Assembly (NCBI RefSeq): GCF_003574835.2
Contig: NZ_CP063196.1
Location: 3,162,001-3,226,000, forward strand
DNA: 64,000 nucleotides
Direction: 5' to 3'
Source of the DNA: Thermobifida halotolerans
GTDB lineage: Bacteria > Actinomycetota > Actinomycetes > Streptosporangiales > Streptosporangiaceae
The notes beneath the pieces were generated by a model, which was not told where the DNA came from, did no database searches, and saw only the letters and a list, made by a program, of their open reading frames with translations. The translations under genes and the position numbers were made by a program. This document shows, one piece after another, positions 1-64,000 of this stretch (within the stretch, counting starts at the first letter, position 1; each line of letters opens with the position of its first letter).

Positions 1-947
1 ACGGACTCCTGCAGGGGCCGGGAGAGCGGGCTGGCCACCGTGGCGACCGGGAACCCCCGGTCGCGCCAGGCGATGACGTGGCCTGCCAGCGTCGCGAGCC
101 GGTCCTGCGCCCGGACGGCCTTCTCCGGGGAGAACAGCACCGAGGGGTGGTTGCGCAGCGCGCAGGTCTCGTCCAGGTGGCCGGTTCCGGCCAGTGGGTA
201 TCCCGCGGAGTAGCCGGCGAGCGCTCCGGTGTCCAGCGCGGTGAGCAGCGCGTCGCGGTCGACCAGGCCGGGACTGGACAGGTTGATCAGGACCGCGCCC
301 GGACGCATCCGGGCCAGTGCCCGCGTCCCGATGAGTCCCCGGGTGCCGACGGTCACGGGCACGTGCAGGGAGACCACGTCGGCCGTGCCGAGCAGTTGGG
401 GCAGTTCCATCCGGGCGACCCCGCGGGGCCAGCTCCGCAGCCGCGACCCGGTACCGACGACCCGCCGGAACAGGGGCATGGCGAGATTGGCGAACCCGGT
501 GGCCACCTGCCCCATCCCCACCAGCCCGAGAGTGAGATCGCTCACGCGGGGGGCTGGTTGGAGCCGCGCGAGGCTGTTGTTGGCGATTCTGCGCAACTGG
601 GCCAGCGTCAGGGTGAGCGCACGGCCGGCCGCCTGGTCGACGTTCTCGCGTCGGGGCGGCCGGGAGACCCACAGTCCGCGCCGTTCGGCCTCGGCGACGT
701 CGACCCCGGAACAGTCCTGGCGGGCGGTCATGACCAGACGCAGTGTCGGCAGCGCGTCCAGGAGTGCGGCGTCCACCCGGGCGTCGTGGACGATGAGGGC
801 CACCGCCCCGGCGGCCTCGACCGCGATGCGTGCGGGATCGCAGGTCTGCAGCACCCGGGTCCGGAAACCGGCTTCGGTGAGCAGACGGAGCGCGGGAGCC
901 GGATCACAGGTGCCGGTATCCGTGATGACCACGTACGGAGCAGTCAT
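1..947 (-). CDS. D-2-hydroxyacid dehydrogenase-like protein lacking catalytic residues (3' end off window)
   Basis: The minus-strand frame is open from an ATG at 947 to the window edge, so the C-terminus is missing. A GGAGG lies 6 nt before the ATG. The family is seen from the N-terminal ITDTGTC region, a dinucleotide-binding GLVGMGQVA loop, DVVSLHVPVT, and the segment that normally carries the active site. In intact relatives that segment reads INxxRGxxVD, then DVFexEP, then TPHxA. Here it reads INLSSPGLVD, AGYSAGYPL and FSPEKA, so the catalytic Arg and His are replaced and no acidic residue sits at the Glu position. The third Gly of GxGxxG is Ala. It may be a non-catalytic NAD-binding homologue or a decaying paralogue; the clean reading frame favours a maintained protein. 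An intact family member lies at 6028-6939. Confidence 0.8.
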   Translation of the reverse strand, partial: MTAPYVVITDTGTCDPAPALRLLTEAGFRTRVLQTCDPARIAVEAAGAVALIVHDARVDAALLDALPTLRLVMTARQDCSGVDVAEAERRGLWVSRPPRRENVDQAAGRALTLTLAQLRRIANNSLARLQPAPRVSDLTLGLVGMGQVATGFANLAMPLFRRVVGTGSRLRSWPRGVARMELPQLLGTADVVSLHVPVTVGTRGLIGTRALARMRPGAVLINLSSPGLVDRDALLTALDTGALAGYSAGYPLAGTGHLDETCALRNHPSVLFSPEKAVRAQDRLATLAGHVIAWRDRGFPVATVASPLSRPLQES

Positions 948-1480
948 GGCCACCTCCAGTGGACGGCACGACCAAACAGCGATAACAGTCCAAAAAAGTA
1001 CCTTTTGCCGCCCGGCGAAACCAGTGCGCCCCTCTGAAGCTCAGGACGCCTCGCGTTTGGAAGCGCTCCCATGACAGGGGATTCCGACTCTCGGAAGTGA
1101 AATTGTGATCTGCGTCACACTCCTTTACGCGATCGACATGTAACTTTTTGTTTGTTTCGACAGGTCGGTCCGCATCCCCCTTCTCCACCCCGAAAAGCCA
1201 CGGGAAGAGCACCGCCCGGCCGACCCGGTCACCAGGTTGCTTTTTCTCCGCCCGGAACGACCGGATGCCCCCGATCCCCGCGGACGCGCCGTTCGCGACG
1301 GCGGATCCGTCCGGTTCACCCACCGGAACCCGTCGATTCGGTACCCGCCTCCGAACGACACGGGCACTTTTTGCAAGCAATCCATTACCGCCTGTGAGAA
1401 TTTAGGAGCTGGCGGCGTCCCCTTTCAGCGCAGACGCCACCCACCGCTTTCTTTCGCAACAGCCAACCGAGAGGTTCACG
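948..1480. other. Divergent intergenic region
   Basis: This 533-bp spacer separates the minus-strand dehydrogenase homologue from the plus-strand secreted protein, so it should hold both promoters. It is less GC-rich than its flanks around 970-1170. The only motif I can name is the CRP-like palindrome at 1104-1119. Short open frames on both strands lack ribosome-binding sites and family features, so I do not call them genes. Confidence 0.5.
1104..1119. promoter_or_regulatory. CRP/GlxR-like palindromic operator
   Basis: The sequence TGTGATCTGCGTCACA is a perfect TGTGA-N6-TCACA dyad, the consensus shared by CRP-family regulators, including actinobacterial Crp/GlxR. It lies 156 bp upstream of the dehydrogenase homologue start and 361 bp upstream of the 1481 gene, so the first is the likelier target. 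Binding is inferred from the motif alone. Confidence 0.5.
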
Positions 1481-2620
1481 ATGCGCAAACCCCATAATCG
1501 GTGGACCGTGCTGGCGGGCGCGGCCGCCGTCTCTCTGGCAGCGTTCGGGTTTCCCGCCCTGGCCGCAGCCGACGGGGACGCGGCCCCGGCCTCGCAGACC
1601 GTCCACCAGAAGTCGACGTACCTGGTCGACGGATACCGGGTCGGTTACCTTCCGCCCGGCCTGAGCAACTACGGCTCCAGCACGGAGACCTCCACCGACG
1701 GCGAGGGCAACCGCACCTCGTACGTGATGTGGTCCCGGGGCGAGACGGTCCACGGGAAGGTGGGCGTGCGCCGCCGGGCCGCGGCCTTCACCCTGGACGA
1801 GGTCCGCGACCAGCACCACGGGCACCTGGACTCCCGGACGCTGCGCAGGGTCACCGTCAACGGCAGCCCCGGCTACCTCTCCAGGACCGCCGGCGAGGTG
1901 TTCTGGGTGGACCGGGAGGGCGCGGCCCTCTCCGTGTTCCTGGAGCCCAGCCGGTGGTCCCCGACCGAGCTGATGAAGATGGCCGAGGGCGTCACACCGC
2001 ACGCGGAGTCGGCCTCGTCCTTCTCCGTCACCCACGAGGGCGACGGGTCCGCACTCGGCCTCATGCGGAACCTGGTCGGCGAGGGCGGCGAACGCTCATG
2101 GCTCATGGCCCCCTTCGGCGACCCCGCAACGGAGCAGACCGATTCCGCGGAGAGCGCGCAGCAGGACGAGGAGCAGCCCCGCCTGCTGCCCGCGCCCGCC
2201 GACGCGCCCTCCTCGCCGTCCTCGGACAGCACCGAGGACGGCGAGACGGGCGGACCGACAGACGAACAGGCCACCGAGGTCATGGTCTGCCTCACCGAGG
2301 AGGCCGACATGCCCCGCGAGGAGGTCCCCACCGAGGGCGGCGTCACCACCCCGTGGGGCGGAGCGAACTGGAACTCCGGGCTGTGGGAACTGGTTCCGCT
2401 GCCGACCCGCGAGGCCGCCGTCGTGGAGTGCGCCCGCCGGACCGGTCTGGAGCAGGCCGAGGTCCAGGAGGTGGCCGACTCGCTCGGCTCCGAGCGGTCC
2501 GCCTCCGACAGCGACTCCTCGGAGGAGGACACCGACCGCTCCTCCCAGGACTCCGAGTCCGTCGAGCAGTCCGAGGACAGCCAGCAGAAGAGCCCGTGGG
2601 ACCTGCTTCCCTGGCTGTGA
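1481..2620 (+). CDS. Secreted protein with acidic Ser/Glu-rich tail, unknown function
   Basis: The 379-residue protein starts at ATG 1481 with GAGAGG upstream. Residues 1-29 form a signal peptide (basic MRKPHNRW, hydrophobic core, cleavage near ALAAAD). Residues about 40-180 form a compact domain containing 'YLVDGYRVGYLPPGL' and 'VNGSPGYLSR', reminiscent of extracellular domains of actinobacterial sigma-factor-linked proteins, but I cannot name the family. Residues about 210-260 and 325-379 are low-complexity and rich in Ser, Asp, Glu and Gln. Two Cys (CLTEE and VECAR) in the second half may form a disulfide. It is transcribed alone, with a weak hairpin just past the stop. No function is assigned. 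Confidence 0.8.
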   Translation: MRKPHNRWTVLAGAAAVSLAAFGFPALAAADGDAAPASQTVHQKSTYLVDGYRVGYLPPGLSNYGSSTETSTDGEGNRTSYVMWSRGETVHGKVGVRRRAAAFTLDEVRDQHHGHLDSRTLRRVTVNGSPGYLSRTAGEVFWVDREGAALSVFLEPSRWSPTELMKMAEGVTPHAESASSFSVTHEGDGSALGLMRNLVGEGGERSWLMAPFGDPATEQTDSAESAQQDEEQPRLLPAPADAPSSPSSDSTEDGETGGPTDEQATEVMVCLTEEADMPREEVPTEGGVTTPWGGANWNSGLWELVPLPTREAAVVECARRTGLEQAEVQEVADSLGSERSASDSDSSEEDTDRSSQDSESVEQSEDSQQKSPWDLLPWL

Positions 2621-2625
2621 CCCTC

Positions 2626-2647
2626 CCCCTCCACGGAGCGGGAGGGG
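2626..2647 (+). terminator. GC-rich hairpin after secreted-protein gene
   Basis: CCCCTCC (2626-2632) pairs with GGAGGGG (2641-2647) across an 8-nt loop, starting 6 nt after the stop codon. There is no U-tract, so termination efficiency is uncertain. Confidence 0.4.
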
Positions 2648-2810
2648 CTTCCGGGCCACGCCGCCCGGTCCTCCGGTGAGTGGCCGGGTCCCGCACGAGC
2701 GGCACCGGCCGGGCGAACCCTCGCCCGGACACCGGACTCCGGGGAAGCGGGCGGGAAGTGACGTGCTCGATCCCGCCGTGCCGCCTCAGCGCCGCACCGT
2801 TCCGGCACCC

Positions 2811-2846
2811 GGGAAGCCGATCCGCCCGGCAGCGGATCGGCTTTCC
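2811..2846. terminator. Long hairpin between convergent genes
   Basis: AAGCCGATCCGC (2814-2825) pairs perfectly with GCGGATCGGCTT (2832-2843) around a 6-nt loop, and the stem can be extended at its base by GGG/TCC including one G-U pair. It sits in the 314-bp space between the plus gene ending at 2620 and the minus gene ending at 2935. It could terminate either one. The rest of that spacer shows nothing else recognisable. Confidence 0.6.
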
Positions 2847-2934
2847 GCGTCCGGTCCCCGCACGTCCCCGCCGGAAGCACCGTACGGCGGGTCGTCCGCT
2901 CCGGAAGGCCGACCATCCGCCCGCACGGTGCTCC

Positions 2935-3831
2935 TCACGTCGGCCACGGGAGGGCGGGGTCGAGCAGACCGAGACGTTCGGCGTCGACCACCGGGTCCCG
3001 GGTGCTGCACGAACCGTAACCGACGAACAGCTCCCGGACCCCGACCGCCGTCGCCCCGTCGATCCCGCGGACCCGGGCGAGCAGGCGGTCGGGGTCGGTG
3101 ACGGCCAGCACCCTGGCCACCCTGTTGGGGCCGTCCCCCGCCAACGCCCCCGCGGTGGCGGCGAGCAGGTTGAGATAGCCGAGGGGGACGAACCCGGTGA
3201 GGGGGTCGGTGTGCCGGACCGCGTGGTGCGGTCCGGCGGCGACCCGGAACGGAACCCCGTGGTCGGCGCAGGCCACGATGAACGCGGCCACCTCGTCGGG
3301 GTCGGGGAACGCCTCCTCGCTGGCTCCGCCGCAGCTGATCCGGGCCCCCAGGCCGGGCACTCCGGAGAGTTGGGCGATGTTCTCACGCCCCTCGCGGCCC
3401 CGGTCGAACTCGACGTAGATCGGCGGCGGTGCCGCGGGGGTCCGCAGCCTCCGGGAGAGGAACCGCCTTCCGCGCACGGGGCGGGCCGCCGTCCGGAGGT
3501 AGCGGGCGGCCTTGCCGACGTCGGGACCGGACGCCCGGATCTCGTAGTGGGTGATCCGCGTCCTCGGGTCGGCCGCCCCTCCGTCACCGAGCAGCTCCCG
3601 CTCGGTGTCGAAGACCACGCCGACATCGACCCGCTCGCCGTCGTCGAGCCGGGAGCACAGTTCGGGCAGCGCGCCCACCGGGCACAGCAGACGCCCGGTG
3701 TGCATGGGATGGCCGACGGTCCGGTCCGCCCGGTGACGCGCCAGCGCCTGCCGCATCGGCAGCGCGGTCGGCGGAAACAGTCCGGCGTCGTCGACCAGGT
3801 CGCGCAGCAGGATCGCAACGGTCTCACTCAT
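2935..3831 (-). CDS. Conserved hypothetical protein (298 aa)
   Basis: I place the start at ATG 3831 (MSETVAILLRDLVDDAG). The frame stays open upstream, but the added sequence is Arg/Gly/Pro-rich and looks untranslated. The protein is cytoplasmic, with no signal peptide or membrane segment. Notable stretches are 'DDAGLFPPTALPM' near the N-terminus, 'ITHYEIR' and 'YVEFDRG' mid-protein, and 'GVPFRVAAGPHHAVRHTD' followed by 'LTGFVPLGYLNLLAATAGAL'. The His-rich PHHAVRH segment resembles a barrel-type active-site loop, but I cannot assign a family. It is transcribed alone; the nearest plausible terminator is the hairpin at 2811-2846. The ribosome-binding site is weak. Confidence 0.7.
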   Translation of the reverse strand: MSETVAILLRDLVDDAGLFPPTALPMRQALARHRADRTVGHPMHTGRLLCPVGALPELCSRLDDGERVDVGVVFDTERELLGDGGAADPRTRITHYEIRASGPDVGKAARYLRTAARPVRGRRFLSRRLRTPAAPPPIYVEFDRGREGRENIAQLSGVPGLGARISCGGASEEAFPDPDEVAAFIVACADHGVPFRVAAGPHHAVRHTDPLTGFVPLGYLNLLAATAGALAGDGPNRVARVLAVTDPDRLLARVRGIDGATAVGVRELFVGYGSCSTRDPVVDAERLGLLDPALPWPT

Positions 3832-4569
3832 GGTCTGCGCGGCGCGGTCGCCCCGGTCCCCGACCGGAGCGGACGGCGCCGTCCCCCTTCCTCCGCACCC
3901 TGGGGCGGCCGATCCGCGGATCACGGTCACGGTGCGACACGCCCCCGTCCACGCCGGGGCCGCTCCCCTCCCGGGCACGGGCGGCCGCACGTACCGCCCC
4001 GGCGGCCGGCGCCGGACCTCTCCGGAAGCAGCGGGCACGCGGGCCGCGCCCCTCCGCCGCACCGGACGCAGCGGCGTCTTCCAGTGCTCTTCCCCGTCCT
4101 CCACCGGGCACCCCACCCTCCCCACACCAGAAGATCCGACACTCCTCCACAAAATCCATTATTGGGATTCCGGGTGCACAACACCCCATCCCTGCGGCTT
4201 CCCGGCGGTCCGCCAACCAGATCCCGTTTTTCTCGCGAAGTCCGGAATCGTCCGACCACAACGGAAGCAACACCGAAGCACGGCTGCGACCCCGGAAACG
4301 GTCAGGCAACAGCCGCGAACTCCCATGATTTCCGCTATTTTGGGGTTGATGGCAGCGGTGTGGGCCGCTCTTGCCAAAAAACCGGCAGCACTTTATGTTT
4401 GCGCATGAGTGTCAGCCACCGCGCCACAGCGGGCGTGCGTGGTCGGACAACCGAATACCTTACGCAGGGACGCCCTCACCGGACTCCCCCTCCCTCCGTG
4501 AGGGTTCCTGCCTCCCCCCTCCTGCCGAGCCAGCCCTCCCCTCCCGGTTGGTCTCATCGCCAGGAGGTC
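3832..4569. other. Long intergenic region with no recognised gene
   Basis: This 738-bp spacer lies upstream of the 2935-3831 gene and downstream of the NlpC/P60 gene; both are on the minus strand. Roughly 4130-4400 is poorer in GC than the surroundings and is the likely promoter area for the 3831 gene. Open frames through it have Arg/Pro/Gly-rich translations and no ribosome-binding sites, typical of antisense or spacer reading in high-GC DNA. I see no tRNA, repeat or riboswitch signature. Confidence 0.45.
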
Positions 4570-4604
4570 GAAGGGGACCACGCCGGCGCGGCGTGGTCCC
4601 CTTC
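4570..4604 (-). terminator. Strong hairpin terminator of the NlpC/P60 gene
   Basis: GAAGGGGACCACGCC (4570-4584) pairs perfectly over 15 bp with GGCGTGGTCCCCTTC (4590-4604), with a 5-nt loop. It starts 34 nt downstream of the stop of the minus-strand gene at 4639. There is no U-run, as is common in actinobacteria. Confidence 0.75.
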
Positions 4605-4638
4605 TCCGTCTTCCGGCCGCGGAGGTCCGCGGCGCGGC

Positions 4639-5826
4639 TCAGTCGGCCACGTGTACCCGGACCACTCCGGCCATCTTGTGCGTGCGGACGTCGGTCACCT
4701 TCACCACGTCGCCGGTCCGCGGCGCCTCCAGCATCCTGCCGTCACCGAGGTAGATCGCCACATGGGAGATGTAGTCCGGAGCTGTCGGGTCGCTACGCCA
4801 GAAGATCAGGTCGCCCCGCCGGGCGTCGGCGTAGTCAACGTGCTCGCCGGCCCACCACTGGTCGTGGGTGACCCTGGGAATCTCCACGCCCGCCTGGCGG
4901 AAGGCCCACTGCACCAGACCGGAGCAGTCGAACCCCTCCCCCGGGGTGGTCCCGCCCCACACGTAGGGCACCCCGAGTTGGCTCTCGGCCGCGGCGATCA
5001 TCCGCTCGATCACCGCACCGCCGACCGGTTCGCCGTCGGCGTCGGGGGAGTCCGTCCCGGACTCCTCGGCCAGCAACTGCAGACTGACGTCGGAGCCGAG
5101 GACCTCCAGCAGGTCCTCCCTGAGCTGCCACAGGTCGGTGTCGGGAGCCGAGACGACCAGCCCGTTGCCGCTGGGGAAGCCCAACTCCCCGGCGGACTCC
5201 CGGGAGATCAGCGCGTCGATCCCCGCCACTCCCGAAGTGGCGTGGGTCCACACCTCCTTGTCGACCGTTCCTCTGGCACCGGCCATGGCCACCGTGCTGC
5301 CCAGGTCGAGGTCCCGCTGCTTGCCCGCGTCGTTGGACAGCGCGATCCGCCCCTCGGCGATGCCCTGCCAGATCTCGTCGGCCTTCGCGGAGGGGGTCGG
5401 GGCGTAGTTCCGGAAGGTGGAGGGGTCCACCCCCAGAACGGACATGGTCACGCCGTCGATCCGGATCCGGGCCGCGTCCACCACCTCGACCGAGCGCACG
5501 CCGTCGATGTCGCGGACCCTGTCGACGAGATCGGAGTCCAAGGACGTGGCGGAGACCGCGAAGTACTCCCGCGAACGCGACTCGTCGAACGGAGCGACCT
5601 GACTGCCGCGTCCGAGCCGCTCCTTTCCGGCAACGGGAGGCGAGGGGGAATCACCGGCGTCGGTGGAAGCGCCCCCTCCCGAGGGGAGGGTGGAGGAGGT
5701 GGCGGATCGTCGATCCTCCGCACCGGGGTGGGGCTCGGCCCAGGCGGGCGAGCCGAAAGCGCTGAAGGCCACGACGAACACCATCGTGGTACCCGTACCG
5801 ACCGTCAGCCGTCGCCGTACCGACAC
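4639..5826 (-). CDS. Secreted NlpC/P60 peptidase with an FtsX/MacB-like extracellular domain
   Basis: This is a 395-residue exported peptidoglycan peptidase. I choose GTG 5826 because GAAAGG lies 5 nt upstream and the product then begins with a compact signal peptide (VSVRRR, hydrophobic stretch, cleavage near SPAWA). An ATG 42 bp further upstream is in frame. Residues about 95-260 ('YFAVSATSLDSDLVDRVRDI' onward) resemble the MacB/FtsX periplasmic core domain. Residues about 275-395 are NlpC/P60: catalytic Cys in FDCSGLVQWAF, His in ISHVAIYLGDG, and Glu in RMLEAPRTG, i.e. a Cys-His-Glu triad as in mycobacterial RipA. The expected role is cleavage of peptide stems in the cell wall. No permease or FtsEX partner is adjacent, so this is a stand-alone fusion. 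Confidence 0.88.
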   Translation of the reverse strand: MSVRRRLTVGTGTTMVFVVAFSAFGSPAWAEPHPGAEDRRSATSSTLPSGGGASTDAGDSPSPPVAGKERLGRGSQVAPFDESRSREYFAVSATSLDSDLVDRVRDIDGVRSVEVVDAARIRIDGVTMSVLGVDPSTFRNYAPTPSAKADEIWQGIAEGRIALSNDAGKQRDLDLGSTVAMAGARGTVDKEVWTHATSGVAGIDALISRESAGELGFPSGNGLVVSAPDTDLWQLREDLLEVLGSDVSLQLLAEESGTDSPDADGEPVGGAVIERMIAAAESQLGVPYVWGGTTPGEGFDCSGLVQWAFRQAGVEIPRVTHDQWWAGEHVDYADARRGDLIFWRSDPTAPDYISHVAIYLGDGRMLEAPRTGDVVKVTDVRTHKMAGVVRVHVAD

Positions 5827-6027
5827 ACTTGTGCCTTTCGGATATCCAGGGTGTGACTGTTGTCTCATACAAGAATGGAGGGAGAAACAAATTGTTTCAA
5901 GCCATAACAACAAACACTCCGTAAACGACACATAACACACCGGACGGTCCCCGGGGACGCACCGTGACGATCCCCCGCTTCACCAGCACCGATGCCGGCC
6001 CCGCCCGGGGAGGCGCCGCCGCGGCCG

Positions 6028-6939
6028 CTAGCTCTCGTCGAGACTGATCCGGTTGGCCAGCGGCTCGCCCGCGGCCCAACGACGCAACTGCTCGTCGACG
6101 AACCGCCTGGCCCGGGGATAGAAGGCAGCGGCCCCCCCGGCCACATGCGGAGTGAGGTAGACACCGGGGGCGCCCCACAACGGATGTCCGGGAGGCAGCG
6201 GTTCGGGATCGGTGACGTCCAGCGCGGCGCGCACCCGCCCCTTCTCGGCGAGCAGTGCCGCGGTGTCGACCACCGGCCCCCGGCCCACGTTCACCACGAG
6301 AGCGCCGTCCGGCAGCGCCGCGAGTTCGGTTCCGCCGATGAGCCCCTCGGTCTCAGGGGTGTGCGGGGTGGCGACCACGACGACGTCGGTGTCGGGCAGC
6401 AGTTGGTGCAGGTGCTCGATCCCGTACACGCCCGAGGCCGGACGGGCGCGGCGGGCCAGGCGCAGCACGGTGGCCTCGAAGGGCAGCAGCCGCGCCTCGA
6501 TGGCCGCACCGATGCTGCCGTAGCCCACGATGAGCACCCGGCAGTCGGCGAGAGAACGGGTGTAGTGCGGATTCCACACGTGCTTCTGCTGGTCGGCTGC
6601 CCATCGGGGGAGGTCCCGCTGCGCGGCGAGGATGAGCGCGACGGCGTGCTCCGCGGTGCTCGCGTCGTGCAGTCCGCGTCCGTTGTACAGTCTGACGCCC
6701 CTCGGCAGGTCCGCCAGGACGTGCTCGTAGCCCGCGGTGAGCAGTTGGACCGCCCGCAGCCGGGGCATCCGCCGCATCAGTCCGACCCGCTGGACCCGGC
6801 CGTAGGGAACGACGTAGAAGACGACGTCGTCAAGGACGTCGGCAGGCGGTTCGCCCTGACCGTCGTAGACCTCCACGGTCAGTGCGGCAGGAGCGTTCTC
6901 CCTGTTCTGCTCCCAGGGCACCAGCACCCGCCCGTCCAC
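6028..6939 (-). CDS. D-isomer-specific 2-hydroxyacid dehydrogenase
   Basis: This is a cytoplasmic NAD(P)-dependent oxidoreductase of about 303 residues. The start is taken as GTG 6939, preceded by GGAGGAG; an upstream GTG at 6984 is also in frame. The Rossmann loop is VGYGSIGAAIE (about residues 135-145). All three catalytic residues are present: Arg in VNVGRGPVVD, Glu in DVTDPEPLPPGHPLW and His in LTPHVAGG. The set fits family members that reduce 2-oxo acids, but substrate cannot be read from sequence. It is transcribed alone and divergently from the lipid kinase at 7111. It contrasts with the catalytically stripped homologue at the start of the window. Confidence 0.9.
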   Translation of the reverse strand: MDGRVLVPWEQNRENAPAALTVEVYDGQGEPPADVLDDVVFYVVPYGRVQRVGLMRRMPRLRAVQLLTAGYEHVLADLPRGVRLYNGRGLHDASTAEHAVALILAAQRDLPRWAADQQKHVWNPHYTRSLADCRVLIVGYGSIGAAIEARLLPFEATVLRLARRARPASGVYGIEHLHQLLPDTDVVVVATPHTPETEGLIGGTELAALPDGALVVNVGRGPVVDTAALLAEKGRVRAALDVTDPEPLPPGHPLWGAPGVYLTPHVAGGAAAFYPRARRFVDEQLRRWAAGEPLANRISLDES

Positions 6940-7110
6940 TCCGACTCCTCCACTCCTCTGACTTTCCTGTTCTCGCACGCCCACGGTTCCCTGACGCTAT
7001 CAGCCGTCCCCTTCCCGACCGATCGCGCGTAACCGGACCGTGCGCGGGAAGAGAGAACTCCACCGCCCAGCTTCGCGCCGTGGTCCCACGCCCCCTTCGG
7101 AGGTCCTGCC

Positions 7111-8010
7111 GTGCTTGTGATCAGCAACTCCCGGGCCGGGGGCAACGAGGACCGACAGTTGCGGGCCGCGGTGGGCGAACTGACCGTCTCGGGCACCGAG
7201 GCGGTGGAGGTCGTCTCGTGCGGCGACTCCGCGGAACTGGACGCGGCCCTGGACCTCGGCCACAGGACACTGGTGGTGGCGGGCGGGGACGGCTCCCTGC
7301 ACGCCGTGGCCAACGCGCTGCACCGCCGCGGGGAACTCGACGACCACGTGATCGGCCTGCTTCCCCTGGGCACCGGCAACGACTTCGCCCGGAGCCTGGA
7401 CATCCCCCTCGCCCCGGAGGCCGCCGCCCGCGCGTTCCTGGCGGGCAGCGCCCGGCCGCTGGACCTGTTCGTCGACGACACCGGGGAGGTGACGGTCAAC
7501 GCCGTGCACCTGGGGATCGGCGCCGACTCCACCCGCGAGGCCGCCAGGTGGAAGAAGATGCTCGGCCCCGCGAGCTTTCCGGTCGGCGGGCTGATCGCGG
7601 GCTGGGCGGCCCAGGGATACCGCATGCTGGTGAAGGCCGACGGCGAGGAGGTGATCACGCCCCGGCGCAAGACCCTCATGACCGGTCTGGCCAACGGCCG
7701 CTACATCGGCGGCGGCGCGGGCACCCTCGATCCGGACGCGCGCCCCGACAACGGCATGATCAACCTGGTGGTCTCCCGCTCGCGCGGCCTCTGGCGGCGC
7801 GCCGCGCACGCCGTGCGCCTGCACCGGGGCACCCACCCGATGGAACTGGACGTCCACCGCCGTCTGGCACGCACCGTCACGGTTGTCAGCGAACCGGTGA
7901 CGGCGAGCAGCGACGGCGAACTCACCGAAGGGATCACCGAGCGCACCTGGCGGGTGCTGCCCGGGGCATGGCGCTTCGTGGTGCCTCCGGGGCAGGGGCC
8001 GCGAGCCTGA
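7111..8010 (+). CDS. Diacylglycerol kinase-family lipid kinase
   Basis: The 299-residue protein starts at GTG 7111 with CGGAGG 8 nt upstream. It carries the DAGK catalytic signature: the nucleotide loop VVAGGDGSLHAVANAL (about residues 55-72) and LLPLGTGNDFARSLDI (about 85-100). The C-terminal half (NAVHLGIGADSTREAARW, SDGELTEG) matches the beta-rich substrate lobe of YegS/DgkB-type enzymes. It likely phosphorylates diacylglycerol or a related membrane lipid on the inner face of the membrane. It has no membrane segment, as usual for the soluble class. It ends 12 bp before the convergent RNA methyltransferase gene. Confidence 0.9.
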   Translation: MLVISNSRAGGNEDRQLRAAVGELTVSGTEAVEVVSCGDSAELDAALDLGHRTLVVAGGDGSLHAVANALHRRGELDDHVIGLLPLGTGNDFARSLDIPLAPEAAARAFLAGSARPLDLFVDDTGEVTVNAVHLGIGADSTREAARWKKMLGPASFPVGGLIAGWAAQGYRMLVKADGEEVITPRRKTLMTGLANGRYIGGGAGTLDPDARPDNGMINLVVSRSRGLWRRAAHAVRLHRGTHPMELDVHRRLARTVTVVSEPVTASSDGELTEGITERTWRVLPGAWRFVVPPGQGPRA

Positions 8011-8021
8011 CCGGAAAGCCG

Positions 8022-8825
8022 TCAGCGGGTCAGTTCGTAGCAGGCGATGGCCGCCGCGGCGGTGACGTTGAGGGAGTCGACGTCGCGCGCGGCCATGGGG
8101 ATGCGGGCCCGGACGTCGGCCTGCCCCAGCCACCGGGTGGACAGCCCGTCCCCCTCCGCCCCCAGCAGCAGCGCGTACCTGCCTTCTCCCTCCCCGACCG
8201 CCTCGGCCAGCGTCACCGCGTCCGGCGCGGGAGTCAGCGCCAGCAGGGTGAAGCCACGTCGACGCAGGTCGTCGAGTCCGCCGTACCAGTCGTCGAGCCG
8301 GGCGTAGGGAAGAGTGAAGACCGCTCCCATGGACACCTTGATCGCGCGCCGGTACAGCGGGTCGGCGCAGCGGGGGGCCAGCACGGCCGCGTCGACGCCC
8401 AGGCCGGCGGCGCTGCGGAAGATCGCGCCCACGTTGGTGTGGTCGACGATGTCCTCCAGGACCACGACGCGGCGCGCGTCCGCGACCACCTCGTCCACGC
8501 CGGGCAGCGGCTCGCGGTGGAAGGAGGCCAGGACGCCGCGGTGCAGGTGGAAGCCGACCAGTTGCTCGGCGACCGCGTCGTCGACCACGTACACCGGGGC
8601 CCCGAGGGCGCCGATGACGTCGTCCAGCGCCGCTCGGCGGCGGCGGGTGAGCAGCAGCGACCGCGGACGGTACCCGGCACGCAGCGCGCGGCGCACCACC
8701 TTCTCCCCCTCTGCCAGGAACAGCCCGTGTTCGGCCTCCAGGCTCCTGCGGAGGTTGCTGTCGCGCAACCGCACGTAGTCGGCCAACCGGTCGTCGGCCG
8801 CATCGGCCACCTCGATGACGCTCAC
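8022..8825 (-). CDS. TrmH/SpoU-family RNA 2'-O-methyltransferase
   Basis: This 267-residue SPOUT methyltransferase uses SAM to methylate 2'-OH groups of tRNA or rRNA. The N-terminal 90 residues form the substrate-binding domain (LRRSLEAEHGLFLAEGEKVVRRAL). The catalytic knot has motif 1 DHTNVGAIFRSAAGLG (Asn and catalytic Arg, about residues 150-165), motif 2 LLLGAEGDGLS (about 218-228) and motif 3 IPMAARDVDSLNVTAAAAI (about 240-258). The exact target nucleotide cannot be inferred. It lies tail-to-tail with the lipid kinase and is separated by 23 bp from the upstream inhibitor-like gene on the same strand. Confidence 0.92.
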   Translation of the reverse strand: MSVIEVADAADDRLADYVRLRDSNLRRSLEAEHGLFLAEGEKVVRRALRAGYRPRSLLLTRRRRAALDDVIGALGAPVYVVDDAVAEQLVGFHLHRGVLASFHREPLPGVDEVVADARRVVVLEDIVDHTNVGAIFRSAAGLGVDAAVLAPRCADPLYRRAIKVSMGAVFTLPYARLDDWYGGLDDLRRRGFTLLALTPAPDAVTLAEAVGEGEGRYALLLGAEGDGLSTRWLGQADVRARIPMAARDVDSLNVTAAAAIACYELTR

Positions 8826-8848
8826 GGCCCCATTGTCGCCGAGGCGGG

Positions 8849-9352
8849 CTAGTCGCGCAGTTCGACCAGTGGCCTGAGGCGCTGCCAGCGGGCCTCCTCG
8901 CAGGAGCCGACCCGGGTGACCTCGGTGTCGATCCGCACGTCGTTCCAGGTTCCGGTGACGACGGCGGTCTCCGGACCGTACACGTCGTCGGTGCAGATGG
9001 CGCCCGGGGCGACCTCCTCGAAGGGACCGGCCTCGTCCTCCTCTTCGGTGCTGGCGGCCAGTTGGGTGCAGACGGAGGGGTCGGAGAGGGGGTCACCGGT
9101 GCAGTCGAGACGCTGTTCGTAGGACTCCTCGCCGTCGTCCACCCGCACCTCGAGGCTCGCCACGGGCGAGTCCGGCAGTCCGGAGAGCCCGCTCATGGTC
9201 TGGGCCGCGGCCTCGGCCCGGATGTCGGGCACGGTCACGAAGGAGGCGCCCACCACGGCGGTGTAGACAACCGCTCCGCCCAGGCAGAGCGAACCGAGCA
9301 CGGCACTGCCGACCGTGCCACGGAATTCCCGACGAGCGCCCAGCTTGGACAT
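8849..9352 (-). CDS. Membrane-anchored protein similar to subtilisin inhibitor (SSI) family
   Basis: This is a 167-residue protein. I choose ATG 9352 because GAGGA lies 5 nt upstream; the ATG at 9358 overlaps that site. A hydrophobic segment (about residues 15-40, SAVLGSLCLGGAVVYTAVVGAS) is a signal or membrane anchor. The rest has four Cys spaced as in Streptomyces subtilisin inhibitors (LDCTGDP, SVCTQL, ICTDDVYGP, SCEEARW) plus a TAVVTGTWNDV-like strand. The residues after the third Cys (TDD) are not those of a classical reactive-site loop, so inhibitory activity is doubtful. An acidic insert (STEEEDEAG) is unusual. It is upstream of the methyltransferase on the same strand and may share its transcript. 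Confidence 0.7.
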   Translation of the reverse strand: MSKLGARREFRGTVGSAVLGSLCLGGAVVYTAVVGASFVTVPDIRAEAAAQTMSGLSGLPDSPVASLEVRVDDGEESYEQRLDCTGDPLSDPSVCTQLAASTEEEDEAGPFEEVAPGAICTDDVYGPETAVVTGTWNDVRIDTEVTRVGSCEEARWQRLRPLVELRD

Positions 9353-9988
9353 GGCCATCCTCTAAGAAGTCGAGCGATTCCGAATGGCCACGGCGGAGGT
9401 CTCCACCACGGCCGCCTCATCCCGCGACCCCCACCTCGCCGCCGGACCGGTCGGGTGTGCCACCAACGCCCCCGGCACAAACGCCACAACCGTGCGCATC
9501 CAGCACGCGAATCCCAGAAATCGACTGGCGCGAGCGATTCGTCATCCTAGCCCCGGTTTTCCCACGGCGGCATCCCGCCTTCGTCGCCACGGCGGCCGAC
9601 ACGCTGTCAGCACGGGGATGGGGGGGTTCCCATCCTGGGGGACAGGGCTGCGACCACGCCCCCCGCCCCCCAGCAGCGAGACGAAGGTCACAGCACGCAC
9701 AGTCCCCGCCGGAGCCGATGCCGCCAGGAGGGCGGACTCCGGCCGCGGGCACCCCCGCCGCCCCACCGGTCATCACGTTTCGATAACTCACCGCGGACCC
9801 CACCGGACACTCCGACAAGCGGCGAACGATCTCCCATACCCCCCTGTAGGGCACAAATCACACATCTTCCCGCCCCCGGCCGCCGTCGCTCCCCTCCGCC
9901 CGCCCCCGCTGGCTGCCCTTTGTCCGAATCGCCGACTTGAGTACCGTTCCTCCTCAAACCCATCGGTAACAACTCCCGTGAGGTCATC
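9353..9988. other. Divergent intergenic region
   Basis: This 636-bp spacer lies between the inhibitor-like gene (minus) and the VWA gene (plus) and must hold both promoters. It has a short hairpin, GGATGGG (9616-9622) with CCCATCC (9629-9635), next to a run of seven G. Open frames crossing it are Pro/Arg-rich and lack ribosome-binding sites. Nothing else is recognised. Confidence 0.4.
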
Positions 9989-11746
9989 TTGGGACGCCAT
10001 CGCGGAACCAGCGCAGACGACCACGTCTCCGAGCCACGCCGCCGGGCGAGCCGGCGGCGGCGCCGCGGCACCGGACGTGCCCTCGCCGCGTTCGCCGCCG
10101 CGCTCGCCATCCTCGTCGGCCTCGGAGTCACCGGCTACTTCGTCCTGGACGGCAGGAGCGGCTGCGAGGACACCCCGCTGCAGGTCGCCGCGGCACCGGA
10201 GATCGCCCCCGTGCTCACCCACCTGGCCGCCGACTTCAACAGCGGCGAGCACACCGGCGGCCGGTGCGCGACCGTGGAGGTGCGCGGCGTGGACTCGGCC
10301 GACGTCGCCTACAGCATGACCGGCGCCGGACCGACCACGGGCGGGGCGGACTCCCAGGTGTGGATCCCCGACTCCACCCTGTGGGTCAAGGTCGTCCAGC
10401 GCGACGCGGACGACAACGCCGTCGTCAGCACCGGCACGTCCGTGGCCCGCTCCCCCCTGGTGCTGGTGACGACCGCGGGGAACGCCGCCGACGCCGAAAC
10501 CCCGCTGTCCTGGGACAACCTGGTGCAGACCGAGGCGCTGGCCGGCCAGGAGTCGCTCCCCTACCAGGTGCACGTGGTCGACCCGGTCAACAGCTCCTCC
10601 GGGCTCGCCACACTCGCGCTCGTCAGCAACGCCATCGGAGACGAGGAAGCGGCCCAGACCCGGTTCATCGCCGCCCTGCAGGGGCTCCAGAAGTCGGTCG
10701 CCGCCGACGAGGAGGCCGCCCTCACCGTGCTCGGCGAGACCGCGGACAGCGAGGAGAAGGCACCGCTGCTGGTGCTGAGCGAGCAGGCCGCCTGGCGGCA
10801 CAGCACCGAGGGCTCCGGTCCCGGGACAAGCGTCGTCTATCCCGAGGGCGGCACCTACACGCTGGACTACCCCTACGTCCTGCGCACCGACGACCCGGAG
10901 GTCCAACTCGCCGCCGAGAGGTTCCGCGCTTTCCTCACCGGCCAGGAGGCGCAGCAGGCCATCCGCGCCGACGGGTTCCGCTCCACCGACGACACGATCG
11001 ACCCGACCGTGCTCACCGAGGACCTCGGCTTCCGCTCCGAGCACCCGGGAGAACTGCCCGTGCCCAGCGACCAGGCGACCAGGTCGCTGATCCAGGCCTG
11101 GAACCAGCTCAAACTCGGCACCCGACTGCTCACCGTGGTGGACATCTCCGGCTCCATGGCCGAATTCGTCCCCGGCACCGGACTCACCCGCATGCAGGTC
11201 ACCAGCGCGGCCGCCACCCAGGGCCTCACCCTGTTCCCGCCCGACGCCGAGATGGGGCTCTGGGAGTTCTCGGTCCGGCTCGACGGCGACCTGGACCACC
11301 GCGAGACAGTTCCGATCCGTCCACTGGACACCGAGGTCGACGGCGGCACCCAGCACGAGGTGCTGACCGCGGCGCTGACCGGCCTGCAACCCAAGCCGGA
11401 CGGCGACACCGGCCTGTACGACACGATCCTGGCCGCCTACCAGGAGATGACCGAGACCTACCGGGCGGACCGGGTGAACACCCTCCTGGTGCTCACCGAC
11501 GGCAACAACGACGACGACGACAGCATCTCCCTGGAGGATCTGCTGGTCCGGTTGGAGGAGACGTACCTCCCCGACCGCCCGGTGAGCATCATCGCCATCT
11601 CCTTCGGGCCCGACGTGGACCCCGAGCCGCTGGAACGGATCGCCGAGGCCACCAACGGCGCGGCCTACGCCACGGAGGACCCCACCGAGATCGGCGAGAT
11701 CTTCCTGAGCGTCTTCGCCCTGCGCATCTCCGACCAGGAGGGGTAG
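9989..11746 (+). CDS. Membrane-anchored protein with substrate-binding-like and VWA domains
   Basis: The 585-residue protein starts at TTG 9989 with GTGAGG upstream. A basic N-terminus (RRRASRRRRRGTGR) and one hydrophobic helix (about 30-54) suggest a membrane anchor with the bulk outside. Residues about 60-350 resemble extracellular solute-binding proteins (VWIPDSTLWV, VVDPVNSSSGLATLALV). Residues about 380-580 are a von Willebrand factor A domain with an intact MIDAS: DISGSM (about 387-392), a downstream Thr, and LVLTDGNNDDDD. This architecture is known in actinobacteria and probably binds metal-dependent partners at the cell surface. The ligand is unknown. It is transcribed alone. Confidence 0.85.
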   Translation: MGRHRGTSADDHVSEPRRRASRRRRRGTGRALAAFAAALAILVGLGVTGYFVLDGRSGCEDTPLQVAAAPEIAPVLTHLAADFNSGEHTGGRCATVEVRGVDSADVAYSMTGAGPTTGGADSQVWIPDSTLWVKVVQRDADDNAVVSTGTSVARSPLVLVTTAGNAADAETPLSWDNLVQTEALAGQESLPYQVHVVDPVNSSSGLATLALVSNAIGDEEAAQTRFIAALQGLQKSVAADEEAALTVLGETADSEEKAPLLVLSEQAAWRHSTEGSGPGTSVVYPEGGTYTLDYPYVLRTDDPEVQLAAERFRAFLTGQEAQQAIRADGFRSTDDTIDPTVLTEDLGFRSEHPGELPVPSDQATRSLIQAWNQLKLGTRLLTVVDISGSMAEFVPGTGLTRMQVTSAAATQGLTLFPPDAEMGLWEFSVRLDGDLDHRETVPIRPLDTEVDGGTQHEVLTAALTGLQPKPDGDTGLYDTILAAYQEMTETYRADRVNTLLVLTDGNNDDDDSISLEDLLVRLEETYLPDRPVSIIAISFGPDVDPEPLERIAEATNGAAYATEDPTEIGEIFLSVFALRISDQEG

Positions 11747-11764
11747 GGCCGCTGCCACGCGGCC
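11747..11764 (+). terminator. Hairpin directly after VWA gene
   Basis: GGCCGC (11747-11752) pairs with GCGGCC (11759-11764), 6-nt loop, beginning immediately after the stop codon. The stem is short and has no U-run. Confidence 0.4.
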
Positions 11765-11906
11765 GGGAGGTCGGGCGCGGGAAGGTCCGGGGGACCTCGG
11801 TCCCGGCTGCCCTGGGATCTCCCGGAGCCGAGGCCGCCAGCCCTCCGGGGGTGACCGGACGGATAGACCCTCCTTGCCGGGGGATGCCGTCTATGGACTT
11901 GCCGCA

Positions 11907-11920
11907 CGTATTCGCATACG
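11907..11920. promoter_or_regulatory. Small dyad upstream of the amidase-like gene
   Basis: CGTAT (11907-11911) and ATACG (11916-11920) flank a 4-bp centre, 44 bp upstream of the 11964 start, in a locally AT-richer stretch. It could be an operator. The evidence is only symmetry and position. Confidence 0.25.
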
Positions 11921-11963
11921 CAGTGGTTTGCGGAGTATGTGGACCCACTGAGAGGTGGCCGAC

Positions 11964-12611
11964 ATGGCCAACGCCTGGATGCCCGGCGCCAGAAGGGTGA
12001 CCGGCACAGTGCCCGCGGGACGCAGCCGCGGCGGAGCGCCGCGCGCGGTCTGGTGTGTGAGCGAGTCCGATCCCGACCGGTGGTCCGCGCGTGCGGCCGC
12101 GCGGCAGCTCGACCGCACGGGGCGCACCGCCCATCTGGTGTGGAACCCGGTGACCGGCGACATCGCGCAGCTCCTCCCGGCCACCGCGGCCGCCGCAGGC
12201 CAACTCACCCCCGCCGGGAGCGTCGACCGGGCGCTGGAGGGCCGTGTCTGCATCCTCGTCCAGGTCGTCGGCCGCTCCCCGGCTCCCTTCACCGACAGCC
12301 CGCTCAACGGGCTCACCGCCATCCTCGACTGGCTGGACTCCTGGGAGATCCCCCGGTCCTGGCCCGCAGGACCTCCCGGGCCGCTGCCCCCGCACCGGGA
12401 CGACGCCGACCGGGAACGCCTGTGGGCGCAGGGAGGACACTTCGGCCACTCCCAGGTTCCCGGTTCCGCGGCCGACGGCCCCGGAGCGATCGACGTCGAA
12501 CGGATGCGCGACGGCCGGCTGCCCCGTCCCCGGCAGGAGCGTCCCGTCGCGTCAACGGCCCCGTCCCCCTCCAACGGGACGCGGTCCCGCCCCGTGCCCC
12601 GACACGATTGA
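11964..12611 (+). CDS. Amidase_2-like (PGRP-fold) hypothetical protein without signal peptide
   Basis: This is a 215-residue protein. ATG 11964 is preceded by GAGGTGG at good spacing; a GTG 9 bp upstream is possible. The order of elements resembles N-acetylmuramoyl-L-alanine amidases: 'RTAHLVWNPVTGDIAQLLP', 'GRVCILVQVVG', 'LNGLTAILDWLDSW', then 'GHFGHSQVPG' and 'GPGAIDVERM', which align with the usual GHRDV and DPGP elements. The first zinc-ligand His of true amidases is not evident, so catalysis is uncertain. There is no export signal, which suggests a cytoplasmic or phage-derived origin. The last 40 residues are Pro/Arg/Ser-rich. It is 79 bp upstream of the DUF2510 gene. Confidence 0.6.
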   Translation: MANAWMPGARRVTGTVPAGRSRGGAPRAVWCVSESDPDRWSARAAARQLDRTGRTAHLVWNPVTGDIAQLLPATAAAAGQLTPAGSVDRALEGRVCILVQVVGRSPAPFTDSPLNGLTAILDWLDSWEIPRSWPAGPPGPLPPHRDDADRERLWAQGGHFGHSQVPGSAADGPGAIDVERMRDGRLPRPRQERPVASTAPSPSNGTRSRPVPRHD

Positions 12612-12677
12612 ACCGTCCGCATTGCGGCGGTGACGGGCGCAAACACCCTTGTGGTCCTGCCGAGTCCGAAAACCCTC

Positions 12678-12683
12678 TAGTCT
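12678..12683 (+). promoter_or_regulatory. -10 element of an apparently leaderless promoter
   Basis: TAGTCT fits the actinobacterial TAnnnT -10 pattern and ends 7 nt before ATG 12691, which has no Shine-Dalgarno sequence. This arrangement suggests transcription starts at the initiation codon. No convincing -35 is seen. Confidence 0.45.
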
Positions 12684-12690
12684 GTCGCCC

Positions 12691-14304
12691 ATGGGTGGAT
12701 CGATCGAGCCAGGCTGGTACGCGGATCCCGAAGGAACTCCGGACCAGCTCCGTTGGTGGAACGGCAGCGAGTGGACGCAGCACGTCCGCACGCTGTCCGA
12801 GTTCACCTCAGATCAGCACGCCGCCGAAGGCTCGGCGGCAACCGAGAACCTGACCGACTCGGGCGACGGGACCGGCCCTGACCAGGCGACCGTCGATCTC
12901 AGCGGCGGCCCCTCCCCCGTCGACGCCACCATGCGCATCGACCCCCCGGCGGCCCCCACCCCCGACCACGACGACGAACCCACCGCCGACCTCTCCCCGC
13001 AGGCTCCCCCGACGGACCACGCCGACCAGGCGACCGTCGATCTCAGCGGCGGCCCCTCCCCCGTCGACGCCACCATGCGCATCGACCCCCCGGCGGCCCC
13101 CACCCCCGACCACGACGACGAACCCACCGCCGACCTCTCCCCGCAGGCTCCCCCGACGGACCACGCCGACCAGGCGACCGTCGATCTCAGCGGCGGCCCC
13201 TCCCCCGTCGACGCCACCATGCGCATCGACCCCCCGGCCGCCCCCACCCCCGACCACGACGACGAACCCACCGCCGACCTCTCCCCGGATGCCCCCGGCT
13301 CCCGCCTCCCCGGTGACGCGGGAGCCGACGACGCTCCGAAGACCGCGGTGTTCACCCCCGACGACGCGCCCCGGACCGCGGTGTTCAACCCCGGCGATCC
13401 GATGTTCACGCAGGCGGCCGAGGGCGGGAGCGCCGAGGAGGACAAGGACGGCGGCAAGTTCAACAAGTTCCTCGGCAACCTCAGGGAGGGAATCCAGGAC
13501 TACCGGGCCGAACTGGCCGAGGAACGGAAGAAGCGCCAGGAGGAGCAGCACCGCAGGGCCGAGAAGGAGGCGGAGGAGCGTCGCAGGCGCGCCGAGGAGG
13601 AGCAGCGGCGCGAGCAGGAGGCCCAGGCCGCCCGCGCGTCCGCTCCGGAGGGCTCCTCCCCCCACCGGCCGGGTGACTCCGGCACCGGAGAGCCCCCCGC
13701 GGACCGCGCACGTCCGGCAACCGCCCCCTCGGGGCCCACCCCTGGCCACGCCCCCTCCGGCCCCAACGCCGGTTATCCGCCGGTCTCCCCTCCCAAGCAG
13801 ACCCCCCACCCCGGCGCCCCCCAGCGGCCGTACCCGTATCCGCCGCAGACAGGACCGCAGCAGGGCTCCGTACCGGCCTACCCGGCGCAGCAGTACCCAC
13901 CCTCCCGTCCGAATCCGGCGTCCCCGCCACACCAGCCGGTGCGCGGGCACGGCGCGGCACCGTCCCCGTCCGGGGGCTACCCCGCGGTTCCCCCCGGCCG
14001 CCCGCCGCAGGGTCAGATGCCCGTGCCGTACAACCGCGGCGGTCAGCCCCCGCGGGGAGTGCCCGGACAGCCCCAGGTTCCCGGACGGCCCCAGTGGGGC
14101 CCCGGTCAGGGCGGAAGCCCGTACCCGACACAGCCTCCCGCCCCCCGGAAGAAGAAGGGCGGCTGCTGCGGCTGCGGCTGCGCCTCCATGCTCATCATCC
14201 TCGTGGTTGTGCTGGTGGCCTTCGGGCTCGGCACCTACCTGTGGCTTGAGGAGAACGGACTGCTGGTCGCGATCTTCGGACACCCGAGCCTCGTGGGCCT
14301 GTGA
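12691..14304 (+). CDS. DUF2510 membrane protein with tandem acidic repeats and Pro-rich region
   Basis: The 537-residue protein starts at ATG 12691 (MGGSIEPGWYADPEG). Residues 1-40 are a DUF2510 domain (PGWYADP, LRWWNGSEWT), common near the N-terminus of actinobacterial membrane proteins. Residues about 64-200 are three 48-residue repeats containing SGGPSPVDATMRIDPP and DHDDEPTADLSP. Residues about 265-310 form a charged coiled coil (EERKKRQEEQHRRAEKEAEE). A long Pro/Gln/Tyr-rich stretch follows (about 325-485). A KKKGGCCGCGC motif then precedes one C-terminal transmembrane helix (IILVVVLVAFGLGTYLWL). The repeats and coiled coil are probably cytoplasmic, making it a membrane-tethered scaffold. 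Function is unknown. Confidence 0.8.
   Translation: MGGSIEPGWYADPEGTPDQLRWWNGSEWTQHVRTLSEFTSDQHAAEGSAATENLTDSGDGTGPDQATVDLSGGPSPVDATMRIDPPAAPTPDHDDEPTADLSPQAPPTDHADQATVDLSGGPSPVDATMRIDPPAAPTPDHDDEPTADLSPQAPPTDHADQATVDLSGGPSPVDATMRIDPPAAPTPDHDDEPTADLSPDAPGSRLPGDAGADDAPKTAVFTPDDAPRTAVFNPGDPMFTQAAEGGSAEEDKDGGKFNKFLGNLREGIQDYRAELAEERKKRQEEQHRRAEKEAEERRRRAEEEQRREQEAQAARASAPEGSSPHRPGDSGTGEPPADRARPATAPSGPTPGHAPSGPNAGYPPVSPPKQTPHPGAPQRPYPYPPQTGPQQGSVPAYPAQQYPPSRPNPASPPHQPVRGHGAAPSPSGGYPAVPPGRPPQGQMPVPYNRGGQPPRGVPGQPQVPGRPQWGPGQGGSPYPTQPPAPRKKKGGCCGCGCASMLIILVVVLVAFGLGTYLWLEENGLLVAIFGHPSLVGL
12880..13287 (+). repeat. Three tandem 144-bp coding repeats
   Basis: Copies begin at 12880, 13024 and 13168 with a constant period of 144 bp (48 codons). 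The first two are essentially identical at the DNA level. The third differs by a synonymous-type change and diverges after 13287. The near-identity of synonymous positions points to recent duplication or ongoing unequal exchange, so copy number probably varies among strains. Confidence 0.95.
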
Positions 14305-14385
14305 CACCGGTCTGCCTGCGCCCCGCGGCGGGCGGGAGCGCAGGCAGACGCCGTCGGCGGGGGACTGGACGTAGGGGAAAAGTTC

Positions 14386-14391
14386 TAAGCT
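14386..14391 (+). promoter_or_regulatory. -10 element of a leaderless orn promoter
   Basis: TAAGCT matches TAnnnT and ends 7 nt before ATG 14399, with no Shine-Dalgarno sequence between. The arrangement is the same as for the DUF2510 gene upstream. Confidence 0.45.
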
Positions 14392-14398
14392 ATCCCCC

Positions 14399-15034
14399 AT
14401 GAACGACAGCCTGGTGTGGATCGACTGTGAGATGACAGGGCTCGATCTGAAGAAGGACGCGCTGATCGAAGTGGCCTGTCTCATCACGGACGGCGAACTC
14501 AACCAGCTCGACGAGGGCATCGACGTGGTCATCAAGCCGCCGCAGGCGGCGCTGGACCAGATGGGCGAGTTCGTCACCCGGATGCACACCACGTCGGGAC
14601 TGCTGGCCGAACTCGACAACGGGGTGACCCTGACCGAGGCCGAGCAGTTGGTCCTGGAGCACATCCGGCACCACGTCCCGGAACCGAAGAAGGTTCCGCT
14701 GTGCGGGAACTCCATCGCGACCGACCGGGCCTTCCTCGCACGTGACATGCCCCTCATCGACGAGCACCTGCACTACCGGATGGTGGACGTGTCCAGCATC
14801 AAGGAACTACTGCGCCGCTGGTACCCGCGGGTGTACTTCGCCAGTCCCGAGAAGCACGGCGGCCACCGGGCACTCGCCGACATCACCGAGAGCATCCAGG
14901 AACTGCGCTACTTCCGCGCCGCCGCCTTCGTTCCCCCGCCCGGCCCGGACAGCGCCACTGCCAAGGCCATCGCCGCCGACATCGTCGCGGGGAGAGCCGG
15001 CACCGGTGTGGGCGCCCCCACCGAAAAAGGGTGA
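14399..15034 (+). CDS. orn: Oligoribonuclease
   Basis: Orn is a 3'-5' exoribonuclease of the DEDDh family that degrades 2-5 nt RNAs, including pGpG, to mononucleotides. The 211-residue product is slightly longer than the usual ~180-200 because of an extra C-terminal tail (TAKAIAADIVAGRAGTGVG). Exo I is WIDCEMTGLDL (Asp and Glu, about residues 8-18). Exo II includes GNSIATDRAFLARDMP (Asp, about 103-118). Exo III is HRALADI (His and Asp, about 157-163). The protein is cytoplasmic, usually a dimer. The mRNA appears leaderless, and tRNA-His follows 73 bp downstream on the same strand. Confidence 0.96.
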   Translation: MNDSLVWIDCEMTGLDLKKDALIEVACLITDGELNQLDEGIDVVIKPPQAALDQMGEFVTRMHTTSGLLAELDNGVTLTEAEQLVLEHIRHHVPEPKKVPLCGNSIATDRAFLARDMPLIDEHLHYRMVDVSSIKELLRRWYPRVYFASPEKHGGHRALADITESIQELRYFRAAAFVPPPGPDSATAKAIAADIVAGRAGTGVGAPTEKG

Positions 15035-15107
15035 GCGGACCACTCCCAGAACCCGGTAGTATTCTGCTGAACGCAGACGCCGACCGCGGTCCGGCTCCGC
15101 GCTCATG

Positions 15108-15183
15108 GTGGGTGTAGCTCAGTTGGCAGAGCACCTGGTTGTGGTCCAGGTTGTCGCGGGTTCAAATCCCGTCACTCACCCCA
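15108..15183 (+). tRNA. tRNA-His (GTG anticodon)
   Basis: The gene folds as a cloverleaf. The acceptor GTGGGTG (15108-15114) pairs with CACTCAC (15173-15179) with one G-U. The anticodon stem CCTGG/CCAGG encloses anticodon GTG at 15141-15143. The T-arm is GCGGG TTCAAAT CCCGT. The discriminator C15180 is followed by an encoded CCA (15181-15183). A G at 15107 can supply the extra G-1 typical of tRNA-His. A TAGTAT hexamer at 15057-15062 may be its -10 box. Confidence 0.97.
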
Positions 15184-15185
15184 GC

Positions 15186-15209
15186 AGCCCCGGTCTGAGG
15201 ACCGGGGCT
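15186..15209 (+). terminator. Rho-independent terminator of tRNA-His
   Basis: AGCCCCGGTC (15186-15195) pairs perfectly with GACCGGGGCT (15200-15209) around a 4-nt loop and is followed by CTTCTGTTT. It starts 2 nt after the CCA end. This is the most canonical terminator in the window. Confidence 0.88.
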
Positions 15210-15613
15210 CTTCTGTTTCCACTCCCATTCGCCACCGTGTCCCCTCTCCGGGACGGGGTGGGGCCGACGCGGGCCGTCCCACTCCGTTCTTCTCCGGTCT
15301 CCCCCGCCAGGTGTCCACGCCACGCCGTACGAGTCGGGCTCCCGCCCCGGCGCGCGGTATTTCCGGGAACGTCACACGGCACTCCGTGTTCCCGAAGGAA
15401 GCGATCCCTGTCCACAGCGTCATTGTGCGGGCTTGCTTTTTCCTGTTCTGATAACGCACCGTAGAGCGTGATGTCGGCAACGGTCCTTTCGTCGAATTCA
15501 CATCCGGGGAGCCACCGCCTTCTCGTTACGATGAACCCCGCAGGATCGTTCGAGGTAACCCTCCACACCGACCAGCAACGTCCCAAGCGCCTCACCCCCT
15601 GGGAGCTTGTACC
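15210..15613. other. Intergenic region upstream of the Tad locus
   Basis: The 404-bp gap between the tRNA terminator and the first Tad-linked gene should hold the locus promoter. A 7-bp dyad (GGGACGG 15250-15256, CCGTCCC 15274-15280) with a long loop is present. Around 15360-15540 the sequence is less GC-rich. I cannot place -35/-10 boxes with confidence. Confidence 0.4.
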
Positions 15614-16747
15614 TTGTCCAGCGGCCGTTCGAGGTCCACGAGCGTCGTGGCCCTGCTCGCAGACGTACCGAGCACGGGCCACCTCGGCGATGCCCGGGCA
15701 CGGCGCTTCCCGCTGGGCGGCGACGACCTCGCCGCCCAGACCGGCGAGTTCATCGACTTCGCCGCCCACCACGTCACCCACGGCAGGAAGGTCGTCGCCC
15801 TCTACCCCCGGTGGCAGGGCGGTCGGGCCGAACGCGCCGTCCGGTTCGCCCGCGGCGCGCTGCGCACCGACCACATCGCCGCCGTCCCCGTGGACGTGTC
15901 GCCACTGGCGCTCTCGCTCCTGGCCGACCAGGTCGCCTATCTGGCCCCCTACCTACCGGCCGGTCTGGTCGCCGAACTCGCCGACGAACTCGCCTCCCAC
16001 GTCCTGGCCGGCGGCTGGCTCAGGAGCGTCGCCAACCTCTCCACCATTCCCATCACGGTCAAACAGCACATGGGCTCCTTCGCACCGGGTGTGGCCTTCC
16101 TCGCCTTCTGCGCCCCGGTCAAGCGAGTGGGCCGGGTGAAGAAGACCGACCCCGCGGCGAACATCCCGTTCCTCCCCGTGAACCCGGTGCAGATCCTGGT
16201 CTCCGCGGGCGGGGACGCCGACCGCACCGCCTTCGACACGCAGTTCCTCCCCGTGGTCGGCGCCACGGCCATGCGCGAACTCCCCGAACAGCCGCTCGGT
16301 GCCACCTACTGGGGCTCCCCCAGGTACGTCGAGTTCGTGGTGTTCAGCGCACACCAGGACGCGCTGGCCCACCCCGTGCGCGCCCTGCGCTCCACCACCT
16401 GCGCGTGGTGCGGCGAACGAGTCGTCGGTCCCCGCTGCCGGTTCTGCGGAGCCGCCAACCAGACCCCGGCGGGACGGCCGCCCGCCCACCGCGGGGCGGC
16501 CCCACCGCTGTCCTCCCCTTCCGCGCCCCCCGCCGCAGCGCCTCCGCGGGGAACGCCCCCTTCCCCCTCCGGCCCTCCGCCCCCGTCCGGTCCGCGCGTC
16601 CCCGGACCGCCTCCCCACCCGTCCTCTCCCGCAGGCCCCCCGAGCCCTCCGGAAGCGAACGGCCGCCCCCGCCCACAACCGCTCCCCCCGTCCCCCGTCC
16701 CACGCACCGAGACCGGGCCCGTGCCGGAATACCGTCCGGCACGGTGA
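15614..16747 (+). CDS. Tad-linked hypothetical protein with C-terminal zinc ribbon
   Basis: The 377-residue protein starts at TTG 15614 with GGGAG 9 nt upstream. Residues 1-240 form an alpha/beta domain without recognisable catalytic motif (FIDFAAHHVTHGRKVVALYPRW, FLAFCAPVKRVGR). Residues about 265-285 hold a CAWCG-x6-CRFCG zinc ribbon. The last 90 residues are very Pro/Ser-rich and probably disordered. There is no signal peptide or membrane helix. It is the first gene of the co-directional Tad run, 66 bp before cpaB, so a role in pilus expression or assembly is likely by context only. Confidence 0.7.
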   Translation: MSSGRSRSTSVVALLADVPSTGHLGDARARRFPLGGDDLAAQTGEFIDFAAHHVTHGRKVVALYPRWQGGRAERAVRFARGALRTDHIAAVPVDVSPLALSLLADQVAYLAPYLPAGLVAELADELASHVLAGGWLRSVANLSTIPITVKQHMGSFAPGVAFLAFCAPVKRVGRVKKTDPAANIPFLPVNPVQILVSAGGDADRTAFDTQFLPVVGATAMRELPEQPLGATYWGSPRYVEFVVFSAHQDALAHPVRALRSTTCAWCGERVVGPRCRFCGAANQTPAGRPPAHRGAAPPLSSPSAPPAAAPPRGTPPSPSGPPPPSGPRVPGPPPHPSSPAGPPSPPEANGRPRPQPLPPSPVPRTETGPVPEYRPAR

Positions 16748-16813
16748 ACCCGGCGGTCGCCGCCCTGTCCTCCCGTCCCAGCACCGCCTGGTCAGAACTA
16801 GAAATGGAGCGCC

Positions 16814-17599
16814 ATGAACCCCCGTCAACGACGCGGCGTTCTGCTCATGATCGTCGCCGCCCTCGGCGCGGTCCTCGTGTTCTTCACCGTCGTCTCGTAC
16901 GTCAACACGCTCAGCAGCGAACTGGGCACCTACCGGACGGTTCTGCGGCTCACCCAGGATGTCGACCCCTACCAGCCGATCACCGAGGACATGGTCGAGC
17001 CCTACGAGGTCCCCGCCAAGTTCTTCGACGAGGAGGTCTTCCTGACGAACCTGGCCGAGGCCGACGAGTCCCTGACCCAACCGGGCAGTGAGGCGGTCTC
17101 CTCGACCTTCCTGCAGGAGGGCACACTGCTGCAGAAGAGCATGGTCATCCCCGCCCCCGCGCTGGAGAGCGGAGAGCGCGAGATCGCGATCATGATCAAC
17201 GCCGAGACCGGTGTGGCGGGGAAGGTGTCCCGCCAGTCCAGAGTGGACGTCTACGCCACCTTCCAGCCCAACGACCAGTCCAACGCCTGCGCGGTCCGCA
17301 TCCTCACCGACGTGGAGGTGCTCGACGTGGGAGACATCGGGTCGCAGATCGACGCGCAGACCGGCGGCACCAACGCGGTCGTCCCGGTCACCTTCCGGCT
17401 CACCCCCGAACAGGCGCTCCAACTCACCTACGCCGAGGCGTTCGCCTCCAAACTCCGCCTGGCACTGGTCAGCGCGCAGGGCTCGGGCGCCCCGGGCGAC
17501 CTCGACTTCTGCGCCGAGGACCAGTTGGCCGCCATCGGACAGCAGGGCGACGAGGACGGAACGGACAGCGACCCGAGCGGCACCACCGGCGGCAACTGA
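16814..17599 (+). CDS. cpaB: Flp pilus assembly protein CpaB/RcpC
   Basis: This 261-residue protein is anchored by one N-terminal helix (about residues 8-28, GVLLMIVAALGAVLVFFTVVSYV). A SAF-like domain follows (about 45-115: 'DVDPYQPITEDMVEPYEVP', 'STFLQEGTLLQKSMV'), then a CpaB/RcpC domain ('IAIMINAETGVAGKVSRQSRVDVYATF', about 130-230). The tail is Asp/Gly/Ser-rich. In Gram-negative Tad systems CpaB sits near the secretin; here, with no outer membrane, it presumably acts outside the membrane as a periplasm-like scaffold. Start ATG 16814 has GGAGC nearby. It is 40 bp upstream of the TadZ fusion. Confidence 0.88.
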   Translation: MNPRQRRGVLLMIVAALGAVLVFFTVVSYVNTLSSELGTYRTVLRLTQDVDPYQPITEDMVEPYEVPAKFFDEEVFLTNLAEADESLTQPGSEAVSSTFLQEGTLLQKSMVIPAPALESGEREIAIMINAETGVAGKVSRQSRVDVYATFQPNDQSNACAVRILTDVEVLDVGDIGSQIDAQTGGTNAVVPVTFRLTPEQALQLTYAEAFASKLRLALVSAQGSGAPGDLDFCAEDQLAAIGQQGDEDGTDSDPSGTTGGN

Positions 17600-17639
17600 T
17601 GGCGACCACCCCTTCCGAGTCTCTGCGGGGCGATGACGG

Positions 17640-19247
17640 ATGAGCACATACCAGGTCCTGATCGGCGTTCCCACCGACGAACTGGAGGACGTCCTCACGG
17701 CCAGGTTCGAGGAGATCCCCGACGCCGGCGTCGTGGGCGTGCACCGCTCGTCCCGGGAACTCGTCGAGAGTGTGGCCGGCATCCCCGGTCTCGACGTGGT
17801 ACTGGTCCACGGGGATCTCGGCCCGATACCGGTGTTCGACCTCATCCGGGACATCTCCCGCAGCCACCCCCAGCTCGCGGTCATCCTGATCGTGGACGAG
17901 GCGGCGCCCGACACCTTCACCAACGCCATGGAGGCGGGCGCGCGCGGCCTCCTCCAGAGCGACGCCACGGTCGACGAGCTCAGAGCCCGGGTCGCCCACG
18001 CGGCCGAGTGGTCACGGACCCTGCGCCGCCATCTGGAGGCCGCCTCCCTGGACCTTCCACTGCCGGGGCGCCGCGGCCAGATCGTCACGCTGACCGGCGC
18101 CAAGGGCGGGGTGGGCACCACCACCACCGCGATCCACCTGGCCAGGGTCGCGGCCAAGGCGGGCCGGATGGTCTGCCTGGTCGACCTCGACCTGCAGTCC
18201 GGCGACATCCCCGGCTACTACGACCTCAAGCACCGCCGCAGCATCGTGGACCTGGTCGAGGCCGCCGACGACATCAGCGCCGCCATGCTCGCCGAGACCC
18301 TCCACGTCCACCACGACGGGCCGCACATCCTGCTGGCTCCCGTGCACGGCGAACACGGCGAGGACGTCACCGCGCGCGCGGCCCGCCAGATCCTGGGGGC
18401 GCTGCGCTCACGCTACGACCTGGTGATCATCGACTGCGGTTCCTCCGTCAACGACGCGACCGCGATGGCGGTGGAACTGTCCGACACCTCGGTGGTACTG
18501 GTCACCCCCGACCTTCCGGCGCTGCGCGGAGCCCAGCGGCTCATCGCGATGTGGGGGCGCCTGCAGATCCGCGACACCAAGAACGTCACGGCCCTGCTGA
18601 CCCGCCACAGCCGGAGGAACGAGATCCAACCCGACTTCGCCCGCAAACTGCTGGGCACCGAGATGCTGCGCACCACCGTCCCCGCCGCCTACCGCGCGCT
18701 GGAGGAGGCGTCCAACACCGGAACCCCCGACCGGCTCACCGACGAGGGACTGCTCAAGGCGTTCGGTCGGCTCGCCGCAGAACTGGGAATGCTCACCCCG
18801 GCCCACGACGGCGGTCCCGCCGCCCCCCTGGGGGAGGCCGCCGAGGGGGTGTCGGCGCGCCGCCTGCGCGGCAGGGGGGATTCCGGCGCCTCGATCGTGG
18901 AGTTCGCCTCACTCGTGCCGTTCCTGGGGCTGGCCCTGTTACTGGCCTGGCAGATCGTCCTTCTCGGAGTGACCGGTCTGTACGCCTCGCACGCGGCCGG
19001 CGAAGGCGCCCGGCAGGCGTCCATCACCCCCGACGACTCCGAGGCGATCCTGGAGGCGGCCACCAAACGGGTGCTTCCCCCCTGGGACGAGGAGGGAACC
19101 TTCCGGCTGGAGCAGGTCGCGGTGGACGGCAACACCTACGTCGAGGTGACGATCGCGATGCCGGCGGTGCTGCCGGGCGTGGACAGCCCCTGGGACATCA
19201 GCAGCCGGTCACTGGTCTTCCCGGAGGGGGGAACCGATGCCGCGTAG
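17640..19247 (+). CDS. TadZ/CpaE ATPase fused to a C-terminal TadE-like pseudopilin
   Basis: This is one continuous 535-codon frame. Residues 1-130 are an atypical receiver-like domain (VLIGVPTDELEDVL, DVVLVHGDLGPIPVFDLI). Residues about 145-385 are a MinD-type ATPase with deviant Walker A GAKGGVGTTTT (about 154-164) and Walker B-like YDLVIIDCGSS. This is the usual end of TadZ, which localises Tad machines. Here the frame continues into RGDSGASIVEFASLVPF (cleavage-type Gly416, Glu421), a hydrophobic helix and a TadE-like periplasmic domain to residue 535. An internal GTG at 18849 (codon 404) has purine-rich sequence upstream and could give a separate TadE. The 3' end overlaps the next tadE-like gene by 11 bp. 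A rare TTA Leu codon lies in the helix. Confidence 0.88.
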   Translation: MSTYQVLIGVPTDELEDVLTARFEEIPDAGVVGVHRSSRELVESVAGIPGLDVVLVHGDLGPIPVFDLIRDISRSHPQLAVILIVDEAAPDTFTNAMEAGARGLLQSDATVDELRARVAHAAEWSRTLRRHLEAASLDLPLPGRRGQIVTLTGAKGGVGTTTTAIHLARVAAKAGRMVCLVDLDLQSGDIPGYYDLKHRRSIVDLVEAADDISAAMLAETLHVHHDGPHILLAPVHGEHGEDVTARAARQILGALRSRYDLVIIDCGSSVNDATAMAVELSDTSVVLVTPDLPALRGAQRLIAMWGRLQIRDTKNVTALLTRHSRRNEIQPDFARKLLGTEMLRTTVPAAYRALEEASNTGTPDRLTDEGLLKAFGRLAAELGMLTPAHDGGPAAPLGEAAEGVSARRLRGRGDSGASIVEFASLVPFLGLALLLAWQIVLLGVTGLYASHAAGEGARQASITPDDSEAILEAATKRVLPPWDEEGTFRLEQVAVDGNTYVEVTIAMPAVLPGVDSPWDISSRSLVFPEGGTDAA

Positions 19248-19623
19248 CCCCTCCCGCTCCGGTCGCCGCAGACCCGGCCGCCGTGACGACCGCGGCTCCC
19301 AGATCCTGGAGTTCGCCGTCTATTTTCCGCTGTTCCTTCTGATGGCGGCGGTCGCGTTCGAGGTGTTCCTCGCGTTCGTCGCCGTGGAGCACGCCGAGAA
19401 CGCCGCCCGCGTCGGTGCCCGCACGGTGCAGCGGGACGGCCCCCTCGGCGCGGTCGGGGTGATCCGGGACGCGCTCCCGGACTGGCTGGACGACGCCCAG
19501 GTCCGCGCGGGGGTCACCGCCGACCGCACCGCCTACGCCGAGGTCGAGATCGCCCTCCCCCTCTTCTTCGAGGTGGCCGACCTCGACTACACCGTGGTCC
19601 GTCGCGTGGACATGGCCGCATGA
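19237..19623 (+). CDS. TadE/TadF-like minor pseudopilin
   Basis: The 128-residue protein has a basic leader (MPRSPSRSGRRRPGRRDDRG) and a prepilin-type site after Gly20 followed by SQILEFAVYF, with Glu at +5. A hydrophobic helix (FPLFLLMAAVAFEVFLAFVAV) follows, then a short extracytoplasmic domain. This fits TadE/TadF minor pilins, which are processed by the prepilin peptidase and needed for Flp assembly. It overlaps the preceding gene by 11 bp, implying coupled translation, and is followed 40 bp later by the ATPase gene. Confidence 0.85.
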   Translation: MPRSPSRSGRRRPGRRDDRGSQILEFAVYFPLFLLMAAVAFEVFLAFVAVEHAENAARVGARTVQRDGPLGAVGVIRDALPDWLDDAQVRAGVTADRTAYAEVEIALPLFFEVADLDYTVVRRVDMAA

Positions 19624-19663
19624 TCTCCTTTCGAACACTTCTCCGCTTCACCGGGTAGGGCTC

Positions 19664-21016
19664 ATGGCACTCAAGGACCGTCTCAACGAGGACCGCATCG
19701 CCGACCAGCACGCCGACCGCGGCAGCGTCGCCCACTGGCGCCAGCGTCTGCTGAGTGAGATCAACCTCGACGACCTGGCCATGCTCAGCCTCGAGCAGCG
19801 CCGCATCCGCCTGGAGAAGGTCGTCGGCCACATCCTGTCCCGCGAGGGGCCGGTGCTGTCCGACCGGGAACGCAGCAACATGATCCGCCGGGTCGTGGAC
19901 GAGGCGCTGGGCCTGGGAGTGCTCGAACCGCTGCTGGCCGACGAGAGCGTCACCGAGATCATGGTCAACGGCCCCGACAACATCTTCGTGGAACGCCGCG
20001 GCCGGGTCGAGCGCCTCGAGACCACCTTCGCCAGCGAGGAGCAGCTCTACCAGACCATCGACCGGATCGTCTCCGCGGTGAACCGCCGGGTCGACGAGTC
20101 CAGTCCGATGGTGGACGCCCGGCTGCCCACCGGTGAGCGGGTCAACGTGATCATTCCGCCGCTGTCGCTGTCGGGGCCGGTCATCACGATCCGCCGTTTC
20201 CCCAAACCCTTCACCTTCGAGCAGCTGGTCTCCATGGGCAGCATCGACCAGGCCACCGGGGTGCTGCTGTCCTCGCTGATCCGCGCCCGTCTCAACGTGG
20301 TCGTCTCGGGCGGCACCGGCACCGGCAAGACCACCTTCCTGAACGCGCTGTCGGCGTTCGTGCCCTCCCACGAACGCATCATCACCATCGAGGACTCCGC
20401 CGAACTGCAACTGCAGCAGGAGCACGTACTGCGGTTGGAGTCGCGCCCGCCCAACATCGAGGGCGAGGGCGCCATCACCATCCGCGACCTGGTGCGCAAC
20501 TCGCTGCGCATGCGTCCCGACCGCATCATCGTCGGTGAGGTCCGCGGCCCCGAGACCCTCGACATGCTCCAGGCGATGAACACCGGCCACGACGGCTCCC
20601 TGACCACCGTGCACGCCAACTCCTCCCACGACGCCGTGCACCGTCTGCTGACTCTGGCCTCCATGAGCGAGGTCAAGGTCCCCTTCGAGGCACTACGCGA
20701 CCAGATCAACGCGGCGATCGACGTCATCGTGCACCTGTCCCGGTACCCGGACGGATCCCGCCGGGTGGCCGAGGTGTCGATGGTGGCCTCCACCCGCCAC
20801 GAGGAGTTCCGCCTCGAACCGCTGCTGCGCTTCGAGGCGCACCGCTACGAGACGGGCCGCAGGGTCACCGGCGACTTCCGCCGTTTTCCGCTGCCCCGGA
20901 ACATCGCCTCGCGCCTCCACAGCTCGGGCGAGACGGTTCCGGCGGCGTTCGGCGTCCGGTCCGCGCACTCCGCCCCGTTCCCCAACGGTCTGTCCTCCCC
21001 CGGAGGTTCGCTGTGA
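19664..21016 (+). CDS. cpaF: Tad pilus assembly/secretion ATPase TadA (CpaF)
   Basis: This 450-residue hexameric motor belongs to the GspE/VirB11 superfamily and energises Flp pilus assembly at the inner face of the membrane. The N-terminal domain (about 1-130) is followed by the catalytic core: 'ESVTEIMVNGPDNIFVERRG', Walker A GGTGTGKTT (about 216-224), Asp box 'ITIEDSAELQLQQEH', Walker B RIIVGEVRGPE, and the His box TGHDGSLTTVHAN. The final 40 residues are not conserved. It overlaps the tadB start by 4 bp. Confidence 0.96.
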   Translation: MALKDRLNEDRIADQHADRGSVAHWRQRLLSEINLDDLAMLSLEQRRIRLEKVVGHILSREGPVLSDRERSNMIRRVVDEALGLGVLEPLLADESVTEIMVNGPDNIFVERRGRVERLETTFASEEQLYQTIDRIVSAVNRRVDESSPMVDARLPTGERVNVIIPPLSLSGPVITIRRFPKPFTFEQLVSMGSIDQATGVLLSSLIRARLNVVVSGGTGTGKTTFLNALSAFVPSHERIITIEDSAELQLQQEHVLRLESRPPNIEGEGAITIRDLVRNSLRMRPDRIIVGEVRGPETLDMLQAMNTGHDGSLTTVHANSSHDAVHRLLTLASMSEVKVPFEALRDQINAAIDVIVHLSRYPDGSRRVAEVSMVASTRHEEFRLEPLLRFEAHRYETGRRVTGDFRRFPLPRNIASRLHSSGETVPAAFGVRSAHSAPFPNGLSSPGGSL

Positions 21017-21942
21017 TCTACCCGCTGGTCATCATGCTGGTCACGATCGCCGTCCTGGCCGTGGCCGTGTGGGGCTTCCTCGTCTACATGGACGGCGTGG
21101 CGCAGCGCCGGCTGCTGGCCGCACGCAGCGTGCTGGACGAGGTGGAGCGGCGGGCCAACACCCCGCTGGCGCGTCTGGACGTGTGGCTGCGCCGCACCGG
21201 CCCGGGCCACCAGGTCGAGATCCGGCTGGCCCGCGCGGGAGTCAAGACGAGGGTCGCCACCTTCGTGCTGCTGCTGACGGGCACGGCGGTGGCCGCGGTC
21301 GTCCTGGTCTGGCAGGTCCTCGCCCCGCTGCTGGGCGTGCTCGCGGCCGGTCTGGTGGGTTTCCTGTTCCTGGCCTACCTGCGCCAGCAGGAGGAGAAAC
21401 GCCGTGAGCTGTTCACCGCGCAACTGCCGGAGCTGGCCCGTGTGCTGTCCAACGCCACCCAGGCGGGGCTGGCGCTGCCCACCGCGATCGACATGGCCGC
21501 CGACGAGCTGGACGATCCGGCGGGAACGGAGCTGCGCCGTGTCGCCGAACTGCTCAAGGTCGGCCAGCCCCTGGAGAGCGCCCTCGTCGACCTGCGGGAG
21601 CGGATGCCCTCACGGGAGATCGGGGTGCTGGTGTCCACCCTGCTGGTCTCGTCCCGTTCCGGCGGCGCCCTGGTCACCGCGCTGCGCACCATCTCCGAGA
21701 CGCTGGAGAACCGCAAGGAGAACCGGCGTGAGGTCCACACGATCCTGAGCGAGACCACCAGCACGGCGTGGGCGCTGCTGATCATGGGCATCGGGTCGCT
21801 GTTCCTGCTGAACGCGCTCATGCCGGGGTCGGTGCAGCGGATGACGGAGACCCCCGCCGGACTGGCCGTCCTCGCCGTCTCCCTCTCCCTGTTCGGTGTC
21901 GGGTTCGTGGCGATCCGTCGCCTGGCCCGCATGGACTCCTGA
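21013..21942 (+). CDS. tadB: Tad pilus platform protein TadB
   Basis: The 309-residue polytopic inner-membrane protein has a T2SSF (GspF-like) domain. There is one N-terminal helix (about 2-24), a pair of helices at about 76-122, a cytoplasmic T2SSF segment ('FTAQLPELARVLSNATQAGLALPTAIDMAADEL', 'LLVSSRSGGALVTALRTISETLENR') and two C-terminal helices. It forms the platform with TadC on which the TadA ATPase acts. The start is GTG 21013, overlapping the end of cpaF (GTGA), which implies coupled translation. Confidence 0.93.
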   Translation: MIYPLVIMLVTIAVLAVAVWGFLVYMDGVAQRRLLAARSVLDEVERRANTPLARLDVWLRRTGPGHQVEIRLARAGVKTRVATFVLLLTGTAVAAVVLVWQVLAPLLGVLAAGLVGFLFLAYLRQQEEKRRELFTAQLPELARVLSNATQAGLALPTAIDMAADELDDPAGTELRRVAELLKVGQPLESALVDLRERMPSREIGVLVSTLLVSSRSGGALVTALRTISETLENRKENRREVHTILSETTSTAWALLIMGIGSLFLLNALMPGSVQRMTETPAGLAVLAVSLSLFGVGFVAIRRLARMDS

Positions 21943-21989
21943 GCCCCCGTCCCGCCGCTCGGGCCCACCCCCTCGATCGGAGCTCTCCC

Positions 21990-22892
21990 ATGACCCTTGG
22001 TCTCCCCCTCGCCCTGGTGGCGGGGCTGGTCGGCGCGCTGTCCGTGGCCTGCTTCCTCTGGGGCGCCCACCTGGTGACCCGTCCAACCGCGGTCGCCGAG
22101 GACTTCGTTCCCGCCCTCCCGAAGAAGAAGCGAGAGGGCACGTTCCTCCTGCACCGCATCACCGAACTGCTGGGGCACCCCTTCGGCGCCACCCTGATGG
22201 ACCTGCTGGGCCCCGAGGGCCAGGCCCGGATCCAGAAACGTATCGACGAGGCGGGACGTCCCGGCGGGATCACCGTGCTGCGCTACGTCCGGCGCAAGAC
22301 GGGAGAGGTCCTGCTGTACGGCACGCTCGGGATCCTGTTCCTCCTCAACGACAGCCCCATGATCGCCCTGGTGGTCCTGGCCTTCACCCTGCTCAGCGAC
22401 ATCGTCCTGTACACCGCCAAGCAGCAGCGCATGGACGAGATCCAAAAGCAGCTGCCCGACTTCCTGGACGTCCTGGCGGTGACGGTGAGCGCGGGCCTGT
22501 CCTTCCGGCAGGCCCTGGCCCGGGTGGCCGACGCCATGCCGGGGCTGCTGGCGTCGGAGTTCCGGCTCGCGCTACGCCAGATGGAACTGGGCAGCAGCAG
22601 ACGCGAGGCGTTCGAGACGCTGCGCCGACGCAACCCCAACGAGTCGCTGGGTCGGTTCGTCTCGGCCTTCCAGCAGGCCGAGGACCTCGGGGCGCCGCTG
22701 GCGCAGACCCTGCTGAACATCAGCCTGGACATGCGCCGCGAGGACGCCCAGTACCAGCGCCGCAAGGCGGTGCGTCTCAATCCCCGGGTGACCGTGATCA
22801 CCGCCGCCACGATGCTCCCGGGCCTGCTCCTCCTCATCGGAGGCGGTCTGTTCCTCGGCTCCGGGATCAACCTGGCCGCCTTCTTCGGATGA
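21990..22892 (+). CDS. tadC: Tad pilus platform protein TadC
   Basis: The 300-residue partner of TadB starts at ATG 21990, after GGAGCTCTCCC. The N-terminal helix is 'LALVAGLVGALSVACFLWGAHL'. Two central helices (about 112-150) are followed by a T2SSF domain ('IQKQLPDFLDVLAVTVSAGLSFRQALARVADAM', 'RFVSAFQQAEDLGAPLAQTL') and a C-terminal helix 'TMLPGLLLLIGGGLFLGSG'. It is separated by 47 bp from tadB and by 3 bp from the sensor kinase gene, so all are probably one transcript. Confidence 0.93.
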   Translation: MTLGLPLALVAGLVGALSVACFLWGAHLVTRPTAVAEDFVPALPKKKREGTFLLHRITELLGHPFGATLMDLLGPEGQARIQKRIDEAGRPGGITVLRYVRRKTGEVLLYGTLGILFLLNDSPMIALVVLAFTLLSDIVLYTAKQQRMDEIQKQLPDFLDVLAVTVSAGLSFRQALARVADAMPGLLASEFRLALRQMELGSSRREAFETLRRRNPNESLGRFVSAFQQAEDLGAPLAQTLLNISLDMRREDAQYQRRKAVRLNPRVTVITAATMLPGLLLLIGGGLFLGSGINLAAFFG

Positions 22893-22895
22893 GCC

Positions 22896-24101
22896 GTGGA
22901 CGAGAAGGGGACTCCCGCGCCGGTCCGGTCGACCGGACCGGTTCGGCTGCTCGTCCGGTTGCGCTTCCTGCTCACCGGTATCGCGCTGCTCCTGCTGCCT
23001 CCCGAACGGGTCTCCGTGGGAATCGTCGTGATGCTGACCGGCTACGCGGTGTTCTCCTGGCTGCTGTCCCGCTACTGGGAGCGGCTCTCGCCCCACGCGT
23101 CGCGCTGTCTCCCGCTGATCGTCGCCGACACCTTCGTCGCCTCGGCGATCCTGGGAGTGGGCGGCCCGTCGGGAGCCTTCTTCCTGGCCACGCTGTTCAC
23201 CAGCACCGCCGCGGGGGTGCGGTACGGGGTCAGGGGCGTGGCCGGAGTCTCCACCCTCCAGGTTCTCGGCTACCTGGCGGCGGTGTTCGTGCCCTCGGGC
23301 GGTCCGGTGGAGGCCGGAGCCACGGTCTGGACGGGGGTGCAGGTCGTCGTGGTCCATCCGCTGCTCTACCCGGTCGCCGGGCACATCGGGCTGCGGCTGC
23401 GCGGCCTGTTCGAGGAGTTGACGTCGGAGCAGGAACGGCGGCGTGTCGCGGAGCGTGCGGCGGCGGCGGCCGAGGAGCGCACCCGACTGGCCCGGGACAT
23501 GCACGACTCGGTGGCCAAGACCCTGCGGGGCATCGCCCTGGCCGCCCAGGCCCTGCCGCTCTGGCTGGAACGGGACCCCGAACGTGCGGCGGCCACCGCC
23601 GCGCAGGTGGTGGCCGCCGCCGGGACCGCGGTGCGGGAGATCCGGGAGCTCATCACGGACCTGCGGGAGAGCCCCGCTGGTCCGTCCGTCGCGGACGGCG
23701 TCGCCGCGGTGCTACGCGAGTGGTCCGCCCAGACCGGGGTGGCGGCCGGACTGTGCGTCCGTGGCACTCCGCTGCCGCTGCCGGTCGTCGCCCGGCACGA
23801 GACCGTCGCAGTGCTGCGCGAGGCCCTCACCAACATCGACCGGCACTCCGCGGCGGAGACCGTCACCGTGGAACTCGCCGCCGAGGCGGAACACCTGGTC
23901 ATGACGGTCCGTGACAACGGCCGGGGGTTCGATCCCGTCCTCCCCCTCCCCGGCCGCTACGGCCTGGTGGGCATGCGCGAACGCGCGGCCCGCGCCGGAG
24001 GCTCCCTGACCCTCACCTCGGCCACCGGATCGGGAACCACCGTGACCCTGCGTGTCCCGATGGCGGACACGCCCTCCGAAGACCGCGAGCCGTCCCCGTG
24101 A
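22896..24101 (+). CDS. NarL-family sensor histidine kinase in the Tad operon
   Basis: The 401-residue kinase starts at GTG 22896, only 3 bp after tadC. Residues about 15-165 contain several membrane helices with short loops and no recognised sensor domain. Residues about 190-260 are a HisKA_3 dimerisation domain with phospho-acceptor His203 in ARDMHDSVAKTLRG. Residues about 300-392 form a HATPase (N-box EALTNIDRHSAA, G1 VRDNGRGFD, G2 GLVGMRERAARAGG). It should phosphorylate the LuxR-type regulator encoded immediately downstream. Position inside the pilus operon suggests it senses an envelope or surface cue that controls pilus production. Confidence 0.92.
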   Translation: MDEKGTPAPVRSTGPVRLLVRLRFLLTGIALLLLPPERVSVGIVVMLTGYAVFSWLLSRYWERLSPHASRCLPLIVADTFVASAILGVGGPSGAFFLATLFTSTAAGVRYGVRGVAGVSTLQVLGYLAAVFVPSGGPVEAGATVWTGVQVVVVHPLLYPVAGHIGLRLRGLFEELTSEQERRRVAERAAAAAEERTRLARDMHDSVAKTLRGIALAAQALPLWLERDPERAAATAAQVVAAAGTAVREIRELITDLRESPAGPSVADGVAAVLREWSAQTGVAAGLCVRGTPLPLPVVARHETVAVLREALTNIDRHSAAETVTVELAAEAEHLVMTVRDNGRGFDPVLPLPGRYGLVGMRERAARAGGSLTLTSATGSGTTVTLRVPMADTPSEDREPSP

Positions 24102-24124
24102 TCCCGAAGGAGACTCCTCCCCCC

Positions 24125-24799
24125 ATGTCCCCGATCACCGTTCTCGTCGTGGACGACAACATCGTCGTCCGCGCGGGCCTGCTCGCCCTGCTGGAGACCT
24201 CCGACGACATCCGGATCGCCGGCGAGGCGGGAAACGGCGTCCAGGCCGTGGAGAGGGCCCGGCAGCTCCGCCCCGACATCGTGCTGCTCGACGTCCGCAT
24301 GCCGGTGCGCGACGGAGTCAGCGTGGTCGAGGAACTCGCCGAGCTGGCCAAGGTGGTCATGCTCACCCACACCGAGGATCCGGAGGTCGTTCGGACGGCC
24401 CTGCGCCGGGGAGCCTCCGGCTATCTGGTGCACGGCCACTTCACCCTGGAGGAACTGGGGCACGCCCTGCGGGAGGTGGCGCGCGGCACCGGCAGTCCGC
24501 TCTCGCCCGTGGCAGCGACCGCCCTGGTCACCTCACTCCGCTCCGCCTCGACCGCTCCCGGCCCGGCCGACCCCGCTGCCCTGGGCCTGACCGGCCGGGA
24601 GGCCGAGGTACTCGGGGCGGCGGCGCGCGGCCTGTCCAACGCGGAGACCGCCCGTGAACTGTTCCTTTCGGAGAAAACCGTGAAGAACCACATCAACCGA
24701 ATTTTCCGGAAGCTCGGCGTGGGCACCCGGGCAGCCGCGATAGCCCGGTGGAACGGACACGCGCTCCCCGATCCGAAGCCCTCGTCCGGGCCCACTTGA
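24125..24799 (+). CDS. LuxR/NarL-type response regulator
   Basis: This is a 224-residue regulator. I choose ATG 24125 (MSPITVLVVDDN), as the receiver fold starts there; a GTG at 24098 that overlaps the kinase stop is an alternative. The receiver domain has the acidic pair VVDDN, phospho-acceptor Asp56 in IVLLDVRMP and the switch Thr/Lys regions (MLTHTEDP). The C-terminal HTH is LTGREAEVLGAAARGLSNAETARELFLSEKTVKNHINRIFRKLGV in pattern. It is cognate to the kinase by adjacency and is the last gene before a likely internal promoter for the pilin, a natural target. Confidence 0.93.
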   Translation: MSPITVLVVDDNIVVRAGLLALLETSDDIRIAGEAGNGVQAVERARQLRPDIVLLDVRMPVRDGVSVVEELAELAKVVMLTHTEDPEVVRTALRRGASGYLVHGHFTLEELGHALREVARGTGSPLSPVAATALVTSLRSASTAPGPADPAALGLTGREAEVLGAAARGLSNAETARELFLSEKTVKNHINRIFRKLGVGTRAAAIARWNGHALPDPKPSSGPT

Positions 24800-24824
24800 G
24801 GTCCCGGTTTGGTTCTACGGACCC

Positions 24825-24853
24825 TAGTCACCTGACCAGTCGTTTTCTAGACT
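24825..24853 (+). promoter_or_regulatory. Candidate promoter of the Flp pilin gene
   Basis: TAGTCA (24825-24830) and TAGACT (24848-24853) each match the sigma-70-type hexamers at four of six positions and are separated by 17 bp. The pilin ATG is 55 bp downstream with GGAGGA before it. A separate strong promoter is expected for the major pilin. Confidence 0.4.
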
Positions 24854-24908
24854 GTTCACCGTCGTCAGAACAGCGGGAAACCACAGCATCCGCAGGAGGA
24901 ATCCCCCC

Positions 24909-25142
24909 ATGCCGAACCCGATCACCTCCCTCTGCGTCAAAACGCAGACCGCACTCACCGGTCGCCTACACGCTTCGCGTGCCCACCGCGACCGGGGCGC
25001 CGGTTTCGTGGAATACGCGGCCATCATCGTACTGGTGGCCGCGATCGCGGGGGCACTGTTCGCCAGTGGCCTCATCAGCGATATTACGAACGGAATTACA
25101 ACCAAGGTCTACGAGATCTTCAGCCTCACCCAGCAGCCCTAA
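24909..25142 (+). CDS. flp: Flp-type major pilin
   Basis: The 77-residue prepilin starts at ATG 24909 with a strong AGGAGGA site. The leader of 30 residues ends in RDRG. Cleavage after Gly30 gives a mature N-terminus AGFVEYAAII with the Flp hallmark Glu5-Tyr6. The remainder is one hydrophobic helix (IIVLVAAIAGALFASGLISD) and a short polar tail, about 47 residues in total. It is the probable structural subunit of the pilus fibre. The peptidase that would cut it is not encoded in this window. Confidence 0.92.
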   Translation: MPNPITSLCVKTQTALTGRLHASRAHRDRGAGFVEYAAIIVLVAAIAGALFASGLISDITNGITTKVYEIFSLTQQP

Positions 25143-25149
25143 ACTATTA

Positions 25150-25872
25150 ATGACACTGTTCTCAGAAATCCGCAGGAAAATCTCGCCGGGTTCTTCGCCA
25201 TCCGACGACAGCGGACAGGCCAACTTGTTCCTACTCGTCGGTCTGACGCTGGCTCTACTCGCGCTGAGTCTGCTCTTCATACGGTTGGGGGACGCCAACC
25301 AGTTGCGCAGTCAGGCGCAGACCGCTGCGGACGCCGCTGCTCTGGCTGCGGTCACGGTCTCCCGGGACCAGGCCGCCGAGATGCTGGCCGACAACCAGAT
25401 CCCGTATTCCCGGCTCTACGACCCCGCACGGGGCCGCGCCCAAGCGGAGAAGTACGCCCAGCAGAACGGAGCGATCCTGGAGGAAATTCGGGTCAGCGAC
25501 AACAGCATGGGGCAACTCGGCAATTTCGTCCGGGTGGAGGTCCGCGGCGCCAACTGCCGCAAAGAACTCGAGGAGGACCGCAGCCGCGGCTGGTCGGACA
25601 CGGTCTGCGCGGACGCGGATGGAAACGGCGGCTTCGCGCGGATCGGCAACGCCTCGGCCATCGCCCAGATGGTCATGCCCGACTGCCACTACGTCTTCGC
25701 CGAGTCCCAGATCTTCGGGGTCGAATGCGACGGACAACTGGTCCAGAGCGAGCAGCACGCCCGCACCCTCATCAACATCCGCCTGGTATCGGCGGAGGGA
25801 CGCTACCTCTACAAACCTCTTGACGTAGCCGATAATGAAGAAGAGGAGAGTACTCCCACCCCGTCCCCCTAA
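25150..25872 (+). CDS. TadG-like pilus protein (PF13400-type N-terminus)
   Basis: The 240-residue protein starts at ATG 25150, 7 bp after the pilin stop. Residues about 22-70 match the TadG/TadE-like signature: SGQANLFLLVGLTLALLALSLLFIRLGDANQLRSQAQTAADAAALAAV in pattern, i.e. a hydrophobic helix followed by a QTAADAAALA block. The usual Glu+5 is absent (QANLF), as in TadG proteins. The extracytoplasmic part has four Cys (NCRKE, VCADA, DCHYV, VECDG) that may form disulfides. It is likely a membrane-anchored minor component or adhesin of the Flp pilus. The final residues already fall in sequence of reduced GC. Confidence 0.82.
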   Translation: MTLFSEIRRKISPGSSPSDDSGQANLFLLVGLTLALLALSLLFIRLGDANQLRSQAQTAADAAALAAVTVSRDQAAEMLADNQIPYSRLYDPARGRAQAEKYAQQNGAILEEIRVSDNSMGQLGNFVRVEVRGANCRKELEEDRSRGWSDTVCADADGNGGFARIGNASAIAQMVMPDCHYVFAESQIFGVECDGQLVQSEQHARTLINIRLVSAEGRYLYKPLDVADNEEEESTPTPSP

Positions 25873-26004
25873 GATTGCACCTATTCATCCAGATACCCTC
25901 TCATCGCCGGAACCTTGTTATCAAGTCTTTTCTCCTGTCCCTAGTCGAATCCAGTTCCGTTGGCTAGGCTGATGAGTTGTCTGTTCTCGATTGGAAGGCT
26001 GTCC

Positions 26005-27066
26005 GTGGACCGACTGAGACCCAAGTCTGGTTTTCCCTATATTCTTCGACTGCTTCTACCGGTCATGTTGGGCACGGCACTGCTATCTTCCTGCGTCTCT
26101 GTTCCGGACGGTTCAGAGCCTTCTGTCACCACTACAGGCAGCACTGGGAACGACGAAGCCAGCGGTTCCTTCAACACCGAGGAGACCGAATCCTCCATTT
26201 CCTCTTCTATTTCGAGCGCAACCCCCGAAGGAGACCGTCTCAAATTCGACATCTTCTCCCTGGAGCGCCACTCAGCAGACCTTCTTGTATTGAAAATGCG
26301 GATTACCAACACAGGACAGGAAACCGCACATGTCTTTCGGACTCTCGCAGACCCTGAAGGAGAAATGGCAACTCCTGACGGTGTCTCCCTAGTCGATATG
26401 CAAAACAATAAGCGATACATGCCGTTCACCTTGACTGACGGAGAAACCTGCCACTGCTCCAACTGGAGAGGTCAAGAAAAACTCGCCCCTGGTGGAAATA
26501 TTGACATCTGGGCAGCCTTCCCTTCCCCGCCTGAGTCCGTTGAACTCGTAGCAGTGACTACCCCAGCCACCCCTGACTTTCTTGATATACCAATTACCGA
26601 GGCGACCTCGCCCGATTCGGCTATTGTGGACACACCGACATCCGAACCTCGGGTCTTGGATCTGCGGGCATTCCAAGATGACATGGACGGAAATAGTTCT
26701 CGTACCGAGTCAGCTGAGGAGACCAGCATCATGCTCTCCTCTGATGTGCTTTTTGGCTTAAATGAGGCGACTCTCACCGAGGCAGCTGAGGAGGCGCTTC
26801 GGAACGTAGCCGAGGAGATCAATTCCTCCTCCGGCACCACAATTCAAGTTAACGGCTACACCGACGACACCGGCAGCGACTCAATCAATAACCCGCTCTC
26901 CCAGAAGCGCGCCGAGGCTGTGGCATCTAGGCTCGAAGAACTTGTCACCCGGGATGGAATTACATTCGAAGTATCCGGGCACGGATCCGCTGACCCGGTG
27001 GGCGACAACTCAACCGAAGAGGGCCGAGCAAAGAACCGTCGCGTTACCGTTACCTTCACCAAATAA
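26005..27066 (+). CDS. Lipoprotein with CxC domain and C-terminal OmpA domain
   Basis: I place the start at GTG 26005, 6 nt after GGAAGG; TTG 25960 and ATG 25972 are in frame but give an odd extension. The product is 353 residues with lipobox LLSSC (Cys30). Residues about 70-205 are a beta-type domain containing DGETCHCSNWRG and a PESVEL strand; the same features recur in the next gene. Residues about 245-353 are an OmpA/MotB-like peptidoglycan-binding domain (SSDVLFGLNEATLTEAAEEAL, GYTDDTGSDSINNPLSQKRAEAV, GRAKNRRV). An OmpA domain on a Gram-positive lipoprotein would tether a surface component to the wall, fitting a pilus base. GC content is far below neighbours and TTA codons occur, suggesting transfer. 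Confidence 0.85.
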   Translation: MDRLRPKSGFPYILRLLLPVMLGTALLSSCVSVPDGSEPSVTTTGSTGNDEASGSFNTEETESSISSSISSATPEGDRLKFDIFSLERHSADLLVLKMRITNTGQETAHVFRTLADPEGEMATPDGVSLVDMQNNKRYMPFTLTDGETCHCSNWRGQEKLAPGGNIDIWAAFPSPPESVELVAVTTPATPDFLDIPITEATSPDSAIVDTPTSEPRVLDLRAFQDDMDGNSSRTESAEETSIMLSSDVLFGLNEATLTEAAEEALRNVAEEINSSSGTTIQVNGYTDDTGSDSINNPLSQKRAEAVASRLEELVTRDGITFEVSGHGSADPVGDNSTEEGRAKNRRVTVTFTK

Positions 27067-27079
27067 AAGGGATCCAGAT

Positions 27080-27637
27080 ATGTGGAAGCCTCGGCCATTT
27101 ACCACGTTTTTCCTCATTGCAAGTTCACTTGCCGCCCTACTAACTTCACCAACCGCACACGCACAGGACACCAAAAATGAAGAATTAACTACCCCCCCTT
27201 CGGAATCCCTACCCTCCATAGGCTCCACCACAGCCAGCAATACCACATGGAAAGGTGCGTACATAGAGATCAATGAACTTAAACGTTCATCCACGGGGCG
27301 ATATACATCATTAACATGGACACTACACAATGAGACCAGCAGCAATATATCCCTTAGCTACTTTGACAATAAGGTATATCTATACCCTTCAGGAAAATCT
27401 GGAGACGGAGTGGTATTAATTGACGAGAGTCACGGCCTAAGATTTAATACCTACATCGACGGAGAAAACGACTGTCTCTGCGCCGGAGTCGACGCTTCGC
27501 CTGGGGCATTTCAATTGATAACTGAACCCGGCTCCCACACCACCTACTGGGCCTCCTACCAGCTTTCCGAGGACACCGAGGAAGTGACGATCGAGATCCC
27601 CGGTTTCCTGCCGATCAAGGACGTTCCCGTCAGTTGA
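27080..27637 (+). CDS. Secreted CxC-domain protein related to the upstream lipoprotein
   Basis: The 185-residue protein starts at ATG 27080 with AAGGGA upstream, 13 bp after the lipoprotein gene. A signal peptide (MWKPRPFTTFFLIASSLAALLTSPTAHA) is followed by a beta-type domain with 'TSLTWTLHNETSSNISLSYFD', 'DGENDCLCAGVDASPG' and 'EEVTIEIPGFLPI'. The CxC element and the closing strand parallel residues about 140-205 of the preceding lipoprotein, so the two are probably paralogous domains. At least three TTA codons are present and the GC content is low until about 27540, where the sequence becomes GC-rich. No known enzyme motif. Probably a surface or pilus-associated protein. Confidence 0.8.
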   Translation: MWKPRPFTTFFLIASSLAALLTSPTAHAQDTKNEELTTPPSESLPSIGSTTASNTTWKGAYIEINELKRSSTGRYTSLTWTLHNETSSNISLSYFDNKVYLYPSGKSGDGVVLIDESHGLRFNTYIDGENDCLCAGVDASPGAFQLITEPGSHTTYWASYQLSEDTEEVTIEIPGFLPIKDVPVS

Positions 27638-27667
27638 TCCCCCGACATCAGAACGAGGAGTTCTCCG

Positions 27668-28339
27668 ATGGCGAGATCACGTGCCCGCTCCCCCCGTCGT
27701 TCGAAGGGCGACCGCGGGACTTCCGTACTGGAGACCTCGGTCGTGACGATCCTCGCCGCGGGGATCGTCATCGCTGTGGTCCAGTCCCCGGTCGGGGACT
27801 ACTTCCACGACAGTGTCCGCGAGATGGTGTGCGTGGTCGACGGCCCCGAATGCGGGGGTGAGACCTGGACCGAGGTCGAACGGCCGGAGCCTCCCGAGGA
27901 GTACCGGTTCAACCTCACCGGACTGGAGTGGACGGGCGAGGTCACCGGTACCGGGAAGGCGGTGGCCGCCATCGAGTGGGCACTGCAGCACGCCAGTATG
28001 AACACCCCCTACGTGTGGGGAGCCAACGGGCCGAACGCCTTCGACTGCTCCAGCTTTGTCCAGTGGGCGTGGCGGCAGGCGGGGGTGTCCCTGCCCCGTG
28101 TCACCTACCAGCAGCAGCCCGCCCTGCCCGCTGTGCCGAGCATCGACCAACTCCAACCCGGCGACCTGGTCTTCTTCAACACCAACGCCCCCGGCCCGCC
28201 GCCCACCCACGTGGGCATGTACATCGGCGACGGCAGTTTCGTGCACGCGGCCAACTCTCGGCGCGGCGTCGTGGTCGACTCGCTGTCCGGCTACTATCTC
28301 AGCGCCTACGCGGGCGCCGGACGCCCGCCGCAGGAATAG
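27668..28339 (+). CDS. NlpC/P60 peptidase with a prepilin-like N-terminus
   Basis: This is a 223-residue protein. The N-terminus MARSRARSPRRSKGDRG ends at Gly17 and is followed by TSVLETSVVTILAAGIVIAVV, i.e. a basic leader, a G-xxxx-E cleavage-type site (Glu at +5) and a hydrophobic helix, just as in TadE/Flp-type prepilins. Residues about 95-223 are an NlpC/P60 domain with catalytic Cys in FDCSSFVQWAWRQAG, His in PTHVGMYIGDG and His in SFVHAANSRRG. It would cut peptidoglycan stems or cross-bridges where the pilus traverses the wall, or be displayed on the fibre. ATG 27668 has GAGGAG upstream. It is 30 bp after the secreted CxC gene, in the same run. Confidence 0.9.
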   Translation: MARSRARSPRRSKGDRGTSVLETSVVTILAAGIVIAVVQSPVGDYFHDSVREMVCVVDGPECGGETWTEVERPEPPEEYRFNLTGLEWTGEVTGTGKAVAAIEWALQHASMNTPYVWGANGPNAFDCSSFVQWAWRQAGVSLPRVTYQQQPALPAVPSIDQLQPGDLVFFNTNAPGPPPTHVGMYIGDGSFVHAANSRRGVVVDSLSGYYLSAYAGAGRPPQE

Positions 28340-28420
28340 CCGCCCGGTGCGCCGCAGCCTCCATTTCCGCCGTGCCCCGTGCCTCCCTCCCTCCGCACCG
28401 CCGACCCGGACCCCGTGCCC

Positions 28421-29215
28421 ATGCCCTCTCGCTCCCTGCTTCTGGTGGCCGCCCTGGTACTCACGGCCACGTCCTGCGTCTCCACCGACGGCGGCGCCAC
28501 CCCCGACTCCGCGGCCCAGGCCGCCTCCGACAGCCACACCCCCGATCCGCGGGCCGACGCCCAGCGGGTCGCGGAGCGGTGCCCCGGGTGCGCGGACGAG
28601 GTCCAGGTGATCACGGGACTGGTCCACGAGGGGGAACCGGCGCGGCTGGTCCTCACCGAGGCCGAGATGGCGGCGAACTCCCTGACCGGAGCGGACCGCA
28701 TGGCCGCGGTCTTCCTGGTCCGCAACAGCGACGACCGGGTGCTCGCCGACAACCTGGACCTGGCCGCCACCGGCTTCGTGCCGCTGCCGGACGGCGACCC
28801 CGACACCACCACGGCGTTCGACCGTGGCAACGGCAACTTCGTCCTGCTCACCCAGGACCAGGGGCAGCCCGAACGGCAGCTCCTCGCCTGGCTCAACCAG
28901 GACGACCTGGCCACGGTCCGCACCTTCACCCAGCGGGGCGTGGCCACCACGGGACAGTCCGGGATCGAGACGGTCGACACGGACCGCGACGGCAGTCACG
29001 AACTCGTGAGCTACCTCGGCGACGAGACGCCGGAGTGGGCCGACCGGGACGTGCGGTTCCTCCACCGGTTCCACCCCGAGAGCCTGGACTACCTGCCGTG
29101 GCGGTGCGCCGAGAGCGACGACGGCGGAGTTTCCTACCCCGACCCGGTGACCATGTACGAGGCGCCCTGCTACGAGTTCGGCAACGGCCCCCTGCCCTGG
29201 CACGAGGGCGAGTAG
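28421..29215 (+). CDS. Lipoprotein of unknown function
   Basis: This is a 264-residue protein. The start is taken as ATG 28421, giving a compact signal peptide ending in lipobox TATSC (Cys19); GTG 28415 is an alternative. The mature part has several Cys (RCPGC, WRCAES, APCYEFG) and repeated Asp-rich turns (DTDRDGSHELV), reminiscent of calcium-binding or beta-propeller/FG-GAP-like surface proteins, but I cannot assign a family. It lies in the Tad run between the NlpC/P60 gene and the second MinD-like ATPase. No ribosome-binding site is obvious, so it may depend on coupled translation. Confidence 0.75.
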   Translation: MPSRSLLLVAALVLTATSCVSTDGGATPDSAAQAASDSHTPDPRADAQRVAERCPGCADEVQVITGLVHEGEPARLVLTEAEMAANSLTGADRMAAVFLVRNSDDRVLADNLDLAATGFVPLPDGDPDTTTAFDRGNGNFVLLTQDQGQPERQLLAWLNQDDLATVRTFTQRGVATTGQSGIETVDTDRDGSHELVSYLGDETPEWADRDVRFLHRFHPESLDYLPWRCAESDDGGVSYPDPVTMYEAPCYEFGNGPLPWHEGE

Positions 29216-29324
29216 GCCACCGCCCGGCGCCGGAGCGTCCGGTTGCCCGCCTCCCCTGGTTCCCGGTGTGCGGAATGCGTAGGATGCGGGCGCATCCCCT
29301 TACGGTCGCGGACCACGGGCCGCG

Positions 29325-30353
29325 GTGGCAGAAAGCACAACGGTGTCCTCAGCCTCTTCCTCTCGACCGGAACCGGCCGGCGGCCGGCGGCACCCCGACG
29401 CCCGCCGGTCTCCGCCGGATGCGCCGCGGCCGGGAACGGCCGCGGACCTGACCTCCGAGTCGCTGCTGCGCCCGGCGAAGCGCCCGCCGGGTGAGGGATG
29501 GCGGCGCGCGGTGTTCGCGGCCAGCCGCGGCCTGATCAACCCGGGCGAGTCCAGAACCGAACGCCTCCGCCGGGAACTGCGGGAACAGGTGCGCGGCCCC
29601 GCGGTGAGCGGGCACCACCGGATCGCCGTGCTCAGCATGAAGGGCGGCGTCGGCAAGACCACCACCGCCGTCGGCCTGGGTTCGGTGCTGGCCGAGGAGC
29701 GCGGCGACCGGGTGATCGCGGTGGACGCCACCCCGCACGGAGGCGCCCTCACCGACCGGCTGCCCGCCGGGCTGCGCACCGCACGCACCGCCCGCGACCT
29801 GGTCGCCCACCGGGAGACCCTCAGGCGCTACTCCGACGTGCGCGGCTACACCAGCCAGGCCCCGTCCCGCCTGGAGTTCCTGGACTCGGGCACCGACCCC
29901 GAAACGCACCGGGTCCTCAGCGACGGCGACTACCGCCACCTGGCCCGGATCATCGAGCGCTTCTACTCCGTCTGCGTCACCGACTGCGGAACCGGCATGC
30001 TGCACCCCGCGATGTCGGCGATCCTGGCGTCGGTCGACCAGGTCGTGGTGGTCTGCCCGCCCTCCGTGGACGGCGCGCGCGGCGCCTCCGCCACCCTGGA
30101 CTGGCTGGAGGCCAACGGGCACGCCGCCCTCGCCCGCTCCTGTGTCGCGGTCATCTCCCGCACCGGCGGGAACACCGGGGTCGATCTCGACCAGCTGCAG
30201 CGCCACTTCTCCGACCGGTGCCGCCGGGTCCTGCGCGTCCCCGACGACCCGCACCTGGCCGAGGGCGGCCCGGTCGACCTGGCCCGGCTGCGTCCCGCCA
30301 CCCATCTGGCCTACCTGGAACTGGCCGCCGAGATCGCCTCCGTCTTCCGTTGA
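29325..30353 (+). CDS. MinD/ParA-like ATPase
   Basis: This 342-residue P-loop ATPase has an Arg/Pro-rich, probably disordered N-terminus (about 1-60). A RGLINPGESRTERLRRELREQVRGP linker-type segment then leads into the deviant Walker A SMKGGVGKTTTAVGLG (about 103-118), with ATPHGG in switch I and SVCVTDCGTG in Walker B position. It resembles the MinD-like proteins found with actinobacterial secretion loci more than the chromosome-partition ParA. It is the second such ATPase of the region (with the TadZ fusion) and may position the machine. A hairpin follows its stop at 30362-30387. Confidence 0.85.
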   Translation: MAESTTVSSASSSRPEPAGGRRHPDARRSPPDAPRPGTAADLTSESLLRPAKRPPGEGWRRAVFAASRGLINPGESRTERLRRELREQVRGPAVSGHHRIAVLSMKGGVGKTTTAVGLGSVLAEERGDRVIAVDATPHGGALTDRLPAGLRTARTARDLVAHRETLRRYSDVRGYTSQAPSRLEFLDSGTDPETHRVLSDGDYRHLARIIERFYSVCVTDCGTGMLHPAMSAILASVDQVVVVCPPSVDGARGASATLDWLEANGHAALARSCVAVISRTGGNTGVDLDQLQRHFSDRCRRVLRVPDDPHLAEGGPVDLARLRPATHLAYLELAAEIASVFR

Positions 30354-30361
30354 GGGTCGCC

Positions 30362-30387
30362 TCGGCTGGGCCCTCGGACCCAGCCGA
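30362..30387 (+). terminator. Hairpin after the MinD-like ATPase gene
   Basis: TCGGCTGGG (30362-30370) pairs perfectly with CCCAGCCGA (30379-30387) with an 8-nt loop, beginning 8 nt after the stop. It would separate the ATPase transcript from the next pilin-like gene, which has its own -10-like TACAGT at 30431-30436, 6 nt before its ATG. Confidence 0.6.
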
Positions 30388-30442
30388 CAATGGGGTCCAG
30401 GGCTGCTGTCCGCCCGTGTGAGTCGCTCCGTACAGTCCCGGC

Positions 30443-31768
30443 ATGCGTTGTTGGCACCGGAACGACAGCGGAGGCGGTCTCGTCGAGTACGCCGCCCTCG
30501 TCCTTCTCGTCTGCGCCGTCGCGGCGGCCGCCGTCCTGCTCGCCCTGCCCCGCTCCGTCGCCGACGGCATCGCGCGCGCCGTGTGCCTGGCGCTGCGACT
30601 CGACGACTGCGGCCCGTCCCCCGCCGAGGTCGCCGACGCCGCCTACGAGCCCGAGCGCTGTCTGCAGACCCGCGTGACGGACGTGTCGGGCTACCAGGTC
30701 GAGGTGGCTGTCACGTTCGGCGGGGAGTTCTCGTTCGTCACCGAGTCCTTCTCCGACGGCCGGACCCACGTGACCCTCGTGGACACCGCCAGGCTGGAGG
30801 CCTCCCTCGGGGCGGGCGCGGGCCTCAACGCCACCAAGGCGTTCCGGCTCGGGGCTGAGGTCGGAGTCGGCGGCGGCCTGAGCTTTCCCAACGGCAGCAC
30901 CTGGGTCTTCGCCGGTCCCGAGGAGGCCGAGCGGCTCATGGCCGACCTGCGGCTGCGGCAGCGCATCGACATCGCCGCGAGCGTCAATCCGCTCGTCGGC
31001 CGGGGGATCGACCTGGTCTGGGGGCCCGAGGTCCCCGCCCCGCACATCACCCGGACCGGGGTGGAGACCGAGGTGGGCGTCCAGGCGAACGCCGGACTCT
31101 CTGTCGGCGACGAACGCGGCGGACAGCGGGAGGGCGGGGTCGAGGAGTGGTCGGTCAGCCCCGCGCTGCAGGCGGAGGGCGCGGTCGGGGTGACGGCGGT
31201 GCTCAGCGAGTCCGTCGACTCGCGTGACGGCGGCGTGGCCACCACGTACTCGCTGGGCGGGACCGCGAGCATCGGCGCGGACTGGGTCGTCGGCGCCTGG
31301 AGGCCGGGCGGGGAGCGCACCGGGACGATGACCGTCACGCGCGACGCCGACGGCCGGGTCACCGGTGTGCGCCTCACCCAGGTCGCCGCGTCCGACTCGG
31401 GGACCACGGTGACCACCACCGAACTGGCGGTGGAGACCGCCGAGGAGCGCGCGACGGCGGAGGACTGGCTCGGTCTGGTCGCCGACGACCAGGTGCTCCC
31501 GCTGACGTGGGACTCGATGGCGCCCACCGGGCTGGGTGAGGATCCGGGTCCGTTCGAGCGGTGGGTCTTCGAGAGGGGACGCACCTCACGGGTGCACTAC
31601 TCCGGCAGCGACAACGTCCACGAACTGGGGGGCAACATCAGGCTCGGGGTGGGGCTGGGGCTGGGCGGTACCTGGGGGGACGAGTCGCTGACGGTGACCG
31701 ACGCCGAGTATCTGGGCGCGCCGGTGGGTGGCATCCGCCCCTACGTCCCCTACGAGACCTGTGCCTGA
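30443..31768 (+). CDS. Large protein with Flp-pilin-like N-terminus
   Basis: The 441-residue protein starts at ATG 30443, probably from a leaderless transcript. Residues 1-10 (MRCWHRNDSG) end in a Gly followed by GGLVEYAALVLLV, the exact Flp pattern with Glu5-Tyr6 after the cut. A hydrophobic helix runs to about residue 35, then CLALRLDDCGP. The remaining ~385 residues are a secreted, Gly/Val/Thr-rich, probably beta-stranded domain with repeated 'GVxAxAGLSVG', 'GGTASIGADWVVG' and 'IRLGVGLGLGGTWGD' segments. I recognise no catalytic motif. It could be a tip adhesin or a pilus-exported toxin-like protein; these are guesses from architecture. The membrane protein gene 11 bp downstream may be its partner. 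Confidence 0.8.
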   Translation: MRCWHRNDSGGGLVEYAALVLLVCAVAAAAVLLALPRSVADGIARAVCLALRLDDCGPSPAEVADAAYEPERCLQTRVTDVSGYQVEVAVTFGGEFSFVTESFSDGRTHVTLVDTARLEASLGAGAGLNATKAFRLGAEVGVGGGLSFPNGSTWVFAGPEEAERLMADLRLRQRIDIAASVNPLVGRGIDLVWGPEVPAPHITRTGVETEVGVQANAGLSVGDERGGQREGGVEEWSVSPALQAEGAVGVTAVLSESVDSRDGGVATTYSLGGTASIGADWVVGAWRPGGERTGTMTVTRDADGRVTGVRLTQVAASDSGTTVTTTELAVETAEERATAEDWLGLVADDQVLPLTWDSMAPTGLGEDPGPFERWVFERGRTSRVHYSGSDNVHELGGNIRLGVGLGLGGTWGDESLTVTDAEYLGAPVGGIRPYVPYETCA

Positions 31769-31779
31769 GGAGGAGCCGG

Positions 31780-32211
31780 ATGGATCTGGTCGTCTGCTGG
31801 CTGGTCGGTCTGGTGGCGTGGTTCGTCTGCAACGCCGCGGGGACGGGCGTGGTGGTGCGGGCGGCGCCTCCCGAGCAGTTGGCCGCCTTCGAGGGGGTGG
31901 TGCTGTGGTACGGCAGCGCCTCCCTGGTGTGCACCCTGGTCGCCGCCGCGTCGGCCGCTCTGGCGCACCGCGCGCCCCGGTGCGACCGGGTGGGCCGCGA
32001 CGCAGCGGCGGCCCTGGGCGCGCCGGTGGCGTCGGTCGCCGTCAACTCCGTGCTCGTGGCCGCGGAGCCGTCCCCCGCCTGGGGCGTCTTCCTGGCCCCG
32101 GCGGCGCTGTCCCTGGTCGGCGCGGTGGCCGGATGGCTGCTGGTCCGTGCGCTGCGTTCCCGTCCCGAGGAGCGGCGTGGGGCCGCGGTTCCCACGTCGC
32201 GCCGACGGTGA
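31780..32211 (+). CDS. Small polytopic membrane protein
   Basis: The 143-residue protein starts at ATG 31780 with GAGGAGGAG 5 nt upstream, 11 bp after the large pilin-like gene. Four hydrophobic helices are visible: 'LVVCWLVGLVAWFVCNAAGTG', 'GVVLWYGSASLVCTLVAAASAALA', 'AAALGAPVASVAVNSVLVAA' and 'GVFLAPAALSLVGAVAGWLLV'. The C-terminus is basic. No family is recognised. Tight spacing suggests co-expression and possibly an immunity, chaperone or anchor role for the preceding protein. It is the last gene of the Tad run and converges on the peptide ABC ATPase gene. Confidence 0.72.
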   Translation: MDLVVCWLVGLVAWFVCNAAGTGVVVRAAPPEQLAAFEGVVLWYGSASLVCTLVAAASAALAHRAPRCDRVGRDAAAALGAPVASVAVNSVLVAAEPSPAWGVFLAPAALSLVGAVAGWLLVRALRSRPEERRGAAVPTSRRR

Positions 32212-32245
32212 CGGTCCTCGCGGGCCGCGGCCGGTGCGCCGTCAC
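32208..32245. terminator. Dyad across convergent stop codons
   Basis: GTGACGG (32208-32214) and CCGTCAC (32239-32245) are inverted and enclose a GC-rich core that is itself partly self-complementary. The element overlaps both stop codons (plus gene ending 32211, minus gene ending 32242) and could stop transcription from both sides. Confidence 0.35.
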
Positions 32246-34377
32246 GCGTGGTGGCAGGCGACCGCGTGGTCTGCGTCGTGGACCGGCCGAAGTTCGGGCG
32301 GCTGTGTGACACAGCGCCGCCGGTCCGGTTCGGGCAGGGTGCGGAACTTCGGGCAGCGGGTCCGGAACCGGCACCCCGACGGGGGGTCGGACGGGTCTGG
32401 CGGGTCGCCGTCCAGCACGATCCGGGTCCGGCCGCGTTCCCTCACGGGGTCCGGGACGGGCAGCGCCGACAGCAGGGCCCGGGTGTAGGGGTGTCGCGGG
32501 TCGGTGTAGACCGAGGCGGTGTCGCCGATCTCCACGACCACGCCCAGGTGCATGACGGCCACCCGGTCCGCGACGTGCCGCACCACCGCCAGGTCGTGGG
32601 CGACGAACAGGTAGGACATGCCCAGCCGGGTCTGGAGGTCCGTCAGGAGGGCGAGCACGCCCGCCCGGATGGACACGTCCAGGGCCGACACCGGTTCGTC
32701 CAGCAGCAGCAGCCGGGGTTCCAGGGCGATCGCCCGGGCGATGCCGACGCGTTGGCGTTGTCCTCCGGACAACTGGGCCGGGTGGCGTTGCGCGTGGGAG
32801 TCGTCCAATCCGACCAGGGCCAGCAGTTCCCGGACCCGGTGCGGGATGCGCTGTCGGGGATGGCGGTGGACGCGCAGCGGTTCGGCGACGAGTTCGGCGA
32901 CCGGCATACGCGGGTCCAGGGCCGATGCGGCGTCCTGGAAGACCACCTGGAGGTCGCGCCGCAGGGCGAACCGCTCCTTCGGGGACAGTGTGCCCGTGTC
33001 CCTGCCCAGTACCGTGATGCCGCCGTGGTCGGGCCGGGTCAGGTCGAGGATCGCGGTCAGCGTGGTGGACTTGCCCGCCCCGGACTCTCCCACCAGGGCG
33101 AGGGTTTCGTGTTCTCGCAGGTCGAAGCTGACTCCGTCGACCGCTCGCACGGCGCCGACGCGGCGCCGCAGGATCGTTCCCCGGTACAGCGGGTGGTGTT
33201 TGACGAGGTTGTCGACGCGCAGCACGGTGGGGCGCCTGGCGCGGGGGGTGCGCGCGGCGGCCGGTGGGGCGTCGGGCCTCGGGTAGAGGTCGGCGGCGCT
33301 CCAGTGGTTGGCCGTGATCTCGTCGGCGCGGAGGCAGGCCACGCGGTGGGTGGAGTCGGGGGCGGAGCCGACCGGCAGCGGCCGCGGGGACTCGGTGTCG
33401 CACTGCGGCAGCGCGACGGGGCAGCGCGGCGCGAACGGGCAGCCGGGAGGGGGGTCGGTCGGTGTCGGCGGGGTGCCTCCGATGGGGGGCAGCGGCCCGC
33501 GTCCGGTGGTGTCCACGCGCGGGACCGTGCCCAGCAGCCCCATCGTGTAGGGCATGCGGGGCCGGTGGTACACCTCGGCCACGGTGCCCGTCTCCACCGG
33601 GCGTCCGGCGTACATGACCAGGACCCGGTCGGCGAGTGCCGCCACGACCCCCAGATCGTGGGTGATCACGACGATCGCGGTGCCGGTCTCGCGGCGGACG
33701 GTGGCGAGCAGGTCGAGGATCTGGGCCTGGACCGTGGCGTCCAGGGCGGTGGTGGGCTCGTCGCAGAGGATGACGTCGGGGTTGTTGGCCATCGCCATGG
33801 CGATCATGACGCGCTGGCGCATGCCGCCGGAGAACTCGTGGGGGAAGGCGTCGACGCGGCGGTCCGCGTCGGGGATGCCGACCAGGCGCAGGAGTTCGAC
33901 CGCGCGCTCCCGCGCCCGGGCCCTTCCGGTTCCGGGATGGTGGACGCGGACGGCTTCGGCCAGTTGGTCGCCGACCGTGTGGACGGGGGTGAGCGCCGCC
34001 ATCGGGTCCTGGAAGACCATGGAGACGGCCCTGCCGCGGATCGCGGCGAGCCGCCGTTCGTCGAGGCCGAGCAGTTCCCGTCCGTTGAGCCGCACCGAAC
34101 CGGACACGCGGGCGCGGTCGGGCAGCAGTCCCATCACGGCCAGGGCGGACGCCGACTTCCCCGCGCCGGACTCTCCGACGATTCCCAGGATCTCGCCGCG
34201 GCGGAGCCGGTAGCTGAGCCCCCGTACCGCCCGGACGTCGCCGCCCTCTCCGGTTCCGGGAAAGGTGACGTGGAGGTCCTCGACGCACAGCACGGGCTCG
34301 TCCGGCGGGTGCGCTCCGGTCGTCTCGGGGGGAGACGCGGGATCGGGGTGCGTCTCGGTTCCGGTCACGGTGTGCAT
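32242..34377 (-). CDS. Fused dipeptide/oligopeptide ABC transporter ATP-binding protein (DppD-DppF type)
   Basis: The 711-residue protein joins two complete ABC ATPase domains. Domain 1 (about 28-290) has Walker A GESGAGKSAS, signature FSGGMRQR and Walker B VILCDEPT. Domain 2 (about 385-640) has GESGAGKSTT, LSGGQRQR and LLLLDEPV. Each is followed by the oligopeptide-transporter C-terminal region with Cys residues (GCPFAPRCP, GCRFRTRCP) that bind an Fe-S cluster in DppD. It would power peptide or nickel uptake with two permeases and a binding protein. Only one permease gene is adjacent (45 bp upstream); no binding protein or second permease is in the window. Confidence 0.93.
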   Translation of the reverse strand: MHTVTGTETHPDPASPPETTGAHPPDEPVLCVEDLHVTFPGTGEGGDVRAVRGLSYRLRRGEILGIVGESGAGKSASALAVMGLLPDRARVSGSVRLNGRELLGLDERRLAAIRGRAVSMVFQDPMAALTPVHTVGDQLAEAVRVHHPGTGRARARERAVELLRLVGIPDADRRVDAFPHEFSGGMRQRVMIAMAMANNPDVILCDEPTTALDATVQAQILDLLATVRRETGTAIVVITHDLGVVAALADRVLVMYAGRPVETGTVAEVYHRPRMPYTMGLLGTVPRVDTTGRGPLPPIGGTPPTPTDPPPGCPFAPRCPVALPQCDTESPRPLPVGSAPDSTHRVACLRADEITANHWSAADLYPRPDAPPAAARTPRARRPTVLRVDNLVKHHPLYRGTILRRRVGAVRAVDGVSFDLREHETLALVGESGAGKSTTLTAILDLTRPDHGGITVLGRDTGTLSPKERFALRRDLQVVFQDAASALDPRMPVAELVAEPLRVHRHPRQRIPHRVRELLALVGLDDSHAQRHPAQLSGGQRQRVGIARAIALEPRLLLLDEPVSALDVSIRAGVLALLTDLQTRLGMSYLFVAHDLAVVRHVADRVAVMHLGVVVEIGDTASVYTDPRHPYTRALLSALPVPDPVRERGRTRIVLDGDPPDPSDPPSGCRFRTRCPKFRTLPEPDRRRCVTQPPELRPVHDADHAVACHHA

Positions 34378-34422
34378 CCTAGGGCCTGCGCGGCGGTGCG
34401 TTCCGGGCGCGTCACGCGGCGG

Positions 34423-35337
34423 TCAGGCGCGGTGGGCCGCGCTGTCGGGGGCCAGGGCGTCGCGCAGGCCCTCGCCGAGGAGGTTGACGGCCAGCACCAG
34501 GGTGACGAGCAGCCCGGTGCAGAAGCCGAACACCCAGGGGTGGGTGACCGCGTGGCGGGTGCCGTCGGCGATGAGGGTGCCGAGGGAGACGTCGGGCGGT
34601 TGCACGCCCAGTCCGAAGTAGGACAGGCTCGTCTCCGCGATGATCGCCGCGCTCACGTTGACGGTGACGTCCGCGATGACCAGCGAGGAGAGGTTCGGAA
34701 GGATGTGGCGGGCGATGACCGCGGCGGGGGAGGCCCCCATGTAGCGGGCGGCGCGGACGTACTCGTGCTCCCGCAGCGAGATCGTGGCGCTTCGGACCAT
34801 CCGGGCGGTCACCATCCAGCCGAACGCGGCCAGCAGCAGCACGAAGGCGATCCAGCCGCCCTTCTCGGCCACGGGGAGCAGGACGGCCAGGACGAGGAGC
34901 GGCGGCACCACCATGGCCAGGTCGGTGAGCCAGGTCAGGAGCCGGTCGGTGCGGCCGGGGAAGTATCCGGCGACCGTGCCCACGGCGACGGCGACCGCGG
35001 TGGTGAGCACCGCGGCGAGCAGTCCGATGACCAGCGACCTGCGCAGCCCCACCAGGGTGGCGACGTACAGGTCCCGGCCGGTGCTGTCGGTGCCGAACCA
35101 GTGGCGGGGCGAGGGCGGCTGCAGGAAGCTGGTGTGGTCGTGTTCGGTGAGGTCCCACGGCGCGGCCAGCGGGCCGAGCCAGGCGAGAAGCGCCAGCAGG
35201 CCGAGGAGGCCCGCTCCGACGAGGACTCCGGGGCGGCGCAGGGCCGCGTGCAGTGCCGGGGACCAGCGGCCGGGGAGGCGCGGGTCGCCGCCGCCCCGCT
35301 CGGCGCGGGGTCCGGTGTGCTGTCCCGGCCTGGACAT
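34423..35337 (-). CDS. DppC-type ABC transporter permease
   Basis: The 304-residue inner-membrane permease has an OppC N-terminal helix ('VLVGAGLLGLLALLAWLGPL') and the extracytoplasmic 'HWFGTDSTGRDLYVATLVGLRRSL' motif typical of DppC/OppC. Five further helices follow, and the EAA loop 'REHEYVRAARYMGASPAAVIARHILPN' contacts the ATPase. It is the first gene of a two-gene unit with the fused ATPase. The usual DppB partner is not seen upstream, where a terminator and an unrelated reductase gene lie. Confidence 0.92.
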   Translation of the reverse strand: MSRPGQHTGPRAERGGGDPRLPGRWSPALHAALRRPGVLVGAGLLGLLALLAWLGPLAAPWDLTEHDHTSFLQPPSPRHWFGTDSTGRDLYVATLVGLRRSLVIGLLAAVLTTAVAVAVGTVAGYFPGRTDRLLTWLTDLAMVVPPLLVLAVLLPVAEKGGWIAFVLLLAAFGWMVTARMVRSATISLREHEYVRAARYMGASPAAVIARHILPNLSSLVIADVTVNVSAAIIAETSLSYFGLGVQPPDVSLGTLIADGTRHAVTHPWVFGFCTGLLVTLVLAVNLLGEGLRDALAPDSAAHRA

Positions 35338-35361
35338 GGTGGGCTCCTCTCCGGGGGAACG

Positions 35362-35393
35362 CCCCGCCCGGCGGGGTGTGCCGCCGGGCGGGG
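35362..35393 (-). terminator. Strong hairpin terminator of the aldo/keto reductase gene
   Basis: CCCCGCCCGGCGG (35362-35374) pairs over 13 bp with CCGCCGGGCGGGG (35381-35393), 6-nt loop. It begins 9 nt after the reductase stop on the minus strand and separates it from the permease gene that starts at 35337. Confidence 0.75.
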
Positions 35394-35401
35394 CGGCGGG
35401 T

Positions 35402-36463
35402 TCAGGGTCGGCTGGACACGCGCCAGATGTCGATACCGATGTCCGAGGCGTGCTGGTCGATCTCGGCGAGTTCGGTGTCGGTGAACTCCGCGGACCGCAC
35501 CGCCGCGGCGTTGTCCTCCAGTTGCCGGACGCTGCTGGCCCCGATGAGCGCCGAGGTGATCCTGGGGTCGCGCAGGGTCCAGGCGATCGCCATCTGGGCG
35601 AGGCTCTGGCCGCGCTGTGCCGCGATCTCGTTGAGGGCGCGGATGCGGGCCAGGTTGTCCTCGGTCAGCCAGTCGGGTGACAGCGACTTGCCCGCCGCGG
35701 CACGGGATTCGGTGGGGATGCCGCCGAGGTACCTGTCGGTGAGCATGCCCTGGGCCAGCGGGGAGAAGACGATGCAGCCGACGCCCTCGTTCTCCAGGGT
35801 GTCGAGCAGGCCGTCCTCCTCGATCCAGCGGTTGAGCATGGAGTAGGAGGGCTGGTGGACGAGCAGCGGGGTGCCCGCCTGCCGCAGGATCGTCGCCGCC
35901 TCGGCGGTGTGCTGCGGCGAGTAGGAGGAGATGCCCGCGTACCGAGCCCTGCCCGACCTCACCGCGGTGTCCAGGGCCGACATGGTCTCCTCCAGCGGGG
36001 TGGAGGGATCGTGGCGGTGGCTGTAGAAGATGTCGACGTGGTCCAGTCCCATGCGTGCCAGGGACTGGTCCAGGCTGGCCAGCAGGTACTTGCGGGAGCC
36101 GCCGTTGCCGTAGGGGCCGGGCCACATCTCCCATCCGGCCTTGGTGGAGATCACCAGTTCGTCGCGGTAGGCGCGGAAGTCCTCACGCAGGACGCGTCCG
36201 AAGTTGAGTTCGGCGGAGCCGGGCGGCGGCCCGTAGTTGTTGGCCAGGTCGAAGTGGGTGATTCCCAGGTCGAAGGCGCGCCGCAGGATCGCGCGCTGGG
36301 TGTCCAGGGGGCGGTCGTCACCGAAGTTGTGCCACAGGCCGAGTGAGATCGCGGGAAGGTCGAGCCCGCTGCGTCCGGTTCTGCGGTACGGCATGCGGCC
36401 GTCGTAGCGTCCGGGGTCCGCCGTGTGGATTCCGGCGGGGGGAACGTCGCCTCTGTGCGCCAT
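35402..36463 (-). CDS. Aldo/keto reductase (YghZ/L-glyceraldehyde-3-phosphate reductase type)
   Basis: The 353-residue NADPH-dependent reductase starts at ATG 36463 with AGGA upstream. It shows the TIM-barrel AKR tetrad: Asp and Tyr in HFDLANNYGPPPGSAE, Lys in VISTKAGWEMWPGPYG and His in IFYSHRHDPSTPLEE. The GWxMWPGPYGxGGSRKYLLASLDQSL segment is characteristic of the E. coli YghZ (AKR14) group, which reduces short aldehydes such as methylglyoxal and L-glyceraldehyde 3-phosphate. It is cytoplasmic and transcribed alone between two strong hairpins. The start further upstream would add a low-complexity leader and is rejected. Confidence 0.92.
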   Translation of the reverse strand: MAHRGDVPPAGIHTADPGRYDGRMPYRRTGRSGLDLPAISLGLWHNFGDDRPLDTQRAILRRAFDLGITHFDLANNYGPPPGSAELNFGRVLREDFRAYRDELVISTKAGWEMWPGPYGNGGSRKYLLASLDQSLARMGLDHVDIFYSHRHDPSTPLEETMSALDTAVRSGRARYAGISSYSPQHTAEAATILRQAGTPLLVHQPSYSMLNRWIEEDGLLDTLENEGVGCIVFSPLAQGMLTDRYLGGIPTESRAAAGKSLSPDWLTEDNLARIRALNEIAAQRGQSLAQMAIAWTLRDPRITSALIGASSVRQLEDNAAAVRSAEFTDTELAEIDQHASDIGIDIWRVSSRP

Positions 36464-36563
36464 GGGGTGATCCTGCCATGTCCCGCTCCGGTGGAGGCGC
36501 GACCCGCCGTTCCCCGAACGGACCGGTGGCGGGAGCCGTCCGGGGCGGGACGTCGCCGGGCGG

Positions 36564-36599
36564 GGTGCCCGCACCACGGGGTTCCGTGGTGCGGGCACC
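36564..36599 (-). terminator. Strong hairpin terminator of the PhoX-family gene
   Basis: GGTGCCCGCACCACGG (36564-36579) pairs perfectly over 16 bp with CCGTGGTGCGGGCACC (36584-36599) with a 4-nt loop. It starts 12 nt downstream of the stop codon at 36612. Confidence 0.8.
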
Positions 36600-36611
36600 G
36601 GTGGGCGCGGG

Positions 36612-38654
36612 TCAGGCGGAGCCCACCTTCTTGCCGTTGGCGTGCCAGATGGAGACCACCGAGGGCCGGGGGAAGTCTCCGTCGGGCCAGACGCTGGTGG
36701 GGTTGTCCACGGTGCCGTCCTCGCCCGGGTGCTGGGGGGCGATGAAGACGGTCTTCTCGTCGGGGGTGATGCAGGGGCCGCAGCACTCGGCGTCGACCGG
36801 GACGGTGGCGAAGGTCTTGAGTTCGCCCCGGTACCGCCCCTCGACCGGCATCACGTGCAGGGCGTCGTTGACGCCCAGGCTGCCGGGCTGTCCGTCGGTG
36901 GAGATCCACAGGTTGCCGGACTTGTCGAAGGTCAGGTTGTCGGGGGAGGAGACCGCCGCGACCCGGGACTTGTCGTATCCGGCGAAGTAGGTGCTGGGGT
37001 CCTCGGGGTCGCCGCAGACCACGACCACGGTCCAGGTGAAGGTGGTGGCGCCGGAGTCGTTCCGGTGCTCGCTGATCTCCAGGACATGGCCGTACCGGTT
37101 GGCGGCGCGCGGGTTGGCCTCGTCGACCTGGCCGGGTTCGCGGGCGGAGTTGTTGGTGAGCGCGCAGTACACCTTGCCGCTGGTGGGGCTGGCCTCGATG
37201 TCCTCGGGGCGGTCCATCTTGGTGGCGCCGACCCTGTCGGCCGCGAGCCGGGTGTGGACCAGCACCTCCTCGACGCTGAAGCCGTCGACGTAGCTGCGGG
37301 TGGCGTCGCACAGCGGGATCCACTCGCCGGTTCCGTCGAACGCTCCGTCCTCGGGCAGCGTGCCGGAGCCGTCGATCTGTTCGGCGGGGCTGTTGCCGGT
37401 GAGTCTGGCGACGTAGAGGGTGCCCGCGTCGAGCAGGCCGTCGTTGTGGCGGCGCGAGCCGCCGCGGTACTTCTTGTCGCTGACGAACTTGTAGATGTAG
37501 TCGAAGCGCTCGTCGTCGCCCATGTAGACGGCGGCCCGCCGGTCCTTGGTGAGTCGGACGGTGGCGGCCTCGTGCTTGAACCGGCCGAGCATGGTGCGCT
37601 TGCGCGGCTTGTAGTGGGGGTCGAACGGGTCGACCTCGACGATGTAGCCGAACCGGTTGGCCTCGTTGGGGTGCTTGGACAGGTCGAAGCGCTCGTCGAC
37701 GCGGTCGAACCGGCGGTTGCCCCGGCGGGTGTCGCCGGAGGTGGCGATGCCGTAGCGCCGCAGGGCGGGCTTGGCCTCCTCGGGGGCGCCCTCTCCACCC
37801 ACGAAGTACTGGTGGAAGTTCTCCTCGGCGGTCAGCACGGTTCCCCACGGGGTGGTGCCGCCGCCGCAGTTGTTGAGCATGCCCAGCACCTTGGTGCCGG
37901 TGGGGTCGGCCTCGGTGCGCAGCAGTTCGTGTCCCGCGGCGGGTCCGGTGAGTTTCATCGGGGTGGTCGCGGTGATGCGGCGGTTGTAGTAGCGCCGTCC
38001 CCTGGTGACCAGGCGCCACTCCCCGGTGCGGCCGACGCGCTCGACCTCGACGACCGATGCGCCGTGCGCGGCCATGGCGATCCTGATCTGCTCGGGATCG
38101 GCGGCGGAGCCGTCGGTGTAGCCGGCGAACATGAGGGCTTCGTTGGTGTACTCGTGGTTCACCCAGAGCAGGGCGCGCCGCGAGTCGATCTTGAAGAAGC
38201 TGACGTAGTCGCAGTTGTACCCGAACTGCTTCTCCTGCGCCTCGGCGGTCTGGTTGGCGAAGTCGAACTCGGGCGCGCCGGGGATGACCGGGTCGCCCCA
38301 CCGGACGACGACGTTGTGCTTGTAGCCGGAGGGGACGGTGACCTGGTCGTCGACGTTGGGCTGGACCGAGGAGAAGTCGAGCCGGGAGTTCCTGCCGCGG
38401 CCGCCGTTTCCGGCGAGCGCCGGGGCCGCGCCGCCCACCGCCAGGGCGGAGACGCCCGCACCGACCGCGCCCGCGCGCAGGACGCCGCGGCGGGACAGCA
38501 CCCCGGTGTAGATGTCACCGAAGTAGGGGTTGTCGCTGGTGTTGGGCGCCTCGTGGTAGCAGGCGTCACCGCAGCGGAAACGGCAGGTCGCCCGGGAGCG
38601 CCCACCGAGGGAGCCGATGATCGGCAGCGATCGACGGGGGGCGGTTTCGGTCAC
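36612..38654 (-). CDS. PhoX-family (DUF839) secreted phosphatase, Tat substrate
   Basis: This is a 680-residue protein. GTG 38654 is chosen because AGGAGG lies 5 nt upstream; the longer frame is not supported. A Cys-rich N-terminus (CRFRCGDACYHE) precedes a twin-arginine signal (SRRGVLRAGAVGAG, Arg55-Arg56, cleavage near APALA, about residue 81). The mature part has the DUF839/PhoX features 'WVNHEYTNEALMF', 'NNCGGGTTPWGTVLTAEENFHQYF', 'RFGYIVEVDPFDP' and 'PDNLTFDKSGNLWISTDGQ'. PhoX enzymes are Ca/Fe-dependent alkaline phosphatases that release phosphate from organic esters outside the cell, usually under phosphate limitation. I see no convincing PHO box. It is a single-gene unit. Confidence 0.92.
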   Translation of the reverse strand: MTETAPRRSLPIIGSLGGRSRATCRFRCGDACYHEAPNTSDNPYFGDIYTGVLSRRGVLRAGAVGAGVSALAVGGAAPALAGNGGRGRNSRLDFSSVQPNVDDQVTVPSGYKHNVVVRWGDPVIPGAPEFDFANQTAEAQEKQFGYNCDYVSFFKIDSRRALLWVNHEYTNEALMFAGYTDGSAADPEQIRIAMAAHGASVVEVERVGRTGEWRLVTRGRRYYNRRITATTPMKLTGPAAGHELLRTEADPTGTKVLGMLNNCGGGTTPWGTVLTAEENFHQYFVGGEGAPEEAKPALRRYGIATSGDTRRGNRRFDRVDERFDLSKHPNEANRFGYIVEVDPFDPHYKPRKRTMLGRFKHEAATVRLTKDRRAAVYMGDDERFDYIYKFVSDKKYRGGSRRHNDGLLDAGTLYVARLTGNSPAEQIDGSGTLPEDGAFDGTGEWIPLCDATRSYVDGFSVEEVLVHTRLAADRVGATKMDRPEDIEASPTSGKVYCALTNNSAREPGQVDEANPRAANRYGHVLEISEHRNDSGATTFTWTVVVVCGDPEDPSTYFAGYDKSRVAAVSSPDNLTFDKSGNLWISTDGQPGSLGVNDALHVMPVEGRYRGELKTFATVPVDAECCGPCITPDEKTVFIAPQHPGEDGTVDNPTSVWPDGDFPRPSVVSIWHANGKKVGSA

Positions 38655-39165
38655 GTGGTCCTCCTGAGTCGTGTGCGAGGTGTCCCGCTCCACCGCACCG
38701 ACGCAGGACCTCGTGCGGGGCGACGGACTGTCGGCGCGGGGTGAGAGACCGTCAAACCGCCACAACCGTCTCGGAATTGCTGGTCGAGACCGTGAATGTG
38801 TCATGAACGACACCGCAATTCGGCGTCACCGATCACGGTAGGGGAAGGAGGGGCTGAGCGGGTGGGACACGCCGTGGTCCTCACCCCGATCGACGGTCAC
38901 GGTTGGTTGTCCACAGATTTCTTTTAGTACGCCCCCGCCTCGCTCACCGGGAGACAACGCCCGTATTCTTTTTCGTGGAGAAAAGTCCACAAAGCCACGA
39001 CGCTCACCCGTAGCACCGCGGGGACCGCTTTCCCGGGCTGACCACGCTCGCGCCGTGACCCTGCCGGGCATGGACCGACCCACTTGTGGTGCCGGCCGGA
39101 CAGCACCCGTCCACGCGGCCCTGTTCAATGGCGCGGGCCCTCCCGTGCCCTTGGGGAGTGATCAC
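38655..39165. other. Divergent intergenic region with DnaA-box-like and inverted repeat elements
   Basis: This 511-bp spacer holds the promoters of the PhoX gene (minus) and an anti-sigma-like gene (plus). TTGTCCACA at 38907-38915 matches the actinobacterial DnaA-box consensus, and AAGTCCACA at 38983-38991 is one or two bases off. GTGGA (38975-38979) and TCCAC (38986-38990) form a dyad. Two weak boxes do not make an origin, and dnaA/dnaN are not here. The stretch 38760-38990 is locally less GC-rich. Confidence 0.4.
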
Positions 39166-39738
39166 ATGACCGACAGCTCGACAGCGCAGTCCTCGACCTG
39201 GCCGCCCGCCTTGGTCCCACGCCAACGCACCGGTCCCGTTGCCCACCCGTCCCCCCAAGCACCGGCGAAGCCTATGCACGAGCATTCCCTTCCCCACTCC
39301 GATGCGCGCGGCCTTCCCGTCCGACGCCGCTTCCCCGGGCTGGCCAGCCAGATCAGGCACGCCCGCCGTTTTGTGGCGCGCCAGCTCCACGACTGTCCCG
39401 AAATCTCCACCGTGACCCTGCTGACCAGCGAGATCGCCACGAACGCGGTGACGCACAGCGCGTCGGGCGCTCCGGGCGGCAAGTTCGAGGTGACGGTCTA
39501 CACCGCCGCGAGCTGGGTCCGGGTGGAGGTCCGGGACCTGGGGGGTTCCGAGCTTCCGCGTCCCCAGCACCGCGACCCCTACGACGTCAGCGAGCACGGA
39601 CGGGGGCTGGACCTGGTCGAGGCCCTGGCGGCCAAGTGGGGTGTGGAGGCCCGTGCGGACGGTCTGGGGCGGACCGTCTGGTTCGAACTGGTCTGGGACG
39701 GTGACTCCGCGCGGAGTTGCGGCTCCTCGGACGACTGA
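39166..39738 (+). CDS. Anti-sigma-factor-type serine kinase (HATPase)
   Basis: The 190-residue protein starts at ATG 39166 with GGGGAG upstream. The N-terminal 60 residues are Ser/Pro-rich. The rest is a GHKL ATPase fold of the RsbW/SpoIIAB class: N-box LLTSEIATNAVTHSASG, G1 VEVRDLGGSE and G2 SEHGRGLDLVEALAAKWGV. Such actinobacterial proteins bind sigma factors or phosphorylate anti-anti-sigma proteins. No partner STAS or sigma gene is adjacent. It ends with a hairpin directly after the stop. Confidence 0.88.
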   Translation: MTDSSTAQSSTWPPALVPRQRTGPVAHPSPQAPAKPMHEHSLPHSDARGLPVRRRFPGLASQIRHARRFVARQLHDCPEISTVTLLTSEIATNAVTHSASGAPGGKFEVTVYTAASWVRVEVRDLGGSELPRPQHRDPYDVSEHGRGLDLVEALAAKWGVEARADGLGRTVWFELVWDGDSARSCGSSDD

Positions 39739-39762
39739 GGGGTCCTCCCTCGGGAAGACCCC
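39739..39762 (+). terminator. Hairpin after the anti-sigma-like gene
   Basis: GGGGTC (39739-39744) pairs with GACCCC (39757-39762); the interior can add TCC/GGA pairs. It follows the stop codon directly and lies before the convergent small gene. Confidence 0.5.
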
Positions 39763-39808
39763 CGTCTGTTGCCGGTGTGCTGTGCGGTCGACGTGCGCTC
39801 CGATCGGT

Positions 39809-39967
39809 TCAGGCGTCCGCCCCGGACTCGGTGGGGGTTGGGGGGGTGTCGGGCAGACGGTACTTCTCGTACAGGCGACGTGCGTAGTCCTTGGCCTCCT
39901 GCGAGGGCTCCGCTCCGAGTTCTTCGCGGACGAGTTCGTCGAGATCGTTGTTCGTGGTGGTTCCCAT
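39809..39967 (-). CDS. Small acidic protein (52 aa), unknown
   Basis: A 53-codon minus-strand frame runs from ATG 39967 to a TGA at 39809. The product begins MGTTTNNDLDELVREELG and continues EPSQEAKDYARRLYEKYRLPD, then a short Pro/Thr tail. It is mostly helical, acidic, and uses GC-rich third positions (for example GTC CGC GAA GAA CTC), which supports real coding. There is no Shine-Dalgarno sequence, so a leaderless mRNA is possible. It is not in an operon: the RND gene on the same strand ends 189 bp upstream behind a strong terminator. No family is recognised. Confidence 0.6.
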   Translation of the reverse strand: MGTTTNNDLDELVREELGAEPSQEAKDYARRLYEKYRLPDTPPTPTESGADA

Positions 39968-40090
39968 AAGGCGAAAGCTTGCCTGCCGTAACCTGCGTTT
40001 TACAAATCGGCCCGCCCGCTCCGCGCGGTGGGGCGCCGCTGCGCGGCGGCCGGACGGAGGGGCGCACTCCCTGTCGCGGAGTGCGCGGCG

Positions 40091-40126
40091 CGGGCGGGCC
40101 GCCGCGTGGACGCGGCGGCCCGCCCG
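40091..40126 (-). terminator. Strong hairpin terminator of the RND gene
   Basis: CGGGCGGGCCGCCGCG (40091-40106) pairs over 16 bp with CGCGGCGGCCCGCCCG (40111-40126), 4-nt loop, 30 nt downstream of the RND stop. Confidence 0.8.
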
Positions 40127-40156
40127 TGGTCACGGCCTCGTGGCGACCGCGTCCGG

Positions 40157-43100
40157 TCAGTTCGCGGCGTCCTCCTTCGCCTTCTCCCGCGCGGCCTTCT
40201 CGGCCTCGGCGCGGGCCGCGGCGAGCGCGGCCTCACGCCTGGCGGCGCGGCGCGCGAGCCTGCGCTCCTTGGCTCCCTCGGTCATGGTGTAGAGCACCGG
40301 GACCAGGATGAGGGTGAGCAGCGTGGAGCTGACCAGGCCGCCGATGACCACGATCGCCAGCGGTTGGGAGATGAACGCTCCGCCTCCGGTGAGGCCGAGG
40401 GACATCGGGGTGAGCGCGCCGATGGTGGCCAGTGCGGTCATGAGGATCGGCCGCAGGCGGTGCCGGGAGCCCTCGACGACGGCCTCCCGCAGTTCCATGC
40501 CCTCCTCGCGGTACTGGTTGATCAGGTCGATCAGCACGATCGCGTTGGTGACCACGATGCCGATGAGCATCAGCATGCCGATCAGTCCGGGCAGGCTCAG
40601 CGTCGTTCCGGTGACCAGCAGCAGGCCCAGAGCGCCGGTGGCGGCGAACGGGATGGAGACCAGCAGCACCAGGGGCTGGCGCAGGCTCTTGAAGGTGGCC
40701 ACCATGATGAGGTAGACGATCACGATGGCGACCAGCATGGCCACGCCCATCTGGACGAGCGCCTCGTTCTGGTCCTCGCTGACCCCGCCGATGGTGGCGG
40801 TGGCTCCCTGGGGCAGGTCGAGTTCCTGCAGGGCCCTGTCCAGGTCGACGCTGACCCGGCCGAGGTCGTCGGCGGTGGGGGTGGCGGTGACGGTCGCGGC
40901 GCGGAATCCGTCGCTGCGGCTCAGCTCGGGCGCCTGGAGCACCTCTTCGACCTCGGCGACCTCGGACAGCCTCACCTCGTCGCCGGTGGGGGTGGTGATC
41001 TCCAGGTCCTCCAGGTCCTCGACGCTGGCGGGGCTGTCGTCCACGCGCAGCACCATGTCGTGCTGGACGTCGTCGACGGTCACGGTTCCGACGTCGGTGC
41101 CGCGGAACGCGGCGGTCACGGCCTGGCCGATCTGGCCTTCGGTGAGTCCCTCCTCGGCGGCGTCCTCCCCGTCGACGCGGATCTCGAACGCGGGCTGGGT
41201 GGCGGCGATGCTGCTCTCCACGTCGGCCGCGCCGGGGATGTCGCGGACCGCCTCCTCGACGAGCGCGGTCGCCTCCTCCAGGGTCTCCCGGCTGTCGGCC
41301 CTGATCTCCACGGACAGCGAGGTGCCGAAGGCTCCGGCACTGCTGACGCGCGTCTCGCCCTCGGTGTCCACCTCGTCGAGGGCCTGACGCAGTTCCTCCT
41401 GGTAGGCGGCCTGGTCGCCGTCGGGGTCGGTGGTGATGGCGTAGGTGATGGAGTCGGCTCCGCCGCCGAACATGACGCTCATCGTGTCGTTGCCGCCGAA
41501 GGTCGCCTGGTAGGACTCGATCCAGGGCAGCTCCGCCAGCTTCTCCTCGACCTTGGCCGCTTCGGCGTCGGCCGCTTCCAGGGAGGTGCCCACGGGCAGG
41601 TCCTGGGTGACGTTGACGGTGTTCTGCCCCTGGTCGTCGAGGTAGCTGGTCTTGATGAACAGGGACATGGCCCCCGTGCCGACGAAGACCACGACGGCGG
41701 CCAGGAGGGTGACCAGCCAGTGCCTGGTGGCCCAGCGGATCACCGGCAGGTAGCCGCGCTGCAGCGGGGAGCGCAGTTCGCGCTCGTGCTCCTCGGCCCT
41801 GATCCGCTCCAGTTCCTCCGGGGGCACGATCTTGGGCCGCATGAACCAGTAGGCCAGCACCGGGATGATCGTGAGGGACACCAGCAGGGAGGCGGCGAGC
41901 GCGATGCTGACGGTCACCGCGAAGGGCCGGAACAGCTCACCGATCTGGCCGCCGACGAATCCGACCGGCAGGAACACGGCGATGGTGGTCAGGGTGGCCG
42001 AGGTGATGGCCAGCGCCACCTCGCGCACCCCCGTGAACACGGCCGTGTACTTGTCCTCTCCGTAGCCCAGGTGGCGCTTGATGTTCTCCAGCACCACGAT
42101 GGAGTCGTCGACCACACGGCCCACCGCCACGGTCAGCGCGCCCAGTGTGAACAGGTTGAGGGTGTAGTCGAAGGCCCACATGCCCAGGACCGCGATGAGC
42201 AGCGAGACCGGGATGGAGACCGCGGTGACGAGGGTGGAGCGGACCGACAGCAGGAAGACCAGGATGACGATGACGGCGAAGGCCAGGCCCAGCAGGCCCT
42301 CCTCGGCCATGGCGACGATGGAGTCGTTGATGTAGGGCGCCTGGTCGTAGACCACGGTGATGTTGGTGTCCACGCCCAGTTGGTCCTCGAGGTCGGCGAC
42401 CCGCTCCCGCACCTCCTCGGAGATCTCGACGGTGTTGCCGTCGGGGGTCTTGGTGATCGAGATGCCGAGGCTCGGCTCACCGTTGGTCCGGGTGATGCTG
42501 GTGGCGTCGTCGAGGACCAGTTCGACGTCGGCGACCTCGGACAACCGGACCGGCTCGGGGGTCGGGGCCTGGGGAACGCCGGGCATCGCCGCCACGGGCG
42601 CTCCGCCGGGGGTCAACCAGATGTTCTCGACGTCCTCGACCGACTCCAGTCGGCCGCCGGTGGTGACGGTGAGGGTGCGGTCCTCCTCGGTGATCTGGCC
42701 GCCGGGCAGCAGCCTGCCGCTGGCCTGCAGCGCGTTGGTGAGGTCGTTGACGGTGTAGCCGGCGTCCTCCAGTTCGTCCTCGTCGGGGGTGATGACGACG
42801 GTGGACTCCCGCACACCGGTGACCTGGACGGCGCGGACGCCGTCGACGGACTCCAGTTCGGGGACCAGCAGCTCCTGGACCGGTTCGGCGAGCGCCTGGG
42901 CGTCGCCGTCGCCCGCTCCGGCGGCCAGTGCGATGACGGGGAGGTCGTCCACGCTGAACGCCATGACGTAGGGGTCGACGTCCTCGGGCAGCATCGGCTC
43001 GACCTGGTCGACCGCCTGCTGGAGGGCGCGGACGGCGTCGTCGGTGGAGTCGCCGTAGTCGAACTCGGCGACGATCTGGACCGAGCCGGTGCTGGAGGTG

Positions 43101-43348
43101 GCGGTGTAGCCGATCACTCCGGGAACGCCCTTGACCGCCTGCTCCAGGGGCTGGGTGACCTCGGTCTCCACGACCTGCGGCGAGGCCCCCTGGTACTGGG
43201 CGCCGACCACGGCCATGGGCACTTCGAACGAGGGAATGAGCTCGCGCTTCATCGATCCCGCGGCGATCACGCCGAAAACGAGCGCGCTGAGTGTGATCAG
43301 CAGGATCAACGCCCGGTTGCCAAGGCTGAGCTTGGCCAGTTTGGACAT
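40157..43348 (-). CDS. RND (AcrB/HAE1-type) efflux transporter
   Basis: The 1063-residue protein has the two-fold RND layout: an N-terminal helix (about 12-32), a large extracytoplasmic loop (about 35-335), six helices (about 335-540), a second loop (about 560-850) and six helices to about 1035. The TM4 proton-relay acidic pair is present in GRVVDDSIVVLENIKRHLGYG. This class exports drugs, lipids or metals using the proton gradient. ATG 43348 is preceded by GAGGAG. No membrane-fusion protein is adjacent, as usual in single-membrane bacteria. It is divergent from a MarR gene, its probable regulator. The C-terminal tail is Lys/Ala/Arg-rich. Confidence 0.93.
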   Translation of the reverse strand: MSKLAKLSLGNRALILLITLSALVFGVIAAGSMKRELIPSFEVPMAVVGAQYQGASPQVVETEVTQPLEQAVKGVPGVIGYTATSSTGSVQIVAEFDYGDSTDDAVRALQQAVDQVEPMLPEDVDPYVMAFSVDDLPVIALAAGAGDGDAQALAEPVQELLVPELESVDGVRAVQVTGVRESTVVITPDEDELEDAGYTVNDLTNALQASGRLLPGGQITEEDRTLTVTTGGRLESVEDVENIWLTPGGAPVAAMPGVPQAPTPEPVRLSEVADVELVLDDATSITRTNGEPSLGISITKTPDGNTVEISEEVRERVADLEDQLGVDTNITVVYDQAPYINDSIVAMAEEGLLGLAFAVIVILVFLLSVRSTLVTAVSIPVSLLIAVLGMWAFDYTLNLFTLGALTVAVGRVVDDSIVVLENIKRHLGYGEDKYTAVFTGVREVALAITSATLTTIAVFLPVGFVGGQIGELFRPFAVTVSIALAASLLVSLTIIPVLAYWFMRPKIVPPEELERIRAEEHERELRSPLQRGYLPVIRWATRHWLVTLLAAVVVFVGTGAMSLFIKTSYLDDQGQNTVNVTQDLPVGTSLEAADAEAAKVEEKLAELPWIESYQATFGGNDTMSVMFGGGADSITYAITTDPDGDQAAYQEELRQALDEVDTEGETRVSSAGAFGTSLSVEIRADSRETLEEATALVEEAVRDIPGAADVESSIAATQPAFEIRVDGEDAAEEGLTEGQIGQAVTAAFRGTDVGTVTVDDVQHDMVLRVDDSPASVEDLEDLEITTPTGDEVRLSEVAEVEEVLQAPELSRSDGFRAATVTATPTADDLGRVSVDLDRALQELDLPQGATATIGGVSEDQNEALVQMGVAMLVAIVIVYLIMVATFKSLRQPLVLLVSIPFAATGALGLLLVTGTTLSLPGLIGMLMLIGIVVTNAIVLIDLINQYREEGMELREAVVEGSRHRLRPILMTALATIGALTPMSLGLTGGGAFISQPLAIVVIGGLVSSTLLTLILVPVLYTMTEGAKERRLARRAARREAALAAARAEAEKAAREKAKEDAAN

Positions 43349-43515
43349 GGGTATGGGGCTCCTCAACCAGGATGATTCACGTCAAATTCGGACACCGCAT
43401 GGTGAGCGGTCGCGCTTGATCTGCCCGCGCCCGCCGGTGGGAGAGGCCACGCGGGTTCGTCAGCCGGGCACGCGCCTCCACGGTACTTCGCGTGACATTG
43501 AAGATCATGCCAGAG

Positions 43516-43527
43516 TGATACAAATCA
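43516..43527. promoter_or_regulatory. Candidate MarR operator
   Basis: TGATACAAATCA is an imperfect dyad (TGAT-N4-ATCA) in the AT-richer part of the 234-bp RND/MarR divergent spacer, 55 bp before the MarR start. Its size fits a MarR half-turn dyad, but evidence is only symmetry and location. Confidence 0.3.
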
Positions 43528-43582
43528 GGGATATGTCAGGGAATCCATCCACAGCGGATCAGGGCTGAGAGCGGGAACCGGA

Positions 43583-44068
43583 ATGGACAGTGGCGCGTCT
43601 GATGCCAAATCCCAGTTGATCGAGCGTCTCCAGGAGCTGGAGGCGCGTCAGCTCAGGTTGTTCGTACGGGACCGCTCGCTGCCCCTGTTGAGCACCACCC
43701 TGACGATTCAGCAGCTCAAGGTGTTGGTGGCGCTGGCCATCGACGGCAATACCCCCACCCATGAGCTGGCCGAGCGGATCGGGGTGAGTATGGCCACACT
43801 CACCGGGATCGTGGACCGGTTGGCCGCCCGCTCCCTGGTGCTCCGTCGCGAGGACCCCGCGGACCGGCGGGTGCGCCGCGTCGACCTGACCGAGGAGGGC
43901 CGCGGCCTCATCGACGACATGTGGGGCACGAGCAGGCAGCGCACCGAGGCGGCGCTGCGTTCGCTGGACGTGGAGACGCTGCGCGGCCTGGTCCAGGGCG
44001 CGGAGGCGCTGTACCAGGCGTTGGCCGGGAGCGCCGGAGCGACGCCGACCGACATGAGGAGGAAGTGA
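43583..44068 (+). CDS. MarR-family transcriptional regulator
   Basis: The 161-residue protein has an N-terminal dimerisation helix and a winged helix: 'LTIQQLKVLVALAIDGNTPTHELAERIGVSMATLTGIVDRLAARSLV' (recognition helix) and the wing 'RREDPADRRVRRVDLTEEG', which is the MarR signature DxRxxxxxLT. It should repress the divergent RND exporter and itself, released by the exporter's substrate. The next gene begins 2 bp after its stop, so the two are co-transcribed. Confidence 0.93.
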   Translation: MDSGASDAKSQLIERLQELEARQLRLFVRDRSLPLLSTTLTIQQLKVLVALAIDGNTPTHELAERIGVSMATLTGIVDRLAARSLVLRREDPADRRVRRVDLTEEGRGLIDDMWGTSRQRTEAALRSLDVETLRGLVQGAEALYQALAGSAGATPTDMRRK

Positions 44069-44070
44069 CC

Positions 44071-44862
44071 TTGACCACTGCGACGGAGGGCTCCTCCGGC
44101 CTCCCCGACCGCCGCGTGTTCGACGCCCTCGCCGGACTGGGCGGCTATTTCGAACTGGTTCCCCTCGACAGCGCCGCTTCCGGGGGGCTGCACTCCTTCG
44201 CGGAGCTGTACGGAACGCCGGAGCTGCTGGACGCCCGGATCGCGTGGGTGGCGCACAGGTACGGCCCGGTCGAGCCGCGGGTGTCCGCCTCGGTCGCCCA
44301 CCTGGGGTTCGCGGCCCGGCTGGTCTCCCCGGCCCTGGCCGCGGCCTGCGCGGGGACGGTACTGGACGTGCCCGCGGCGTCGCTGCTGTGGCGGGAGGGA
44401 TCCGAGCGGGTCACGTCGTGGCTGGCCGGTCCGTACGGCGCCGCGGCCGTGCCGGACGGCGCGGACGGCGCCGCCGAGCTGTTGCGGCAGTCTCTGGTGG
44501 AGCGCCACCTGCGGCCGCTCGGCGCGGCGGTGCGCTCCCGGGTGCGCGTCTCGGAGCGGCTGCTGTGGGGCAATGCCGCCGCGGCGGTCGGAGGCGCGGT
44601 GCAGATGATCTCCCTCAAGCGTCCGGAGTGGGCCGACCGCGCCGCGGCGATCGCCACCGCGCTGGTCGAGCGCGCTCCGCTGGCGGGGCTCGGCCACCTG
44701 GTGCGGCCCGACGCCGACCGGCCGCACCGGTTCTTCGTGCGCCGCTCCTGCTGCCTGTACTACCGGGCACCGGAGGGCGGCAAGTGCGGGGACTGCGCCC
44801 TGCTGGACTCCGGGACCCGGGCGCGTCGGTGGCGGTCGGCCATGGCCGACCCGGCTGTCTGA
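44071..44862 (+). CDS. FhuF-like (2Fe-2S) iron-reductase family protein
   Basis: This is a 263-residue protein. TTG 44071 has GAGGAGGA at about 8 nt and is preferred over GTG 44065, which overlaps the upstream stop. The C-terminal motif CC-x10-C-x2-C in RRSCCLYYRAPEGGKCGDCAL is the diagnostic 2Fe-2S ligand set of FhuF-type ferric-siderophore reductases. The N-terminal 200 residues match the helical FhuF body (RVSASVAHLGFAARL, SLVERHLRPL). It probably reduces ferric chelates in the cytoplasm. Co-transcription with a MarR regulator is unusual and may tie iron release to the exporter regulon. Confidence 0.85.
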   Translation: MTTATEGSSGLPDRRVFDALAGLGGYFELVPLDSAASGGLHSFAELYGTPELLDARIAWVAHRYGPVEPRVSASVAHLGFAARLVSPALAAACAGTVLDVPAASLLWREGSERVTSWLAGPYGAAAVPDGADGAAELLRQSLVERHLRPLGAAVRSRVRVSERLLWGNAAAAVGGAVQMISLKRPEWADRAAAIATALVERAPLAGLGHLVRPDADRPHRFFVRRSCCLYYRAPEGGKCGDCALLDSGTRARRWRSAMADPAV

Positions 44863-44879
44863 TCCGGGGTTCGGTCCGC

Positions 44880-45227
44880 TCAGTCCGCGGCCACGGGGAG
44901 GGACTCCCCCGGCGGGGTGTGTTCCACGGCCACGCCCCAGACCACGTGCAGCAGGTCCTCCAGTGCGTGCCGCAGCGACTCGTCCACCAGGGAGTAGCGG
45001 ATCTGCCTGCCCTGCGCGACGGTGCGCACCAGGCCGCACTCGCGCAGGCAGGACAGGTGGTTGGAGACGTTCTGCCGGGTCAGTCCCAGTTGTTCGGCGA
45101 GTCTCGCGGGGTAGGCGGGGCCGTCCAGCAGGGCCAGGAGCAGGCGGCACCGCGTGGGATCGGCCAGGGCCCGCCCCAGGCGCTGGACGGCGGAGAGACG
45201 TTGCTCGGGGGTCAACACGGCAGCCAT
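44880..45227 (-). CDS. ArsR/SmtB-family metal-responsive repressor
   Basis: The 115-residue winged-helix protein starts at ATG 45227, which directly follows a TAAA stretch with no Shine-Dalgarno sequence. The fold is 'RLGRALADPTRCRLLLALLDGPAYPARLAEQLGLTRQNVSNHLSCLRECGLV' then the wing 'TVAQGRQIRYSLVDE'. The LxxCLRE segment carries a Cys (LSCLREC) as in CmtR/CadC-like sensors, and the C-terminal half has His residues (LRHALEDLLHVVWGVAVEH) that could form an alpha-5 site. It likely senses zinc, cadmium or a similar metal and represses the divergent CDF exporter from the operators at 45241-45274. Confidence 0.92.
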   Translation of the reverse strand: MAAVLTPEQRLSAVQRLGRALADPTRCRLLLALLDGPAYPARLAEQLGLTRQNVSNHLSCLRECGLVRTVAQGRQIRYSLVDESLRHALEDLLHVVWGVAVEHTPPGESLPVAAD

Positions 45228-45237
45228 TTTACACTTT

Positions 45238-45274
45238 TTGCTGTATAGACAGCCATCACTGTATAAACAGTGAT
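45238..45274. promoter_or_regulatory. CDF promoter with tandem ArsR-type operators
   Basis: CTGTATAGACAG (45241-45252) and CTGTATAAACAG (45259-45270) are two nearly identical dyads 18 bp apart. The second is extended to ATCACTGT/ACAGTGAT with 8-bp perfect arms (45255-45274). They overlap a promoter for the CDF gene: TTGCTG (45238-45243), 18-bp spacer, TATAAA (45262-45267). The same dyads cover the upstream region of the divergent repressor gene, so both would be repressed without metal. Confidence 0.7.
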
Positions 45275-45325
45275 AGCTGAACTGTCGGTGCTTCACCGGA
45301 TTGCCCACCGGAGACGGGAGAGAGC

Positions 45326-46225
45326 ATGGGCCACGACCACCGGACCGCCGCGGGAGCGCACCGCGGGCGTCTGCTCCTCGTGCTGTGTCTGACCCTCGGC
45401 GTCATGGCACTCCAGGTCGTCGGCGGCCTGGCGACGGGCAGCCTCGCCCTGCTCGCCGACGCCGGGCACATGGCGGTCGACTCCTTCGGAATCGCGCTGG
45501 CCCTCCTCGCGATCTGGATCGCGAACCGGCCGTCCGGTCCGGGGCGCACCTTCGGCCTGCAACGGGCGGAGATCCTGGCCGCCGCGGCCAACGCCCTGCT
45601 GCTGTTCCTGCTGTGCGCGTTCGTCGGCTACGAGGCCGTCCACCGACTGCTGGATCCCGAACCCGTCGCCGGCCCCGCCATGCTGGCCTTCTCCGCCGCC
45701 GGCCTCGTCGCCAACCTGGTCGGCCTGGCGCTGCTGCACCGCGGACAGGCCGAGAGCCTCAACCTGCGCGGCGCCTACCTGGAGGTACTGGGCGACCTGC
45801 TGTCCTCGGTGGGGGTCGTGGCGGCCTCCCTGATCATCTGGGCCACCGGATGGGACCGCGTGGACTCGGTGGTGTCGATCGCCATCGCGCTGTTCATCGC
45901 GCCGCGCGCCTGGCACCTGCTCAACGAGGCCCTGCATATCCTGCTGGAGGCGGCCCCGCGCGACATCGACCTCGGTGAGGTCCGTCGGCACCTGCGCACC
46001 CAGCCCGGCGTGGTGGACGTACACGACCTGCACGCCTGGACCATCACCTCGGGCATGCCGGTGCTGTCGGCGCACGTGGTGGTCGAGGACGCCGCCCTGG
46101 CCGACACCGGACGCCTCCTGGACCGACTGCACGAGTGCCTCTCCGGACACTTCGCCATCGAGCACTCCACCCTCCAGGTGGAGCCCGTGGGGCACGTGCA
46201 ACACGAAGGCGCCAGACACGAATGA
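45326..46225 (+). CDS. Cation diffusion facilitator (CzcD/ZitB type) metal exporter
   Basis: This is a 299-residue, six-helix Zn/Cd/Co(II)-proton antiporter. The N-terminal His motif GHDHRTAAGAHRG precedes TM1. TM2 carries the metal site 'LLADAGHMAVDSFGIALALLA' (HxxxD pattern) and TM5 the second 'GDLLSSVGVVAASLII' (Asp). The cytoplasmic C-terminal domain (about 205-299) has 'VVDVHDLHAWTITSGMPVLSAHVVV', the CDF dimerisation fold. ATG 45326 has GGAGAGAG upstream. It is the target of the divergent ArsR-type repressor. Confidence 0.95.
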   Translation: MGHDHRTAAGAHRGRLLLVLCLTLGVMALQVVGGLATGSLALLADAGHMAVDSFGIALALLAIWIANRPSGPGRTFGLQRAEILAAAANALLLFLLCAFVGYEAVHRLLDPEPVAGPAMLAFSAAGLVANLVGLALLHRGQAESLNLRGAYLEVLGDLLSSVGVVAASLIIWATGWDRVDSVVSIAIALFIAPRAWHLLNEALHILLEAAPRDIDLGEVRRHLRTQPGVVDVHDLHAWTITSGMPVLSAHVVVEDAALADTGRLLDRLHECLSGHFAIEHSTLQVEPVGHVQHEGARHE

Positions 46226-46444
46226 TTTTTGCCGTCCTAATATTTAGATCTGTGTCGATCGGCCGGTGGGGAGGATCCCCGGATCGCTCCGCCGACCCGC
46301 GCACCCCTGGACATGGGGCCGCGGCCCTGGCATAGTCGCCCGGGGCCCGCGGAGTCCGTACCCAGGCGCACTCCGCGGCGGGTCATGGTGTGCCGGGAAG
46401 TCTGGTCGGCGACGTGTTCGGCGAACGATTCTCGAGGGGCGGCT

Positions 46445-47689
46445 ATGACCACGCACACGGCAGGCGGCAGACTGCACGCGATCGCTGATCTGTTCCGTTC
46501 CGACATCGTGGGCGGCCTCCTGCTCATCGGCGGCGCGGTCGCCGCCCTGATCTGGGCGAACTCCCCGTTCGGGCACTCCTACGAGGCCCTGCGCGAGTTC
46601 TCCTTCGGCCCGGAGGCCCTCCACCTGCACCTGTCGGTCGAGGCATGGGTCGCCGACGGCCTGCTCGCCGTCTTCTTCTTCGTCGTCGGCAACGAGCTCA
46701 AACAGGAGTTCGTCCACGGCGAGCTGCGCAACCCGCGCCGGGCGATGCTGCCCATCGTCGCCGCGGTCTGCGGCATGGTCGTGCCCGCACTGATCTATGT
46801 GGGCCTCAACGCCACCGATCCCGACCGCGTGTCCGGCTGGGGCATTCCGATGGCCACCGACATCGCCTTCGCCGTGGCGATCCTGGCGGTCGTCGGACGC
46901 TACCTGCCCCCGGCCCTGCGCACCTTCCTGCTCACCCTGGCGATCGTCGACGACCTCGGCGCGATCGTGGTCATTGCGATCTTCTACACCGACCACCTGT
47001 CCTTCCCTCCGATGTTCGCCGCGGCCGCGCTGCTCGCGGTGTTCGGCTACCTCCAGCGCGGCCAGGGACCGGCCGCCCGACTGAACGCCTCGGCGCTGCC
47101 CAACTGGGTGGTCTACCTGCCGTTGGCGTTTGCCATCTGGGCTCTGGTGCACGCCAGCGGGGTGCACGCCACCATCGCCGGGGTCGCCATGGGACTGCTC
47201 ATGCGCACCGTGCCGCTGGCCGGTGAGGAGGAGTCGTCCAGCCACCGCGTCGAGCACCTGCTGAGCCCGTGGTCCTCGGGGCTGGTGCTGCCGGTGTTCG
47301 CGCTGATGTCCGCGGGTGTGGCCTTCGAGGGCGGACTGGGCGCGGTGTTCGGCGACACGGCCGCGCTCGGCATCATGGCCGGGCTCGTGGTCGGCAAGAC
47401 GGTCGGCATCACCGGCGGCTCCTGGTTGACCACCAAGATCACCTCCGCCGAACTGAGCCCCTCCCTGCGTTGGATCGACATCGCCGGCATGTCCATGCTG
47501 GCGGGAATCGGGTTCACCGTCTCGCTGCTGATCACCGAACTGTCCTTCCCCGGCCAGCCGGGGGTTCTGGCGCACGCCAAGGCCGGGGTGCTGCTCGCCT
47601 CGCTCCTCGCGACGCTGCTGGCCGCCGCCGTGCTGGCGGCGCGCAACGCCCACTACCGCTCCCTTCGGGAGGCCCGGGCCGCCCGCTGA
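46445..47689 (+). CDS. nhaA: Na+/H+ antiporter NhaA
   Basis: The 414-residue, 11-12-helix antiporter starts at ATG 46445. The key motifs are 'PMATDIAFAVAILAVVG' (TM4 unwound region) and 'LAIVDDLGAIVVIAIFYT' with the ion-binding Asp pair in TM5. The TM11 assembly is 'AGIGFTVSLLITELSF'. It exchanges cytoplasmic Na+ for protons and contributes to pH and salt homeostasis. The 219-bp leader contains an AT-rich dyad CTAATATTTAG (46237-46247). It is a single-gene unit closed by a strong terminator at 47725-47754. Confidence 0.96.
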   Translation: MTTHTAGGRLHAIADLFRSDIVGGLLLIGGAVAALIWANSPFGHSYEALREFSFGPEALHLHLSVEAWVADGLLAVFFFVVGNELKQEFVHGELRNPRRAMLPIVAAVCGMVVPALIYVGLNATDPDRVSGWGIPMATDIAFAVAILAVVGRYLPPALRTFLLTLAIVDDLGAIVVIAIFYTDHLSFPPMFAAAALLAVFGYLQRGQGPAARLNASALPNWVVYLPLAFAIWALVHASGVHATIAGVAMGLLMRTVPLAGEEESSSHRVEHLLSPWSSGLVLPVFALMSAGVAFEGGLGAVFGDTAALGIMAGLVVGKTVGITGGSWLTTKITSAELSPSLRWIDIAGMSMLAGIGFTVSLLITELSFPGQPGVLAHAKAGVLLASLLATLLAAAVLAARNAHYRSLREARAAR

Positions 47690-47724
47690 CCCGAACCGCC
47701 CGTCACGGCCCCCGCACGAAGCGA

Positions 47725-47754
47725 CCGGGCTCCGGGGTCGGCCCCGGAGCCCGG
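47725..47754 (+). terminator. Strong hairpin terminator of nhaA
   Basis: CCGGGCTCCGGGG (47725-47737) pairs over 13 bp with CCCCGGAGCCCGG (47742-47754), 4-nt loop, 35 nt after the nhaA stop. Confidence 0.8.
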
Positions 47755-47796
47755 AAGACAGCGGAAACCCCGCCCCCTCTACCGTCGTCATAGGAA

Positions 47797-47877
47797 TCGT
47801 AGGTCGGCTCGACGCCTCGGAGCTACGACGCTAACTTCGGTCTTCACGTGCCGATCGCGTCCGGCGATCGCTGGTTA
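47797..47877 (+). ncRNA. Structured 5' leader of ktrB, class unknown
   Basis: Two consecutive stem-loops precede the ktrB ATG. TCGTAG (47797-47802) pairs with CTACGA (47823-47828). CTAAC (47831-47835) pairs with GTTAG (47873-47877) and encloses a perfect inner stem CGATCGC/GCGATCG (47852-47858, 47864-47870). The ktrB ATG lies 16 nt after the last stem. K+ transporter genes are often riboswitch-controlled (c-di-AMP), but I do not find the ydaO core sequence here. It may be a different regulatory RNA or simply a structured leader. Confidence 0.4.
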
Positions 47878-47893
47878 GGACGGCGAACTGACG

Positions 47894-49312
47894 ATGTGGG
47901 AGAGATTACGGGGTCTGCGCAGTTGGAGTCTGCGGCTGTTTCGTCGTGTCCCGTCCGGTGTCGTCGAGCGCGGCGCCAACGTGTCCCGGATGCTCTGGCG
48001 CAGGCCCGCCCGGCTGCTGGTGCTGCTGTTCGCCTCGGTGATCGTTCTCGGCACCGGCCTGCTGGCACTGCCCGTCTCCCACCAGGTTCCGGACGTCACC
48101 CTGGTCGAGGCGCTGTTCACCGCGACGACCTCGCTGTGTGTGGCGGGACTGAGCGTGGTCGACATAGGCGCGCACTGGTCCACCTTCGGCGAGGTCGTCA
48201 TCCTGTCCCTGATCCAGATCGGCGGCATCGGCATCATGACGATGGCCTCGGTGCTGGGCATCGTGGTCATCCGGCGCTTCGGTATGCGCCTGCAACTGTC
48301 GGTGCACAGCGAGCAGCGCACCCTCAACGTGGGTGACGCCCGCGGGATCGTGCTGCGCATCGTGGCGACGAGCCTCACCTGCGAGGCCGTGCTCGCGGCC
48401 ATCCTGGTTCCCCGGATGTGGCTGGCGCACGGGATGACACCTGGCGCGGCGCTCTACAGCGGCGTCTTCCACTCGGTGTCGGCCTTCAACAACGCCGGGC
48501 TGTCCATCTACAGCGACAGCCTCACCCGCTTCTCCGGCGACCCGCTGATCCTGCTGCCGGTCGCGTTGGCCACGATCCTGGGCGGTCTGGGCTTCCCGGT
48601 CCTGCTGGAGCTGCGCAGGCACCTGCGCACCCCCCGGCGGTGGAGTCTGCACTCCAAGATGACCGTGTGGACCTCGCTCCTGCTGTTCGGAGGCGGCATG
48701 GTCGCGGTGACCGTGCTGGAGTGGGGCAACCCCGCGACCCTGGGCCCGATGCCCTGGCCGCAGAAGCTGCTCGACGGAGCCTTCCACGGAATTATGCCGC
48801 GCAGCGGCGGGTTCAACGTGGTGGACGTGGGCGCCATGGAGTCGCACACCCTGTTCGTCATCATCATGCTGATGTTCGTGGGCGGCGGCAGCGCCGGAAC
48901 CGCCGGAGGCATCAAGACCAGCACGTTCGCGGTGATCTGGTTCGTGGTGTGGGCCGAGGTCCGGGGCCACCCGCATGTGCACGCCTTCGGCCGCAGGCTC
49001 TCCTACGGAACGATCCGCCAGGCGCTCAGCCTGACCTTCCTGTCGATGACGGTGGTCGCCTTCGCGACGATCTACCTGACCGCCACCACCGCCCACACGC
49101 TCCAGGAGATCCTGTTCGAGGTGGTCTCGGCCTCCGCGGTGGTGGGCCTGTCCACCGGGATCACCCCCGACCTGCCACCGCACGCCCAGGTTCTGTTGAC
49201 CATACTGATGTTCGCGGGACGCATCGGCCCGATCACCTTCGCCTCCGCTCTGGCGCTGCGCGAGCGCACCCGGCGTTACGATCTGCCCGAAGGCCGCCCC
49301 GTCATCGGCTGA
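47894..49312 (+). CDS. ktrB: K+ uptake channel subunit KtrB/TrkH
   Basis: The 472-residue membrane protein has four M1-P-M2 repeats. The selectivity-filter segments with their Gly are 'TTSLCVAGLSVVD', 'SVSAFNNAGLSIYS', 'GIMPRSGGFNVVD' and 'SASAVVGLSTGI'. The TM3 intramembrane-loop segment 'FVGGGSAGTAGGIKT' is typical of KtrB/TrkH gating. It conducts K+ (often with Na+) under control of the KtrA ring encoded 17 bp downstream. The upstream leader is highly structured. A basic cytoplasmic N-terminus precedes the first helix. Confidence 0.94.
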   Translation: MWERLRGLRSWSLRLFRRVPSGVVERGANVSRMLWRRPARLLVLLFASVIVLGTGLLALPVSHQVPDVTLVEALFTATTSLCVAGLSVVDIGAHWSTFGEVVILSLIQIGGIGIMTMASVLGIVVIRRFGMRLQLSVHSEQRTLNVGDARGIVLRIVATSLTCEAVLAAILVPRMWLAHGMTPGAALYSGVFHSVSAFNNAGLSIYSDSLTRFSGDPLILLPVALATILGGLGFPVLLELRRHLRTPRRWSLHSKMTVWTSLLLFGGGMVAVTVLEWGNPATLGPMPWPQKLLDGAFHGIMPRSGGFNVVDVGAMESHTLFVIIMLMFVGGGSAGTAGGIKTSTFAVIWFVVWAEVRGHPHVHAFGRRLSYGTIRQALSLTFLSMTVVAFATIYLTATTAHTLQEILFEVVSASAVVGLSTGITPDLPPHAQVLLTILMFAGRIGPITFASALALRERTRRYDLPEGRPVIG

Positions 49313-49329
49313 CACCACGAGGAGAAGCA

Positions 49330-49998
49330 GTGCCCCGCAGCACGACGAACGACAGACGGGTACTCGTCATCGGCCTTGGCCGGTTCGGCGGCTCGCTCTC
49401 CGAGGAGCTGGTCGCCCACGGGTGGGAGGTGCTGGGCGTGGACAGCAACCCGCGACGGGTCCAGTCCTACGCCGACACCCTCACCCACACCGTGGTCGCC
49501 GACACCACCGACGACGAGGCGCTGCGCCAGATCGGCGCGCACGAGTTCTCCCGCGCGGTCGTGGCCATCGGCAGCCACCTGGAGGAGAGCATCCTCACCA
49601 CGTCCCTGCTGGTGGACATGGGGGTGCCGAACATCTGGGCCAAGGCGATCAACCGGCGCCACGGCCGCATCCTCCAGCAGATCGGCGCCCACCACGTGGT
49701 GCTGCCCGAGCACGACATGGGGGAGCGCGTGGCCCACCTGTTGTCGGGGCGGATGCTGGACTACGTCGAGATCGAGGAGAACTTCGCCCTCGGCACGACC
49801 CGCGCTCCCAAGGAGATCCTCGGCCGCAAGCTCGGTGAGACCGGCGTGCGTTCGGCCCACGGCATCACCGTGGTGTCCATCAAGCGGCACGGCGAGTCGT
49901 TCACCTACGCCACCGCGGACACCGTGCCCCAGAAGGGCGACATCATCATCGTCGCGGGCAAGACCAACGACGTGGAGAGGTTCGCCGAGCTGAAGTAG
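49330..49998 (+). CDS. ktrA: K+ uptake regulatory subunit KtrA/TrkA
   Basis: The 222-residue cytoplasmic RCK protein starts at GTG 49330 with GAGGAG 5 nt upstream. The N-terminal Rossmann domain has VIGLGRFGGSLSEEL (GxGxxG, about residues 13-18) and the acidic ribose-binding residue in VLGVDSNP; it binds ATP/ADP to gate KtrB. The C-terminal domain (about 140-222, FALGTTRAPKEILGRKLGETGVRSAHGITVV) is TrkA_C, which in several Firmicutes binds c-di-AMP. It forms an octameric ring beneath the channel. It is in an operon with ktrB. Confidence 0.95.
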   Translation: MPRSTTNDRRVLVIGLGRFGGSLSEELVAHGWEVLGVDSNPRRVQSYADTLTHTVVADTTDDEALRQIGAHEFSRAVVAIGSHLEESILTTSLLVDMGVPNIWAKAINRRHGRILQQIGAHHVVLPEHDMGERVAHLLSGRMLDYVEIEENFALGTTRAPKEILGRKLGETGVRSAHGITVVSIKRHGESFTYATADTVPQKGDIIIVAGKTNDVERFAELK

Positions 49999-50022
49999 CC
50001 CCAAAGTGGACATAACTCCAAA

Positions 50023-50051
50023 TTGACAATGGTTTTCACTTTCGTGATGAT
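50023..50051 (+). promoter_or_regulatory. znuA promoter with overlapping Zur-like box, leaderless
   Basis: TTGACA (50023-50028), a 17-bp spacer and GATGAT (50046-50051) form a promoter whose start point would be at the ATG (50058). TGACAATGGTTTTCA (50024-50038) differs at two positions from the actinobacterial Zur box TGAAAATGATTTTCA and covers the -35 element. Zinc-bound Zur would therefore block transcription. No Shine-Dalgarno sequence precedes the ATG. Confidence 0.65.
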
Positions 50052-50057
50052 GGTTCC

Positions 50058-51032
50058 ATGCGAGCTGGAATCTCAACAAAAGTGACCGCGGTCGGTGCCG
50101 CAGGAGTGCTGTTGGCCGCCCTGGGCGGATGCGCGGGCGACACCGCCGGTGAGGACTCCGGGGTCCAGGTGGTCACCAGCGTCTACCCGCTGGAATGGCT
50201 GGCCTCCCGAATCGGAGGCGAGGGGGTCACGGTCACCAATCTCACGGAGGCCGGCACGGACCCGCACGAAGCGGAGCTGAGTCCCCGCCAGATCGGCACG
50301 ATCGGCGACGCCGACCTGGTCGTCCACATCGGGGGGATGCAACCCGCCGTCGACGAGGCGGTCGCCCAGCACGCCGAAGACAGCGCCCTCGACGCGGCCG
50401 AGGTGGTCGATCTGCTGCAGATCCCCGAGGACGGCCACGAGGAGCACTCGGAGGAAGGCCACTCCGAGGAGGAACACGCGGAGGAAGGCCACGCGGAAGA
50501 GGAGCACGGCGGCACGGACCCGCATCTGTGGCTGGACACCGACCGTATGACCGCCGTCGCCGGGGAGCTGACCGACCGGCTGAGCGAGGCAGACCCCGAC
50601 AGCGCGGCGACCTACCGGGACAACCACGACGCGGTCGTCGCGGAGCTGGCCGAACTGGGGAGCGCCTACGGCGACGGGCTGGCCGGGTGCGAGCGGCGCG
50701 AGCTGGTGGTCACCCACGCCGCCTTCGGGTATCTGGCGGAGGCCCACGGCCTGGAACAGATCAGCGTCACCGGCGCCGACTCCCACGCGGAGCCCTCTCC
50801 CGCGCAGATCGCCGAGGTGGTGCACGCCGTCGAGGAGCACGGCGCCACGACGATCTTCACCTCTCCCCTGGAGAGCCCGTCCCTCGCCGAGACCGTCGCG
50901 GACGAGGCCGGGATCGGGATCGCGGTCCTGGACCCCCTGGAAAGTCTCACGGAGGAGTCTCCGGGAACCGACTATCCGTCCGTCATGCGGGCGAATCTGG
51001 ACGCTCTCACCACCGCACTGGAGTGCTCCTGA
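50058..51032 (+). CDS. znuA: High-affinity zinc ABC transporter substrate-binding lipoprotein
   Basis: The 324-residue lipoprotein has signal MRAGISTKVTAVGAAGVLLA and lipobox LGGC (Cys25). It has the cluster A-I fold: metal ligands His in AGTDPHEAELSP, His in GTDPHLWLDTDRM and His in VVTHAAFGYLAEAHGL, plus a terminal acidic ligand. A His/Glu-rich flexible loop of about 30 residues (EDGHEEHSEEGHSEEEHAEE and on) sits between the first and second ligands, the hallmark of zinc-specific ZnuA/AdcA over manganese receptors. It delivers Zn2+ to a ZnuBC pair that is not in this window. The Zur-like promoter supports zinc regulation. Confidence 0.93.
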   Translation: MRAGISTKVTAVGAAGVLLAALGGCAGDTAGEDSGVQVVTSVYPLEWLASRIGGEGVTVTNLTEAGTDPHEAELSPRQIGTIGDADLVVHIGGMQPAVDEAVAQHAEDSALDAAEVVDLLQIPEDGHEEHSEEGHSEEEHAEEGHAEEEHGGTDPHLWLDTDRMTAVAGELTDRLSEADPDSAATYRDNHDAVVAELAELGSAYGDGLAGCERRELVVTHAAFGYLAEAHGLEQISVTGADSHAEPSPAQIAEVVHAVEEHGATTIFTSPLESPSLAETVADEAGIGIAVLDPLESLTEESPGTDYPSVMRANLDALTTALECS

Positions 51033-51157
51033 ACCTTCTCGACCTGCCCGGAGCACCTCCGAGCCCCTGGGCGCCGCACCGCCCCGGGTAACAATCGGGT
51101 CGCTCCGCGACCACCCCTCTGTCAGTTTTGTCAGCTTCTGTCATTGAATATCCGCAA

Positions 51158-51190
51158 CGGCGGCCCCGCACTCCACGGCAGGGGCCGCCG
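51158..51190 (+). terminator. Hairpin between znuA and DUF397 gene
   Basis: CGGCGGCCCC (51158-51167) pairs perfectly with GGGGCCGCCG (51181-51190) with a 13-nt loop, 126 nt after the znuA stop. It may terminate read-through from znuA. Confidence 0.5.
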
Positions 51191-51265
51191 AATCGTGTCG
51201 GCGTCCCAGGTGTTTCACGGGGAACTCACATGCTCATGCGATATCCTGAGCAAAATCCGGTGCGG

Positions 51266-51277
51266 ATGCACGTGCAT
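51266..51277. promoter_or_regulatory. ATGCACGTGCAT palindrome upstream of DUF397
   Basis: A perfect 12-bp palindrome lies 60 bp before the DUF397 ATG and is followed after TT and 6 nt by another TGCA. The same arrangement occurs upstream of the anti-sigma-like gene at 53336-53347. The Scr1-type regulator encoded between them is a candidate binder. Confidence 0.5.
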
Positions 51278-51336
51278 TTGAAGGTGCAATGGCATGCGCA
51301 TCGCAGTAATCCCGCACCAAAGATGACAGAGGGAGC

Positions 51337-51576
51337 ATGTACGTGAACGCTTACAACGGCATCTCCGCCGCCGACCTGGGCGACCTCACCTGGCAGAAGA
51401 GCCGCCGCAGCAACTCGATCGGCAACTGCGTGGAGATGGCCAGGCTCTCGGACGGTTCCATCGCCGTGCGCAATTCGCGCTTCCCCGACGGGCCGGCCCT
51501 GGTCTACACCCAGGCCGAGATCAACGCCCTGATCCTGGGCGCCAAGGACGGCGACTTCGACAACCTGCTCGGCTAG
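51337..51576 (+). CDS. DUF397 protein
   Basis: The 79-residue protein starts at ATG 51337 with GAGGGAG upstream. It has the DUF397 core: LTWQKSRRSNSIGNCVEMARL, then IAVRNSRFPDGPALVYTQAEINALILGAKDGDFDNLL. These small proteins are paired with Scr1/WhiJ-type HTH-DUF5753 regulators in Streptomyces and relatives and are thought to modulate them, some as toxin-antitoxin-like pairs. The partner regulator lies convergently just downstream. Confidence 0.95.
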   Translation: MYVNAYNGISAADLGDLTWQKSRRSNSIGNCVEMARLSDGSIAVRNSRFPDGPALVYTQAEINALILGAKDGDFDNLLG

Positions 51577-51590
51577 TCAGCCGCCACCGG

Positions 51591-51618
51591 GGCCCCGTGC
51601 GAGACGCGCACAGGGGCC
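51591..51618 (+). terminator. Hairpin terminator of the DUF397 gene
   Basis: GGCCCC-GTGCG (51591-51601) pairs with CGCAC-(A)-GGGGCC (51607-51618) with one bulged A and a 5-nt loop, followed by TTCTTG. It begins 15 nt after the stop and lies before the convergent regulator gene. Confidence 0.65.
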
Positions 51619-51650
51619 TTCTTGCGTGGGCGCACCGCGGTGGAGCGGGC

Positions 51651-52529
51651 TCAGCCGCCCAGTTCCCCGATCATCTGCTGCAGAAGATGCCGGGTCTGCT
51701 CGGGGCGTTCGGCGACGACCGCCAGCCACTCGAGGGCCATCGTGTACTGCTCGACGTCGGAGCGCTTCTCCTGGAAGATGCCACCGGTGAGCTGCTCCAC
51801 GTAGACGACGTCGGGCAGGTCGTACTCCGGATAGCGCAGGATCGTGAACGACCCGGTCTCGGCCGCGAACACGCCCTGGTGGAACGGGACGATCTGCAAC
51901 GTGATGTTGGGTTCATCACTGAGTTGCCGCAAATGCTGCAATTGCGCCCGCATGATTGCAGCATTGCCCACGGGACGCCGCACAGCGGGCTCGTCGATGA
52001 TCACCCAGAGCTTCACGTTCCGGTTGGTGCGGATGCGCTCCTGGCGGCGCATCCGCGTGGCGATCCGGTTCTTGGCGGTCTCGTCCAGCTTCCGCTTGCC
52101 GCCCCGGGTGATGACCTCGCGGGCGTAGTCCTCGGTCTGCAGCAGTCCCGGAACGAACTGGGTCTCATAGACGCGCAGCTGGGTGGCGGCCTCCTCCATG
52201 CCCACGTAGGACTGGAACCAGACGGGCAGGGACTCCCCGTACTTCTGCCACCAACCGGGCTCGTTGGCCTCACGGGCCAGGGTGAGAAACGAGGAACGAA
52301 CCGCGGGGTCCTCGACCCCGTAGAAGGTCAACAGGTCCTCGACGTCGCGGATCTTGAAACCGACACGCCCCAGCTCGACACGGCTGATCTTGGACTCGGA
52401 ACCGCGGATCTTGTAGGCGGCGTCCGCTCGGGAGATCCCCTTGGACTCACGCAACTGGCGGAGCTGGTACCCGAGCAGTATTCGACGGACAGTCGGGCCG
52501 CTTCCCGGCTCTGGTTGAGCCACGCTCAC
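51651..52529 (-). CDS. Scr1-type HTH regulator (HTH_31-DUF5753)
   Basis: This is a 292-residue regulator. GTG 52529 and GTG 52523 both have purine-rich sites upstream; I keep the first. The N-terminal HTH (about 20-75) is 'LGYQLRQLRESKGISRADAAYKIRGSESKISRVELGR'. The C-terminal DUF5753 domain (about 100-285) has WWQKYG, 'YETQFVPGLLQTEDYAREVI' and 'LQIVPFHQGVFAAETGSFTIL'. This family includes WhiJ and AbaA-locus regulators of development and antibiotic production and acts with DUF397 and small kinase-like partners. Here the DUF397 gene is convergent and an anti-sigma-type HATPase gene is upstream on the same strand, giving the full three-part set. Confidence 0.93.
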   Translation of the reverse strand: MSVAQPEPGSGPTVRRILLGYQLRQLRESKGISRADAAYKIRGSESKISRVELGRVGFKIRDVEDLLTFYGVEDPAVRSSFLTLAREANEPGWWQKYGESLPVWFQSYVGMEEAATQLRVYETQFVPGLLQTEDYAREVITRGGKRKLDETAKNRIATRMRRQERIRTNRNVKLWVIIDEPAVRRPVGNAAIMRAQLQHLRQLSDEPNITLQIVPFHQGVFAAETGSFTILRYPEYDLPDVVYVEQLTGGIFQEKRSDVEQYTMALEWLAVVAERPEQTRHLLQQMIGELGG

Positions 52530-52725
52530 CGCTCCTGCCTCCCCACCCTCTGTGCCTCGTCGCAACCGGTGTCTCCTGGACAGCCGTTCCGTCGTGCCGT
52601 TTCCAATGGTTACACGATATCGCCGGAGAGAACCGGGTTTCGTGGCCTTCCAGCCTGCGGATCATCCGATAGTCCCACATAACGGACAGACCGCTTTTCC
52701 CCGAGCGGCGTCGAAGCTTTGCGGA

Positions 52726-53271
52726 TCAGCTGAAAAGCGCCCACACGAATTTGCCGCCCACAGCGGTCGGCACCGCTCCCCAACCGCGGCTGAAGCAGGA
52801 GACCAGGTGCAGTCCCCGCCCGGTCTCGGCCATGAAGTCGGGCTCCCTGCGTATCGGCAGTCGGTCGCTGCCGTCACGGACCGCGCAGATCAACTCCATG
52901 CCCCGCCGCATCGCGCTGAGCTGGATCACGCTCTCCCCCGCCCCGTCGAGGCGGACCCCGGCGTGCCGCAGCGCGTTGGTGACGAGTTCGGAGACGACGA
53001 GTTCCACGTCGCCGGCGTAGCGGGCCATTCCCCAGTCGCGCAACGTGGCCATGGTGAGATCGCGCGCGATCTTCACCGCGCCGTAGTCGGGATCCAGGCT
53101 CCACAGCAGACTGTCGTGGCTGGCCGTTCCCGAACAGGAACTCCAGCAGGGCATGCCGTTGCGCAGCGCGGGAAGCCACCAGGCGCGCGCCGCCACGTCG
53201 AGAGTCGGCGATGACGCCGACTCCCGTCCCGGCGCCCCCCTGACAGACTCCTGGGCAGAATGTCCGGTCAC
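52726..53271 (-). CDS. Anti-sigma-factor-type HATPase next to Scr1 regulator
   Basis: The 181-residue protein starts at GTG 53271 with AAGGGG 6 nt upstream; the longer frame has no site. After a variable 85-residue N-terminus comes the GHKL fold: N-box ELVVSELVTNALRHAGV, G1 CAVRDGSDRLP and G2 ETGRGLHLVSCFSRGWG. This class (AbaA-ORFD-like/RsbW-like) recurs beside Scr1-DUF397 pairs. The kinase substrate is unknown. Two Cys in a tryptophan-rich stretch (PCWSSCSG) are unusual and could bind a metal. A TGCACGTGCA palindrome lies about 65 bp upstream. Confidence 0.86.
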   Translation of the reverse strand: MTGHSAQESVRGAPGRESASSPTLDVAARAWWLPALRNGMPCWSSCSGTASHDSLLWSLDPDYGAVKIARDLTMATLRDWGMARYAGDVELVVSELVTNALRHAGVRLDGAGESVIQLSAMRRGMELICAVRDGSDRLPIRREPDFMAETGRGLHLVSCFSRGWGAVPTAVGGKFVWALFS

Positions 53272-53719
53272 CGCGATCCCCTTGCCGTCGTCTCGATCGC
53301 CACAGGTCTGAGGACTATGCAAATGCAAGGGCCGAATGCACGTGCACGAGCCTCTTGAGAGGCATCCTAGAACATTCACGCCCTTCTATCAGTTGAAGTG
53401 CGGACAAAAAAGACCGCGATTCTGCCCCACTCCCGGAGAGGTCCGGGAGAATTCTCGGCCGCGCCAGTGTGACCTGGGAAAACCCCACCCATCTTCATAC
53501 CGTGGAGACGGCGGGCAACCTCAACGCGACACTCGCGGCCACCGGTCGGTCACCGGACATCCCGGCGCTCCACCGGGCCGCACCCCCGGACAGTCCCGGA
53601 CACTGACGACAGACCCCGGCATACCACCTAGTCGGTAAGAATGGTTAGGATCGCCTCGACCGCGCACTGGACGGCCCGGGCCCGGACCGGTTCACCGATT
53701 GTCACTTGGAGGAGACACC
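53272..53719. other. Divergent intergenic region
   Basis: This 448-bp spacer lies between the anti-sigma-like gene (minus) and fabG (plus). It contains the palindrome at 53336-53347 and a dyad CCGGT-N5-ACCGG (53542-53556) that could be an operator for the fabG unit. A CCTA-N16-TAGG pair lies about 53628-53652. No gene is seen. Confidence 0.45.
53336..53347. promoter_or_regulatory. TGCACGTGCA palindrome upstream of the anti-sigma-like gene
   Basis: ATGCACGTGCAC on the plus strand reads on the gene's strand as GTGCACGTGCATT, followed after 7 nt by TGCATTTGCAT. The palindrome and the downstream TGCA half-site match the arrangement at 51266-51277. Confidence 0.5.
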
Positions 53720-54478
53720 ATGTCCCAGACCCCTCGCGTCGCGATCGTCACGGGAGCGGCCCGTGGAATCGGCGCCGCCACCGCACAGCGGCTGGCCGCC
53801 GAAGGGCACTCCGTCGCGGTGCTCGACCTCACCGAGGACAGTGCCAAGGCCACCGTGGACGCGATCACCGAGGCAGGAGGCAGGGCGATCGCGCTCGGCG
53901 CGGACGTGAGCGACACCGAGCAGGTGGACGCCGCGGTCAGGACGACCGCCGAACGGCTCGGCCCGCCGGCCATCCTGGTGAACAACGCCGGCGTGATCCG
54001 CGACAACCTGCTGTTCAAGATGACCGACGACGACTGGGACACCGTGCTGCGGGTCCACCTGCGCGGCGCGTTTCTGATGTCGCGGGCGGCCCAGGCGTAC
54101 ATGACCGAGCAGGGCTGGGGCCGCATCGTCAACCTCTCCAGCAGCTCCGCGCTGGGCAACCGCGGCCAGGCCAACTACTCCGCGGCCAAGGCGGGCATGC
54201 AGGGCTTCACCAAGACCCTGGCGATCGAACTCGGCAAGTTCGGGATCACCGCCAACGCCGTCGCCCCCGGCTTCATCGCCACCGAGATGACCCGGGCCAC
54301 CGCCGAACGGGTCGGCATGGACTTCGAGGAGTTCAAGGCCGCCCGCGCCGCCCAGGTCCCGGTGCGCCGGGTGGGTGTCCCCGAGGACATCGCCGCCACC
54401 GTCGCCTTCCTCGCCAGCGAGGAGGCCGGATACGTGTCCGGCCAGGTCATCTACGTCGCCGGCGGCCCGCTGGACTGA
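53720..54478 (+). CDS. fabG: 3-oxoacyl-ACP reductase-type SDR (FabG-like)
   Basis: The 252-residue short-chain dehydrogenase starts at ATG 53720 with GGAGGAG 7 nt upstream. Cofactor loop TGAARGIGAATA (TGxxxGxG, about residues 12-20), NNAG in ILVNNAGVIRD, catalytic Ser in VNLSSSSALGN and Tyr-x3-Lys in ANYSAAKAGMQG are all present. FabG-type enzymes reduce 3-oxoacyl thioesters with NADPH. Linked here to two acyl-CoA dehydrogenases, the enzyme more likely acts as a 3-hydroxyacyl-CoA dehydrogenase in fatty-acid or sterol side-chain degradation than in synthesis; this is inference from context. Confidence 0.9.
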   Translation: MSQTPRVAIVTGAARGIGAATAQRLAAEGHSVAVLDLTEDSAKATVDAITEAGGRAIALGADVSDTEQVDAAVRTTAERLGPPAILVNNAGVIRDNLLFKMTDDDWDTVLRVHLRGAFLMSRAAQAYMTEQGWGRIVNLSSSSALGNRGQANYSAAKAGMQGFTKTLAIELGKFGITANAVAPGFIATEMTRATAERVGMDFEEFKAARAAQVPVRRVGVPEDIAATVAFLASEEAGYVSGQVIYVAGGPLD

Positions 54479-54483
54479 GCCGC

Positions 54484-54521
54484 CGTCGTGGACGGGACGG
54501 CGGGCCGTCCCGTCCACGACG
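54484..54521 (+). terminator. 17-bp perfect hairpin between fabG and acyl-CoA dehydrogenase
   Basis: CGTCGTGGACGGGACGG (54484-54500) pairs with CCGTCCCGTCCACGACG (54505-54521) with a 4-nt loop, beginning 6 nt after the fabG stop. It lies 38 bp before the next gene start, so it would either end the fabG transcript or act as an internal stabiliser/attenuator lowering dehydrogenase expression. Confidence 0.7.
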
Positions 54522-54559
54522 ATCCGCACACCGCCAGCAGCCTCCAGGAAGGTTCTGTC

Positions 54560-55762
54560 GTGACAACGACCAACGGCGCACCGCCGGACGCCGCGGACCT
54601 GCGCAAGCGGGTCGCCGACCTCGTCGCGGCACACGATCCCGCCACCACCGAGCAGACCGAGTTCCTCGCCGCCCGTTTCGACGCGGGCCTGGCCTGGGTG
54701 CACTTCCCGCCGGGAGCGGGCGGCCTGGGTGCGCCCCGCGCCCTGCAGACCGTCGTCGACGCGGAGTTCGAACGCCTCGGCTCCGTCCCCACCCACCGCG
54801 ACGGCCTGTCCATCGGGCTGGGCATGGCCGCCCCCACCATCGTGGCCTTCGGCACCGAGCAGCAGCGGAGGCGGTTCCTCAAACCCCTCTACACCGGTGA
54901 GGAGGTCTGGTGCCAGCTGTTCAGCGAACCCGGGGCCGGATCGGACCTGGCCGCCGTGGGAACCCGCGCGGTCAGGGACGGCGACTCCTGGGTGGTCGAC
55001 GGTCAGAAGGTGTGGACCTCGATGGCGCACCGGGCGCGCTGGGCCATCCTGCTGGCCCGCACCGACCCGGACGTGCCCAAGCACCGCGGACTGACCTACT
55101 TCGTCTGCGACATGACCGCCCCCGGCGTGGACGTGCGCCCGTTGCGCCAGCTCACCGGGGAGGCCGAGTTCAACGAGGTCTACCTCGACGGCGTGCGGCT
55201 GCCCGACAGCCTGCGGCTCGGTGAGGTCGGTGCGGGCTGGAAGGTCGCGCAGACGACCCTGATGAACGAACGGGTCTCCATCGGCGGCCGCCCGGAGCCC
55301 CGTGAGGGCGGACTGGTCGGGGTCGTCAGCGAACTGTGGCGCACCCGCCCCGAACTGCGCACCCGCGGACTGCACGAGGAGCTGCTGAAGCTGTGGGTGG
55401 CCGCGGAGGCGGCCCGGCTCACCAAGGAGCGGCTGCGTCAGCAGATGGCGGTCGGCCAGCCCGGCCCGGAGGGATCGGCCGCCAAGCTCTCCTTCGCCGA
55501 GCTCAACCAGCGCATCTCCGGTCTGGAACTGGAACTCCTGGGTACCGAGGGGCTCGCCTACGACGACTGGACGTTCCGCCGTCCCGAGGGGCAGGACCCG
55601 CTGCGTCGCGGCGCGGGTTTCCACTACCTGCGTACCAGGGGCAACTCGATCGAGGGCGGCACCTCGGAGATCCTGCGCACCATCATCGCCGAACGCGTCC
55701 TGGGGCTGCCCGCCGAGCCCCGGGTCGACAAGAACGTCGCGTGGAAGGACCTACCCAGGTGA
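54560..55762 (+). CDS. Acyl-CoA dehydrogenase, subunit 1 of a likely heteromeric pair
   Basis: The 400-residue flavoenzyme starts at GTG 54560 with GGAAGG upstream. The FAD/substrate motifs are 'QLFSEPGAGSDLAAVGTRA' (about 120-138), 'WVVDGQKVWTSMAHRARWAILLARTD' and the C-terminal 'RGNSIEGGTSEILRTIIAERVLGLP'. Its stop overlaps the next acyl-CoA dehydrogenase start by 4 bp. Adjacent, translationally coupled pairs of unequal length are the pattern of alpha2beta2 dehydrogenases used in actinobacterial sterol side-chain or branched acyl-CoA oxidation. The catalytic Glu is more evident in the second gene. Confidence 0.9.
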   Translation: MTTTNGAPPDAADLRKRVADLVAAHDPATTEQTEFLAARFDAGLAWVHFPPGAGGLGAPRALQTVVDAEFERLGSVPTHRDGLSIGLGMAAPTIVAFGTEQQRRRFLKPLYTGEEVWCQLFSEPGAGSDLAAVGTRAVRDGDSWVVDGQKVWTSMAHRARWAILLARTDPDVPKHRGLTYFVCDMTAPGVDVRPLRQLTGEAEFNEVYLDGVRLPDSLRLGEVGAGWKVAQTTLMNERVSIGGRPEPREGGLVGVVSELWRTRPELRTRGLHEELLKLWVAAEAARLTKERLRQQMAVGQPGPEGSAAKLSFAELNQRISGLELELLGTEGLAYDDWTFRRPEGQDPLRRGAGFHYLRTRGNSIEGGTSEILRTIIAERVLGLPAEPRVDKNVAWKDLPR

Positions 55763-56886
55763 GCGAATCCGAGCCGAACCTGCTGTACAGCGACATCGAG
55801 CAGGAGCTGCGCGCCGGCGTGCGGGAGCTGCTGGCCGCCAGGTGCCCGTGGCAGTCGGTGCTGGGACGGGTGGAGAACGACGCGGCCGAGGTCACCGACC
55901 TCGCGCTGTGGCGGGAGCTCGCGGCCATGGGCGTCGCCGGGCTGCCGATCGCGGAGGAGCTGGGCGGCGCCGGAGCGACATGGCGCGAGAGCTCGATGGT
56001 CGCCGAGGAGCTGGGACGCGCCGTGGCACCGGTGCCGTTCCTGGGCAGCGCCGTGCTGGCCGCCTCCGCCCTGACCGCGGTGGACGCGGACGAGGAGGTC
56101 CGATCGCTGGTGAGCGACCTGGCCGAGGGCAGGCGCACGGCCACCCTGGCGGTGCCGTTGTCCACCGCCCCCGGTTCGGCCTTCCCCGCCCTGGTACGCG
56201 CCGGGGACCGGACGCTGACCGGGACCGTCCCCGGCGTGGTCGACGCGCTCAACGCCGACGTCCTGGTGGTCCCGGCCGTCGGCGCGGACGGCCCCGGCCT
56301 GCACCTGGTGGCGGCCGAGGAGACGGTGCGCACCCCGGTGGTGAGCCTGGACCTGACCCGGCCGTTGACCGAGGTGCGGCTGGCCGGGGCTCCGGCGGTC
56401 GCGGTGGCGTCGGGGGACCGGGCGGTCGGCGCTGTGGAGTCCGCTCTTGTCGCGGGCGCGGCACTGCTGTCGGCCGAGCAGCTCGGCGTGGCCGAGTGGG
56501 CGTTGCGGACAACGGTCGACCACCTCAAGGAGCGCACCCAGTTCGGCCGTCCCCTCGGTTCCTTCCAGGCACTCAAGCACCGACTCGCCGACCTGTGGGT
56601 CTCGATCTCCCAGGCCCGGGCGGTGGTCCGCAACGCGGCCGGCGCGGTGGCCTCCGGAAGTCCGGACGCGCCGCTGGCCGCGGCCCTGGCCCAGGCGTTC
56701 GTGTCCGGGGTGGCGGTCACCGCGGCGGAGGAGGCGGTGCAGATGCACGGAGGCATCGGCTTCACCTGGGAGCATCCGGTCCACCTGTACCTGAAGCGGG
56801 CCAAGAGCGCCTCCATCGCCCTGGGCACGGCCGACCGCCACCGCGGCAGGATCGCCGAACTGGTGGACCTGCCTCCCGCCCCCTGA
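55759..56886 (+). CDS. Acyl-CoA dehydrogenase, subunit 2 of a likely heteromeric pair
   Basis: The 375-residue protein starts at GTG 55759 within a GTGA overlap with the previous stop. The N-terminal helical domain ('LWRELAAMGVAGLPIAEELGGAG') and C-terminal helices ('AVDHLKERTQFGRPLGSFQALKHRLADLW'-type segment; 'QMHGGIGFTWEHPVHLYLKRAK') are typical. The middle beta domain is degenerate compared with the first subunit and lacks the usual SEPxAGSD FAD motif. The Glu in GFTWEHP aligns with the catalytic base. It should combine with subunit 1 so that each heterodimer forms one complete FAD site, an inference from known FadE pairs. Confidence 0.9.
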   Translation: MSESEPNLLYSDIEQELRAGVRELLAARCPWQSVLGRVENDAAEVTDLALWRELAAMGVAGLPIAEELGGAGATWRESSMVAEELGRAVAPVPFLGSAVLAASALTAVDADEEVRSLVSDLAEGRRTATLAVPLSTAPGSAFPALVRAGDRTLTGTVPGVVDALNADVLVVPAVGADGPGLHLVAAEETVRTPVVSLDLTRPLTEVRLAGAPAVAVASGDRAVGAVESALVAGAALLSAEQLGVAEWALRTTVDHLKERTQFGRPLGSFQALKHRLADLWVSISQARAVVRNAAGAVASGSPDAPLAAALAQAFVSGVAVTAAEEAVQMHGGIGFTWEHPVHLYLKRAKSASIALGTADRHRGRIAELVDLPPAP

Positions 56887-56973
56887 CCGGAAGGGCCCCG
56901 GGACCTCCGGTGCCGGGGAGTTGAGGGGGAGGTTCCGAAGAGCCCGGCCCGGGGCTGTCCGGGAACTCCTCCC

Positions 56974-57921
56974 TCAGACCCAGTCCCCGCCCTCCAGTGC
57001 GGTGACGACCTCGGTGACGACGTGTTCGACGCACTCGATTCCACTGAAGTAGTCGCGGTGGTGGTCGGACAGCACCGCGATGAGGTACTCGTGGTCGGCG
57101 CCCGCGACGCGGCCCGCGCTGGTGACGGCCCACCGGTTCCCGTCGGTGCTCCGCGGCACCCAGCCGTTCTTCAACTCCACCGTGTCGCCCTCGGCCGCGG
57201 CGACCGACACCCCCCACGCCTGCTCCGGAGCGACAGCACCCAGCAGTTCCCGCGCGTACCGGCGGCTGCGCTCGGACAGCGGGCTCACGTCGGTGAAGAC
57301 GACGCGCAGCAGCCGGATCTGGTCGGTGGTGGTGGTCCGGGTGGCGCCCCAGACACCCCCTCCTCCGGCTTCGGTGCCGCGCAGTCCGAGCCGTCTGTTG
57401 CCCTCGGCGAATCCCTGGTCGAAGCCGATGCGCGCGTACAGTTCGTCGGTGGCGTCGTTGTCGCTGTAGCGGATCATCGAGGAGGCCAGCGCGTGTTCGG
57501 ACGCGGAGAGTTCGCGTCCCCCGTCGTCCGCCTGGAGCAGGAGCAGCACGAGGATGTTGAGTTTGACCAGGCTCGCGGTGATGTAGGTCTCCTGCGGCGC
57601 GTAGGAGTAGATGGCGCCGCGGCGCAGGTCGTGCAGTGCGATCGAGAGTCGGCACTCCTGTTCTTCGAGGTATTCGTCCAGGGAGCGGTCGAGCCGTTCG
57701 CGGTCGGCGTCGGACAGCGGCGGAAGCCGCTGTTCGGGCTCCGGCGTCGCCGGTGGTCTCTCCGGGCGCGGCGCCGCGGGGGCGGCGCTCCCCCGGGTGC
57801 GGGGCTCCTCGGGCGAGAACACCGCGAGCACCGTCGAGGTGAGCAGGAAGACCAACGCCGCCAGGAACGCCGTGCGCAGCGGCGCGGGCGGGTGGGCGGG
57901 CGTCATCGAACGCTTCTGCAT
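56974..57921 (-). CDS. Secreted or membrane-anchored class A beta-lactamase-like serine hydrolase
   Basis: This is a 315-residue protein. ATG 57921 is chosen for GAAGG 8 nt upstream; ATG 57906 is possible. One hydrophobic segment ('TAFLAALVFLLTSTVLAVFS') is a signal or anchor, followed by a Pro-rich linker. The catalytic domain shows Ser-x2-Lys in ITASLVKLNILV, the SDN-like YSDNDATDELYA and the KTG-equivalent ELKNGWVPR. The Glu of the omega loop of true beta-lactamases is not clear. It may hydrolyse beta-lactams or act as a cell-wall peptidase-like enzyme. Ends 87 bp from the convergent dehydrogenase gene; that gap shows only short GC-rich dyads. Confidence 0.85.
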   Translation of the reverse strand: MQKRSMTPAHPPAPLRTAFLAALVFLLTSTVLAVFSPEEPRTRGSAAPAAPRPERPPATPEPEQRLPPLSDADRERLDRSLDEYLEEQECRLSIALHDLRRGAIYSYAPQETYITASLVKLNILVLLLLQADDGGRELSASEHALASSMIRYSDNDATDELYARIGFDQGFAEGNRRLGLRGTEAGGGGVWGATRTTTTDQIRLLRVVFTDVSPLSERSRRYARELLGAVAPEQAWGVSVAAAEGDTVELKNGWVPRSTDGNRWAVTSAGRVAGADHEYLIAVLSDHHRDYFSGIECVEHVVTEVVTALEGGDWV

Positions 57922-58091
57922 GCCGAATGCCTTCGCGCAAGAAAACCGGGTGCCGCTGATCGCGGACTGGTGCTCCCAACCATGCCACACCGGAGCCGGA
58001 TGATCACGCGCGGAAACATCTTCTTGATCTTGCCGACCACAGGCTCCCCCGGGTCCCGACCGGTTGCCGGCGGGCTCTCCCGCTGGAGGGG

Positions 58092-58688
58092 CTAGTCGAC
58101 GCCCCGGGCGTTCATCGCCGCGCCGAGCGCCTCGGAGGAGCGGATCAGGTTCACGATGACCGGCACGACCATGCGGTGGGCTCCTCCCCTCAACCCGCGG
58201 GCCATGTACGCCTCGCGCGAGGAGCGCCACGACTCGGCCACCAGCGGGACGCAGCGGATGGTCAGCGCCAGTACCAGCGCCACCCGCTCCGAACGCACGC
58301 CCACGACCCGCAGCGGCCGGGCCAGCCGCTCGAACAGGTCGAGCATCTCGCTGACCCGTGTGGTGCGGGTGACCAGCCCGGCCAGCAGCACGGCCGCGGC
58401 GAGTTGGGCGCACACCCGGACCGCCGTCTCCACGTCGTTGAAGAGGACGTGGAAGACCCCGACGGCCGCGAGGAAGAGCAGCACCGGCCGGAAGGCGTGC
58501 CACAGGTGTCCGGCCAGGCCGAACACCGCGTACAGCAGCACGACCGCGACCGCGGCGCCCAGGGACACCCACGGGTTGCCCAGCACCAGCAGCACGGTGA
58601 TCACGGCCAGCAGGACGAGCAGCTTGCCGCCCGCCGTCATCCGGTACGGCAACGACGTCCCCGGGACGTACAGTCCGGCCGTGTTCAC
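58092..58688 (-). CDS. bioN: ECF transporter transmembrane protein EcfT (BioN-like)
   Basis: The 198-residue membrane protein starts at GTG 58688, overlapping the ATPase stop by 4 bp. Hydrophobic helices ('GGKLLVLLAVITVLLVLG', 'WVSLGAAVAVVLLYAVFG', 'RPVLLFLAAVGVFHVLF') are followed by the cytoplasmic coupling helices with the ARG motifs 'AYMARGL' and 'AMNARGV', which contact the ATPase. With BioY and the ATPase it forms the dedicated group I biotin importer BioMNY. At 198 residues it is compact, as usual for BioN. Confidence 0.92.
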   Translation of the reverse strand: MNTAGLYVPGTSLPYRMTAGGKLLVLLAVITVLLVLGNPWVSLGAAVAVVLLYAVFGLAGHLWHAFRPVLLFLAAVGVFHVLFNDVETAVRVCAQLAAAVLLAGLVTRTTRVSEMLDLFERLARPLRVVGVRSERVALVLALTIRCVPLVAESWRSSREAYMARGLRGGAHRMVVPVIVNLIRSSEALGAAMNARGVD

Positions 58689-59368
58689 GGGCGCCGCTCC
58701 ATCGACTCGACGTAGTACTTGACGGCGGCATCCGGTTCGCCGTCGAACACGATCCTTCCCTCGTCCATGACCAGTACCCGGTCGAACCCCACGAGCGTGT
58801 CGAGGTGGTGGGTCAGCAGGATGACCTGCTGTTCCAGGCCGCGCAGGGTCTCGGTGATGACCCGCACGTTGCGCAGGTCCAGCAGGGTGGTGGGCTCGTC
58901 GCAGACGAGGACCCGCGGCTCGGTGACCATGACCGAGGCCAGCGCCAGCATCTGCTTCTGCCCTCCGGACAGCAGGTGGGCGGGGTGGTCGCGGTGGTCG
59001 GCCAGACCGTGGCGGTCGAGGATCGCGTCCACCCGTGCGTCGGTCTCGGCCCGGCTGAGCCCGCTGCCGCGCAGTCCGATCCGCACGTCCTCGGCGACCG
59101 TGGGCATGATGATCTGGGTGTCGGCGTCGGAGAACACGAATCCGACCCGCCGCCGGATCTCCCTGGCGTGTCCGCGGGTGTCCAGACCGTCCACGAGCAC
59201 CCGGCCCGCATCGGGAACGACCAGGCCGTTGAGCATCCGGGCCAGGGTTGACTTGCCCGACCCGTTGGCGCCGATCAGCCCGATACGGTGCTCCTCCAAC
59301 TCCAGTGAGACGTGGTCGACGACCACCCGCTCGCCGTAGGCGTGCGTCACGTCCACCAACCGGATCAT
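58685..59368 (-). CDS. bioM: ECF transporter ATP-binding protein (BioM-like)
   Basis: The 227-residue ABC ATPase has Walker A GANGSGKSTLARML (about 33-46), a Q-loop in FVFSDADTQIIMPTVAEDV, signature LLSGGQKQMLALA, Walker B VLVCDEPTTLLDL and switch His in LLTHHLDTL. It powers biotin import together with EcfT and BioY. It is the middle gene of the bioY-bioM-bioN unit: 15 bp after bioY and overlapping bioN by 4 bp. Confidence 0.94.
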   Translation of the reverse strand: MIRLVDVTHAYGERVVVDHVSLELEEHRIGLIGANGSGKSTLARMLNGLVVPDAGRVLVDGLDTRGHAREIRRRVGFVFSDADTQIIMPTVAEDVRIGLRGSGLSRAETDARVDAILDRHGLADHRDHPAHLLSGGQKQMLALASVMVTEPRVLVCDEPTTLLDLRNVRVITETLRGLEQQVILLTHHLDTLVGFDRVLVMDEGRIVFDGEPDAAVKYYVESMERRP

Positions 59369-59383
59369 GTGTTCCGACCTCGC

Positions 59384-59974
59384 TCAGGAGACCCGGTTCC
59401 CGGCGGGCGGGACGGGGTAGGACCGGTGCACGCCGGCGGCAACCAGGGTGGCCAGGACCGCCTTGGCGACGTCGCCGGGCACGAAGGCGGCCAGGGTGTA
59501 CAGGGTGGACGTGACGCTCAGTCCGGCGGCCGCTCCCATCCAGGGTCCGCCGATCAGGTAGCACACCACGATCCCGCCGGTGAGGTTGATCGCCAGGCCC
59601 GGCCAGAACCGGTACTTCGGCAGCATGCGCCCGGTCAGGGCGCCGATGAACAGCGCGACGAAGATCCAGCTGATCAGGAAGCCGCCCGTGGCCCCGGCGA
59701 AGGCGGCCAGTCCCCCCTGGCCGCCGGACAGGATCGGCAGTCCCGCAGCCGCCAGTGCGAGGAAGGTCACGACCGCCAGGACACCGCGTTTCCAGCCGAG
59801 GATGCTGGGGGCCAGCATGACCACCAGGGTCTGCAGGGTGATCGGCGCGCTGCCGACAGGAATGCCGGGCACGATGCTCATCGCGGCGAGCAGCGCGGCG
59901 AACAGGGCGATGAGCGCGAGGTCGCGCGTGTTCAGTCCGCGGTGGCGGGGAGGGGACGGCTGGGAGACGGTCAT
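59384..59974 (-). CDS. bioY: Biotin transporter substrate-binding component BioY
   Basis: The 196-residue S-component starts at ATG 59974 with GAGGA upstream. The six-helix BioY fold is seen with the conserved 'GIPVGSAPITLQTLVVMLAPSILGWKRG' loop (biotin site), 'AAAGLPILSGGQGGLAAFAGATGGFLISW' and 'GDVAKAVLATLVA'. It binds biotin at the outer face and toggles in the membrane with BioM/BioN. It is the first gene of its operon. Upstream, the dyad at 60004-60018 could be an operator; I do not see a BirA box. Confidence 0.95.
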   Translation of the reverse strand: MTVSQPSPPRHRGLNTRDLALIALFAALLAAMSIVPGIPVGSAPITLQTLVVMLAPSILGWKRGVLAVVTFLALAAAGLPILSGGQGGLAAFAGATGGFLISWIFVALFIGALTGRMLPKYRFWPGLAINLTGGIVVCYLIGGPWMGAAAGLSVTSTLYTLAAFVPGDVAKAVLATLVAAGVHRSYPVPPAGNRVS

Positions 59975-60003
59975 GTTCCAGTCCTCGGTCGTTTGTCGGA
60001 TTT

Positions 60004-60018
60004 TGGAGGAAATCTCCA
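60004..60018. promoter_or_regulatory. Dyad upstream of bioY
   Basis: TGGAG (60004-60008) and CTCCA (60014-60018) flank GAAAT, 30 bp before the bioY start, in an AT-richer patch (60000-60060) likely to hold the promoter. It could be an operator for a biotin regulator. The evidence is only position and symmetry. Confidence 0.3.
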
Positions 60019-60127
60019 GACCAATTGTGACCTCTATGCCATGAACAGCAGAGATGCGGACTGGAACAGCTTTCTCCCGTCAAAGCTTGTGGAGACCTTC
60101 CAAAGCTCCCGCCCCCTCCCCCAAGGG

Positions 60128-60182
60128 GTGAGCCGCGCCACATCCTGGCGTGGCTCACGGTGGCGCCCCTCTGTGCGAGGGG
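60128..60182 (-). terminator. Double hairpin after the lactonase gene
   Basis: The first hairpin met by minus-strand transcripts is CCCCTC/GAGGGG (60166-60171, 60177-60182; 5-nt loop), 8 nt after the stop. The second is GTGAGCC-G-CGCCA (60128-60140) with TGGCG-T-GGCTCAC (60146-60158), a 13-bp stem including one G-U pair. Together they should terminate efficiently. Confidence 0.7.
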
Positions 60183-60189
60183 TGGGGAA

Positions 60190-61251
60190 TCAGTCGACGG
60201 AGGCGGGCAGCACGCACACCGGGGTGGGGACGTCGAGGGTGTGGCGGGCCGGGCCGGGGATTCCGTCGGCGGGGTCCAGCGGAAGCGTGGTCAGTGTCGC
60301 GGAGTTCTGGTTGGCGACCACGAGGTACCGGCCGACCTGCGCGAAGTGGCGGGGCCAGGCGCCTCCGGTCGGCGTGTCGGCCAGGTGGCGCAGTCGTGTG
60401 CCGTCGGACGACACCTCGAAGGTGGCGATGGTGTCGGCTCCCCGGTTGGCGACGTAGAGGCGGCGCTCGTCGGGGGAGAGCGCGATCTCCGCCGGGAAGT
60501 TGTCCGCCGGCTCCTTGGTCGCGGGCAGGGTGTCGACGGTCTCGGCCCTGGCGGTGTCGGCGTCGAACCGCAGGACGTGCACCCGCGAGTCCAGCTCCCC
60601 GGCCACGTACAGGTGGCCGGAGGAGTGCGCGGCCAGGTGGCGCGGACCGCTTCCCGGGGCGAGCCGGGCCGCGACGTGCTGCGGTCCCGCGGGGCGGTCG
60701 GCGGCGGGGTCGAAGGGCAGGCAGCGCAGTTCGTCGGTGCCGAGGTCCACGGCCAGGAGGTGGCCGCCGCCCGGTGCGAGGTAGACGCTGTGGGCGTGCG
60801 GTCCCTCCTGCCGGTCGGCGTTGGGGCCCGAACCGGTGTGGGTGAGGCGCTGGACCGGTTCCTGTGGAACGCCGTTCGCGCCGATCGGGTGCACGCTGAG
60901 GCTTCCGTCGCCGTAGTTGGCGACGACCAGGTGCCGCCCCGCCGGATGGGCCAGCAGGTGGCACGGGGAGGAGCCGCCGGTCGGGGCGTCGCCCCGGTGC
61001 GTCAGCTCCCGTTCTCCGGTGATCGAGAACCCGCTGACCCGGCCGGTGTCGAGCTCGTTGACCGCGTAGACCATTCCGCCGTCGGCGGAGCGGACGACGA
61101 ACGAGGGACCGCTGCTCGGCGCCGCCAGTCCCGCATCGGACAGGGTGCCGCTGTCGGTGTCCAGCCAGACGCTCTGCACTCCCGCGGCGCTTCCCACGAT
61201 GCCGGAGTCGGGTGTGTAGGAGCCGATCCACAGCAGCCGACGTCGTGTCAT
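60190..61251 (-). CDS. Lactonase-family beta-propeller protein (6-phosphogluconolactonase-like)
   Basis: The 353-residue protein starts at ATG 61251 with GGAAGGAA upstream. Repeating blades of the 7-bladed YbhE/Pgl fold are seen: 'VYAVNELDTGRVSGFSI', 'HLVVANYGDGSLSVHPI', 'GGHLLAVDLGTDELRCLPF', 'GHLYVAGELDSRVHVLRF', 'RRLYVANRGADTIATFEV' and 'RYLVVANQNSATLTTLPL'. Conserved elements are GPHAHSVYL and GSGPRHLAAH. The family includes 6-phosphogluconolactonase and carboxy-cis,cis-muconate cyclase; the substrate here is not determined. It has no signal peptide and is transcribed alone. Confidence 0.9.
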   Translation of the reverse strand: MTRRRLLWIGSYTPDSGIVGSAAGVQSVWLDTDSGTLSDAGLAAPSSGPSFVVRSADGGMVYAVNELDTGRVSGFSITGERELTHRGDAPTGGSSPCHLLAHPAGRHLVVANYGDGSLSVHPIGANGVPQEPVQRLTHTGSGPNADRQEGPHAHSVYLAPGGGHLLAVDLGTDELRCLPFDPAADRPAGPQHVAARLAPGSGPRHLAAHSSGHLYVAGELDSRVHVLRFDADTARAETVDTLPATKEPADNFPAEIALSPDERRLYVANRGADTIATFEVSSDGTRLRHLADTPTGGAWPRHFAQVGRYLVVANQNSATLTTLPLDPADGIPGPARHTLDVPTPVCVLPASVD

Positions 61252-61365
61252 CGTGTTCCTTCCGGTTGTCGCACGCCCCGGCTCTCGGGGCCAGCGACAC
61301 TCTATGCCGCCGGCCGGACTGTGGGGAATCACCGCCTGTGGCCGACCGGGGAGGGAGGGGGCGGC

Positions 61366-62118
61366 TCAGTCCAGGAGCGCCAGGAGTGCCGAACGCTCGG
61401 CGTCGTCGAAGAAGTGGCCGCCGGGCAGCCGCTCCAGCCGGAACGGTCCGGTGGTGTGCTCCGCCCAGGCGCGCAGCCCCTCGTCGGTGACCACCGGGTC
61501 GTCGACCCCGGCGGCGACGGTGATCGGGATGTCCAGCGGGGGGCCGGAGGGCCACACGTAGGCGGCGAGCGCCTCGAAGTCGGCCCGCATGTCCTCGCCG
61601 AACACACGGGCCAACTCCGGGTCCTCCAGGAGGATCTCGGGGACGCCGCCGTAGCGGTCGGCCACGGCACGGACCAGTTCGGCCGTGTCCTCGGGCAGTT
61701 CCACGGTTGTGGGCAGGTGCGGGGCGTCCCTGCCGCTGACCACCAGGTGGACGACCTCGCGCCCACGCCCCAACAGCTCCCGCGCGGTCTCGTAGGCCGA
61801 GACCGCGCCCATGCTGTGCCCGTAGAGGGTGAGCGGCCCCTCGATCCCGCCCAGCGCGTCGGCCTGACGTCGGGCGTATTCGGCCCACAGGTCCCGCCCC
61901 GCTCCCGGGAGGTCGCGGTGGCGCACCGTGGCGACCCACACGGTGTACCGGTCGCCCACGTCGGCGACCCAGGGCTGGTACACGGTGGGCAGTCCTCCGG
62001 CGTGCATGAAGCAGACGAGGTCCGCCTCGGCCGGTGGCCCGGCGAAGCGGTGCACGCCGGAGCGCGTCGATGGGGTGGTCCGTGCCTGGCTCATGGGTTC
62101 GGTCTCACTTCCGTCCAT
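61366..62118 (-). CDS. Type II thioesterase (GrsT/TesA-like)
   Basis: This is an alpha/beta-hydrolase of about 250 residues. The start is uncertain: ATG 62118 is used, but ATG 62094 would still include the whole fold. The motifs are 'LVCFMHAGGLPTVYQPW', nucleophile Ser in LYGHSMGAVSAYETA (about 112-116), the catalytic Asp near AAGVDDPVVT and His in LPGGHFFDD. Such enzymes clear misprimed acyl groups from NRPS or PKS carrier proteins. No NRPS/PKS gene is in the window, so it may serve a distant cluster or have been separated from one. Confidence 0.88.
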   Translation of the reverse strand: MDGSETEPMSQARTTPSTRSGVHRFAGPPAEADLVCFMHAGGLPTVYQPWVADVGDRYTVWVATVRHRDLPGAGRDLWAEYARRQADALGGIEGPLTLYGHSMGAVSAYETARELLGRGREVVHLVVSGRDAPHLPTTVELPEDTAELVRAVADRYGGVPEILLEDPELARVFGEDMRADFEALAAYVWPSGPPLDIPITVAAGVDDPVVTDEGLRAWAEHTTGPFRLERLPGGHFFDDAERSALLALLD

Positions 62119-62213
62119 GGACACAACGCCCCAAAACCTACCCATTCCCCCTTTGGAGGACACTCCGAGGAGGGGTGGGTTGCGTCTCGGCGCCGCCGGA
62201 ACGCCGGGAGCGC

Positions 62214-62807
62214 TCAGCCGACCGGTTCACGCTCCGAACGCGACAGCGTGTACCGCAGCAGCCGCTTCAGCACGTTGCCGCTGGCCAGCCGGTCCCTCGC
62301 GTCGAACTCGACGATCGGGACCTCGGGGCCGACCTCGACGGCCTCGCGGATCTGCTCGACCGTGTAGTCCAACTGCCCGTCGAACTTGTTCAACGCGATG
62401 ATGTAGGGGACGTCCTGCTTCTTCTCGAAGTAGTCGATCGCGTCGAAGCAGTCGGCCAGGCGGCGGGCGTCCACCACGACGACCGCGCCGATCGCCCCGC
62501 GCACCAGGTCGTCCCACATGAACCAGAACCGCGTCTGCCCCGGTGTGCCGAACATGTACATGATCAGCTCGTCGTCCAGGGTGAGGCGGCCGAAGTCCAT
62601 CGCCACGGTGGTGGTCACCTTGTCCGGCGTGGCGGAGACGTCGTCATGGGCGATGCTCGCCTCGGTCATCACCGCCTCGGTGGTGACCGGCGGGATCTCT
62701 GACACCGAACTGACCAGAGTCGTCTTGCCGGCGCCGAAGCCTCCCGCGATGACGATCTTGGTCGACGCCACGGACGGGCGTTTATTGGAAGAGACGTTCG
62801 AGTCCAC
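62214..62807 (-). CDS. Conservon small GTPase (CvnD-type)
   Basis: The 197-residue protein starts at GTG 62807 with AAAGGG upstream, inside the end of the DUF742 gene (26-bp overlap). P-loop GGFGAGKTT (about residues 21-29), switch Thr in VTTTVAMDFG, DTPGQ-like FGTPGQTRFWFMWDD and NKFD in IIALNKFDGQLD mark a Ras-like actinobacterial GTPase related to CvnD/MglA. In conservons it works with the membrane kinase, roadblock and DUF742 proteins as a G-protein-coupled-like module that modulates development and secondary metabolism in Streptomyces. Confidence 0.93.
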   Translation of the reverse strand: MDSNVSSNKRPSVASTKIVIAGGFGAGKTTLVSSVSEIPPVTTEAVMTEASIAHDDVSATPDKVTTTVAMDFGRLTLDDELIMYMFGTPGQTRFWFMWDDLVRGAIGAVVVVDARRLADCFDAIDYFEKKQDVPYIIALNKFDGQLDYTVEQIREAVEVGPEVPIVEFDARDRLASGNVLKRLLRYTLSRSEREPVG

Positions 62808-63144
62808 GGAGCGCCCTTTCCAGCACTTGGTTCTCGGACGGGCTGTGCCCGGTGATCGTGGGGTGGATGTAGACGAGTCCCTGGTCGGCCAGGTCGCTGA
62901 TGAGTACCTGAGTGACACCCAACGGCATCTTCAGTTCCGCCGAGATCTCGGCCACCGAACGCACCTGGGCGCACAGACGGTAGATGCGCTCCGACTCCGG
63001 CATCAGGTTGCGCGGAGGTTCGGCCCGCTCATCCGCGATCGAGACCAGCGTCTGCACCATCAGCGGATGGCGCGACCGGGTGCGGCCGCCGGTGAAGGTG
63101 TACGGGCGGATCCGTGCTCCCCGTCGTCTGCGATGACTCCTCAT
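62782..63144 (-). CDS. Conservon DUF742 protein (CvnC-type)
   Basis: The 120-residue protein has a basic N-terminus ('RSHRRRRGARIRPYTFTGGRTRS') and the DUF742 winged-helix-like core 'PESERIYRLCAQVRSVAEISAELKMPLGVTQVLISDLADQGLVYIH'. It probably bridges the roadblock protein and the GTPase. Its 3' end overlaps the GTPase start by 26 bp and it follows the roadblock gene by 48 bp. Confidence 0.94.
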   Translation of the reverse strand: MRSHRRRRGARIRPYTFTGGRTRSRHPLMVQTLVSIADERAEPPRNLMPESERIYRLCAQVRSVAEISAELKMPLGVTQVLISDLADQGLVYIHPTITGHSPSENQVLERALRGLERLFQ

Positions 63145-63192
63145 AGGGGTGGCATCCTCTTCATCGTTTCAGAGTCCGTGCCGATGCGCCGG

Positions 63193-63615
63193 TCAGCGAA
63201 CGACCTCGCGCAGTTCGGAACGCAGTTGCGGGGTGAGCACGTGGCCGGCGTTCTCCACGAGCAGGGTCATCTGGTAGGCGACGATCTTCATGTCGGCGTC
63301 CCTGGAGGTCAGCACAGCGAGCGAGGACCCGTCGCTGATGGACATGACAAACAGGAAGCCGCGTTTCATACGCAGAATCAGCTGCTCGGAGTCGCCCTTG
63401 GCGAACATCCGGGCGGTGCCCTCGGCCAGGCTCTGCAGGCCGCTGGCGATCGCTGCGAGCTGCTCGGCGTGTTCGTCGGGGAAGCCCTGGGAGGCGGTCA
63501 GCAGCAGGCCATCGGAAGAGACGACGATCGCATGTTCGACGCCTGGCACCTCAGCGACGAAGTTGGAGACGAGCCAGGTGAAATTTTCAGCGCTCTCACT
63601 CAAGCGGTTATCCAT
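63193..63615 (-). CDS. Conservon roadblock/LC7 protein (CvnB-type)
   Basis: The 140-residue roadblock/LC7 domain protein starts at ATG 63615 (MDNRLSESAENFTWLVSNFV) with CAGGA upstream; a GTG at 63669 overlapping the kinase stop is also possible. The fold is recognised from 'VPGVEHAIVVSSDGLLLTASQG', 'AEQLAAIASGLQSLAEGTARMF' and 'GFLFVMSISDGSSLAVL'. In MglB-like proteins such domains act as GTPase-activating dimers for the partner GTPase. Confidence 0.94.
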   Translation of the reverse strand: MDNRLSESAENFTWLVSNFVAEVPGVEHAIVVSSDGLLLTASQGFPDEHAEQLAAIASGLQSLAEGTARMFAKGDSEQLILRMKRGFLFVMSISDGSSLAVLTSRDADMKIVAYQMTLLVENAGHVLTPQLRSELREVVR

Positions 63616-63665
63616 GTCCGTCCTGCTTCTGTTGTGGCGGGTGATGTGGCTGCGCGGTGCATCCG

Positions 63666-64000
63666 TCACTCATCCTCGGTGGCGGCGCGCTCACCTTCGA
63701 GGAACTCCTCGAGATCAGCACGGATGCTCGCGGCTCTGCTCTCGGCGTCTTCCGGCTCGGCCGCTCCGTCCGCGGACTCGGCGCCCGTCATGGGGAGGGC
63801 CGGCTGGTTCGTGCGGTGCGCCCCGCGTCGGGGCAGGCCCGCGGCGGTGAAGGCGGGACCGCTGTCGTCTCTGTTCTGCGGGGCGCGTGAGGTCGGCGAA
63901 GTCATGGGTGACGGGCTCACCGTTACTGGAGCGGTACTCGTTGTGTCGATGACGGGCTCGGGTTCGGGTTCGGGCCCGGTCGTGCTGACCAGTTCGGTCG
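63666..64000 (-). CDS. C-terminal end of conservon sensor histidine kinase (CvnA-type, partial)
   Basis: The minus-strand frame is open from the window edge to a TGA at 63666. Only the C-terminal tail is present: a Pro/Ser/Thr/Glu-rich linker and the end 'ADLEEFLEGERAATEDE', typical of the tails of nitrate-sensor-type conservon kinases. The kinase core lies outside the window. Assignment rests on the order kinase tail, roadblock, DUF742, GTPase, which is the conserved conservon order. Confidence 0.75.
   Translation of the reverse strand, partial: TELVSTTGPEPEPEPVIDTTSTAPVTVSPSPMTSPTSRAPQNRDDSGPAFTAAGLPRRGAHRTNQPALPMTGAESADGAAEPEDAESRAASIRADLEEFLEGERAATEDE

Follow-up and report, generated by a model that had tools for sequence, protein, structure and literature searches.

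A TadZ-type ATPase joined in one frame to a TadE-type pseudopilin, and its possible role as a giant prepilin leader

A TadZ-type ATPase, of the kind presumed to position the Tad pilus, and a TadE-type pseudopilin form a single uninterrupted chain in Thermobifida halotolerans, with a predicted prepilin cleavage site between them whose glycine is present in every fused relative that we found. The best explanation, to which we give a probability of about 0.6, is that TadZ is the 416-residue giant leader of a TadE prepilin, which would be inserted with its N terminus inside the cell and cut after Gly416. The domain order, the invariant site, the presence of a leader peptidase gene, and repeated switching between fused and split layouts among relatives are the observations behind it. 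The gene lies in the window, by which we mean the whole 64,000-nucleotide stretch analyzed (NZ_CP063196.1, positions 3,162,001 to 3,226,000). Positions below count from its first letter, and features are collected in Table 1.

Table 1. Features of the TadZ-TadE fusion gene and its tad cluster in the window
Feature	Position	Strand	Evidence
cpaB/rcpC	16814..17599	+	TIGR03177 89.4 bits, above cut-off
TadZ-TadE fusion gene (whole)	17640..19247	+	one open frame, ATG to TAG, 535 aa
Atypical receiver-like domain, residues 1-120	17640..17999	+	Response_reg 25.4 bits; (beta-alpha)5 in model; 3fkq match spans it
TadZ ATPase domain of MinD/ParA type with KGGVGTTT motif (residues 147-383)	18078..18788	+	AAA_31 5.1e-18; CpaE_hom_Actino 66.7 bits (below cut-off); 3fkq 9e-12
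Linker, residues 386-415, predicted disordered, basic near end	18795..18884	+	pLDDT <50 for 389-414
Internal GTG (codon 404), candidate second start	18849..18851	+	5-base SD match
Gly416, -1 residue of predicted prepilin cleavage site	18885..18887	+	Gly in 69/69 fused; 0 changes on tree
TadE-like pseudopilin with Glu +5, a long helix, and a sheet of three strands (residues 417-535)	18888..19244	+	model pLDDT 92.8; TadE in 23/24 members
Second TadE-like pseudopilin (G/SQILE, slash at cut)	19237..19623	+	PF07811 30.3 bits; 11-base overlap with fusion gene
tadA ATPase	19664..21016	+	T2SSE 8.8e-68; TIGR03819 340 bits
tadB platform protein	21013..21942	+	T2SSF
tadC platform protein (start inferred)	21990..22892	+	T2SSF, DUF5936
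Flp-like major pilin, 77 aa, G/AGFVEYA	24909..25142	+	sequence; DUF4244 weak
tadG-like protein (start inferred)	25150..25872	+	PF13400 29.0 bits on 25195-25869

Domain architecture and tad cluster

Translation of the fusion gene gives no internal stop, and bears out two claims of an earlier sequence-only reading of this DNA: that a single frame joins a receiver-like domain and a MinD-type ATPase to a TadE-like segment, and that the latter opens with G-ASIVEF with Glu at +5 (G416 is the -1 residue, followed by A-S-I-V-E421). The atypical N-terminal receiver that characterizes TadZ/CpaE is recovered by the predicted model, in which the region folds as (beta-alpha)5, and by a structural match spanning both this domain and the ATPase, with the Pfam Response_reg score on residues 1-120 falling below its cut-off of 30.2 bits. 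By eye, the domain reads VVLVHGDLGP where a response regulator would have its phospho-acceptor Asp, and it is probably a pseudo-receiver.

The ATPase domain carries the signature-lysine motif KGGxGT of MinD/ParA-type proteins, and K155, G156, G157, G159, and T161 are invariant in 25 fused proteins. The best Foldseek match of the whole fusion model, covering the receiver-like and ATPase domains, is 3fkq, which comes from Eubacterium rectale, has two domains, and is presumably TadZ. This identity is consistent with the E. rectale TadZ structure described in PMC13170226, where an atypical ATPase is combined with a receiver domain. The ATPase also aligns with Ssd/CpaE_hom_Actino (TIGR03815) over residues 128-374, yet its score stays far under that model's cut-off of 154.45 bits and so does not place it in that subfamily.

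A long helix begins at residue 415 of the model, directly after the low-pLDDT stretch. On the TadE part, Pfam TadE (PF07811) scores 18.4 bits alone and 21.8 in the genome search, below the gathering cut-off of 22.9. TadE is matched at E<=0.01 by 23/24 homologous segments, and the part shares 32% identity with the TadE of the next gene, itself a Pfam TadE. Its model consists of a helix (residues 2-46 of the part) plus three strands. Foldseek returned no significant match for this model in the PDB (best E 0.26), with pseudopilins only at E 0.29-1.1. Features shared with the TadE/TadF pseudopilins are the predicted class III cut site, Glu5, the long helix and small beta domain of the model, and the place before tadA.

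The gene order is cpaB, fusion gene, tadE-like, tadA, tadB, tadC, a kinase/regulator pair, flp-like pilin, and tadG-like, so that the fusion gene has the tad-cluster neighbors of a TadZ/CpaE gene (cpaB, tadA, tadB, tadC, flp-like, and tadG-like). It shares this setting with known TadZ/CpaE proteins (3fkq of E. rectale, Caulobacter CpaE). Known TadZ, however, is a separate cytoplasmic protein, whereas here the frame runs on into a membrane helix and a pseudopilin in the same chain, and free TadZ would exist solely after cleavage.

Fused and split relatives

The fusion recurs well beyond this genome. A search of genomes of the same family gave matches in 93/250; the 74 with strong matches, together with named loci, yielded 78 distinct loci (45 fused and 33 split), and the other 19 held distant ATPases only (E above 1e-30) and stand outside the fusion counts. 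A search of the class found matches in 97/394 genomes. Of the 45 strong ones outside the family, 40 were included (all but G417, G463, G529, G549, and G556), which brought the running counts to 59 for each layout. At the level of the phylum, to which the survey was confined, 21/396 genomes matched at E<=1e-60; the nine that fall outside the class each carry the full-length fusion (10/10 loci with a second copy in one genome). The profile was built from fused proteins, but in these ten loci the ATPase part by itself reaches 306-443 bits, so that split genes beyond the class would have been detected too.

Overall, there are 69 fused loci and 59 loci split into two adjacent, mostly overlapping genes, among 128 distinct loci. 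Loci identical over the ATPase stretch were counted once, a second copy in G209 is not in the counts, and the half-length L007 is absent from the trees and the column-change count. Fused copies occur in several families and, outside the class, elsewhere in the phylum, and because the genomes are related the 69 fused loci do not represent 69 independent events. In the clade of the window gene, 26/26 rows are fused, and their linkers (1198 codons) contain no in-frame stop, against 4 and 5 stops in the other two frames.

In a 127-row tree built from the ATPase part, at least 8 changes are needed to account for the fused and split states, and well-supported branches force 4 of these. Parsimony favors a fused ancestor (cost 8 with a fused root vs. 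10 with a split root). How the changes divide into gains and losses depends on the costs chosen, and long branches make the deep part of the tree uncertain. Of the 59 split loci, 40 have a best TadE start that overlaps the stop of the ATPase gene, and in 55 the two are no more than 30 nt apart. Judged from this spacing, the two layouts appear to be one small indel apart, and because the split TadE starts overlap or adjoin the ATPase stops, both layouts would couple synthesis of the two products. The sequence-only reading had counted two separate genes at the same place in relatives against the fusion. Such gene pairs do occur, at the 59 split loci, but the fusion stands, being common to whole clades; what the pairs show is that fusion is not required for function. 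There was no sign of spread by plasmids or viruses, with no match among 72,556 plasmid records at E<=1e-20 and no relative in viral contigs.

The predicted cut site and alternative readings

The junction has the layout of a class III signal: Gly at -1, Glu at +5, about 20 hydrophobic residues, and basic residues before the site (RRLRGRGDSG up to the predicted cut, ASIVEFASLVPFLGLALLLAWQ after it). Conservation differs between the two key positions. While Gly(-1) is universal among fused proteins, Glu(+5) is present in 63/69, being absent from L093, L094, L095, L097, L101, and L184. When the 30 columns spanning -8 to +22 are compared over the 68 fused rows of the tree, every column but -1 has changed at least once, with 9 changes at -3, 6 at +5, and 13 at +6. 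Linker length in fused relatives ranges from 11 to 90 codons.

Split loci carry the same canonical site in 49/59 cases, and in the other ten, all of a presumed Actinomadura type (L027, L028, L029, L031, L032, L103, L104, L106, L107, and L108), Gly is closer to Glu, which follows at +3 or +4. Altogether 16/128 TadZ-linked TadE parts (6 fused and these 10 split) lack Glu at +5, and for this reason their ordinary entry into a filament is doubtful. In contrast, the TadE of the next gene has both Gly(-1) and Glu(+5) in 113/114 loci where it was found, of 118 loci.

Peptidase_A24 scores above its cut-off in 59/59 fused genomes checked. The T. halotolerans genome has one such match, a 272-aa frame at C1:635316 (L059 1141-1959) outside the tad cluster, beside a gene that is presumably aroC. 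According to PMC4322843, actinobacteria commonly have tadV at a distance from their tad genes. In PMC10191384, prepilin leaders are described as variable in length, ending in Gly or Ala, and lying in the cytoplasm, where the peptidase cuts them, and Glu5 as pairing with the N terminus of the neighboring subunit, with a capping subunit that has no Glu5. Since the peptidase cuts after Gly or Ala and Glu5 serves assembly, the better-kept residue in the fusions is the one needed for cutting. From the conservation of the site, the presence of the peptidase, and this account of leaders and Glu5, we infer that the fusion is probably cut and that its TadE may be a priming or tip subunit.

The sequence-only reading had left three options unranked: a cut at Gly416, a tether, and two products from one frame. 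Cutting emerges as the best supported, given the invariant Gly, the peptidase, and the repeated switching between layouts. The tether option is the main rival, though we regard it as unlikely. Here the protein would stay uncut or be only partly cut, and its helix would hold TadZ at the membrane and the machine, taking over from the amphipathic helix at the C terminus of CpaE. PMC13170226 describes CpaE as membrane-bound through that helix, around the motor and with minor pilins at the platform above, and PilM and PilN, a cytoplasmic and a membrane protein, are fused in Clostridioides difficile according to PMC6916266; the 6/69 fused forms without Glu5 would also suit a role outside the filament. 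However, an invariant Gly(-1) has no known use in a pure tether, and the 59 split relatives manage without a covalent link.

Two products would arise if ribosomes also started at the GTG at 18849, so that a short TadE prepilin was made in addition to the whole fusion. This is conceivable in T. halotolerans itself, where the GTG follows a Shine-Dalgarno match, and similar ATG codons with such a match stand in the linkers of L009 and L019. A start with a Shine-Dalgarno match occurs in 14/45 fused linkers, vs. 9.0 expected from synonymous shuffles. The GTG is not conserved, however: 23/45 fused homologs have no ATG, GTG, or TTG in the linker, 31/45 have none carrying a Shine-Dalgarno match, and none stands in the linkers of the two in-genus relatives L005 and L007. 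We reject an internal start as a general mechanism and consider two products improbable even here. A missed stop or frameshift in the sequence or annotation has a negligible chance of explaining the fusion, since sequencing error is refuted by the recurrence of the fusion at 69 loci in different genera, families, and classes, including the whole clade of the window gene. A defect of this kind in one relative lies inside the ATPase domain, near codon 172 of the Thermobifida cellulosilytica TB100 copy (L030 about 6450-6570, equal to L007/L008, G002:C6), where a 10-base gap shifts the frame; this copy is either a real pseudogene or an assembly error.

Proposed mechanism, precedents, and surroundings

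Under cleavage after Gly416, the complete TadZ ATPase would serve as the leader "peptide" of a TadE-type prepilin. Insertion of the hydrophobic helix (residues 417-440) would leave TadZ in the cytoplasm and the TadE domain outside, so that each TadZ would begin at the membrane, joined to one pseudopilin by the flexible linker. The single type IV leader peptidase of the chromosome would then separate the two, setting TadZ free in the cytoplasm and producing mature TadE with its Glu5. TadE would next enter the minor pilin complex that initiates the pilus, and TadZ would stay with the platform and TadA. The predicted disordered linker before the site and the helix from residue 415 speak for cleavage. 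Against it, no experimentally tested prepilin leader is known to reach 416 residues and contain a folded domain, and some linkers have just 11 codons, perhaps tight for a peptidase beside the membrane. Gly(-1) could also be kept for a reason other than cutting. The proposed leader of the fusion comprises two folded domains, whereas the TadE leaders of the 59 split relatives have 5-94 residues, depending on the start codon chosen.

The model for Caulobacter arranges CpaE dimers around the motor CpaF and has the minor pilins at the platform above it before extension (PMC13170226). A TadZ-TadE chain would put both at one site in a fixed ratio. One speculative extension, which we hold only tentatively, is a checkpoint in which a TadZ dimer at its site would deliver one initiating TadE from each subunit to the nascent pilus machine. 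Only the cut after Gly416 would free TadE to start the filament, with TadZ remaining at the motor, and the relaxed Glu5 of the fusion's TadE, unlike that of the next gene's, would mark a tip or priming subunit. If so, a ParA/MinD ATPase would act as a pilin leader peptide that sets where and how many pili start.

We found no description of a TadZ-TadE fusion in the open literature, with subscription papers mostly outside the search and a mention there possible. Because PilN is no prepilin, the PilM-PilN fusion is not known to carry a peptidase site between its parts, unlike TadZ-TadE with its predicted one, and the TadB-TadC fusion of Micrococcus luteus joins two platform proteins and likewise has no known cut site. 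These are the nearest precedents that we found: PilM-PilN of C. difficile type IV pili also combines a cytoplasmic machine protein with a membrane partner (PMC6916266), and TadB-TadC of the M. luteus tad-2 locus also joins neighboring tad genes in an actinobacterium (PMC4322843). How the Tad complex is held at the monoderm membrane, and whether TadZ replaces PilM-PilN-PilO there, is a question posed in PMC6916266. A conserved natural fusion points to a direct partnership of TadZ and TadE in a fixed ratio. If it is cleaved, a folded region of 400 residues ahead of the site is no obstacle to a prepilin peptidase, which would broaden the notion of a prepilin, and searches for short N-terminal leaders may miss prepilins of this kind.

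Several further features surround the cluster. Between tadC and the pilin gene, positions 22896-24799 encode a HisKA_3 histidine kinase and a LuxR-type response regulator, and directly 3' of the tadG-like gene lies an OmpA-domain protein (25960-27066), in a Gram-positive genome. Upstream of the cluster, tRNA-His (GTG) occupies 15108-15183, and for this reason the ORF at 15105 is not a gene. The frame 12649-14304 encodes a proline-rich product with one C-terminal hydrophobic helix and includes a tandem repeat of 144 bases (12880-13287, 2.8 copies, 99% matches). Elsewhere in the chromosome, a second pair of TadE-domain genes (L060 and L062, G000:C1 about 2342876-2343384) follows a gene that by eye resembles a platform protein, and is probably a second tad-like locus.

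Follow-up and report, generated by a model that had tools for sequence, protein, structure and literature searches.

A Tad-type prepilin module carrying exchangeable peptidoglycan hydrolase domains in Thermobifida halotolerans and related bacteria

The gene at 27668-28339 (+) of the window, the 64,000-nucleotide stretch of Thermobifida halotolerans DNA analysed here, encodes a protein in which a Flp-like prepilin N-module is joined to an NlpC/P60 cell-wall peptidase domain, and across genera of the family this one conserved carrier is found with different enzymes. We refer to the product as PilX, a name coined in the present analysis. A sequence-only reading of this DNA had presented the NlpC/P60 fusion itself as the finding; the fusion is real, but it is one case of a wider pattern in which the carrier is kept and the enzyme swapped, with at least three, and probably four, unrelated kinds of hydrolase on the same Tad pilins across the family. 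The best explanation, and in our judgement a fairly likely one, is that these minor pilins make local cuts in the peptidoglycan, allowing the Tad pilus through the thick wall of its own cell.

A prepilin-type N-terminus on a wall peptidase

The following parts of PilX were identified, with the basis for each in brackets.

27668-28339, plus strand: PilX, 223 residues, Flp-like prepilin N-module and NlpC/P60 domain (ORF, Pfam, N-module alignment)
27668-27718, plus strand: basic leader peptide, residues 1-17, ending in Gly17, with a predicted prepilin peptidase site after Gly17 (sequence, N-module alignment)
27719-27790, plus strand: hydrophobic pilin-type helix, residues 18-41, with Glu22 at +5 (N-module alignment, motif test)
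27830-27853, plus strand: Cys55-x6-Cys62 segment (CVVDGPEC) between helix and linker (N-module alignment)
27998-28324, plus strand: NlpC/P60 domain, residues about 111-219 (Pfam, alignment, AlphaFold2, Foldseek)
28046-28048, plus strand: Cys127 (NlpC/P60 catalytic motif)
28208-28210, plus strand: His181 (NlpC/P60 catalytic motif)
28244-28246, plus strand: His193, in FVHA (NlpC/P60 catalytic motif)

A Shine-Dalgarno sequence, AGGAG, ends 7 nt before the PilX ATG, and the N-terminus reads MARSRARSPRRSKGDRG followed by TSVLETSVVTILAAGIVIAVVQ, with Gly at position 17 and Glu22 at +5. PilX therein has what defines a class-III signal, namely a basic leader ending in Gly or Ala, an acidic residue at +5 and a hydrophobic helix. 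A strict prepilin motif (Gly or Ala, four uncharged residues, Asp or Glu, then 16 uncharged residues) was found in five of the 17 locus proteins, these being PilX, the TadE part of TadZ/E, TadE2, Flp and BigPil at 30443, and the four carriers other than PilX all have recognised or pilin-like segments. When PilX residues 1-60 were shuffled, the motif arose by chance in 0.06% of cases, and when the helix region alone was shuffled, in 0.8%. Conservation is stronger evidence than these shuffles that the aligned N-termini represent a real prepilin N-terminus: among 27 PilX family members, 24-69% identical to PilX, Glu at +5 is invariant and Gly at -1 nearly so, with the exceptions having a Gly or Ala one residue on, in register, and both Cys55 and Cys62 are invariant in the family. 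No lipobox or AxA site was seen after the hydrophobic stretch when PilX residues 30-60 (IAVVQSPVGDYFHDSVREMVC) were read by eye. The basic leader, Gly17, TSVLE with its Glu at +5 and the hydrophobic helix had been picked out from the letters of the window, and both the ORF and the conservation across the 27 members agree with that description. The same reading presented the class-III signal as an alternative to Sec, which was wrong, as cleavage and sorting signal differ but entry is shared; prepilins too use Sec/SRP for membrane entry (PMC3244431).

The second half of PilX was likewise described correctly as a complete NlpC/P60 domain with Cys-His-His. Pfam NLPC_P60 (PF00877) matches PilX residues 113-213 at E 1.3e-26 (93 bits against a cut-off of 23), Cys127 and His181 are invariant among 21 aligned NlpC domains, and His193 is present in PilX. 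AlphaFold2 modelled PilX with high confidence from about residue 91 onward, mostly at pLDDT 90-97, and the best Foldseek match of the model was the C. difficile autolysin domain 7cfl (E 2e-12, TM to target 0.90). Taken on its profile match, catalytic Cys-His-His and modelled papain-like fold, PilX would be an NlpC/P60 (C40) enzyme, with predicted peptidase activity. Over residues 1-55 the pLDDT was below 50 and the N-terminal half gives no structural reading, because the rows added to the alignment were NlpC domains only.

Homology to Tad pilins and association with a Tad locus

A profile of the N-module, built from 27 PilX-type sequences and applied to whole genomes from the order and the class, ranked PilX first (E 1e-18 to 1e-36), and the next matches were Flp pilins encoded in cis, for example one of 84 aa at 9.4e-9 and one of 105 aa at 5.4e-8. 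The window's own Flp was recovered at E 1.5e-5 (G000:C1:3186972-3187103), and the profile also returned TadE and large Flp-like (BigPil-type) N-termini. Since the profile recovers the Flp of the same loci, we read the match as homology rather than chance, and judged by these profile searches the PilX N-module is homologous to Tad pilins. A chance resemblance of the PilX N-terminus to a pilin is ruled out by this recovery together with the conservation. As a single sequence, PilX matched neither Pfam Flp_Fap nor TadE, and no match to N_methyl (PF07963) was obtained up to E 1; one relative from genus g46 gave a weak PF07963 match below the cut-off (E 0.09). A TadE-like N-terminus, which had been proposed as half of a search model, does not describe PilX, as PF07811 gave no match and the N-module is closer to Flp. 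PilX is not TadE itself, which is a separate gene at 19237-19623, and it is not TadG-like either, since PF13400 gave no match and TadG is a separate gene at 25150-25872. When GTDB contigs were searched with full-length PilX, nothing but ordinary NlpC/P60 domains came back, as it is this domain that holds the conserved patterns, and the N-terminal half was used instead.

The Tad locus in the window, in which PilX comes last, consists of the following genes, again with the basis in brackets.

16814-17599, plus strand: CpaB/RcpC-like protein, at the head of the conserved Tad row (sequence, gene order, conservation)
17640-19247, plus strand: CpaE/TadZ-like ATPase in frame with a TadE-like pseudopilin (Pfam, strict motif test)
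19237-19623, plus strand: TadE-like minor pilin (PF07811)
19664-21016, plus strand: TadA/CpaF assembly ATPase (sequence, position, conserved order, tree)
21013-22892, plus strand: TadB and TadC platform proteins, TadC start put near 21990 (sequence, position, conserved order)
22896-24799, plus strand: sensor kinase and response regulator inside the locus (sequence, conserved order)
24909-25142, plus strand: Flp major pilin (match to PilX N-module profile)
25150-25872, plus strand: TadG-like minor pilin, here without an enzyme domain (PF13400)
25960-27066, plus strand: lipoprotein with OmpA-type domain, possibly a peptidoglycan anchor, start putative (PF00691, conserved order)
27080-27637, plus strand: secreted protein conserved between OmpA and PilX, start predicted (conserved order)

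In the protein at 17640-19247 the prepilin motif lies at residue 416, and the same arrangement was found by the strict test in 18 loci including the window; this is a fusion whose leader is 415 residues long, or else translation of the pseudopilin starts at an internal GTG. The sensor kinase and response regulator were not found in the Tad loci of genus g31. Just before PilX, across the genes for the OmpA lipoprotein and the small secreted protein (window 25500-27500), the G+C content drops from about 70-75% to 52-56%, and directly after PilX there is a lipoprotein-like gene (28379-29215) that is found only beside some NlpC-type PilX genes. Upstream of the Tad row, at 12649-14304 of the window, there is a proline-rich protein in which a unit of about 46 residues (DQATVDLSGGPSPVDATMRIDPPAAPTPDHDDEPTADLSP...) occurs three times in frame, almost unchanged. 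A single A24 prepilin peptidase gene is present in the genome (E 2.1e-9, L098 4957-5775), unlinked to the Tad locus and 2.5 Mb away from it; in Bifidobacterium breve the prepilin peptidase gene is likewise at a different locus from Tad (PMC6916266).

Searching with the N-terminal 108 residues of PilX found relatives in 63 of 251 family genomes, in 25 genera, with 53 at E<1e-9. The gene order CpaB-TadZ/E-TadE-TadA-TadB-TadC-(HK-RR)-Flp-TadG-OmpA-Lp-PilX, with PilX last, was seen in at least 25 of about 40 loci, and the OmpA-Lp-PilX block is common to the remaining loci, one orphan excepted; genus g46 retains the block, but apart from the assembly genes. Of the 251 family genomes, the 53 that have PilX (E<1e-9) are precisely those that have CpaB of this type (E<1e-60). 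The cut-offs were chosen with the data in view and the genomes are relatives of one another, which means that a Fisher value cannot be taken as a fair probability, but the two sets of genomes match completely. Outside the GTDB family, the specific PilX module had no strong-score match in the sample of the class, and the dozen or so TadG proteins read there had no enzyme domain. Many Tad loci in the class have a TadG without enzyme and no PilX, showing that the enzyme is not universally required for Tad pili. Two irregular cases were noted within the family. In one genome (G065; L156, L234) PilX-NlpC is isolated, at a great distance from the Tad locus, and its N-terminus looks damaged, while the TadG of this genome carries SLT; in a g46 genome, L240 (G175:C1:664157-664750) has TadG-M15 and no PilX or CpaB match, and is perhaps a decaying or divergent locus.

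That the peptidase is sorted by the Tad machine, as had been suggested from the sequence, is well supported on comparative grounds, by Flp homology, gene order, co-occurrence with CpaB and the repeated grafting of hydrolases described below, and PilX is very probably a Tad-handled prepilin. Beyond this, we infer that it would be cleaved by the prepilin peptidase and incorporated into the fibre, with a location that may be tip, shaft or base. Wall enzymes commonly have N-terminal anchors, and it could be argued that PilX has an uncleaved membrane anchor that resembles a pilin and holds an enzyme for general wall maintenance. We consider this very unlikely, as the Flp homology is significant and includes the invariant Glu at +5, the gene is linked to and co-occurs with Tad, and the same enzyme types have been grafted independently onto TadG. 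Furthermore, PilX is the only one of 12 NlpC/P60 proteins in the genome with an N-terminal prepilin motif, the other 11 being without such an N-terminus.

Exchange of enzymes on a conserved carrier

The sequence-only reading proposed looking for the same fusion in other Tad loci, where it was indeed found: of 57 distinct PilX C-terminal parts, seven of which came without a label and were classified by eye, 19 are NlpC/P60, 36 are SLT/lysozyme-type and two are M23. The M23 heads (Peptidase_M23, E 2e-27) are tandem partners of the NlpC form in two loci (L134 and L138). The SLT identity of the most numerous heads rests on profiles, namely SLT (PF01464, 7e-5), NF052397 (E 1.6e-26) and the PHROG phage transglycosylase phrog_12661 (E 1.7e-27), and a PDB search with the SLT form of PilX gave no match.

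TadG varies along with PilX. It is bare in loci with NlpC-PilX, and in SLT-PilX loci it carries a domain with the motif HPxGRACDYM...NHxDHIH, which is named by no Pfam or NCBIfam model; we label it 'M15-like' on the strength of the motif, a PDB match (9flh, E 3e-10) and matches to PHROG tape-measure and endolysin profiles. Distant loci without PilX have a TadG with NlpC/P60 (L216-L220; PF00877 at E 5.9e-20 in L217) or with the M15-like domain (L215), and the TadG of G065 has an SLT domain (NF052397 E 2.7e-36, phage transglycosylase 1.3e-39). An assignment of the TadG tails in L144 and L154 to NlpC proved false, these tails being M15-like. The same domain types are present in phage tail and tape-measure proteins, as seen with PHROG profiles. 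On the TadA tree the enzyme states need seven changes, where the minimum for seven states is six, indicating that the exchanges were few and inherited. In about 40 loci both PilX and TadG were readable, and each of these has at least one hydrolase domain with an intact catalytic motif.

Genus g46 departs from the rest in that none of its 24 PilX-SLT sequences retains the catalytic Glu (replaced by T, V, I, M or another residue; for example L141, L143, L144, L154, L155 and L159), meaning that PilX cannot be the cutting enzyme in g46 and may bind instead. The Glu is kept in 12 of 12 PilX-SLT sequences from other genera, and all 12 of the g46 TadG proteins read have the M15-like domain with its metal-site motif. 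This loss would fit a role in which the domains mainly bind peptidoglycan to anchor or align the machine, catalysis being secondary or lost, as would the OmpA-type domain, a common peptidoglycan anchor, that is encoded two genes upstream of PilX. Such a role is quite unlikely to be the main one, however, given that Cys and His are intact in the NlpC forms, that the other genera hold on to the SLT Glu, and that even in g46 the metal-site motif is retained on TadG.

Opening of the wall and relation to known systems

Under local wall opening, the explanation we favour, the Flp-like N-module would insert PilX in the membrane as a prepilin, the single A24 prepilin peptidase of the genome would cut it after Gly17, and TadA/B/C would handle the product. 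The NlpC/P60 head would then be outside the membrane at the pilus machine, where, by cleaving peptide stems close by in the peptidoglycan of its own cell, it could clear a way through the thick wall for the growing pilus. Related bacteria would use M23 or SLT on the PilX-type pilin to the same end, or M15-like, NlpC/P60 or SLT domains on TadG. We can tentatively suggest a more specific arrangement, possible though somewhat doubtful, where PilX and/or enzyme-bearing TadG sits at the first-built pilus tip and cuts the cell's own peptidoglycan ahead as TadA pushes; if true, this would be a self-contained wall-boring pilus made from interchangeable pilin-enzyme fusions. TadG-like proteins have been proposed at Tad pilus tips in other bacteria (PMC12075869 and, for CpaL, PMC13170226), which makes a tip-borne cutter plausible for TadG and possible for PilX.

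The best rival is that the pilin-borne hydrolases are a weapon, displayed on the pilus and cutting the walls of neighbours in antagonism or predation. Weapons typically exchange their enzyme types, polymorphic-toxin domains are found in the same genomes on related Flp-type N-modules, and variable-domain Tad tips mediate prey killing in Myxococcus Kil/Tad (PMC12075869). We nonetheless find a weapon unlikely, because the PilX and TadG positions carry only peptidoglycan hydrolases, with wall-cutting chemistry kept at every change, and because, unlike fast-changing effectors, these genes are passed on stably across genera and match the Tad core one to one. There is also no conserved immunity-type gene after PilX, the gene at 28379-29215 being limited to some NlpC-type loci.

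The long proteins with a Flp-like N-module and Cys-x6/8-Cys are a separate observation. They were found at L216:15734-17248, in L230 (974-aa ORF), L232 (785-aa ORF), L228, L229 and L226, and at 30443-31768 of the window, with up to 16 such matches in one genome (G074). The L216 protein, encoded inside a Tad locus, has PT-HINT and CdiA_C domains; other heads are PT-HINT with a deaminase-like HAEQN and Tox-REase-5 (E 3e-20), and in L233 the N-module is joined to a GDSL lipase. The toxin-bearing forms are possibly an undescribed delivery route, and the accessible portion of a 2012 survey of polymorphic toxin trafficking makes no mention of pilin (PMC3482391).

Local opening of the wall by a pilus-associated enzyme has partial parallels in several known systems. 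In S. sanguinis the hydrolase LytF promotes extrusion of the type IV (Com) pilus through a monoderm wall, but LytF is a free, separate hydrolase whose association with the pilus is only speculated (PMC13192262), whereas PilX has the build of a pilin. Assembly of the Tad pilus in Caulobacter depends on PleA, a homologue of lytic transglycosylases (Viollier and Shapiro 2003, as cited in PMC5182063). Unlike PilX, PleA is a separate protein in a diderm. It is not known to be a pilin fusion. Phage tail and tape-measure muralytic domains (PHROGs 329, 4197, 9228 and 12661) use the same toolkit of NlpC/P60, SLT and M15-like domains in a device that passes walls, but they act from outside on a target cell and have no pilin module.

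The modular type IV pilins, such as PilB and PilC of S. sanguinis (Raynaud 2021, PMC8179133), are similar to PilX in having a functional domain on a small pilin module and one shared carrier for many heads. They have a T4a-type N_methyl motif (IPR012902) and are mostly adhesive, with S74 and M26 the only peptidase heads named, whereas the PilX carrier is of the Flp/TadG type (Tad) and its heads are peptidoglycan hydrolases. Measured by sequence against the definition in that study, PilX has the grafted non-pilin domain and lacks the N_methyl motif. TadG/CpaL and the Kil tips are, like PilX, Tad minor pilins with an extra C-terminal domain (vWA in CpaL) and proposed at the tip, and no wall-cutting heads are described for them in the accessible portions of PMC12075869 and PMC13170226. 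Searches of an open-access collection found no description of peptidoglycan hydrolases fused to Tad pilins, which is weak evidence of novelty with most subscription journals and preprints outside its scope.

Pilus passage through the wall has been listed as an open question (PMC6916266), and the PilX locus gives a concrete, testable answer on how monoderm pili cross peptidoglycan. The enzyme exchanges, a natural series, point to wall cutting as what is selected, not any one enzyme. The locus also takes modular pilins beyond adhesion into enzymology, and into the Tad branch.
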